Below are positions 1 to 33,665 of a stretch of 33,665 bases of DNA, piece after piece (position 1 is the stretch's first letter; every line of letters starts with the position of its first letter). The stretch is from an uncultured Prochlorococcus sp. (GTDB lineage Bacteria; Cyanobacteriota; Cyanobacteriia; PCC-6307; Cyanobiaceae): NCBI GenBank assembly GCA_902564235.1, contig CACFAG010000011.1, positions 1 through 33,665 of the forward strand, read 5' to 3'. The position numbers and the translations under genes were made by a program. The notes beneath the pieces were generated by a model that searched no databases, had not been told where the DNA came from, and saw nothing but the letters and a program-made list of their open reading frames with translations.

Positions 1-29
1 TTCGCTTTCGACCACTCAGCCACCTCTCC
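1..29 (-). tRNA. tRNA-Ser, 5' part only
   Basis: Read on the minus strand, the first bases of the window give the 5' end of a serine tRNA: acceptor strand GGAGAGG, then TGGCTGAGTGGTCGAAAGCG, the D-arm typical of bacterial tRNA-Ser. The anticodon, long variable arm and T-arm lie beyond the window edge, so the isoacceptor cannot be named. The exact 5' base could be position 29 or 30. Confidence 0.85.
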
Positions 30-90
30 CATCTTTATAAGTATGCACTTAATGAAGAGAAAATTATGAACTATAAAATTATCTTAATTT

Positions 91-1113
91 TTAATTCCAC
101 CCTGCATCTTTCATCAATTTAATAGCTAGAGAATTTTTTTCTCCAAGGTCTTCTACAGTTACACTATCAGGCGTAAACTCTCCAAAGTTCTTTACTATTT
201 CATTCTGATTAACTTCCTTCAAAGGGTGTTCAAATGTTGGAGCAGCTAAACCCTTACTTCCCTTCGGAGATGCTAAGAATTCAAGTAGCTGAATAGCTTC
301 ATTTTTATTCGTTGCATATTTTGCTACACCACCTGCACTAATATTTACGTGTGCAGGATTAGGAATAAGGACCTTTGTTTTTTTCGCATACAAAGCATCT
401 CTTCGTCCATTAACTCCCGCTAACATTCTGGCGACGTAATAATGATTAACAATTCCTACTCCACATTTTTTCTTAGAAACTGCTCTAATTATTGAAATAT
501 CTCCTGAGTAGAATGGTTGAGTAACGTTTGAAATCATTCCGCTTAGCCAAGCTTTAGTTTCTGATTCACCTTTTTGAATTATTTGATTGGCAACTAAAGA
601 TTGATTATATGGACTTTTTCTATTTCTTAAACATACTTTACCTTTTAAGGATGGATCAGCTAAATCTATATAGTCATTAAGTGTATTTATATTTACAACT
701 TTTGGATTGGCCACCATAACTCTTACTCTTCTTGTTAATGCATACCATTCCTTTTTTGGATCTTTTAATCCATCAGGGACATCATTTTCCAAATCAGAAG
801 ATTCTATTGGTTGAAGTAATCCAGCTTTAGATGCATTTGTAATTCTTGCAGCATCCACAAGCAATATTAAATCTGCTTGAGAATTCTTCCCTTCTCTTTT
901 CAATCTTTCAATTAAGGATATTCCTGACGCTTCTATTAGCCTGACTTTAATTCCTGTTTCTTCTGCAAATTTTTTATAAACATTTCTATCCGTATTATAA
1001 TGCCTACCCGAATAAACTTTGACTTCTTTATCTGTTGAATTAACTGGAATATTTACATTCAGTAGAAATGTACATGATAGTGCTGTGTAAAGTAGTTTTT
1101 TGAGTTTTTGCAC
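91..1113 (-). CDS. futA: Ferric iron ABC transporter substrate-binding protein (FutA/IdiA type)
   Basis: A 340-residue periplasmic Fe(III)-binding protein that delivers iron to an inner-membrane ABC importer. Residues 1-26 form a signal peptide (basic start, then a hydrophobic stretch). The mature protein opens with the VYSGRHYN block of this family, and its tyrosines fit the known FutA iron ligand set: His38/Tyr39, Tyr169 and the Tyr225-Tyr226 pair. The start codon is GTG. The gene diverges from the PiuC-type dioxygenase over about 100 bp, which suggests shared iron-responsive control. No permease or ATPase gene is adjacent, so the rest of the transporter must lie elsewhere. In cyanobacteria these proteins (FutA, IdiA) are iron-starvation induced. 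Family assignment is firm; FutA1-like versus FutA2-like cannot be decided. Confidence 0.93.
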   Translation of the reverse strand: MQKLKKLLYTALSCTFLLNVNIPVNSTDKEVKVYSGRHYNTDRNVYKKFAEETGIKVRLIEASGISLIERLKREGKNSQADLILLVDAARITNASKAGLLQPIESSDLENDVPDGLKDPKKEWYALTRRVRVMVANPKVVNINTLNDYIDLADPSLKGKVCLRNRKSPYNQSLVANQIIQKGESETKAWLSGMISNVTQPFYSGDISIIRAVSKKKCGVGIVNHYYVARMLAGVNGRRDALYAKKTKVLIPNPAHVNISAGGVAKYATNKNEAIQLLEFLASPKGSKGLAAPTFEHPLKEVNQNEIVKNFGEFTPDSVTVEDLGEKNSLAIKLMKDAGWN

Positions 1114-1215
1114 TTTTTCAAATTAGTATCTATGGTTACTTTATATCCAACTACATAACAAGGCCTCTTAAAGAAATTTTCTATACATAACTTTGTATCA
1201 TTTTTAATATCAGAA

Positions 1216-1881
1216 ATGAATTATTTAACTCAACAACTACTAAAGTCTGAAGAATTAGAAATTTTGATAACAAATCTAGATAAAGAAAAATTATTTTGGG
1301 AGGATGGGAAGCAGACCGCTGGAAAACATGCGGCCAAATTGAAAAATAATTTACAACTAAAAAGAGATTCAGATTTATCAAAAAAGTTTTCTAGATTAAT
1401 TACAAAAAAGATACTTAGTAATGAACTAATCAAAAGCTTCGCTATACCCAAAAGGGTTCATGGAACAATCTTTACAAAATCTACAAAAGGTATGAAATAT
1501 GGCCGTCATATTGATAATGCTTACATGTCCTCTGGGAGGGCAGACTTATCTTTTACAATTTTTCTAAGCAGTGAAGATAAGTATGAGGGTGGCGCATTAT
1601 CAATTGTGAATTTGAACTCGGAGAAAAAGTTTAAATTGAGTGCAGGGGAAATAATAATCTATCCAAGTACATATTTACATTCAGTTGAAGAGGTTCTTGA
1701 TGGCGAAAGATTAGTATTTATAGGTTGGATTGAAAGCTATGTAAAAAGCATTGAGGAAAGAGAATATTTATTTGATCTAGATGCTGCGGCAAGATCATTA
1801 CTAGCTAAGTATGGAAGATCAAACGAAGTTGATCTAATTTTTAAATCTTATTCGAATCTACTTAGAAGATTAGGCAGTTGA
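1216..1881 (+). CDS. piuC: PiuC/YbiX-type Fe(II)/2-oxoglutarate dioxygenase (PKHD-type hydroxylase)
   Basis: A 221-residue member of the PiuC/YbiX hydroxylase family. The double-stranded beta-helix iron site is visible: His98-x-Asp100 (GRHIDNAYM) and distal His155, followed by Arg165, which would bind the 2-oxoglutarate carboxylate. The N-terminal pattern, ending in an AGKHAAKLKNN block, is the family's start, which supports the ATG at 1216. Family members are commonly linked to TonB-dependent or other iron uptake genes; here the gene diverges from futA. The substrate is unknown for the family in cyanobacteria. Length matches the usual 225 or so residues. Confidence 0.9.
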   Translation: MNYLTQQLLKSEELEILITNLDKEKLFWEDGKQTAGKHAAKLKNNLQLKRDSDLSKKFSRLITKKILSNELIKSFAIPKRVHGTIFTKSTKGMKYGRHIDNAYMSSGRADLSFTIFLSSEDKYEGGALSIVNLNSEKKFKLSAGEIIIYPSTYLHSVEEVLDGERLVFIGWIESYVKSIEEREYLFDLDAAARSLLAKYGRSNEVDLIFKSYSNLLRRLGS

Positions 1882-1955
1882 TATAGAATCATTTTATACA
1901 TCAGATAGAAAGTTTTTTTTTAAAGAACTAAAATAAAAAAGATTATTAAAATATA

Positions 1956-2195
1956 ATGAAGAATAAAAATTCTATTGCTATTTTTCTTGCTGCTACAAGT
2001 GCTTTGGCAGTAACAACATCCAAAGATTTCTCATTGAAAGCAGGGGAAAATGATTTAGGCGGTTTGAAGGAATGGAACACAGACATGCCAATAGAAGCTG
2101 ATTTTATACTCGATGATGAGGCTCAGAAATTAGCTGATGAAGCAAAAAATTCCAATTTGTGTATTCCAATAGGTGAAGGGGAAAATTGTTGGTAA
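1956..2195 (+). CDS. Small secreted protein of unknown function
   Basis: A 79-residue protein I do not recognise. A basic start (MKNKN) and a hydrophobic, Ala-rich segment to about residue 20 look like a signal peptide. The rest is acidic and ends in a short segment with two cysteines (NLCIPIGEGENCW) that could form a disulfide in the periplasm. It lies 74 bp behind piuC on the same strand and ends just before a bidirectional terminator shared with the convergent porin gene. Its place beside iron genes makes an iron-related envelope role possible, but that is inference only. Confidence 0.7.
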   Translation: MKNKNSIAIFLAATSALAVTTSKDFSLKAGENDLGGLKEWNTDMPIEADFILDDEAQKLADEAKNSNLCIPIGEGENCW

Positions 2196-2241
2196 AAAAA
2201 AAAGCCCCAATACAATGAGACTTTTTTTTATTAAAAATAAG

Positions 2242-2264
2242 AAACCCCTCTTTTTGAGGGGTTT
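2242..2264. terminator. Bidirectional Rho-independent terminator
   Basis: A perfect 9-bp stem, AAACCCCTC paired with GAGGGGTTT around a TTTTT loop, is flanked by T-rich sequence in both directions. It sits between the small secreted protein gene (plus) and the porin gene (minus), whose 3' ends face each other, and it is probably used by both. Confidence 0.85.
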
Positions 2265-2272
2265 TCTTATAT

Positions 2273-3589
2273 TTAGAACTTAAATACTGTGGTAAGCATT
2301 GCTCCAAAGATATCTTGGTCAGTTGAGGACTCAACATCAGTTCCTCCCCATATACCAGGAGTAATAGTAATTGAATCGTTAGGCTTGAATGAATAATATG
2401 CTTCCCAAAGGAAAGGGTCAACTTCACTCAAAGTTCCAGTAGTAACTTGTGTTGCCTTAACAGGTTGTCCGAGAGCAAACCCTATCCTATCGTCAGCTTG
2501 GATAATATCCTGCCAACCTAGTCCAACAAAATATCCAGAACCTTCTGAAACATTTAGAGGATGATTATCAAAATTAATTAAATCATAACCAAGTGATATT
2601 TCAGGCACAGCAACACCTGAATCTTCTGGTCTCCAGTAAGCTCTTAATGCATATGCATCAGCATTAGCATCTGAACCCAGTTTGGTAGAGTCACCAACAT
2701 TACCATGAATAAGTTCTGTTGAATAATACTCATGAGCATCCCATCCAGCATGTTGCTTAGAGTAAGTTACAGAAGCATGATACTGAGGCTTTGTAAAAGC
2801 AATCATAGTATCGATTTTACTCTTATCACCATCAGTTAAGATTCCAGAAGATGTTTTACTACCTTTACCGACGTAATTAGTGCTCATTGCTAAGCCACTA
2901 TCACCAAAATCATACTTAATTCCGGCACCACCATCAGTACTAGCGCCGAATACGGCACCATTGCCGCCAAGTTTAAATGCTTTTAAGACGCCTGGCTTAT
3001 AAATCGAAGGAGTTGCCGCCATCATATAATAGTTCTCTATTTCAGGGCCAACCCAAACAGTAGTGTTATCTCCAAGTGGGAATGTGTACCATAATTTATC
3101 AAGTTTTAAGTCGCTGCCAGTATTCTTTGCTTCAATATGGTAATTACCTGGTTTTTTGGTAAAGTTAGAACCCCAATCACCAGCAGATAATCTTACATAA
3201 AGATTGTCATCACCAGTAAAACTTGTATTCAAGTTCATCTTGTGTACATAAGCAAAAGAAAGAGCTTCTGAGCCGCCGATTGTATCTCCGCCATCAACGC
3301 CACCTACTGCGAAGACAGCTTTTCCATCCATAGTTGTAGTAGATGAAAAAGATCCAGCTTCAAAATTATTTTGTCTTGCTTCAATACCATCAACCCGATC
3401 ATTTAGGGTTGTGACATCTTCACTAATATTATTAGCGAATGTATTGCTATCAAATTTTTTAACTTTGGATGAGTTACGACGGTAACTATCAAGTTCTTCA
3501 ACATTGACAGCTTCAGTAGCTTGCACTGCAATTGGGGTTAATAAACCCAAAGCAGAACCAGCAACCAAAAGTTTTTGGAAGAGTTTCAT
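2273..3589 (-). CDS. som: Som-type outer-membrane porin
   Basis: A 438-residue outer-membrane beta-barrel of the cyanobacterial Som/OprB-like family, allowing diffusion of small solutes through the outer membrane. It has a signal peptide of about 24 residues ending in AVQA, a short coiled-coil-like linker (DRVDGIEARQNNFEAG, about residues 64-80), then alternating beta-strand sequence, with a terminal phenylalanine (TTVFKF) as expected for Bam-dependent assembly. The SLH domain found before the barrel in larger cyanobacterial Som proteins is absent or much reduced. The ATG has a clear AGG Shine-Dalgarno 6 nt upstream, inside a GTGTGAGG sequence complementary to the small RNA Yfr1. A hairpin-like dyad lies just upstream. 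The gene ends at a strong bidirectional terminator. Confidence 0.88.
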   Translation of the reverse strand: MKLFQKLLVAGSALGLLTPIAVQATEAVNVEELDSYRRNSSKVKKFDSNTFANNISEDVTTLNDRVDGIEARQNNFEAGSFSSTTTMDGKAVFAVGGVDGGDTIGGSEALSFAYVHKMNLNTSFTGDDNLYVRLSAGDWGSNFTKKPGNYHIEAKNTGSDLKLDKLWYTFPLGDNTTVWVGPEIENYYMMAATPSIYKPGVLKAFKLGGNGAVFGASTDGGAGIKYDFGDSGLAMSTNYVGKGSKTSSGILTDGDKSKIDTMIAFTKPQYHASVTYSKQHAGWDAHEYYSTELIHGNVGDSTKLGSDANADAYALRAYWRPEDSGVAVPEISLGYDLINFDNHPLNVSEGSGYFVGLGWQDIIQADDRIGFALGQPVKATQVTTGTLSEVDPFLWEAYYSFKPNDSITITPGIWGGTDVESSTDQDIFGAMLTTVFKF

Positions 3590-3593
3590 TTTA

Positions 3594-3601
3594 CCTCACA
3601 C
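3594..3601 (-). promoter_or_regulatory. Candidate Yfr1 small-RNA binding site over the porin Shine-Dalgarno
   Basis: The porin mRNA reads GTGTGAGG from 5 to 12 nt before its ATG. This is the exact complement of CCUCACAC, part of the ultraconserved unpaired core ACUCCUCACAC of the cyanobacterial sRNA Yfr1. The AGG in the site is also the only good ribosome-binding signal, so pairing should block translation. Yfr1 is known to act on porin mRNAs in Prochlorococcus MED4; that this site works here is inference. The yfr1 gene itself is not in the window. Confidence 0.65.
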
Positions 3602-3606
3602 TTAAA

Positions 3607-3626
3607 ATGGCCACAAAAGTGGTCAT
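3607..3626. promoter_or_regulatory. Dyad in the porin 5' leader
   Basis: ATGGCCAC and GTGGTCAT flank an AAAA spacer, forming an eight-position inverted repeat 18-37 nt upstream of the porin start. As RNA from the minus strand it folds with one A-C mismatch inside the stem. It could be an mRNA hairpin next to the Yfr1 site or a protein operator; the sequence does not decide. Confidence 0.45.
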
Positions 3627-3719
3627 ACAAATTGTATCGAAGGCAACTTTTTAAGGTAGGAATATTAGATCCATTTTCATGTAACAAATTTTACAAAGCT
3701 TTTCCCTTCACAAAATTTT

Positions 3720-4589
3720 TTATTTTTTTAATAAGGGAAAATTTAAATTTTTTCTCTCTTCCATCCAAGATGATGCAACTTCTCTAGCTAATTTTCGAAT
3801 CTTTTCAATATATTGAGCACGATCTGTGACTGAAATAACGCCCCTCGCATCAAGAAGATTGAATGTATGACTACATTTCAGAACAAAATCAAGGGCAGGA
3901 TAAGTTAATTTCTTTTCGATTAAGCTATTTGCCTCAGCTTGGTAAATTTCAAACAATTTTCTGAGATTATCAGCACTAGATTCAGTGAAATTATAAGAGC
4001 ATTGACTTTTTTCAAATTGAAGCCAAATATCGCTATATTTCAAATCTTTATTCCAATTTAAGTCCCAGATACTTTCCTTATCCTGCAAAAACATTGCAAT
4101 CCTTTCTAATCCATAAGTGATTTCAATTGGGATTGGATTACAATCTATACCCCCGCATTGTTGGAAATAAGTAAATTGAGTAACTTCCATTCCGTCTAAC
4201 CAAACTTCCCAACCTACACCCCAGGCTCCAAGTGTTGGAGACTCCCAATTATCTTCCACGAATCTTATATCATGATTTCTGGGATTAATCCCAAGAGATT
4301 CTAAAGATGTCAAATATTTTTCCTGTATACCCTCTGGAGATGGTTTAATAATTACTTGATATTGAAAGTAATGTTGCGCCCTATTTGGATTGTCGCCAAA
4401 ACGTCCGTCTGTAGGCCTTCTACATGGCTCAACGTATGCAACAGACCAAGGTTCCGGTCCAATGGCCCTCAAAAAAGTATGAGGATTCATTGTACCAGCG
4501 CCCTTCTCGGTGTCGTAAGGCTGCATAAGCAAACAACCTTCTTCTGACCAAAAGTTATTTAGATTTTTAATTATATCCTGAAAAAACAT
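3720..4589 (-). CDS. glyQ: Glycyl-tRNA synthetase alpha subunit
   Basis: A 289-residue alpha chain of the bacterial alpha2-beta2 glycyl-tRNA synthetase, which activates glycine and carries the class II catalytic core. Hallmark segments are all present: [19 protein letters not shown] near the start, [16 protein letters not shown] (about residues 56-71), [10 protein letters not shown], and [20 protein letters not shown]. Length is normal. The beta-subunit gene glyS is not adjacent, as is usual in cyanobacteria, where the two are unlinked. The porin gene follows 130 bp downstream on the same strand. Confidence 0.97.
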
Positions 4590-4740
4590 TAAATTAAAAT
4601 AGTGGGAAAATTTAGATCAATGCCAGTAGACATGATAACAAAGCGTTAAAGTAGAGAATTTTAAAGCCAAGTTCTCAAAAATATCATCCGATAAAAAGCT
4701 GTCATCCAATTAGGTCCTTTATAAAAAAATGAGGTATTAA

Positions 4741-5127
4741 TTATGTAAAAAAGTCTAATGGAAATGGTCCAAAAGTATTAGATTCTCTAGCATCTTCGTC
4801 ATACTGGCACGTTATTAAAATTCCTTCTCCAAGACCATTTTCAGATCGCACAAAAACATTCCCAGTTTTTTGATTAGCTTTTAAAAAAACACCTCCATCA
4901 GCATGTAGGGAACTTAAATCCCCAAATTTAAATGAGGGATATTTCTTAGAAATTGATTTTAATGCCTCAATAGCTTTATTATCACTAGATGCCATTATTC
5001 CTACTGTAATCCAATCGGTATTAAAAATATTTAATTTTAATTCCTCTAAAAGTTTTTTTTCTTGAATATCACTTAATTGAGGTGCAGTTCTAAAATTATT
5101 TAAATCGACTAGTTTATTTATTTCCAT
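4741..5127 (-). CDS. DUF1824 family cyanobacterial protein
   Basis: A 128-residue soluble protein resembling the cyanobacteria-specific DUF1824 family: an N-terminal helical part (LNNFRTAPQLSDIQEKKLL), a central segment, then the C-terminal strands VFLKANQKTGNVFVRS and GEGILITCQYDEDARESNTFGPFPLDFF that I associate with the family. No catalytic motif or membrane segment is visible and the function is unknown. It follows the tautomerase-like gene by 25 bp on the same strand, so the two and the upstream small gene probably share a transcript. Confidence 0.75.
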   Translation of the reverse strand: MEINKLVDLNNFRTAPQLSDIQEKKLLEELKLNIFNTDWITVGIMASSDNKAIEALKSISKKYPSFKFGDLSSLHADGGVFLKANQKTGNVFVRSENGLGEGILITCQYDEDARESNTFGPFPLDFFT

Positions 5128-5152
5128 TTGATTTATTCCTTAAAAAACTTTC

Positions 5153-5485
5153 TTAACTAAAAGTTCTTCCATTCCAAGCCCACAATGAAGCGGACACATC
5201 CTCAAAAGAAATATAAATCCTATCTATAGGAATTCCCATTTTCTCATTAACAAAATCGGATATTGGCTTAGCCATTTCTGAGGGATTTAAAGAACCTATT
5301 GACTTAATTTCTAAGAAGCAAGAAGGTGACTCACCATCAAAATACATTTGACATTTATCATTTATCTTAGCCATTACAAATCGTTTAGATTTATTGGTCA
5401 AAGATGAAACTAAAATCGCAATTTCTTCGAGTAATTTTTCTTTATCATTTACTTTTGATGAAGTCGAAACATTAATATAAGGCAT
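5153..5485 (-). CDS. MIF-like / phenylpyruvate tautomerase-family protein
   Basis: A 110-residue protein of the macrophage migration inhibitory factor (tautomerase) superfamily. It begins Met-Pro-Tyr-Ile-Asn-Val, so cleavage of Met would expose the catalytic N-terminal proline. The family beta-alpha-beta pattern follows: a helix at about 14-31, CFLEIKSIGSLNP around 60-72, a second helix (SEMAKPISDFVNEKMGIP), and DRIYISFEDVSASLWAWNGRTF at the C-terminus, which matches MIF. Pro2 and the length (about 115 is usual) support an active tautomerase, but the physiological substrate in cyanobacteria is unknown. Its start lies 2 bp after the stop of the preceding small ORF, implying co-transcription. 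Confidence 0.85.
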   Translation of the reverse strand: MPYINVSTSSKVNDKEKLLEEIAILVSSLTNKSKRFVMAKINDKCQMYFDGESPSCFLEIKSIGSLNPSEMAKPISDFVNEKMGIPIDRIYISFEDVSASLWAWNGRTFS

Positions 5486-5487
5486 CT

Positions 5488-5661
5488 CTATGCAGCAAAA
5501 TAATCTTTTTTAGAAGAGTTTTTTAGATAAACAGTTTTATTTTTTGAATTTCTTTTTGATGAAAGATACGCTATATCATATGAACTTATTCCGTTTTTAT
5601 AGGGATTGAAAAGAGCATTTTGAGACCTGTTTTTTTTGCTCCTTTTAAACTCAATCATCAT
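5488..5661 (-). CDS. Small basic protein, 57 codons, unknown function
   Basis: An open frame of 57 codons starting ATG-ATG (5661 or 5658) that encodes a lysine- and serine-rich basic peptide (MMIEFKRSKKNRSQNALFN to SSKKDYFAA). Support for a real gene: its stop is only 2 bp from the tautomerase start, it fills an otherwise empty 260-bp gap, and it faces away from the methyltransferase gene. There is no membrane segment or known motif. The positive charge would suit nucleic-acid or ribosome contact, but this is speculation. Confidence 0.5.
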   Translation of the reverse strand: MMIEFKRSKKNRSQNALFNPYKNGISSYDIAYLSSKRNSKNKTVYLKNSSKKDYFAA

Positions 5662-5747
5662 TAATTAAATCATTAATTAATAATTTAACTTTTTTTGTAT
5701 GGATGTCTAGTTTTTTTGAGAATTTTTAATTTAATAAATGAAATTTA

Positions 5748-6452
5748 ATGTCTAATACACAATTAGAATTTCTATTTACTAAATTTGATACAAATATATT
5801 AAATGTACTTATCTTGGAAGTTTTAAGTAACTATCAAAGGAAAAAGCTTGATGAAAGTAATGACGAGGAATTTTATTCTGATCCAAAATTTGTTTATCAT
5901 CTAGATGCAAACTTCAGGCAAAATCTATCAAATTTATATCAAAGAGAAATTGATAATAATTCAATTGTCCTTGATTTAATGTCCAGTTGGGATAGTTATT
6001 TACCTAAAGAGAAAAAATATAAAAAAGTTATTGGGCATGGTTTAAACAAACAAGAACTTGAGAGAAACAAAATTTTTGATTCTTATTGGATACAAAATTT
6101 TAATTTAAGTCAACAAATTCCTCTAGATAAAGAAAGCATTAATTGTTGCTTGATGGTAGCCGCATGGCAATATTTGCAATATCCAGAGAATTTAACCAAA
6201 GAAATTGCAAGGATATTAAGTAGTGATGGTAAAATTATTATTGCTTTTTCAAACAGAGCATTTTGGCATAAAGCTCCTAAAATATGGACTTCATCTACTG
6301 AAGAAGAAAGGATAAAATATGTAAGAAAAGTATTAATCTCGAATGGATTTAATGAGCCAAAAATTATAAAAAAGTTCAATAATCCAACAGTTAATATTTT
6401 TAATTTTTTAAATAAAGACCCATTTTATTGTTTAATCGCAACTAAAGAATAA
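5748..6452 (+). CDS. SAM-dependent methyltransferase-like protein
   Basis: A 234-residue protein with the class I methyltransferase (type 11) layout. Motif I is degenerate: IVLDLMSSWDSYLP (about residues 73-86) in place of the usual glycine-rich loop. It is followed by the acidic-strand region (VIGHGLNKQEL), a motif similar to IPLDKESINCCLMVAAWQYL, and ARILSSDGKIIIAFSNRAFW. The order fits a SAM fold. The substrate is unknown; the pattern occurs in conserved cyanobacterial methyltransferase-like proteins. The Gly-poor motif I leaves open whether it still binds SAM. The ATG a few bases upstream is out of frame and closes at once, supporting the start at 5748. Confidence 0.75.
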   Translation: MSNTQLEFLFTKFDTNILNVLILEVLSNYQRKKLDESNDEEFYSDPKFVYHLDANFRQNLSNLYQREIDNNSIVLDLMSSWDSYLPKEKKYKKVIGHGLNKQELERNKIFDSYWIQNFNLSQQIPLDKESINCCLMVAAWQYLQYPENLTKEIARILSSDGKIIIAFSNRAFWHKAPKIWTSSTEEERIKYVRKVLISNGFNEPKIIKKFNNPTVNIFNFLNKDPFYCLIATKE

Positions 6453-6560
6453 ACGATTAATTGTATTCCAATATACAAAGAATTCTATAAAGGCTAGAAA
6501 ACATAATTCATAGCCATACTTCTAAATTTTTACTAATATTGGGTAGTTAAAATTAATCAT

Positions 6561-6806
6561 ATGGGATCTAAAAGAGAAAAATATCCTGAAAAATGTCCTT
6601 GGGATCTTGGACCAAATCAACATTTAGCCAAAGAAGAGAATTGGACTTTAAGATTAGGAGAATCAAATGTATGTTTTAGCAAAAATAAATTAGATAAAAA
6701 TTATTTTCATGTAATTAGCAATGAAAATGAAGAACAAATTTTAGCTTTTAGAGCCAGACTCCTATATCAAAAACTACTTGATAAAGGTTTTAGACTAGTT
6801 GAATAA
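6561..6806 (+). CDS. Conserved small cyanobacterial protein, function unknown
   Basis: An 81-residue soluble protein with a tryptophan/proline-rich start (KYPEKCPWDLGPNQHLA) and a C-terminal helix (EEQILAFRARLLYQKLLDKGF). No membrane segment or known catalytic motif. It stands alone, 108 bp after the methyltransferase, and converges with the DUF3386 gene, whose stop is 5 bp away. Codon use and compact shape look like a real gene. I do not recognise the family. Confidence 0.7.
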   Translation: MGSKREKYPEKCPWDLGPNQHLAKEENWTLRLGESNVCFSKNKLDKNYFHVISNENEEQILAFRARLLYQKLLDKGFRLVE

Positions 6807-6811
6807 AAAGC

Positions 6812-7465
6812 CTAATTTAATAAACACAGCTCATCAAAGACAAATTTTTGTATCTCTTCTTCTTGTTTTTGGTTAAAGTATTTTATTGTTCTCGAACTTA
6901 ATATCCAATAGTCCTCTTTACCTATATTTATAAATTCATCCTCGTATTCCAATTTTTGAGAAATTGCATCAAGTGTATTTGGATCTATTCTTTGACTAGT
7001 ATATTTTTTACTGAGGAAACCTATTCCTGTATCAAAGAAATCTTCAACAAAAATTTCAATTATATTTCCATGAATTTTTCTATAGACCATATTGATACAA
7101 CTATTTTTAACTCTATATTTATCACCTTGATTCTTACCAGAAACATTCATTTCAATACCACTTTCAGAATTTTTGAATAAATTAAAATTATTTTCTGAGT
7201 GCACTGATGCAAATTCTCTCTTTACCCTATGTATACATACTTCAAATAACTGAGAGGCAATACTTTTAACAACGTTCTCATCTTCTATTTTTTGAATATT
7301 TGGTTTAAAGTCTTTACCTAATACAAAGTTACCTTTATAAATATCATTATTATTCAAAAAAGTACATTTACCTTGGTAACCATTAAAATTATTCCTCCAA
7401 GTGTAACGACTTTCATACGCCTTTCTAAAAATCTCCTTACAGTTAATTTCTTTTAGATTATCCAT
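6812..7465 (-). CDS. DUF3386 family cyanobacterial protein
   Basis: A 217-residue protein matching the pattern of the cyanobacterial/plastid DUF3386 family: FRKAYESRYTWRNNFNGYQG near the start, an IHRVKREF segment (about 98-105), then GDKYRVKNSCINMVYRKIHG and a C-terminal YEDEFINIGKEDYWILSSR. Function is unknown in the family; it is soluble with no signal peptide. It lies just downstream of the pcb terminator on the same strand, so it likely has its own promoter in the short gap at 7466-7502. Confidence 0.8.
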   Translation of the reverse strand: MDNLKEINCKEIFRKAYESRYTWRNNFNGYQGKCTFLNNNDIYKGNFVLGKDFKPNIQKIEDENVVKSIASQLFEVCIHRVKREFASVHSENNFNLFKNSESGIEMNVSGKNQGDKYRVKNSCINMVYRKIHGNIIEIFVEDFFDTGIGFLSKKYTSQRIDPNTLDAISQKLEYEDEFINIGKEDYWILSSRTIKYFNQKQEEEIQKFVFDELCLLN

Positions 7466-7502
7466 TAATTTTTTGAATCAGTGGAGTAATTCTACATAAA
7501 AA

Positions 7503-7525
7503 AACCTCCCCATTAAGAGGAGATT
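7503..7525 (-). terminator. Rho-independent terminator of the pcb gene
   Basis: On the minus strand AATCTCC pairs with GGAGGTT (one G-T pair) and is followed by a run of seven T. It begins 17 bp downstream of the pcb stop codon and ends the isiB-pcb transcript before DUF3386. Confidence 0.75.
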
Positions 7526-7542
7526 TTTTTTATTAGATTAAA

Positions 7543-8601
7543 TTAGTTTTGAGTAATTTTTGTATTTTCAATATTGTCAAATGCTTGACCAATTTTCTTA
7601 AAGTCAAATCCCATAGCTCTTAGAGCGTGCCAAAGATGACCTTGTAAGAAAAAGAAACCCAAATAAAAATGAGTATTAGCAAGCCAAGCTCTTGAGCTAT
7701 AAGCTCCTGAACCTAAATCTACTGTATCAGTAAAATAAGGTGCGAATTCAAATTGAAGCTTTAGAGGCTCTCCATATAAATCAACTGGATAGATGGTTGT
7801 GTTTGAAGCACACCAAAAAGCAGCAACTAAAGCCATATAAGAAACACCAACTACTGAGTATGACAAAATTGCCTCAGCACCAAGTAATCCTTTTCCTTTA
7901 AATTCTGTATATTCTCCAAATTGTTTAGTACAAATATGGAAAACTCCTCCAATTATTTCGAGGAACGCTAAAAAAGCATGTCCTCCCATAACATCTTCAA
8001 GACTATCAATTTTTAAAAAATCAAATTGATGATTCCAGATAGCAGCAATATCTAAATTGTAAATAACTTGTCTAGTAGATCCTAGAGCAGGGTCGTAAAT
8101 TCCATGAATACGAGCCCATTCAACGAACATTATTGCTCCAAGGCCAAGAAAAATTAGATGATGACCAAGAATAAAAGTTAATTTATCTGGATCATCCCAT
8201 TCAAAATCAAATTTTTGTGGCTTACTATTTTCTGGATAGTCTCCGAGATCACCAGCAAATTTATTGGAGTGTAGTAATCCCCCAGCACCCAATACTGCTG
8301 AAAATATTAGATGTAATGTGCAAATTACAACAATTCCATATGGTTCTGTAATAACACCATTTTCAATGCCGCCAATTCCAATACCAGCGAGGTGAGGTAA
8401 AACAATTGCTTTCTGTGCACCCATTGGAATACTGGCATCGTAACGAGCTAATTCAAATAATCCAAAAGCTCCTGCCCAAAACATCATTAAGCCTGCATGG
8501 GCAGCATGAGCAGCTATGAATTTACCTGAACGGCCTACGACACCAGAATTTCCTGCGTACCAGTCATAGGTGACATCAGATTTTCCGTAAGTTTGTAACA
8601 C
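7543..8601 (-). CDS. pcb: Chlorophyll-binding antenna protein, Pcb/IsiA family
   Basis: A 352-residue six-helix thylakoid antenna protein related to CP43 and IsiA that binds (divinyl) chlorophylls. Helix-linked histidines are visible in AAHAAHAGLMMFWAG, LPHLAGIG, LHLIFSAV, FILGHHLIFLG and GGHAFLAFLEIIGGVFH. The large lumenal loop of CP43 is absent, which marks the Pcb/IsiA group. The segments AHAAHAGLMMFWAGAFGLFELA and ALGSTRQVIYNLDIAAIWNHQFDFL look closer to IsiA and PSI-associated Pcb than to the PSII-type PcbA as I remember it. The start is GTG, giving MLQTYGKSD as in other Pcbs. It follows isiB flavodoxin by 143 bp on the same strand; in many cyanobacteria isiA and isiB form one iron-stress operon, so an iron-induced PSI antenna role is inferred. 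Confidence 0.9.
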   Translation of the reverse strand: MLQTYGKSDVTYDWYAGNSGVVGRSGKFIAAHAAHAGLMMFWAGAFGLFELARYDASIPMGAQKAIVLPHLAGIGIGGIENGVITEPYGIVVICTLHLIFSAVLGAGGLLHSNKFAGDLGDYPENSKPQKFDFEWDDPDKLTFILGHHLIFLGLGAIMFVEWARIHGIYDPALGSTRQVIYNLDIAAIWNHQFDFLKIDSLEDVMGGHAFLAFLEIIGGVFHICTKQFGEYTEFKGKGLLGAEAILSYSVVGVSYMALVAAFWCASNTTIYPVDLYGEPLKLQFEFAPYFTDTVDLGSGAYSSRAWLANTHFYLGFFFLQGHLWHALRAMGFDFKKIGQAFDNIENTKITQN

Positions 8602-8650
8602 TTGATTTAAGTAAACAGCAAATTGAGCATATTGCTTATCAGTATCCTTT

Positions 8651-8714
8651 TTACATGTTCTTTACAGATTTAATTACTTATGTAAAAAAAACATATTGTG
8701 AAAGAACAAATGTT
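8651..8714. promoter_or_regulatory. Nested imperfect inverted repeat in the isiB-pcb spacer
   Basis: GTTCTTTACA (8657-8666) is mirrored by TGTGAAAGAAC (8697-8707) with one bulged base, and the complementarity continues outward to 8651 and 8714 with gaps. Inside lies a smaller dyad, TATGT and ACATA around an A-run. In the isiB-pcb transcript this could fold into a long stem, acting as a processing site, an attenuator or a pcb leader structure. The very AT-rich context makes chance a real alternative. Confidence 0.35.
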
Positions 8715-8744
8715 ACAAATTGGGGAAGTAATAGATGAGAAAGC

Positions 8745-9269
8745 TTATGCCAATGAGGGAATTTCATTCTTAAGCTGAGAAGCCCAATTTTCAAGTCTTG
8801 AATCGGTCAAATCAGATTCACTATCCTCATCAAGAGGTAATCCACAAAAGCTTTCACCTATAACACTTTTAGACTCATCAAATGTATAAGATGATTTATC
8901 TACGTAACCGACCATTTCGGCACCTGCTTTAGTGAAGTAGCTATGAAGTTCTTCCATTGCATCGCAATAGTTTTCTGTATAGGTGGAAGAATCTCCTAAA
9001 CCAAAAATTGCAACCTTTTTTCCTGATAAATTTAGTTCGCCAATATCCTCTAAAATTGAATCCCAAGCAGTCCCAGATCTTTCTTCATCAGCGCCAGTGT
9101 TCCAAGTAGGTATCCCGCAGATTATTCCATCAAGGCCTTCAAATTCTGCAAGATCATCCACATCAGATACATCTTTAGGTGCTTCTGCTGAAGAGATAAA
9201 GTTGTGAAGACGATCAGCTACGTCTTCAGTTTTTCCAGTTGTAGTTGCGTAATAAATTCCTACAGTCAT
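8745..9269 (-). CDS. isiB: Flavodoxin, iron-stress induced
   Basis: A 174-residue long-chain flavodoxin, the FMN electron carrier that replaces ferredoxin at photosystem I under iron limitation. The FMN phosphate loop is at residues 9-14 (TTTGKT), the flavin-stacking aromatics are Trp56 (GIPTWNTG) and Tyr97 (GLGDSSTYTENYCDAM), and the long-chain insertion follows (YVDKSSYTFDESKSVIGESFCGLPLDED, about residues 122-149). It precedes the pcb antenna gene on the same strand, giving the order isiB then pcb, reversed from the common isiA-isiB order. The upstream gap to a divergent gene contains a 16-bp palindrome that could be an operator. Confidence 0.97.
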   Translation of the reverse strand: MTVGIYYATTTGKTEDVADRLHNFISSAEAPKDVSDVDDLAEFEGLDGIICGIPTWNTGADEERSGTAWDSILEDIGELNLSGKKVAIFGLGDSSTYTENYCDAMEELHSYFTKAGAEMVGYVDKSSYTFDESKSVIGESFCGLPLDEDSESDLTDSRLENWASQLKNEIPSLA

Positions 9270-9364
9270 AAATTCAAAATGTTTACATTAAAATAATAAA
9301 ATCTAAGTGCATTAAATTAGTTTCTTTAAAAACTTTTTCATGTAAAATTTTTTACTAATCAAGG

Positions 9365-9380
9365 TAAGAAAATTTTCTTA
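9365..9380. promoter_or_regulatory. 16-bp perfect palindrome between isiB and its divergent neighbour
   Basis: TAAGAAAATTTTCTTA is a perfect palindrome 96 bp upstream of isiB and 30 bp upstream of the divergent peroxiredoxin-like gene. A related but imperfect AAAGAAATTTTCT lies between futA and piuC (about 1170-1182). It does not match the classical Fur box, and A/T palindromes are common in this genome, so a regulator site is only possible. Confidence 0.3.
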
Positions 9381-9409
9381 AGAATAATCTATAAGAAATT
9401 TAAAACATT

Positions 9410-10144
9410 GTGAATTACGAATTTCAAAATAATATAAAAAATCTAGTTGAAGAATTTAACTTTCATGGGCAGAAAAAATTCAAATTAATTGTTTTATTTG
9501 GTTTACTAGGAGATTTTGATAGCTTCGAATATGCTTTAAATTTGAAAAGTTTTATCGATAATCATCAAGATAAAAATATAGATATTTTTGCCATTGCTAT
9601 AGGAAACCAAACTGGAAAAGAAAAATTCTGCAACTTTACTGGCTTTCGAGAAGAAAATTTAATTGTCGTTTCTGATAATCAAATTCATAATACTCTTAAA
9701 ATTTCAAGCGGATTAGATATAGGTTTAGGAGGTTGGATAAATATGCTCATAATGCTATCAGGAATAAATTCTTTAAAAACAATAAAAGAAGTTATTAGAG
9801 GCTATACAGGGGACCGTAAAGCAAAGCAAATATATTCAGAATTTGACAACATTGAAATTTTAAGATCTCTAAAATTTTCAGGTAATGCCTTTAGAAAAGT
9901 TTTCGGGGATGGTTATTTAAGACCATTTGAATTAGCAACATTTAGATTAAATAATATGAATGAAATAATCCAAAATTGGAGAGATTATATTCTTAATGAA
10001 AAATATCTTCCTCAAAGAGGAGCTTCTTTTTTATTGAATAATAAAAATCAGGTTATTTATAAATTTTTTTCAAGTGATGTGCTTGGATATTCATCAAACA
10101 TGAGAGATCCCTTAGGATTTTTAAATGATTTAATTAAACAATAG
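9410..10144 (+). CDS. Peroxiredoxin-like (AhpC/TSA_2-like) protein lacking the redox cysteines
   Basis: A 244-residue protein that reads like the thioredoxin-fold, peroxiredoxin-like family (AhpC/TSA_2). The first strand is followed by GLLGDFDSFEYALNLKSF (about residues 31-48), where relatives have a glycine-cysteine-x-x-cysteine site; here Asp35 and Ser38 fill those places, so thiol peroxidase chemistry at this site looks lost. Further family-like features are FAIAIGNQTGKEKFCNFTGF and the C-terminal QRGASFLLNNKNQVIYKFFSSDVLGYS, matching the usual gate, variable and recall strands. The start is GTG (9410), shared with no upstream ATG. The SemiSWEET gene follows by 15 bp. Divergent placement from isiB hints at a stress context. 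Confidence 0.65.
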   Translation: MNYEFQNNIKNLVEEFNFHGQKKFKLIVLFGLLGDFDSFEYALNLKSFIDNHQDKNIDIFAIAIGNQTGKEKFCNFTGFREENLIVVSDNQIHNTLKISSGLDIGLGGWINMLIMLSGINSLKTIKEVIRGYTGDRKAKQIYSEFDNIEILRSLKFSGNAFRKVFGDGYLRPFELATFRLNNMNEIIQNWRDYILNEKYLPQRGASFLLNNKNQVIYKFFSSDVLGYSSNMRDPLGFLNDLIKQ

Positions 10145-10159
10145 TTTTAAAATCTTTTT

Positions 10160-10417
10160 ATGAATATAGATATATTCGGATATTTTGCAGCAATTTTAAC
10201 AACAGCGGCATTTCTTCCTCAATTGATAAAAACTTTAAAAACAAAAAAGGCAGATGATGTTTCTTTGACAACTTTAATAATGTTTATTATCGGTGTTTTG
10301 TCTTGGATTATTTACGGTTATAAAATTTCTTCTACACCAATATTATTAGCAAATTTAATTACCCTGATCTTAAATTTATTGATACTAATCTCAAAAATAT
10401 ATTTTTCAATAAAATAA
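10160..10417 (+). CDS. SemiSWEET-type sugar transporter (PQ-loop protein)
   Basis: An 85-residue membrane protein with three predicted helices (about 5-22, 35-53, 60-82), the size of a SemiSWEET half-transporter that dimerises to carry sugars. The PQ motif is at Pro20-Gln21 (AAFLPQLIKTLKTKKADDVS), followed by the SLTTLIMFIIGVLSWIIYG segment typical of the family. It lies 15 bp behind the peroxiredoxin-like gene and is probably co-transcribed with it. Substrate unknown; sucrose or glucose transport is known for other members. Confidence 0.88.
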   Translation: MNIDIFGYFAAILTTAAFLPQLIKTLKTKKADDVSLTTLIMFIIGVLSWIIYGYKISSTPILLANLITLILNLLILISKIYFSIK

Positions 10418-10494
10418 AGTAAGTAAAATATTTTTTTGTAAAGTGATAAATTCTTTATTTATTACTTAAATCTTGATTAAAATAGACAAAAAAT

Positions 10495-10728
10495 TTGCTT
10501 AACTTGAAAACTTCAAAATGCTGGGTTTGGTTTAAAGGTAGCCTTAACAACGGTGGATATTGGAAGGAGGGTTTTACTTGTACTTTTGATGAGAAACCAG
10601 GAGTTTTAATAGAAAGTCCTGCTTATGTAACTTGTAGGGTTCCTACATGGAGAGTTTTAACTAAAGAACCAGAAAATTTATATGAATCTCCTCTAATCCC
10701 TGACAAAGCAATATGGAAAATAATTTAA
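10495..10728 (+). CDS. Small conserved hypothetical protein
   Basis: A 77-residue soluble protein with many aromatics (CWVWFKGSLNNGGYWKEGFTC, then CRVPTWRVLTKEPENLYESPLIPD). There is no ATG in frame; the first usable start is TTG at 10495, with a second TTG four codons on or so. The composition looks coding and the gene fits the local orientation. I do not recognise the family, and the exact start is uncertain. Confidence 0.6.
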   Translation: MLNLKTSKCWVWFKGSLNNGGYWKEGFTCTFDEKPGVLIESPAYVTCRVPTWRVLTKEPENLYESPLIPDKAIWKII

Positions 10729-10924
10729 ATACTCAATAAAAAATAAAAAACTTTTTGACTGCACTACTACAAGTTAGTATTGCTTTAATAAATATTTAAT
10801 AAATACCATCTACTCACTTTTCATCAATATTATCCCTTTCTTAATCTTTGGTTTTTTTCTAGGTAAAAAGAATCCAAAGATTTCAAAATATATTGCGAGA
10901 CCTCTAATAAGATTTGGCATCCCA

Positions 10925-11719
10925 TTGAGTGTAATGGGACTTCTATTAAAAGAAGGTATAGATATAAACTTAATTAAAAGTGCATTTTTAGCATTCTTCT
11001 TAATTGGATTTTTGATAGTTCTAATAAATACATTCCCAATATTTAAAAAGAGGCTTCCAAATTACACACTGCAGCTGGCAGGTCTAATAGGTAATACATC
11101 ATTTCTTGGAATACCCATTGCAATAGCTCTTCTACCTTCAACAACAATAAACTTTACTATCGGATTTGATTTGGGAACAACACTTTTTGCTTGGATATTT
11201 GGGCCTTTTTTTCTTCAAGAAAAATTCAACAACAAGAATATTCCTAATATCAAAGTCTTATTAAATGCATTGATAAATAGTCCTGCATCAAGAGGGATTA
11301 TTGGAGTACTTCTTGCATATCTTTTTAGAATAGATGACATATTAGGCAATTACCTTTGGATTCCAGCAAAAATAGTTATTGCTTTGGCAATAATAATTGT
11401 TGGAACAAGACTTGGAATAATCACAAATCAAAAGGGGAGAATTTTTGATCTAAATGAAGAAATTAAATTCTCAATTTTTTTAAAGTTATTTATTCTTCCT
11501 TTTATTATTTTTTTAGTTTGCAAATTCCTAGATTTTAATTTTTATCAATCATCAGCGGTAATCCTACAGGCAGGAACACCAACAGCAATATCCACAATAT
11601 TAATGGCAGAGGCTTATGACGTAAACCAGAAAATCGCCTCAAAAATTCTCTTTACTACAACATTAATTTCAATAATTACGATTCCTTTATTAAAAATTTT
11701 TATGAATGTATTTATTTAA
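10925..11719 (+). CDS. AEC-family (auxin efflux carrier-like) transporter; N-terminus uncertain
   Basis: A membrane permease of the auxin efflux carrier family, with about nine hydrophobic helices and the family segments YTLQLAGLIGNTSFLGIPI and QAGTPTAISTILMAEAYD at the two discontinuous helices. From the first canonical start (TTG, 10925) it has 264 residues, short for a family of about 300. The same frame stays open upstream to a TAG at 10775-10777 and encodes INIIPFLIFGFFLGKKNPK, exactly what AEC helix 1 should look like, yet that stretch has no ATG, GTG or TTG. The gene therefore either starts at ATT/ATC/ATA, or has lost its start codon. Substrate is unknown. A weak terminator follows. 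Confidence 0.85.
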   Translation: MSVMGLLLKEGIDINLIKSAFLAFFLIGFLIVLINTFPIFKKRLPNYTLQLAGLIGNTSFLGIPIAIALLPSTTINFTIGFDLGTTLFAWIFGPFFLQEKFNNKNIPNIKVLLNALINSPASRGIIGVLLAYLFRIDDILGNYLWIPAKIVIALAIIIVGTRLGIITNQKGRIFDLNEEIKFSIFLKLFILPFIIFLVCKFLDFNFYQSSAVILQAGTPTAISTILMAEAYDVNQKIASKILFTTTLISIITIPLLKIFMNVFI

Positions 11720-11721
11720 AC

Positions 11722-11740
11722 AGCCCAAAGAAGGCTTTTT
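11722..11740 (+). terminator. Weak terminator after the AEC transporter gene
   Basis: A short stem AGCC/GGCT around a CAAAGAA loop is followed by a run of T. Only four base pairs, so it may be inefficient. Confidence 0.35.
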
Positions 11741-11808
11741 GATGCATGATTAATGAATATTGTAAAGATTATATCCTGATAACTAAATAATGTCTTAAGA
11801 TTTAGGTT

Positions 11809-12060
11809 ATGAAGTCAGCAAACCCTGAAAATGAATATGTCCCTTTAGATCTTAGGATTTCTGTAAGAAGGGATACTTTACGGCTCATCTCAGAAATGGC
11901 TCAAGATATGGGTATAAGCATTAATGAGGTTTTTAGTTTTTTAGCCGAAGATTCTGTCATCGATCTCGAATTAATGGAAGATTTGAATAATATCGATATC
12001 CCCAGCAAGTGCAGCCTTGACGATCTAAAAAAAGCTCTTCTTAAAAAAAGACTTTGTTAA
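11809..12060 (+). CDS. Small protein with ribbon-helix-helix-like N-terminus
   Basis: An 83-residue protein. Residues 12-47 (VPLDLRISVRRDTLRLISEMAQDMGISINEVFSFLAEDS) show a short strand, a helix, a turn with Gly-Ile-Ser and a second helix, the order of a CopG/Arc-type ribbon-helix-helix DNA-binding domain. No toxin gene is adjacent, so this is not obviously an antitoxin. Its stop codon overlaps the stop of the convergent ArnT-like gene (TTAA, 12057-12060). The RHH call is inference from pattern only. Confidence 0.6.
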   Translation: MKSANPENEYVPLDLRISVRRDTLRLISEMAQDMGISINEVFSFLAEDSVIDLELMEDLNNIDIPSKCSLDDLKKALLKKRLC

Positions 12061-13862
12061 AATTTTTCAACTTTTCTATTGTTCCAGTTGGATTTATAAC
12101 CACGATTCACTAAAAATTTCGAATACATATTCAAATCACTTTTTTGAATTCGCCATAAATTATAAATCCCAAATTTGCCCAATTTTTGATGATTAATTTT
12201 TGACCATTGCTGTCTGCGCGAAGAGTATTCATCTATGACGACTAATAGAGATTTATATTCATAATCAGGTTGATCCTCATAATTTTCTCGCCTATCATTA
12301 ATTAGCCTGTCTGACAGATTAATTAATCCCTCTTCAGTGCTTGGCTCATAAAAAACTATTTGCCTCGAATAAAAATGCAATGAAGGCTTTCTTATACCAA
12401 TCATTGCTAAAGTTTCCCTTCCATCGCGAATATCTAAAATTAATTTTGAGATATTCCTCAAAGGTAATTGCCTAGAAGTATCTGCTAATTTTCTTATTGG
12501 CGACATCAAAAAGGATTGTCCAATTAAAAGTAAAATTTGAAGATAAAGAAGGATATTTCTGGATTTTAAAGAAAATAAAATTATTGCAAGCAGTGTAAAT
12601 AAAGAGAAGAATAATTTGGCTTTAAAAATTATTCCAGAGCTTATTAGTTCAGATGCAAGATTAGGCATTTCGGGATCATTTATTGAACTTAACCAATTAT
12701 TTGAGAAAAAGAATGCCATTGAAACACCGAACAAAATTAAAATATTAAAAATCCATAAATATAAATAACTTTTACTTGAATTTTTTAAGTTTTCAAAGCT
12801 ATTGCTAATTAAGATTGCCGCTGCTGGAATTGCAGGCAACCAATAGCTTGGTAGTTTCGTGGCAGAAAGGCTAAAGAAAATTAAAACTGATATTAACCAA
12901 CATAGAGAATAGGTATAAAGGGTCTCAGTGACATTGCAACTTTGTTTTGAACTTTTCAAGAAATCCTTAAAGGCTTTGAATATCCCGTGACACAAAAAAG
13001 GTGTGAATGGTAATGAAGCCAATGTCATTATGTAAAGAAAAAACCAGAATGGTTCCGCATGATTATTTACAACTGAGGTATATCTTTGAAAATTATGATA
13101 ACCAAAAAAATTGTCCCAAAAAGGCTTTCCCTCTTTTATGAGTTCTAATATGTACCATGGAACACTGATAAGTATTGTTATTAAAAAACCTTTCTTAGGG
13201 TTTATCTTACAGAGCAACGTTTTCCAATTTTTCTGACTAAAAAAGAAAGATGTAATAGTCAATAATGCTAGGACAAATGCAACAGGTCCTTTGGTTAAAA
13301 TTGCAAAACCTAAAAATACCCACGCTGAAATACATTGGTCATTATTTTCACTTGCCATTCTTCTCCAAAACAAAAGGAGGCTAATCCCCAAGGTTCCAGT
13401 TAAAAGGGCATCACTCACTGCAGTTCTACTCCAGATAATTATTAGTGGAGACAAAGCAAAGCCTAATGATGCAACTATTGGAGTGAGGAATTGCCTATCA
13501 CTCTTCTGTGGCCAACAAAACAAAGTATCTCCAATCATCAACATTAAAAATAATGATCCTAAAGCTGAAGGAAGTCTTGCTGAGAGTGTCCCGTAACTAT
13601 CCCAGATCTCATTTTTGGGCAATGAGTAAAAAAAACCCATTAGCCAATATATTAATGGTGGCTTATCAAAACGGAATATCCCATTGACCTTTGGAGTTAT
13701 CCAGTCACCAGATTCACTCATCGCCCTTGCCGCAGCGGCAAATAAAGGGGGTGTTTCGTCCACAAGTCCTGTAGTACCTAGACCTACAGTAAATATAATG
13801 ATTCCACAAACTAAAACTATCAATAAGGTTATAAGCCTTTTTTTTGAGTTTAGAATAATCAT
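12057..13862 (-). CDS. ArnT/PMT-like GT-C glycosyltransferase (GT83 type)
   Basis: A 601-residue integral membrane glycosyltransferase that would transfer a sugar from a polyprenyl-phosphate donor to lipid A, a glycan or protein on the periplasmic face. The first loop has the catalytic acidic pair Asp35-Glu36 (GLVDETPPLFAAAARAM), then SGDWITPKVNGIFRFDKPPL, the signature of ArnT-like enzymes. A dozen or so hydrophobic helices follow, with a soluble C-terminal domain from about residue 450. It is 6 bp ahead of, and downstream of, the GT4 gene on the same strand, so both probably serve one envelope-glycan pathway. The acceptor and sugar cannot be told. Confidence 0.9.
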   Translation of the reverse strand: MIILNSKKRLITLLIVLVCGIIIFTVGLGTTGLVDETPPLFAAAARAMSESGDWITPKVNGIFRFDKPPLIYWLMGFFYSLPKNEIWDSYGTLSARLPSALGSLFLMLMIGDTLFCWPQKSDRQFLTPIVASLGFALSPLIIIWSRTAVSDALLTGTLGISLLLFWRRMASENNDQCISAWVFLGFAILTKGPVAFVLALLTITSFFFSQKNWKTLLCKINPKKGFLITILISVPWYILELIKEGKPFWDNFFGYHNFQRYTSVVNNHAEPFWFFLYIMTLASLPFTPFLCHGIFKAFKDFLKSSKQSCNVTETLYTYSLCWLISVLIFFSLSATKLPSYWLPAIPAAAILISNSFENLKNSSKSYLYLWIFNILILFGVSMAFFFSNNWLSSINDPEMPNLASELISSGIIFKAKLFFSLFTLLAIILFSLKSRNILLYLQILLLIGQSFLMSPIRKLADTSRQLPLRNISKLILDIRDGRETLAMIGIRKPSLHFYSRQIVFYEPSTEEGLINLSDRLINDRRENYEDQPDYEYKSLLVVIDEYSSRRQQWSKINHQKLGKFGIYNLWRIQKSDLNMYSKFLVNRGYKSNWNNRKVEKF

Positions 13863-13868
13863 TTAATA

Positions 13869-14945
13869 TTATTTATATTCATGAATTACCTTATTAAGCC
13901 AGTTCACAACCTTGTTAGCAAATATATCTGTGGAGGCATTTTTTTCTACCCATTCTCTACATTCCTGACGTTTTATTTTTTCAATAATCTCAACATATCT
14001 AAGCATATTTTTTTTATCATCAGGATCTGCAAGATAACCTGTTTGGCCATGCTTAATAATTTCAGTAGGTCCTCCCCTTTTATAAGCCACAACAGGCACC
14101 CCACAGGCTAAAGCTTCAACAATAACGTTCCCATATGCCTCATTCCACTTCGGAGTATTTAGCAACCCTCTGCATTTACCAAGTTCTTTTTGTAATTCAT
14201 CGGTTGATAAAAACCCCATCCAATCTATAGCTCCTTGAGGAAATGATTTTTCTATCTTTGAGGCATACATCTCATCTTCTATAAATCCCCAAACTTTTAA
14301 TTTTTCGCCAAGTTGATTTGCTACATAAACTGCATCCTCCAAACCTTTCTCAGGAGCCACTCTTCCAACCCATGCCAAGGGTCCCTTAACTGAATCTTGA
14401 AAAATATAATTATCTAAATTAAACCCATTACCAATAATTGTTGGGTTTTTTATGAATGGATAATCATTAGCTTGCATTTTCGAATGAAAAGCAAAATTAT
14501 TTGGATATTTAGCATATACCTTAGAGATTAAATTACTAATAACTGAACTTTCAGAACCCATACTAATAATATGCGCAATGGGTATCTCTAAATTTAGAGT
14601 CATCCAGATAGGAAGCCAATCATAGGACATGTTCAACAATACATCTGAATGTTTAGCGATATCTATTCCCTTTTCAATCATTCCTGCTAAAAGAGAATTG
14701 TCTGGGATACTTACGGGAGAATTATAATTTTGATGCTGCCAGCTAATTTGATCTTCACCTTCCACAAAATGTAATTTTGCTTTTACATTACTTTCATGTA
14801 ACTTAGAATTTTTTGGAGCTACAACCTCAACAGAATGACCTAAAGAAATTAAACCTGAAACTAAAGAATTTAAAGTTAATTCAACTCCACCACCTTTACC
14901 ACTGCCTAAGAATCCTATTGGAGTACTAATCAAAACTATTCGCAT
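13869..14945 (-). CDS. GT4-family glycosyltransferase
   Basis: A 358-residue GT-B fold glycosyltransferase. The N-terminal domain opens with MRIVLISTPIGFLGSGKGGGVELT, where the glycine-rich loop binds the donor diphosphate. The C-terminal domain begins at LAWVGRVAPEKGLEDAV (about residue 190) and carries the E-x7-E motif in NEAYGNVIVEALACGVPVVAY. These are typical of GT4 retaining enzymes that use nucleotide sugars in the cytoplasm. The ArnT-like gene follows 6 bp downstream and the DMT exporter precedes it by 28 bp, all on one strand. Substrate unknown. Confidence 0.9.
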   Translation of the reverse strand: MRIVLISTPIGFLGSGKGGGVELTLNSLVSGLISLGHSVEVVAPKNSKLHESNVKAKLHFVEGEDQISWQHQNYNSPVSIPDNSLLAGMIEKGIDIAKHSDVLLNMSYDWLPIWMTLNLEIPIAHIISMGSESSVISNLISKVYAKYPNNFAFHSKMQANDYPFIKNPTIIGNGFNLDNYIFQDSVKGPLAWVGRVAPEKGLEDAVYVANQLGEKLKVWGFIEDEMYASKIEKSFPQGAIDWMGFLSTDELQKELGKCRGLLNTPKWNEAYGNVIVEALACGVPVVAYKRGGPTEIIKHGQTGYLADPDDKKNMLRYVEIIEKIKRQECREWVEKNASTDIFANKVVNWLNKVIHEYK

Positions 14946-14973
14946 TATTAGACTTTTTACAAAAAGAAACTAA

Positions 14974-15915
14974 TTAAATAGTAGTATCAGAAAATTTATT
15001 TTCCCATAAACTCTTTCTCTGGCTAACAAAAAATACTGAGAGAAGAACAAAAAGCACTCCTATCCACTGCACAATAGTGAGTCTTTCATCTAACCAAACA
15101 CCTCCACTTAGAAGAGCAAATACAGGTGTTAAAAATGCAAGAGTGCTAAATCCAGTTATTTCTTTATTATTAGCAAAGTAGAAAAACAATCCATACGCTA
15201 TTGCTCCTCCAAAAATACTTGCAAATGACATAAGCCCCCAATCAAATATTGACCAATCTGGAATTATTGTGAAATTTGATTGTAAGCAGTGCTTAATAAT
15301 TAATGGCAAACTCCCTAAAACCATATGCCAACCGGTAACTGCCACTGGATCACTTTTAGTACAAGTGAATCTAATTAAAATTGTTCCTAATGCCATAGCG
15401 AGAGAAGCTGCAAGCATCCACAGTTCTCCAAAGTTAAAAGCAACATCATTTATAGACTTATCAGACATTAACCACCAATTACCTAAAAATTCTTGTGGAA
15501 CTCCTAAAAATACTATTCCTCCTAAGCCAAAAAGTAATCCTAACCATCCTATTGGATTAATTAAATTACCAAAAATTGCCCTCGCTAAAATAGCTACCAA
15601 AAGCGGTTGAGAATCAATTAAGACAGAACCTAAACCTGCTCCAGTTTTTTCAATACCATAAGTTAAAAACAATTGAAAAAAAGTGGCATCTACAATCGTA
15701 AAAACAAAAAACCACTTCAAATCGCACTTATAAATTTTTAAATCTCTTTTAAACAAATATGTTGTTATTAGAACAAGAATTCCTGCAGGAAGTAATCTTA
15801 AAGAAGCTACAAACTCTGGCCCAGCACTAGATACTAAAGGAGTCATTGCCGCCATTGAAGTCCCCCAAAGTGCAAAAGGGAGTATCATTAAAAACCAATT
15901 TAGGATTGAATTCAT
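14974..15915 (-). CDS. DMT superfamily EamA transporter
   Basis: A 313-residue inner-membrane protein with ten predicted helices in two EamA repeats (about 5-140 and 165-305). The first repeat begins ILPFALWGTSMAAMTPLV, the second ELWMLAASLAMALGTILIRF, and the family motif near the end is FLTPVFALLSGGVWLDERLT. Such proteins export metabolites or amino acids; the substrate cannot be inferred here. It heads the minus-strand run of the glycosyltransferase pair and diverges from sppA across 52 bp. Confidence 0.92.
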   Translation of the reverse strand: MNSILNWFLMILPFALWGTSMAAMTPLVSSAGPEFVASLRLLPAGILVLITTYLFKRDLKIYKCDLKWFFVFTIVDATFFQLFLTYGIEKTGAGLGSVLIDSQPLLVAILARAIFGNLINPIGWLGLLFGLGGIVFLGVPQEFLGNWWLMSDKSINDVAFNFGELWMLAASLAMALGTILIRFTCTKSDPVAVTGWHMVLGSLPLIIKHCLQSNFTIIPDWSIFDWGLMSFASIFGGAIAYGLFFYFANNKEITGFSTLAFLTPVFALLSGGVWLDERLTIVQWIGVLFVLLSVFFVSQRKSLWENKFSDTTI

Positions 15916-15967
15916 TAGGTCTGCTGATAGTCTTTTTAAAGTAGTTTTATGAATTTACCTTAAAAGA

Positions 15968-16777
15968 ATGATTTGGCCTTTTAGACGAAAGTCAAAAAAA
16001 AGAATAGCTCGTATAGTAATTGATGAGCCTATAACAAGTTCAACAAGAGTTTCAGTGCTTAAAGCTCTTAAACAAATTGAGGATAGAGAATTTCCTGCTT
16101 TAATCGTGAGGATTGATTCTCCAGGGGGCACTGTTGGGGATAGCCAAGAAATATACTCTGCTATTAAAAGACTAAAGGATAAAGGATGTAAAGTCATTGC
16201 TAGTTTTGGGAACATCTCAGCATCAGGTGGTGTTTACATTGGTGTTGCATCAGACAAAATAGTTGCTAATCCAGGAACAATAACAGGATCTATTGGTGTG
16301 ATTATAAGAGGAAATAATTTATCTGAATTATTAGATAAAATCGGCATTAAATTTGAGACTGTTAAAAGCGGTGTTTTTAAAGACATACTTTCTCCAGATA
16401 AACCTTTAAGTGAGGAAGGTAGAGGTCTACTGCAAGGGCTTATAGATGAAAGTTACAAACAATTTACGGAAGCTGTTGCTGAAGGAAGGAATTTACCTGT
16501 TGAAGAAGTAAGAAAATTTGCTGATGGAAGAATCTTCACTGGAACTCAAGCACTCGAACTTGGACTTGTTGATAAGGTTGGAGATGAATTTGTTGCCAGG
16601 GAGCTGGCTGCAGAAATGGTTAATATTGATCCTAAAATTCAGCCCTTAACATTTGGGAAGAAGAAGAAAAAAATACTTGGACTAATTCCTGGAAGTAGAA
16701 TAATTGAAAAAATTTTCAATAATATCTTTTTTGAGTTTGACTCATCTAATAAAGTACTTTGGTTATACAAGCCTTGA
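15968..16777 (+). CDS. sppA: Signal peptide peptidase, S49 family (SppA short form)
   Basis: A 269-residue serine protease that cuts remnant signal peptides or membrane proteins. The nucleophile is Ser86 in GNISASGGVY and the general base is Lys138 in SGVFKDILSP; the RIDSPGGTVGDSQEI motif precedes them. The length is that of the single-domain SppA found in Gram-positives and cyanobacteria rather than the double-length E. coli form. The usual N-terminal membrane helix is not evident, so attachment may be peripheral. It starts a long co-directional run, with aroH 18 bp behind. Confidence 0.92.
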   Translation: MIWPFRRKSKKRIARIVIDEPITSSTRVSVLKALKQIEDREFPALIVRIDSPGGTVGDSQEIYSAIKRLKDKGCKVIASFGNISASGGVYIGVASDKIVANPGTITGSIGVIIRGNNLSELLDKIGIKFETVKSGVFKDILSPDKPLSEEGRGLLQGLIDESYKQFTEAVAEGRNLPVEEVRKFADGRIFTGTQALELGLVDKVGDEFVARELAAEMVNIDPKIQPLTFGKKKKKILGLIPGSRIIEKIFNNIFFEFDSSNKVLWLYKP

Positions 16778-16795
16778 ATCGATAAGTATAAAAAA

Positions 16796-17167
16796 ATGAA
16801 AGAAGATTATAAAATTACATTTATTCGTGGAGCTACAACAGCATCTGGGAATTCTGTGAGAGAAATAGAAGACGCCGTAGTGGAATTAATTGATGAATTA
16901 ATTTTACGAAACAATCTAATTAAGACGAACATATTATCCATTACATTCACAGCGACAAAAGATTTAAATGCATGTTTCCCCGCTTCAATCGCACGGAAAT
17001 TTAATGGACTTGATTCTGTTGCCTTTTTAGACTGCCAACAAATGCACGTATCTAATGATGTTGATTTTTGTATAAGAATAATGGCTCAAGTTTTATTGCC
17101 ACCAAATTATGCAATAAAGCACCCTTATTTGAGAGGCGCTGCAAAATTAAGGACAGATAGATGTTAA
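16796..17167 (+). CDS. aroH: Chorismate mutase, AroH type
   Basis: A 123-residue AroH-class (trimeric) chorismate mutase, converting chorismate to prephenate for phenylalanine and tyrosine synthesis. Alignment by eye to the Bacillus subtilis enzyme places its active-site residues: Arg11 (Arg7, in IRGATT), Arg94 (Arg90, in CIRIM), Tyr111 (Tyr108) and Arg119 (Arg116). At the place of Bacillus Glu78 this protein has Gln82 (DCQQMHVS), and the Cys75 position is Asp79. It lies 18 bp behind sppA. Function is probably retained, but the substitution is worth checking. Confidence 0.93.
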   Translation: MKEDYKITFIRGATTASGNSVREIEDAVVELIDELILRNNLIKTNILSITFTATKDLNACFPASIARKFNGLDSVAFLDCQQMHVSNDVDFCIRIMAQVLLPPNYAIKHPYLRGAAKLRTDRC

Positions 17168-17263
17168 CCTTAGTGAAATTATTTTTCTGCTTTAAATTTA
17201 ATAGCAAGAACTAAACCTTTAAATTCCATTCTCTTAATGTTAAAAATCACAAAGAAACTTACT

Positions 17264-17815
17264 ATGAATTTTAAAATTTTAAGATTTCTAGTTATTCCCA
17301 CAATTTTAGTTTCAACTACTTTTTTTAATAAAATCGAAGATGTTAAAGCAGGGTTGGAATTTCAGTGGGATCAAGACTCTGTGTATAGAAGATTAAAGTG
17401 GTTTCAAAAAGAAGATAAAAAGAAATTTAGAAATACAATCTATTTTTTCTTAAGGCCAGCTGATAGAAGAAGTGATCTCTTGAAAATTAATCTAGCAATC
17501 CCTAAAACCTTTAAATCCTCTTTAAAAAGTGAAAAAATAAGTTTTTGCAAGGTAAGAATTGGCGGTTTTGACAATAGAACAAAATGTTTAGAAGATATTC
17601 CAGCTGATATCGAAATTAATACTGATGAATCAGGCTTACGTTCACTAGATATTTACCCCTACAGCCCAATCCCTTCAGATAAAGAAAGTTATGCAATTGT
17701 CTTAAAAGTCTTTAATCCCAAAAAATCAGGTCTATATCAATTTCATTCATATGGGCAACCCAAAGGAAAATCATTTTCAAGTTATTTAGGAAGCTGGACT
17801 ATAGTGATCGATTAA
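17264..17815 (+). CDS. DUF2808 family secreted protein
   Basis: A cyanobacterial exported protein of unknown function. From the ATG at 17264 it has a typical signal peptide (MNFKILRFLVIPTILVSTTFF, cleaved near VKA) and a beta-rich mature part with FFLRPADRR, LKINLAIPKTF, and a C-terminal GLYQFHSYGQPKGKSFSSYLGSWTIVID. An upstream in-frame ATG at 17237 would add nine basic residues before the signal peptide and looks less likely. It stands directly before rpmH (30 bp). Confidence 0.8.
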   Translation: MNFKILRFLVIPTILVSTTFFNKIEDVKAGLEFQWDQDSVYRRLKWFQKEDKKKFRNTIYFFLRPADRRSDLLKINLAIPKTFKSSLKSEKISFCKVRIGGFDNRTKCLEDIPADIEINTDESGLRSLDIYPYSPIPSDKESYAIVLKVFNPKKSGLYQFHSYGQPKGKSFSSYLGSWTIVID

Positions 17816-17845
17816 ATGATATCTTAAATAAAGATAATTAAACAA

Positions 17846-17983
17846 ATGACTAAAAGAACTTTTGGCGGAACTTCAAGAAAAAGAAAACGTGTATCTGGTT
17901 TTAGAGTAAGAATGCGTTCTCATACCGGTAGAAGAGTTATTAAAAGCAGAAGACAAAAAGGTAGAGAAAGAATAGCTGTATAA
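17846..17983 (+). CDS. rpmH: 50S ribosomal protein L34
   Basis: A 45-residue, strongly basic ribosomal protein that begins [20 protein letters not shown] and contains the L34 signature [18 protein letters not shown]. The Prochlorococcus-type L34 opens exactly this way. It precedes rnpA by 13 bp, the ancient rpmH-rnpA-yidC order that in many bacteria lies beside the replication origin; no dnaA or origin is visible here. Confidence 0.97.
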
Positions 17984-17996
17984 CTTCTAAATTTAA

Positions 17997-18383
17997 ATGG
18001 CCTTACCAAGGGATATGCGTTTAAAAGGTCACAGGACTTTTAATTATATACATAAAAACTCCACAACATATTACGGGAAATTAATGACATTTAAAGTTGC
18101 AAGATCAAATCCCGAAATTCTCTTAACCCATAAATTGAAAGATACCTCAAGCAAATTTAGAATTGCGATTGCCATTAGTAAAAAAGTCTCAAAAAAAGCT
18201 GTAGACAGAAATAAAATAAGAAGAATCCTTCAAGATTGGTTATTGAAAAACATTCAAAAAATTAATAACCACAAACCATATTGGTTACTTGTTAACCTTA
18301 GAATTGGAGATTTCTGCGATGATAAAAGCAGACTTGTGGAAGACTTTCAAAATTTAATGTTCAAATCTCGTCTTATCAAATGA
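17997..18383 (+). CDS. rnpA: Ribonuclease P protein component
   Basis: A 128-residue basic protein subunit of RNase P, which helps the catalytic RNA remove tRNA 5' leaders. The start LPRDMRLKGHRTFNYIHKN and the RNR-type signature KKAVDRNKIRRILQDWL (about residues 66-82) are diagnostic. Its last codon region overlaps the ATG of the PH-domain gene by 4 bp (ATGA), indicating translational coupling. Confidence 0.95.
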   Translation: MALPRDMRLKGHRTFNYIHKNSTTYYGKLMTFKVARSNPEILLTHKLKDTSSKFRIAIAISKKVSKKAVDRNKIRRILQDWLLKNIQKINNHKPYWLLVNLRIGDFCDDKSRLVEDFQNLMFKSRLIK

Positions 18384-18793
18384 TTAACATCAATGAAGAA
18401 ACCTTTTATGAAGGTGGTCCCGCAAAAAGTGATTTAATAATAAATCTACTTGCAGCTATAACTATTCTTGGATTACCATTTACCTTTGCCGCAATAGTGA
18501 GAGCATTGTGGTTGAGATATAAAATTACAAACAAAAGAATTACAATAAACGGGGGATGGTTTGGTAAAAACAAAACACAAGTTTCATTAAGTAACATCGA
18601 AGAAATCAGATCAATTCCAAGAGGGTTTGGATCATATGGTGATATGGTTCTTATCCTTAATGACGGATCAAAGGTTGAAATGAAATCATTACCTCTATTC
18701 AGAGAAAAGCAAAAATTTATTGAAGAAAATATAAATAAAAGATCACAAATTCCAAACCTCAACGAGGTAGAGGGATTTGCTACTAAATCCTAA
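18380..18793 (+). CDS. PH-domain (bPH2/DUF304-like) membrane protein
   Basis: A 137-residue protein with one hydrophobic hairpin or helix pair (about residues 18-45, LIINLLAAITILGLPFTFAAIVRALWL) followed by a bacterial pleckstrin-homology-like domain: YKITNKRITINGGWFGKNKTQVSLSNIEEIRSI, then GDMVLILNDGSKVEMKSLP. It starts within the end of rnpA and lies just before yidC; this gene order is common in marine picocyanobacteria. A role in membrane protein biogenesis is suggested by context only. Confidence 0.85.
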   Translation: MININEETFYEGGPAKSDLIINLLAAITILGLPFTFAAIVRALWLRYKITNKRITINGGWFGKNKTQVSLSNIEEIRSIPRGFGSYGDMVLILNDGSKVEMKSLPLFREKQKFIEENINKRSQIPNLNEVEGFATKS

Positions 18794-18865
18794 ATAAATT
18801 AATTACAAAAACCTTATTTTCCTGTAAAATAAAATGTCTAATAAAATTACACTCTTTTTAATATC

Positions 18866-20008
18866 GTGATAGGGTTCATTTCTGAAAAATTACTTATCCC
18901 GATCCTAGATTTTTTCTACGGTTTAGTTCCCAGTTATGGTTTAGCGATTGTTGCATTGACAGTCGTAATTAGAATTGCACTTTTCCCTCTTAGCGCTGGT
19001 TCCATTAGAAGTGCAAGAAGAATGAAAATTGCTCAACCCGTAATGCAAAAAAGGCAAGCGGAAATAAAATCTAAGTTTTCAGGTGATCCAAAGAAACAGC
19101 AAGAAGAACTTGGAAAATTAATGAATGAGTTTGGCAGTCCCCTCGCAGGTTGTCTCCCCTTGATTGTACAAATGCCTGTGCTATTTGCATTGTTTGCAAC
19201 CCTAAGGGGATCTCCATTTGCTGATGTTCCCTACAACATAAATCTCAAGGTAGTTCCACAGGATCAAGTAGCAGCTATTGATCCAAAACCTTATAAATCC
19301 CCAAGACACTCAATATTCATCACAGAAAAATCACATTTCCCTGTATTAGCTACAATTCCTAGTGGAACAAAATTAGGAACAGAAGAATCCATAAAAATAA
19401 ATTTACAAACAACAAATGGCAATAGCTATTCGGAAGTTTTATCTAAATACGATAACGGATCAAAATTCCTTCCCACTTGGAAGGTTTCTAAAGGATCTGA
19501 AAATCTTAAAGTTTCTGAGGACGGCACAGTTACAGCAATTAAACCAGGAGATGCAACAGTCGAGGCAAAAATCCCTGGTTTAGCTGCTAAAAGCGGTTTT
19601 TTATTTATTAAAGCTCTTGGGCAAGTTGGTTTTTATGTAGATGGTGCAATTAATTGGGATATTGCAGCATTAGTTGGTGCATTTGGATTAACACTACTTC
19701 TCTCTCAAGTTCTATCAAGTCAGGGAATGCCTGCGAATCCACAGCAATCAACAGCAAACAAAATTACACCAGTTATGATTACTGGGATGTTTCTGTTTTT
19801 CCCATTACCAGCAGGAGTTTTACTATATATGGTTGTTGCTAATATTTTTCAAGCATTTCAGACTTTTTTGCTTAATAAAGAAGCTCTTCCTAAGAATTTA
19901 CAGGAAATTTTGGACCAACAATTATTGGTCAAAAATGAAGTAATAACAACTTCTGCTTCAACTATCTCAGATAAAAGATTACCTTTCGAACCTAACAGCA
20001 AAAAATAG
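18866..20008 (+). CDS. yidC: Membrane protein insertase YidC/Oxa1/Alb3
   Basis: A 380-residue insertase that places proteins into the plasma or thylakoid membranes. The YidC/Oxa1 core is visible: helix with groove arginine Arg36 ([12 protein letters not shown]), the cytoplasmic coiled coil [38 protein letters not shown], and the late helices [26 protein letters not shown]. Between about residues 120 and 260 is an inserted beta-rich domain with a Big_2-like signature ([23 protein letters not shown]), a feature I associate with cyanobacterial YidC. The start is GTG; a 12-codon reading frame upstream ends on it (TGA overlapping GTG). Confidence 0.95.
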
Positions 20009-20023
20009 TCTGAATCTTAAATA

Positions 20024-21490
20024 ATGAATTCTTGGTGTAGAAATTTAGAATTACTTATAAAATCAAGAACCTCATTAATTTGGATTAGGACTAAAGAAGA
20101 GGAAAGATTAGAAAAATTAGTCAATTTCACTTGTGAAAGACTAAATATAAAAAGATTCGTTTGCTGGGATTGCGTTAGTGGTATAAAAGGATTAATAAAT
20201 GACGAAGGTAAATTTTCCAATAATCCGTTAGGAGTGCTTAATTGGCTTAAAGGACAAAGTTCTGAAGTTTCAACAGTTTTATTAGTTAAAGATTTTCATA
20301 AATTTTATGATGATCCATCTATCAACAGAACTATTAAAGAACTATCTTCTTCGCTTAAGAAAACTAGTCATAATTTAATTATTAGTTCTCATTTATTGCC
20401 ATCATCAGAAGAGTTGGATGAATTAATGACAATTTTAAATTTACCTTTACCTGATCAAAAAGAATTGAAAAATCTAATAAAAAATATTGCCATTAATACC
20501 AATTCAAATCTTCAGGAACAGGACTTAAACGAACTTTCTATCGCTTCAAGTGGTCTTACAGAAATAAAAGTAAAACAAGTCACCGCAAAGGCCCTTGCCC
20601 AAAGGGGGAAAATAAGTAGAGAAGATATTAGAGATATTCTTGAAGAGAAAAAACAAGTGATCGCCAGAAGTGAAATTTTGGAATTTTTCGAAGCCAAATC
20701 AAGTCAAGATGATATTGGAGGTTTAAATGTTTTAAAAGTTTGGCTTAATCAAAGATACAGGGCCTTTTCTAAAGAAGCTAGAGACTATGGATTACCTATT
20801 CCCAAGGGAGTCTTACTCGTTGGAGCACAAGGAACAGGTAAATCGCTCACCGCAAAATCAATTTCTAAGAGTTGGTCGATGCCGCTGCTTAGGTTAGATG
20901 TTGGAAGACTATTTTCTAGCCTTGTTGGTTCAAGCGAGGCAAGAACAAGAGAAACAATATTAAGAGCAGAGGCCATGTCTCCCTGTATCCTTTGGATCGA
21001 TGAAATTGATAAGGGCTTCGGCGGCGATGCTAGAAGTGATGGAGGAACAAGTCAAAGGGTTTTGGCAAGTTTGCTAACTTGGATGGCTGAAAAAGAATCC
21101 GCAGTATTTGTTATAGCTACCGCTAATGCTATAGATAAGCTACCTCCTGAATTATTAAGGAAAGGTAGGTTTGATGAGATATTTTTTCTTGATTTACCAA
21201 ATTCTGAAGAAAGACTAAGTATTCTGGATTTGCACTTAAAAAAAAGAAGACCAAGTTACAATTTTCCTCTCTCCACTATCATCGATAGAACAGATGGATT
21301 CTCAGGCGCAGAACTTGAACAAGCGGTAATAGAGGGTATGCATATTTCATTCTCTGAAAATAGAGAACTTTTGGAAAAAGATTTAATAAAGGCAGTTTCT
21401 GAATTAGTCCCCTTATCCAGAACAGCTAAGGAGCAAATTAGTTTACTAAAAGAATGGTCATCTACAGGGCGGGCTCGATCTGCATCGTAA
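20024..21490 (+). CDS. ycf46: AAA+ ATPase, Ycf46 family
   Basis: A 488-residue AAA+ protein of the family also encoded in algal plastids as Ycf46. An N-terminal non-ATPase domain (about 1-215) is followed by the AAA module: Walker A GAQGTGKS at 267-274, Walker B CILWIDEIDK near 321-330, sensor 1 FVIATAN and arginine finger region PELLRKGRFDEIFFLDLP. The C-terminal lid ends with SGAELEQAVIEG. A link to inorganic carbon use or photosynthesis regulation has been proposed for Ycf46; nothing here decides it. It follows yidC by 15 bp. Confidence 0.93.
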   Translation: MNSWCRNLELLIKSRTSLIWIRTKEEERLEKLVNFTCERLNIKRFVCWDCVSGIKGLINDEGKFSNNPLGVLNWLKGQSSEVSTVLLVKDFHKFYDDPSINRTIKELSSSLKKTSHNLIISSHLLPSSEELDELMTILNLPLPDQKELKNLIKNIAINTNSNLQEQDLNELSIASSGLTEIKVKQVTAKALAQRGKISREDIRDILEEKKQVIARSEILEFFEAKSSQDDIGGLNVLKVWLNQRYRAFSKEARDYGLPIPKGVLLVGAQGTGKSLTAKSISKSWSMPLLRLDVGRLFSSLVGSSEARTRETILRAEAMSPCILWIDEIDKGFGGDARSDGGTSQRVLASLLTWMAEKESAVFVIATANAIDKLPPELLRKGRFDEIFFLDLPNSEERLSILDLHLKKRRPSYNFPLSTIIDRTDGFSGAELEQAVIEGMHISFSENRELLEKDLIKAVSELVPLSRTAKEQISLLKEWSSTGRARSAS

Positions 21491-21612
21491 CTAAAAATTT
21501 TTATTTAAAAATGCTCCTTAAGTTAGGAATCATTAATTTAGTTAATTTTTAGTCAAAAATCCCTAATAATGAATTCAAATTAACTATTTTAATTAAGGTA
21601 TAAAAAAAAATA

Positions 21613-22890
21613 GTGTTAGATCAAAAATTAATAAGAGAAAATCCAACTTCAGTTGAAGAAAGTTTATCCTTAAGGGGAAAAGTTTTTAATATTTCGCAAA
21701 TACAAGAATTAACTCTTCAAAAAAAAGAAATTGATATAAAAATATCCAGTCTCCAAACTGAGAGTAAAAAGTTAAGCAAATTAATCGGTCAAGAAATCAG
21801 CAAATCTAAAAACCATGTTTCTCCAGAAGTAAATAATTTAAAGAAAAAAGGAAATGAATTCAGAACTAAAATTTCTCAATTTGAAGAAGAAAAAAGAACC
21901 CTAGATAAAAAAATACATAATAAAATTTGTAATTTGCCAAATTTACCAAGCAAAGATGCTCCTATTGGGAAAGATGAAAGTCATAATGTCCAAGTAAAAA
22001 CATGGGGAGATCCTTTAGTAACAGAAAATCTTAAATCTCACTGGGAAATAGGCGAAAGTCTTAATCTTTTTGACTCTGTTAAATCAACTAAAATATCAAA
22101 AAGTCGTTTTATTACACTTATTGGTAATGGGGCAAGGTTAGAGAGGGCATTAATAAATTTTATGCTCGACATGCATACTAAAAATGGTTATTTAGAGTTA
22201 ATGCCTCCAGCTTTAGTAAATACAGAGAGTCTTACTGGATCTGGCCAATTACCTAAATTTTCAAATGAAAGTTTTAAGTGTTCTGATGACGATCTGTGGC
22301 TTTCTCCCACAGCTGAAGTTCCATTAACTGCTTTTCATAGAAATGATATTATTGATTCCAAGCAATTACCCCTTAAGTATGTTGCATATAGCCCATGTTT
22401 TAGGAGAGAAGCTGGAAGTTATGGAAGGGATACTAAAGGTTTAATAAGACTTCATCAATTTAATAAAGTTGAACTATATTGGTTTTGTGATCCGAGTAAA
22501 TCTATTGAAGCTCATAAAAAGATAACTTTTGATGCAGAAAGCATTTTAAAAAAGCTCAATCTACCTTACAGATTAATTGATATTTGTACTGGAGACTTAG
22601 GTTTTTCTTCAAGCAGAACTTTTGATCTTGAAGTTTGGCTACCAAGTAGTAAATGTTATAGGGAAATTTCAAGTTGTAGCAATTGTTTAGACTTTCAAGC
22701 TCGGAGATCATCAATAAGAGCAAAAATTGACAAAAAAAATACATATCTGCATACCTTAAATGGTAGCGGTCTTGCAATTGGAAGAACTATGGCTGCTATT
22801 CTTGAGAATGGCCAACAAACAGATGGGAGTGTAAAAATTCCAGATGCTCTAGTTCCATATTTTGGATCAAATTTTTTAAAAACTGCTTAA
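21613..22890 (+). CDS. serS: Seryl-tRNA synthetase
   Basis: A 425-residue class II synthetase charging tRNA-Ser. It has the N-terminal antiparallel coiled coil that binds the tRNA long arm (about residues 28-105), class II motif 2 in [21 protein letters not shown] (about 263-283), and motif 3 in [20 protein letters not shown] near the end. The start codon is GTG (21613), giving the family's [10 protein letters not shown] opening. A 122-bp gap upstream likely holds its promoter. rseP follows by 9 bp. Confidence 0.97.
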
Positions 22891-22899
22891 AATAATTAA

Positions 22900-23979
22900 A
22901 TGAATGTCTTAACCTCAATAACAGTTCTGGGATTTCTCATTTTTTTTCATGAGATGGGGCATTTTCTTGCAGCAATTTTGCAAGGAATTTATGTTAATGG
23001 ATTCTCAATTGGTTTTGGACCATCAATAATTCAAAAAAAATATAAAGATATAACTTATTCACTTAGAGCATTTCCTTTAGGGGGCTTTGTTTCCTTTCCC
23101 GATGAAGAAATAAATAATATTGACCCTAAAGATCCAAATCTTTTAAAAAATAGGCCAGTTGTGCAACGAGTAATTGTTATATCCGCAGGGGTATTCGCTA
23201 ATTTAATTCTTGCTTATTCAATACTAATCATAAATGTAACTACTATTGGGATTCCATTTGATCCCGAGCCTGGTATTTTAGTTCTGGCTACTCAGCCGGA
23301 GAAGGCTGCTTATCTTGCTGGCTTACAACCAGGGGATAAAATCCTAAAAATTGAAAGCACTACTCTAGGAGCTGGCGATAAAGCAGTTTCTGCTCTAGTA
23401 AAAGACATTCAAAATTCATCAGAGCAACCAATTTCGATAACAATTGATAGAGGTGGAGTACTTAAAGATTTAACTTTGGTACCAAAAAATATAGATGGGA
23501 AGGGTACAATAGGGGCTCAATTACAACCTAATATAAAAAAAGAGACAAAAAAGACAAAAAACATATTTGAACTTTTTCAATACACCAATAATGAGTTTTC
23601 AACACTTTTGGTAAAAACAATACAAGGTTATAAAGGATTAATTACAAATTTCTCCTCAACAGCTCAACAATTAAGTGGACCTGTCAAAATCGTTGAAATT
23701 GGTGCTCAACTATCACAACAAGGCGGAACAGGGATATTATTATTTGCCGCACTAATTTCTATAAATTTAGCAGTTCTCAACTCTTTACCCTTACCACTTT
23801 TAGATGGGGGACAACTTGTTTTCACTTTAATAGAAGGTTTTAGAGGAAAACCAGTACCAGAGAAGGTACAAATCGTTGTTACTCAATCAAGTTTCTTTCT
23901 TTTAGTTGGACTCAGTGTGCTGCTCATAATAAGAGACACTAGTCAACTTTTAATCGTACAAAGATTATTAAACCAATAA
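22900..23979 (+). CDS. rseP: Site-2 intramembrane metalloprotease RseP
   Basis: A 359-residue membrane zinc protease that cleaves transmembrane anchors, such as anti-sigma factors, inside the bilayer. Zinc ligands are His17 and His21 of HEMGH (residues 17-21) and Asp302 in NSLPLPLLDGGQL. A PDZ domain lies between (about 125-205), with the carboxylate-binding AAYLAGLQPGDKIL turn. One PDZ domain rather than the two of E. coli RseP is usual in cyanobacteria. It is probably co-transcribed with serS. Confidence 0.95.
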   Translation: MNVLTSITVLGFLIFFHEMGHFLAAILQGIYVNGFSIGFGPSIIQKKYKDITYSLRAFPLGGFVSFPDEEINNIDPKDPNLLKNRPVVQRVIVISAGVFANLILAYSILIINVTTIGIPFDPEPGILVLATQPEKAAYLAGLQPGDKILKIESTTLGAGDKAVSALVKDIQNSSEQPISITIDRGGVLKDLTLVPKNIDGKGTIGAQLQPNIKKETKKTKNIFELFQYTNNEFSTLLVKTIQGYKGLITNFSSTAQQLSGPVKIVEIGAQLSQQGGTGILLFAALISINLAVLNSLPLPLLDGGQLVFTLIEGFRGKPVPEKVQIVVTQSSFFLLVGLSVLLIIRDTSQLLIVQRLLNQ

Positions 23980-24011
23980 TTAAATTTTAAAATTGTTGGT
24001 CTAGCTGTTAC

Positions 24012-24017
24012 TATAAT
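24012..24017 (+). promoter_or_regulatory. -10 element upstream of rpsN
   Basis: A perfect TATAAT sits 25 bp before the rpsN ATG, which would place transcription start about 18 nt upstream of the gene. No convincing -35 box is present; only a poorly spaced TTGTTG at 23993-23998 is seen. Confidence 0.45.
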
Positions 24018-24041
24018 AGATAGTTCAAGTATTCTATATAA

Positions 24042-24344
24042 ATGGCTAAAAAGTCCATGATTGCGAGAGAGGTCAAACGCAAAAAACTTGTAAAGAAATA
24101 TGCTGCAAAAAGAAAATCATTATTAGATGAATTCAAAGCGGCAAAAGACCCAATGCAAAGATTAGAAATACATAGAAAGATACAAGTTCTTCCTAGGAAC
24201 TCTGCACCAATTAGAGTTAGAAATAGATGTTGGGCGACTGGAAAACCAAGGGGAGTTTATAGAGACTTTGGCCTTTGCAGGAATCAATTAAGGCAAAGAG
24301 CTCATAATGGTGAGCTTCCCGGTGTAGTTAAATCAAGTTGGTAG
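24042..24344 (+). CDS. rpsN: 30S ribosomal protein S14
   Basis: A 100-residue S14 of the long, zinc-free class: it begins [20 protein letters not shown] and carries the signature [35 protein letters not shown]-like region without the CxxC pairs of zinc-binding S14. It stands alone outside the ribosomal protein clusters, as usual in cyanobacteria, behind rseP and before pnp. Confidence 0.97.
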
Positions 24345-24525
24345 TATTAATTAATTTCCTTATTTATTTAATTACTAAATTTTCAATATCCAAAAATGAT
24401 AATCAAAGAAATTATTATTCCATTTTAAGAAAATTTTAAAATTTTTATAGCTTATCTAAATAATTTACTCAATATGTCCCTATAAAATGTAAGAATAAAT
24501 TATGTATAGATTTATAATTTAAAAA

Positions 24526-26691
24526 GTGGAAGGACAAAATAAGTCGATCACGTTTGACGGACGAGAGATACGACTAACTACAGGACTATATGCTCCTCAA
24601 TCGAATGGATCAGTAATGATTGAGTGCGGTGACACCTCTCTATTAGTTACTGCAACAAAAACTACAAAAAAAGAAGTTTCAGACTTTCTACCTCTTATAT
24701 GCGACTATGAGGAGAAACTATATGCTGCTGGAAGAATTCCTGGTGGGTTTATGAGGAGAGAAGGTCGTCCTCCAGAGAGAGCGACTTTAATTGCGAGATT
24801 AATTGACAGGCCAATGAGGCCACTTTTCCCCGCATGGATGAGAGACGAGATCCAAATAGTTGCTTCTTGCCTTTCTTTAGATGAAAGAGTTCCAGCAGAT
24901 GTTTTGGCCGTTACTGGGGCTTCAATAGCAACTTTGCTTGGAGAAATACCATTTTATGGACCAATGGCTGCAGTAAGGGTTGGTCTCATTGGAGATGATT
25001 TCATCTTGAATCCAAGCTATAGAGAGATAGAAAGAGGCGATTTAGACATTATTGTTGCAGGTTCACCTGAAGGCATTGTCATGATTGAGGCAGGTGCAAA
25101 CCAACTATCAGAGCAAGATACTATCGAAGCTATAGATTTTGGTTATGAAGCAGTTACTGAACTTATTAAATCTCAAGAAGATTTACTAAGAGAATTAGGA
25201 ATAAAGCAGATTAAGCCATCTGAGCCTGAAGAAGACAAAACATTACCCTCTTATTTAGAAAAAAATTGTACAAAACCCATTGAGTTAGTTTTAAAGAAAT
25301 TTGATCTTTCAAAAGAAGAGAGAGATCTAGAACTAGAAAAAATAAAAGTTGAAACTCAAGGTAAAATTGAATCTTTGAAAGAGGACAACCAATTAAAAAT
25401 TCTTCTTGCAGACAATGACAAGTTATTAAGCTCAGACTTTAAAAAACTTACAAAAAAATTAATGAGGTCTCAGATTATTAATGATAACAAAAGAGTTGAT
25501 GGAAGAGATCTCGACGAAGTCAGAACAATATCTGCTTCTGCAGGAATTCTCCCAAAAAGAGTTCATGGTTCTGCATTATTTCAAAGAGGTTTAACCCAAG
25601 TTTTATCTACTACCACGCTAGGTACACCTAGTGATGCTCAAGAAATGGATGACTTGAATCCAAGCACTGAAAAAACTTATCTACATCACTACAATTTCCC
25701 TCCTTATTCAGTGGGAGAAACACGGCCAATGAGAACTCCTGGGAGAAGGGAAATTGGGCATGGAGCATTAGCTGAAAGAGCAATAATCCCTGTATTGCCC
25801 GGGAAAGAAACATTCCCTTATGTCCTAAGGGTAGTTAGCGAAGTTTTAAGTTCGAACGGATCAACTTCAATGGGTTCAGTATGCGGGAGCACGCTTTCAT
25901 TATTAGATGCAGGGGTCCCTTTAAAAGCCCCTGTAGGTGGCACTGCTATGGGCTTAATCAAAGAGGGTAAAGAAGTTAGAATCCTTACTGATATTCAAGG
26001 AATTGAAGACTTTCTTGGAGACATGGACTTTAAGGTAGCTGGTACTGAAAAGGGTATAACAGCGTTACAAATGGACATGAAAATTTCAGGTTTACCTATC
26101 TCAATTATTTCTGATGCAATTAAAAAAGCTCGTCCTGCAAGATTACATATTTTAGAAAAAATGCAAGAGGCAATTGATAGTCCTCAAGAATCCCTTTCTC
26201 CTCATGCCCCTCGACTTTTAAGTTTTAGAATAGATCCTGAGCTCATAGGAACTGTAATTGGCCCGGGTGGAAGAACTATTAAAGGAATTACTGAAAGAAC
26301 AAATACAAAAATAGATATAGAAGATGGTGGAATTGTTACTATTGCTTCTCATGACGGAGCTGCTGCAGAAGAAGCTCAAAAAATAATAGAGGGATTAACA
26401 CGCAAGGTTCATGAAGGTGAGATCTTCTCTGGAGTTGTAACAAGAATAATACCTATCGGTGCTTTCGTTGAAATATTGCCTGGCAAAGAAGGGATGGTTC
26501 ATATTTCTCAGTTGTCTGAAGCAAGAGTTGAGAGAGTTGAAGACGTTGTAAGACAAGGTGATGAAGTAACTGTAAGAGTAAGGGAAATTGATAGTAGAGG
26601 AAGGATTAATCTCACTTTGAGAGGTGTAGGACAAAATAATGGAATGTCTTATCCTGAACCTACTCCAACTCCAGTCGCTCCTCTTAGTTAA
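24526..26691 (+). CDS. pnp: Polyribonucleotide nucleotidyltransferase (PNPase)
   Basis: A 721-residue phosphorolytic 3'-5' exoribonuclease. Two RNase PH domains (about 1-230 and 325-545) flank a helical linker; the second holds the catalytic area with [26 protein letters not shown] domain with [14 protein letters not shown] (around 580) and an S1 domain with [28 protein letters not shown] (around 635-690) complete the normal architecture. The start codon is GTG (24526). The 181-bp upstream gap is unusually long for this stretch and may hold leader regulation, as PNPase controls its own mRNA in other bacteria; no clear hairpin was found. Confidence 0.97.
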
Positions 26692-26983
26692 TAACCAAAT
26701 AGGATCAAGAATCCAAATCCAAAAACTCTTTATATCAGAATATCCAAGCTAATATTTTTATGCTTATGATTTATTATTGTAATGATAATTTTATTAACTT
26801 TTTAAATCACTCAATTTAACAGTATTTTCTTCACTTTTTATATTTAAGTATATCTCTTTTATCGTCAGATTATTCTAGATAGATAGGGTAATAAAGAAAA
26901 ATATCTGCTTATTGCCAGCTGAAAATTCTGATGTGATCATTAAGATTATAAACATCTACACAAGAATGTAATTTAATCATAAG
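26692..26983. other. 292-bp intergenic gap between pnp and rsmI, no gene seen
   Basis: The longest gap in the housekeeping block. It is very AT-rich, with stop codons in all frames and no terminator hairpin, tRNA or convincing short gene. A sequence TAATGATAATTTTATTA near 26778-26795 partly resembles a Fur box but lies far from any iron gene. It could hold a small RNA or decayed sequence. Confidence 0.5.
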
Positions 26984-27844
26984 ATGAATAATATTTCCCT
27001 ATTAACTCATAGAAAAGAAGAACCGGAAGATGGAATTTTGTATATTGTTGGCACTCCAATTGGAAATTTAAATGATATCTCCCAAAGAGCATTGAATATT
27101 CTTAAAAATGTTTCTTTAGTAGCTTGTGAGGATACAAGACAAACAAAAAAAATAATGAACAAATTCAATATCTCAAACAAACTTATAAGCTTTAATAAAC
27201 ATAATTCTTCAACTAAAATTCCAAAATTAATACAAGATCTTAAAGCTGGAAAATCAATAGCAATTGTAAGTGATGCTGGGATGCCAGGAATTTGCGATCC
27301 AGGGGAAGATATCGCAAGGAATGCAAAATCTGCAGGGATAGATTTAATTTGCGTCTCTGGACCATGTGCTGCATTAACAGCACTTGTTTCCAGTGGTCTA
27401 CCTTCTTCTAGTTTTGTATTTGAAGGCTTTCTCCCTAAAAAACAAATTGATAGAGAAAAAATTCTTTTAGAAATTAGTAAAAATCAAAAAACGACAATAA
27501 TTTATGAATCGCCGAAGAGACTAAGAAAACTATTAAAGGAATTATTTGAATTCTGTGGAGGTGATAGAGAGATTATGGTGGGAAGAGAATTAACAAAAAA
27601 ATTTGAAGAACATGTCGGAAATAATATAAAAGAAGTTATAGAATTTTTCAAAGATAAAGATATTGTTGGTGAAATAACAGTTGTTGTAAAAGGTATAAAA
27701 AACAGAGATTTTAATCCAGATAAATTTCTTATTAAAAAAGATCTCCATGATTTAAGAAATGCAGGCTTAAGCTTGTCAGCTGCGTCAAAATACTTGGCGA
27801 AGAGAACTGGTCTAAAGAAAAGCGAAATTTATAATATGATTTAA
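26984..27844 (+). CDS. rsmI: 16S rRNA 2'-O-methyltransferase RsmI
   Basis: A 286-residue tetrapyrrole-methylase-fold enzyme that 2'-O-methylates C1402 of 16S rRNA. Signatures: LYIVGTPIGNLNDISQRAL (about residues 19-37), ACEDTRQTKKIM, SDAGMPGICDPGEDI and the C-terminal VGRELTKKFEEHV. The family is often annotated as tetrapyrrole methylase, but the sequence is of the RsmI (YraL) type. The C-terminal helical domain (LSLSAASKYLAKRTGLKKSEIYN) is also typical. Confidence 0.95.
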   Translation: MNNISLLTHRKEEPEDGILYIVGTPIGNLNDISQRALNILKNVSLVACEDTRQTKKIMNKFNISNKLISFNKHNSSTKIPKLIQDLKAGKSIAIVSDAGMPGICDPGEDIARNAKSAGIDLICVSGPCAALTALVSSGLPSSSFVFEGFLPKKQIDREKILLEISKNQKTTIIYESPKRLRKLLKELFEFCGGDREIMVGRELTKKFEEHVGNNIKEVIEFFKDKDIVGEITVVVKGIKNRDFNPDKFLIKKDLHDLRNAGLSLSAASKYLAKRTGLKKSEIYNMI

Positions 27845-27869
27845 AGTTAAAAGTAAAGTATCAAGTTAT

Positions 27870-28082
27870 ATGAGCTTCTTGATTAAAAAATTGTTCTTCT
27901 CTGCTATTTTCAATACATGTTTATTTGCGTTTTTATTAATTGGGATACAAAACAGTTCAAACAAAACTAAAGTGGACTTGTTAATTAACAAAACCATTGA
28001 ACTACCAATAAGTTTCATAGTAGGTTCTAGTTTTATACTTGGTTCTGTATTCGGAAACTTTATAATTTTTAAAAATAAATAA
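27870..28082 (+). CDS. Small LapA-like (DUF1049-like) membrane protein
   Basis: A 70-residue protein with two hydrophobic segments (about 8-27 and 47-66) separated by a short polar turn. The layout, helix 1 ending in IGIQNSS, then VDLLINKTIELPISFIVGSSFILGSVFG, resembles LapA/DUF1049 proteins, where an FxxQN motif is followed by a strand and a helix. It follows rsmI by 25 bp and ends at a bidirectional terminator. Function unknown. Confidence 0.7.
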   Translation: MSFLIKKLFFSAIFNTCLFAFLLIGIQNSSNKTKVDLLINKTIELPISFIVGSSFILGSVFGNFIIFKNK

Positions 28083-28091
28083 TGAATAAAA

Positions 28092-28120
28092 AATAGCTTA
28101 AAGAGCTATTAGATTTTTTT
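28092..28120. terminator. Bidirectional terminator overlapping a gene end
   Basis: AATAGCT pairs perfectly with AGCTATT around a TAAAG loop (28092-28110), followed by AGATTTTTTT on the plus strand and by a T-run on the minus strand. It serves the LapA-like gene (plus) and the convergent HTH gene (minus). Most of the stem is inside the last codons of the HTH gene, whose stop is at 28098-28100. Confidence 0.85.
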
Positions 28121-28781
28121 CGCAGACGATTCGTGAAATACCTTTCGCCATAAGAACAGGTGTTGCGATCCTAAATACATCAGTATTAGGTACCTTAAGT
28201 ACCTTTTGCTCCTTATTACAAGATCTCTTAGCAAGATTTAAATCAAAAAATATTTCTATAGTTTTTCTATTTAAATCATCATTAGGTAAAAATTCCCATT
28301 CCGGAAAATCTTTCAAAAGTTTAATCTCTAACTCTATTTTCTTATCCACAATCATATAAACAACTTTAGGGAAATCTACCTTTGATAAAGGAATTGAAGA
28401 TAATTCTTTTCGAGATGCATTATTAATTTCATAATCTATTGGAGCAATTTCAAAAAAATAATCATTTGAAGCAAAACTTGAATCAGTTATATTTTCATTA
28501 AAAACTTTAGGATCATCATTACAAGTCTTTAAATCTTGATTATCAGTAGTTTTTTCTTGTAAATTATTATTCTGATTTTTATTAGTTTTAGATTTTTCTT
28601 TTAAGGACTTACTTTTATTAAATAACTCTTTAAATTTTAATTCACCAAGATTATTTTTCAAATTCCTAACAATTGTGGATTTAGTACAATTATATTTTTG
28701 AGACAAAATATTAATATCTATACCTGACTTAAAACTTTTCACTATTTCTTGTTTTTGTTTTTCAGTAAGTCTTTTGGTCAA
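28098..28781 (-). CDS. Protein with N-terminal helix-turn-helix, picocyanobacterial
   Basis: A 227-residue protein. Residues 1-45 (MTKRLTEKQKQEIVKSFKSG, then IDINILSQKYNCTKSTIVRNLKN) form a homeodomain-like HTH of the kind in transposases and resolvases. A lysine/asparagine-rich low-complexity linker (about 55-100) follows, then a conserved-looking C-terminal domain (VDFPKVVYMIVDKKIELEIKLL to NTDVFRIATPVLMAKGISRIVCEKNLIAL). No nuclease or integrase catalytic motif is seen, so it is probably a DNA-binding regulator rather than a mobile-element enzyme. Confidence 0.75.
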   Translation of the reverse strand: MTKRLTEKQKQEIVKSFKSGIDINILSQKYNCTKSTIVRNLKNNLGELKFKELFNKSKSLKEKSKTNKNQNNNLQEKTTDNQDLKTCNDDPKVFNENITDSSFASNDYFFEIAPIDYEINNASRKELSSIPLSKVDFPKVVYMIVDKKIELEIKLLKDFPEWEFLPNDDLNRKTIEIFFDLNLAKRSCNKEQKVLKVPNTDVFRIATPVLMAKGISRIVCEKNLIAL

Positions 28782-28881
28782 GATTAAGAGTGCAGCATTT
28801 TCTAATTTTATGTGATTTCTTATTGAAAGAAAATAAAAGGAAAAGATATTTACTAAAAATCATAAAAAGAATTTACTTAGA

Positions 28882-28910
28882 TTGTTTACGTTTATAGCGT
28901 CAGATATAAT
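28882..28910 (+). promoter_or_regulatory. Promoter of tRNA-Arg
   Basis: TTGTTT (28882-28887) and a perfect TATAAT (28905-28910) are separated by exactly 17 bp, a sigma70-type arrangement. The tRNA begins 9 bp after the -10 box, so transcription starts at or just before its first base. The polysaccharide genes downstream may be read from the same promoter. Confidence 0.7.
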
Positions 28911-28918
28911 AAAAAAAT

Positions 28919-28992
<74 letters not shown>

Positions 28993-29016
28993 TTAATCTT
29001 GTATAAATATAAATAA

Positions 29017-30327
29017 ATGAGAAAGATAAAGCTATATTTTCTCAAAGAAAAAACTCTAGAAGATTATGGTTTTGTTTTTTTTCTTCTGGGGATATTTTTT
29101 TTGCCATCAACAATAGTAATTGGGATTCTATTCTTATTACCTGCATTTTTAATAACTAGTTTTTCAGGAAATAAACCATTTTTAAAAGATTACTGGAATT
29201 TTCCTTTTTTATTATTCGGATTATTAATAATACTAAGCGCAATTTTCCAGAATTATATTTTAACTAACAAATACTATGAAATTTGGGATGCTAGATTATC
29301 TTTAATAGGCTTATCTAATTGGATTCCTTTAATTTGGGTATTTTGGGCATGCCAACCCTATCTTGATACACAGTCAAAAAGAAGATCATTTTCATTAATT
29401 TTAGTTGCAGGAACTTTCCCTGTATTAATTACTGGTTTTGGACAATATTTTTTAAACTGGACTGGTCCATTTGAAACCCTCAACGGACTTATAATTTGGT
29501 ACCAAAGACCAATAGAAGAGCCAGGGGGATTAAGTGGTTTATTTAGTAGTCAAAATTATGCCGCATCTTGGCTGAATTTTGTCTGGCCATTTTGCATAGC
29601 ATTATTTATTGAAAAAGGAAATAATTTATTAAAGAAAACTGCTACTTTAGGCTTTCTAATATCTACTGGCCTAGCAGCTTTTTTAACTTTTTCGAGGAAT
29701 GCTTGGCTTGGTTTACTAACTTCAATGCCGATAATTACAGGTAAGAAAGGAATTAAATTTTTTTTACCATTAATAACAATAACAATATTAATTTTATTCT
29801 TTTTATTATCGCCTCTCTTTGAAGGAGAGTTGCAAAATAGTTTAAGAAAAATTTTACCCGGAAAAATATTATTAGAATTTTCTAATGAGGGTTATGAGGG
29901 GCTGGATGTAAAAAGAATGGAAATTTATAAAAGTGCATTTGGACTTATTAAAGAAAATCCCTTTTTTGGTATTGGAGCAGGATCTTTTACAGAAATATTT
30001 TTTTTTAATACTAATTTCTGGAAGGGTCATTCACATAATCTACTTTTTGAATTATCTCTAAGCTACGGCATACCCTCCACTATTATTTTTTTCATTACTA
30101 CTACTAATATTCTTTATTTGTCTTACAAGAAAATCTTTTCCGGGAAAATAACAATTTATACTTCTTACATCGATAGAGCATTTTGGACTGCTTTATTCTT
30201 TTTTCTTATATCTCAAATAGCTGATGTTCAATACTTTGATGGGAAAATAAGTTTAATTGCATGGATACTAATTGCAGGTCTTAAAAATATTATTTCTGAT
30301 AAAAATTACAAACCTTTGGCTGAATAA
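29017..30327 (+). CDS. O-antigen ligase/polymerase family membrane protein (Wzy_C)
   Basis: A 436-residue polytopic membrane protein with about ten to twelve hydrophobic helices. The Wzy_C/O-antigen ligase signature is in FLTFSRNAWLGLLTSMPI (about 222-240), followed by a periplasmic loop with RMEIYKSAFGLIKENPFFGIGAGSF and FWKGHSHNLLFELSLSYGIP, where the His residues and Arg match the ligase active-site loop. It would ligate or polymerise lipid-linked glycans on the periplasmic face. It begins 24 bp after the tRNA-Arg, and its stop overlaps the next start (TAATG). Confidence 0.9.
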   Translation: MRKIKLYFLKEKTLEDYGFVFFLLGIFFLPSTIVIGILFLLPAFLITSFSGNKPFLKDYWNFPFLLFGLLIILSAIFQNYILTNKYYEIWDARLSLIGLSNWIPLIWVFWACQPYLDTQSKRRSFSLILVAGTFPVLITGFGQYFLNWTGPFETLNGLIIWYQRPIEEPGGLSGLFSSQNYAASWLNFVWPFCIALFIEKGNNLLKKTATLGFLISTGLAAFLTFSRNAWLGLLTSMPIITGKKGIKFFLPLITITILILFFLLSPLFEGELQNSLRKILPGKILLEFSNEGYEGLDVKRMEIYKSAFGLIKENPFFGIGAGSFTEIFFFNTNFWKGHSHNLLFELSLSYGIPSTIIFFITTTNILYLSYKKIFSGKITIYTSYIDRAFWTALFFFLISQIADVQYFDGKISLIAWILIAGLKNIISDKNYKPLAE

Positions 30328-32723
30328 TGAGAATAATTAATCTTTTGTTTAAAAATAATTATTCAAAGATCTTTCTTATTATTTTTTTCAGCTTAACAAT
30401 TGATGGTTTTTTTATTTTAAAAATCAATAATCCTCCTGCTTGGGATCAAGGTTATCATCTAAGTAACGTTTTTAAGATCTATAACATCTTAGGAGACCCT
30501 GGCATAAATATATCTGAACAATTTAATCAAATATTAAATGTGACAGATAGCTATAGAGGCCCTTTAACGTATTTTTTATCAGCCTTATTTTTGAAATTAT
30601 TTAAAAATAATTATGAATTTGCTTATCTATCAAATCAGATATTTAATGTCATTTGTATTTTTTCTATATTTAATCTTGGCAAATTCTTAAAAAATAAATC
30701 TACAGGTATATGGGCTGCAATAATATTCACTTTCAGTTCGATTATATTAAGTCAACGTACTGATTATTTAATAGATCTCTCACTCACATCATTTAGCACA
30801 CTTGGATTTTTATTTTTTACAAAATGGTATTTTGATAAGAAAAAGTTTAGCTTTTATTCTTATTTATCAGGTGCTGCTTTAGGTTTAATATTTTTGACGA
30901 GACCTACAGGAATAGTAATATTTTTTCTTTCATTTGTATGCATCATTATAAAAAAGTTTAAACGCAACTACAATTTTGGATTTAGCTTAAAAGAAGTTTT
31001 ACTTTTTCTTGTAACATTTGTAGTTGTAATTTTCCCCTGGTTTTCCCGAAATTGGCTAACTATTATTACATCTACAATTAATGCTTGGAATTGGGGTATC
31101 AATTATCAAGATGGTCTTGAATTTTATTCAATAGAGAGCTGGTTATTTTACCTCAAAAGATTACCCATAATGTTAGGACAAATTAACTTTTCAATTTTTT
31201 CAATGATATTTTTAATAGAAAAGATATTTCAGAAGAATTTATTAAATTTGAAAATAAAGTCATTATCAAAGATAGATTTATGGTTCCTAATTTATATTTT
31301 TAATTGTTACCTAATTATCAGTTTAATGTCTACAAAAGACATAAGATTCTTTATGCCAATTTTTCCAATATTTTGTATTTATCTTGCTAAATATTTAGAC
31401 TTAAATGATTATAAATTTTTCTCAAGTAAAATTAAGAAGTTAATAATGATAATATCAATAATTTGTTCATTATTAATATTTAAGAAAGAATTATATGCAA
31501 AAAACTTAAATAATTACGTTGCATATAAGTGGCCTCATGCCGAAATTATCAATGAGATAAAGAAAGAGAACAATAATTTAGTTTCAACTTTGGCAATATT
31601 GCCAGATACTAAAGAAATAAATACTTTTAATCTTGAAGCAGAAGCTTCTATGCAAGGTGAATATGTCGCCGTAAGACAGATAATTAGTAATAAAGAAACA
31701 TATAAAGATGATTTAGAATTTTTCGACTGGTTTCTTATAAAAACTGGTGACCAAGGCGTTATGTCTAATGAAGCAAAAAGTTTACTTAATCAATATTTAT
31801 TAAACAATTCCTCTTTTATAATTAGAAAAGAATGGGTGTTACCAGACAAAAGCAAGGTATCACTTTTAAGGAGGAAATCATTAAATACTTATCTTGATAA
31901 GGAGGATTGTAAATATAGTTCATCAAATTTAAATATAACAAAAATCCCTAGAGGTATAAAATTGAATCTAATATGGCAAGGAAAATCAATTAAATCATCA
32001 AGTGTTTTATTAGACTTTATGAATAAAGATTATAAAACCTCCACAAATATTTCTTTAGCAAACGGATCTTTTCATAAAACCTTCAATAAAGGGAGTTGCT
32101 ATTCTTTAAGACAAGACATCCCATTTACTTTCCCTGCAAAAAATACAAAAGAATTTAATATTAAAGTAAGAATTTTAGATGAAGAGGGAGAAATAAACTA
32201 TTTAAATCTAGTTGATAAAAAACTAATTATTAAAGATGAATTAGATGATGAGAGCACTATCAAAATGGCTAATAAGATTTCAAAAGTTGATTTATTGGGT
32301 GATTACTTAAGAAAAGGAGAATTTGAAAAACTTTTTAATTTAGTTGGAGTCATTAATCAAAGTGACCCTAATCAAATATATTTAAGAGATGCTGAAAAAA
32401 TATACTTTCAGAGGTTTCGTGATAATAAAAATGTGAAAAATTTATATAATGTTTTAATATGTCAAATTCTTCAAAGGGAAGTTAATGATGCGGAAAAAAC
32501 TATAAACCAAATATTAGAAACTGATTTTTCTAACGGAAATGCTCAACTAGTAAATTCAATTATAAATATTTACTTATTAGATAAAAAAGATGCACGACTT
32601 TCTCTAAATAATGCAAAAAAATTTGAGAAATCTCAAGAAAGTTCTGAGATTTTAAAAATTGTTGAAAGTTTAACTTATTTCTTAGAATTTAAATTTATAA
32701 ATGCAGTAAGACTTCTAACTTAA
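30327..32723 (+). CDS. Large GT-C (GT39-like) glycosyltransferase with soluble C-terminal extension
   Basis: A 798-residue membrane protein. Residues 1-400 hold about eleven hydrophobic helices with a GT-C layout: the first loop carries Asp40 in NPPAWDQGYHL, the place of the catalytic acid in PMT/GT39 enzymes, and LTRPTGIVIF resembles a family helix. After a loop domain (about 400-520) comes a beta-rich soluble region (about 520-640) and then a helical tail (about 645-798) with repeats resembling TPR pairs. Such a tail is not part of the usual GT39 enzyme. Start codon overlaps the previous stop by one base, so translation is coupled. Donor and acceptor are unknown. Confidence 0.8.
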   Translation: MRIINLLFKNNYSKIFLIIFFSLTIDGFFILKINNPPAWDQGYHLSNVFKIYNILGDPGINISEQFNQILNVTDSYRGPLTYFLSALFLKLFKNNYEFAYLSNQIFNVICIFSIFNLGKFLKNKSTGIWAAIIFTFSSIILSQRTDYLIDLSLTSFSTLGFLFFTKWYFDKKKFSFYSYLSGAALGLIFLTRPTGIVIFFLSFVCIIIKKFKRNYNFGFSLKEVLLFLVTFVVVIFPWFSRNWLTIITSTINAWNWGINYQDGLEFYSIESWLFYLKRLPIMLGQINFSIFSMIFLIEKIFQKNLLNLKIKSLSKIDLWFLIYIFNCYLIISLMSTKDIRFFMPIFPIFCIYLAKYLDLNDYKFFSSKIKKLIMIISIICSLLIFKKELYAKNLNNYVAYKWPHAEIINEIKKENNNLVSTLAILPDTKEINTFNLEAEASMQGEYVAVRQIISNKETYKDDLEFFDWFLIKTGDQGVMSNEAKSLLNQYLLNNSSFIIRKEWVLPDKSKVSLLRRKSLNTYLDKEDCKYSSSNLNITKIPRGIKLNLIWQGKSIKSSSVLLDFMNKDYKTSTNISLANGSFHKTFNKGSCYSLRQDIPFTFPAKNTKEFNIKVRILDEEGEINYLNLVDKKLIIKDELDDESTIKMANKISKVDLLGDYLRKGEFEKLFNLVGVINQSDPNQIYLRDAEKIYFQRFRDNKNVKNLYNVLICQILQREVNDAEKTINQILETDFSNGNAQLVNSIINIYLLDKKDARLSLNNAKKFEKSQESSEILKIVESLTYFLEFKFINAVRLLT

Positions 32724-32789
32724 TATAAAATTAATTTAATTAAAAACATGCTATCAATAATTTAGAATTGATTTAGGAAAATTTTGTTG

Positions 32790-33665
32790 ATGAATATAAG
32801 AGATTCAAAAATAGCTATTGTTCATGAATGGTTTCAGAGAAAATCAATCGGAGGATCTGAAAAAGTTACTATAATTTTAAATGAATTATTGAATAAAAAA
32901 TATTCTGACCCGGATATTTTCTCCCTAACATCTGATATTGAAAATTCAAAAATTTATTCCTTAAAACAGAAAAAAATTAAAACAAGTTTTATTCAATCAT
33001 TACCATTTGGTAAAAAAAATGTGCAATTCTATCTCCCCTTTCTTCCTTATGCAGTAGAACAATTAGACCTAAGAAAATACGATTTAATTATTAGTTCAAG
33101 TCATGCATTTGCAAAAGGCATAATTACTTCCCCAGATCAATTACATATAAGTTATGTTCATACACCAATGAGATATGCATGGGACCAAATGCAAACATAT
33201 TTAGAAAAATCTAAATTATCAAAATTAGGTTTTGAATATCCAATAAGATTAATGCTTTATAAATTAAGACAATGGGATTTCTATAGCTCTCAAAGATTAG
33301 ATTTTATAATTTCAAATTCCAATTTCACAGCAAAAAGAATTAAAAAATACTGGGGATTAGAATCTGAAATAATACATCCCCCAGTAGACATAAAAAGATT
33401 TAAATATAAAAATAATAGAGGTGACTACTATTTAACTTTAAATAGACTTGTTCCAAACAAAAGAGTTGATTTATTAATTGAGGCTTTTAACCGATTAAAT
33501 CTTCCCTTGATAATTATTGGCGATGGTCCAGAAAGATTGAAGCTTGAGAGAATATCTAATTCTAATATAAAGTTCCTTAGAAATATAACCGATAGAGAAG
33601 TCGAGAAATATATGTCTAGGTGCAAAGCATTTGTCTATGCAGGAATAGAAGATTTTGGAATTGCA
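32790..33665 (+). CDS. GT4-family glycosyltransferase, 3' end beyond the window
   Basis: An open frame of 292 codons running off the window end. It starts MNIRDSKIAIVHEWFQRKSI and continues with SGGSEK-type donor loop residues GGSEKV, then IISSSHAFAKGI, YVHTPMRYAWDQ and the second-domain start YYLTLNRLVPNKRVDLLIEAF with GDGPERLKLE. The pattern HTPMRYAWD and PPVDIKRF is typical of GT4 mannosyltransferase-like enzymes of surface polysaccharide clusters. The E-x7-E motif (EDFGIA begins) is cut by the window end. A TTG directly precedes the ATG. Confidence 0.88.
   Translation, partial: MNIRDSKIAIVHEWFQRKSIGGSEKVTIILNELLNKKYSDPDIFSLTSDIENSKIYSLKQKKIKTSFIQSLPFGKKNVQFYLPFLPYAVEQLDLRKYDLIISSSHAFAKGIITSPDQLHISYVHTPMRYAWDQMQTYLEKSKLSKLGFEYPIRLMLYKLRQWDFYSSQRLDFIISNSNFTAKRIKKYWGLESEIIHPPVDIKRFKYKNNRGDYYLTLNRLVPNKRVDLLIEAFNRLNLPLIIIGDGPERLKLERISNSNIKFLRNITDREVEKYMSRCKAFVYAGIEDFGIA

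Follow-up and report, generated by a model that had tools for sequence, protein, structure and literature searches.

In Escherichia coli, the mRNA of the outer-membrane protein gene ompA combines a 5' stem-loop with pairing of a small RNA, MicA, over the ribosome-binding site. In cyanobacteria, the closest described system is that of Prochlorococcus MED4, where the small RNA Yfr1 controls the Som porins PMM1119 and PMM1121 (Richter 2010, as reported in citing papers; Lambrecht 2019, PMC6778093). According to the accessible text of the latter study, PMM1121 is enriched in a Yfr1 pull-down and is repressed 4.7-fold by Yfr1 in an E. coli reporter (3.8-fold with control RNA), RNAs of the Yfr2 family bind Yfr1 and relieve this repression in the same reporter, and another small RNA, Yfr10, is detected in SS120 and has targets in common with Yfr1 in MED4. 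In Nostoc PCC 7120, Yfr1 represses mRNAs of outer-membrane proteins in E. coli assays, and one of the targets, alr0834, is termed a homolog of the two Prochlorococcus targets (accessible text of PMC6974561). Hfq is missing from 10 of 12 Prochlorococcus strains, as stated in the accessible part of PMC2518516.

Here, these systems are compared with a porin locus of an uncultured Prochlorococcus sp., contained in a stretch of 33,665 nucleotides (contig CACFAG010000011.1 of assembly GCA_902564235.1) that was analysed as a whole and is referred to below as the window. The source assembly comprises 1.2 Mb and is 68% complete. The relevant features of the locus, and the gene of the small RNA found elsewhere in the same assembly, are as follows.

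2273..3589, minus strand: Som-type OprB porin of 438 aa starting with MKLFQKLLVA, a glyQ-linked paralogue (Pfam OprB, 2.9e-12)
3594..3601, minus strand: complement of the Yfr1 core, GTGTGAGG, at -12 to -5 from the porin ATG, including the Shine-Dalgarno-like GAGG
3607..3626, minus strand: leader hairpin ATGACCAC-tttt-GTGGCCAT with one A.C mismatch, 5 nt upstream of the site
3631..3636, minus strand: putative -10 element TACAAT, 4 nt before the hairpin, from a permissive search with no shuffle control
3720..4589, minus strand: glyQ, glycyl-tRNA synthetase alpha (PF02091, 1.2e-144), the upstream neighbour of the porin
G000:C21:10704-10757 (another contig of the assembly): yfr1 (Rfam RF01116, 58 bits vs a cut-off of 38), the one match in this assembly

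The OprB domain of the window porin scores above the cut-off (47.1 bits vs 22.9). Just beyond the porin, a solute-binding protein (SBP_bac_6) and a PKHD-type 2OG-Fe(II) oxygenase, which we take to be PiuC-like, are encoded at 91-1881, and these two genes appear to lend the porin neighbourhood an iron theme. Elsewhere in the window, an Rfam match to IsrR (8028-8199, plus strand, 54.1 bits vs a cut-off of 52) lies antisense to a gene of the PSII/Pcb family (7543-8601, minus strand), next to which a flavodoxin gene is found (8745-9269, minus strand); the arrangement resembles that of an isiA-isiB pair accompanied by a putative antisense RNA. A MIF-domain protein of 110 aa is encoded at 5153-5485 on the minus strand.

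MED4 was recognised among the family genomes as G095 by the position of its yfr1 (complement 1000744..1000797, as printed in PMC1242208). Its two porin genes, near 1,066 and 1,069 kb, are separated by a single gene, and no further porin was found in the 3.8 kb beyond the pair; the two are taken as PMM1119 and PMM1121 from the gene order and from the position of Yfr21, which is placed beside PMM1121 at 1069553..1069757 (accessible text of PMC2518516). The products of the pair are 88% identical to one another, 53-58% identical to a second porin of our genome, located on contig C20, and 28-30% identical to the window porin, the C20 porin, not the window porin, being the closer relative of the MED4 pair. 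The window porin has no close counterpart in MED4 (best match 1.1e-25), and the window gene is therefore regarded as a separate, glyQ-linked paralogue. The precedent invoked by an earlier, sequence-only first-pass annotation, namely the control of porin mRNAs by Yfr1 in MED4, needs correcting in one respect: both MED4 porins carry the 8-nt site, but they are paralogues of the window porin, not orthologs. The window thus shares with the MED4 system the Yfr1 core, the 8-nt site before the ATG and the protein superfamily, and differs from it in the glyQ-linked paralogue and in the leader hairpin, which is absent from both MED4 leaders. With Nostoc, a distant host, the likeness is one of target class.

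The plus strand around the site reads ...TTTTACCTCACACTTAAAATGG... and the minus-strand mRNA 5'-...CAUUUUAAGUGUGAGGUAAAAUG, the minus strand at the start of the porin reading frame being 5'-...GACCACTTTTGTGGCCATTTTAAGTGTGAGGTAAAATG.... The 8-mer is perfectly complementary over 8 nt to CCUCACAC of the Yfr1 core, and this seed match overlaps the porin ribosome-binding site. Reading of the window confirms the first-pass annotation in both respects, the perfect core complement just before the porin ATG and the presence in it of the only Shine-Dalgarno-like AGG, which is the sole AGG within 60 bases upstream of the start codon; the coordinates were also correct, and the strand, which had been omitted, is the minus strand. 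One exact copy of the 8-mer occurs in the window against a chance expectation of 0.23, and at least one copy was present in 19 of 100 shuffles of the window. By itself, the 8-mer fits chance and is not significant, though its position and conservation do not fit chance, which was rejected as a full explanation of the site.

The proposed partner is encoded in the same assembly with its full core ACTCCTCACAC intact, within ...CCCCATACTCCTCACACACTAAATCGCCCG.... The RNA of 54 nt is predicted to fold into two stems on either side of the open core, and a thioredoxin-like reading frame (WCGPC) follows downstream; RF01116 is characterised by two stem-loops around a single-stranded core of 11 nt, located between guaB and trxA, and here the frame on the trxA side was read. 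Across the family, Yfr1 matches were obtained in 184 of 200 genomes. In genus g5, all seven genomes (G004, G037, G059, G073, G083, G093 and G103) are without a match to the Yfr1 model, and in the same seven neither the window porin nor OprB found a match; regulator and target family look jointly absent there, in an OprB search that was not strict and missed porins in G061 and G143.

To predict the duplex, the search was confined to the single-stranded linker of Yfr1 and opening costs were charged. The Yfr1-porin duplex then reaches -14.1 kcal/mol, or -12.3 kcal/mol net of the opening cost. The duplex implied by the first-pass annotation is the best of 33 gene starts under this scoring (taken from 39 window ORFs, six that overlap others being excluded), with a runner-up at -7.1, and ranks 14 of 33 under unconstrained scoring, which favoured long hybrids that are costly to open and was superseded by the linker-limited search. 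In a sliding scan with the unconstrained scoring, about 2 of 3364 40-mers equal or beat the porin 40-mer. The same script gave -11.8 kcal/mol for the second porin of this genome, -7.2 kcal/mol for the third, which has GTGTTGAGG in place of the site, and -13.5 and -5.7 kcal/mol for PMM1119 and PMM1121, for which IntaRNA energies of -13.42 and -10.54 have been published (accessible text of PMC3142192). In the leader alone, the GTGT half of the site is predicted to be mainly open (0.71-0.94 unpaired) and the GAGG half mainly paired (0.16-0.29 unpaired).

Close relatives of the porin retain the site throughout. A homology search of named genomes identified 31 porin loci, 29 of them with a readable leader, and the exact 8-mer is present in all 29, down to about 40% protein identity; a search of the 200 family genomes returned a longer list, and each of the best 29 further loci on it has the exact 8-mer as well. 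Altogether, GTGTGAGG precedes the ATG in 58 of the 58 fetched relatives with a readable leader, a few of these being duplicate retrievals of one sequence (L012 and L043, for example). Column identity was compared at the 42 of 50 loci where the glyQ start could also be located, the glyQ leaders of the same loci serving as the control. The porin leaders show an identity of 0.90 over -12 to -5 and 0.56 over -60 to -13, the former falling short of 1 because one clade sets the same 8-mer one base farther from the ATG; the corresponding values for the glyQ leaders are 0.67 and 0.58, with 0.71 for their best run of eight columns. The eight bases are thus kept beyond the rest of the leader, which is what the first-pass annotation had named as support for its reading. 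Neither of the two findings that it had named as refuting, a site that orthologous porin leaders do not share or a Yfr1 of this strain without the core, was obtained.

Farther out, the conservation is partial. From other genera, 20 porin starts were selected; the leader is readable in 17, of which 11 carry the exact site: five of five in genomes with a Yfr1 match (G001, G010, G029, G033 and G055) and six of 12 in genomes without one (G006 0/1, G039 1/3, G022 2/3, G050 2/2, G143 1/1, G013 0/2). In G013, where both leaders that were read have lost the site, a trxA-like frame is preceded by a Yfr1-like core. The SS120-like genus was represented by 14 genomes with 30 loci, and the N-terminal motif identified 20 leaders among them: six with the exact site, 13 with TGTGAGGA and one with GTGAGGA; yfr1 was absent from the three genomes of this genus that were tested (G006, G039 and G061). 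The loss of yfr1 was considered as a natural experiment and set aside as not clean: the exact 8-mer is still found in five of nine leaders from G006, G039, G022 and G050, and therefore the comparison cannot separate Yfr1 from Yfr10.

Pattern counts extend the association to other porins. The 8-mer occurs seven times in our genome, and three copies are followed by an ATG at a distance of 3-6 bases, an arrangement that the reversed control pattern never shows; two of the three are at porin starts (of three porins found, two have the exact site) and one is on the antisense strand of yfr1. For GTGTGAGG-N3-6-ATG, 151 family genomes give 611 occurrences vs 93 for the reversed pattern, and for GTGTGAGG-N3-8-ATG, 61 genomes of the genus give 262 vs 13, totals that include antisense strands of yfr1 and Yfr10-like RNAs as well as chance frames. 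Among the first 60 sites listed (18 genomes), 34 precede Som-type porin-like starts as judged by eye, one of these frames having a stop at residue 55, and the other 26 comprise 17 short frames and nine unassigned sites, three of which precede a permease-like start. The recurrent non-porin copies of Prochlorococcus that were checked, among the matches listed, are short frames or antisense of Yfr1- or Yfr10-like RNAs. At these three loci (L274, L287 and L289), each in a genome of genus g4, the permease-like start (MDAALLEQMLLGALLALSVYLPL) follows GTGTGAGG by 3 bases; judging from this arrangement, the gene is a possible further target of Yfr1.

The leader also contains a hairpin, predicted at -6.8 kcal/mol in the window against a shuffled mean of -2.4. 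Across 44 leaders of the subfamily, the mean is -7.1 vs -3.5 kcal/mol for dinucleotide shuffles (mean z -1.9), and 24 of the 44 reach the 5% level individually; no excess folding is seen in two sets, of 6 and 8 leaders, from another clade (z -0.6 and 0.3). A mixed set of 53 leaders, composed of the 44 from the homology searches and nine of 17 other-genus leaders chosen by eye for a visible hairpin, gave -7.3 vs -3.6 kcal/mol (z -2.0); no consensus fold was obtained from the alignment of these 53, because their loop lengths differ. In 20 of the 53 that were picked for a common register, a selection that leans toward structure, 85% of 133 cells pair, compared with 29-47% in slid controls, and four of seven pairs have changed on both sides. 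Of nine leaders of other paralogues, six, including both from MED4, fold no better than shuffles, and the other three do so or nearly so (G164a 0.07, G008 0.09, and C2 of our genome 0.03). Being absent from the MED4 leaders and from several other paralogues, the hairpin is therefore not needed for pairing with Yfr1. The long-lived som mRNA reported for MED4 (accessible text of PMC2897979) was rejected as support for the hairpin, since the MED4 leader of that gene lacks it. A search of the leader against Rfam returned no family at its gathering score and two matches, both far below theirs. If TACAAT is a real -10 element, the transcript would start near the base of the hairpin; the permissive search places a -10-like hexamer before the stem in 53 of 53 leaders, 4-7 bases away in 41, and a stricter consensus scan of the window found no promoter.

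Taken together, it is quite probable that small RNAs with the Yfr1 motif have a conserved target on the porin mRNA, through which they would lower porin synthesis. In the source strain, we infer, the single-stranded core 5'-ACUCCUCACAC-3' would bind GUGUGAGG at -12 to -5 in the cell through eight continuous base pairs; the pairing would hide the sole Shine-Dalgarno-like element and so block the loading of ribosomes, and the effect would be repression, with less window porin being made, until Yfr2-family RNAs bound Yfr1 and relieved the block. The broader proposal of the first-pass annotation, small-RNA control of outer-membrane permeability at this locus, draws support from what is observed: the site itself, a yfr1 gene elsewhere in the assembly, a predicted duplex between the two, and conservation in the subfamily and at many porin paralogues. 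The control itself would follow if the mechanism operates as outlined.

Part of this evidence can be read differently. The Yfr1 core appears to resemble the anti-Shine-Dalgarno sequence CCUCC, and the element might be merely a strong porin ribosome-binding site whose complementarity to the small RNA is a by-product of the resemblance of Yfr1 CUCCUCAC to the 16S anti-Shine-Dalgarno. GAGG is a plausible Shine-Dalgarno sequence near the ATG and belongs to the ribosome-binding site anyway, so four of the eight bases may be kept for translation alone; 13 of the 20 SS120-like leaders differ from the 8-mer at its first G but keep GAGG, with TGTGAGGA remaining, as this explanation would also predict. 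However, GTGT does not fit the anti-Shine-Dalgarno sequence, yet is invariant in all 58 leaders, and one G022 leader even keeps GTGT after the last G of GAGG has gone. Moreover, within our genome, the two porins and the antisense strand of yfr1 are the only places where the element has this spacing of 3-6 bases to an ATG, and nothing similar is seen in the glyQ leaders of the same loci, all of which makes a ribosome-binding site alone a distinctly unlikely account. Copying of the 8-mer along with the porin gene by duplication or conversion, with no regulatory role, would explain why the site and an MKLF-like signal start are kept together in many paralogues, but the bases flanking the site differ between paralogues, the spacing of exact copies to the ATG varies from 3 to 9 bases, and the 8-mer is exact at protein identities as low as those between the window and MED4 porins; we consider such passive inheritance extremely improbable.

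The identity of the small RNA is a further question, as the operative partner might be Yfr10 or another RNA with the same core instead of Yfr1. At least 8 bases complementary to ACUCCUCACAC survive in 19 of the 20 SS120-like leaders, where TGTGAGGA is complementary to UCCUCACA, and SS120 is the strain in which Yfr10, with its MED4 targets shared with Yfr1, was detected (accessible text of PMC6778093). All 16 genomes without a Yfr1 match contain ACTCCTCACAC; in genera g7 and g22, its copies have common surroundings, with GGAC before and GTCC after, followed by a GC-rich hairpin (L114, L115, L117 and L118), and in L112, L113 and L156 the predicted fold has the motif within a loop, its described location in Yfr10. 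The former four are candidate Yfr10-like RNAs, but their folds show no clean loop at the motif, and the count of the 11-mer in the 16 genomes, 30 vs 20 for the reversed control, is weak evidence. In our assembly, at its 68% completeness, the single occurrence of CTCCTCACAC is yfr1 itself, and a partner other than Yfr1 appears rather unlikely. The hairpin, for its part, could together with the U-rich stretch form a weak transcription attenuator or terminator, and in some relatives (e.g. L049) the stem is directly followed by a T-run; given that a terminator scan finds none in the window leader and that the short stem would sit at the very start of the transcript if the -10 element is right, this function is very unlikely.

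For the family-wide conservation of the site and for the leader hairpin, no statement was found in the open-access literature searched; the hairpin is the part that was not found described, and any role assigned to it is putative. One tentative possibility, which we hold to be somewhat doubtful, is a two-part leader in which a structurally conserved hairpin, at or close to the 5' end of the transcript, protects the message and the separate, nearly invariant Yfr1-motif site gates its translation, such that a long-lived porin mRNA would be silenced or released by the balance of Yfr1 and Yfr2. The window leader resembles that of ompA in having a stem-loop together with predicted small-RNA pairing over the ribosome-binding site, and differs in that the RNAs are unrelated and the stabilising role of its hairpin is only hypothetical. 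If true, the two-part leader would represent an ompA/MicA-like architecture that evolved independently in Prochlorococcus, most of which lack Hfq.

The switch known from one strain probably also governs the window porin, to judge from the site and its partner, and the gene is best regarded as an addition to the known set of Yfr1 porin targets, a paralogue lacking a close match in MED4. Protein regulators are few in Prochlorococcus, and porins help to determine what passes across the cell surface. The link between Yfr1 and porins, known for two MED4 genes, is widened here to take in a separate subfamily of porins within the genus and, as far as the motif shows, porin starts of many further family genomes, and a short testable sequence can be named for it. 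The result also suggests one reason for the strong conservation of the Yfr1 core, namely the need to match the ribosome-binding sites of porins.
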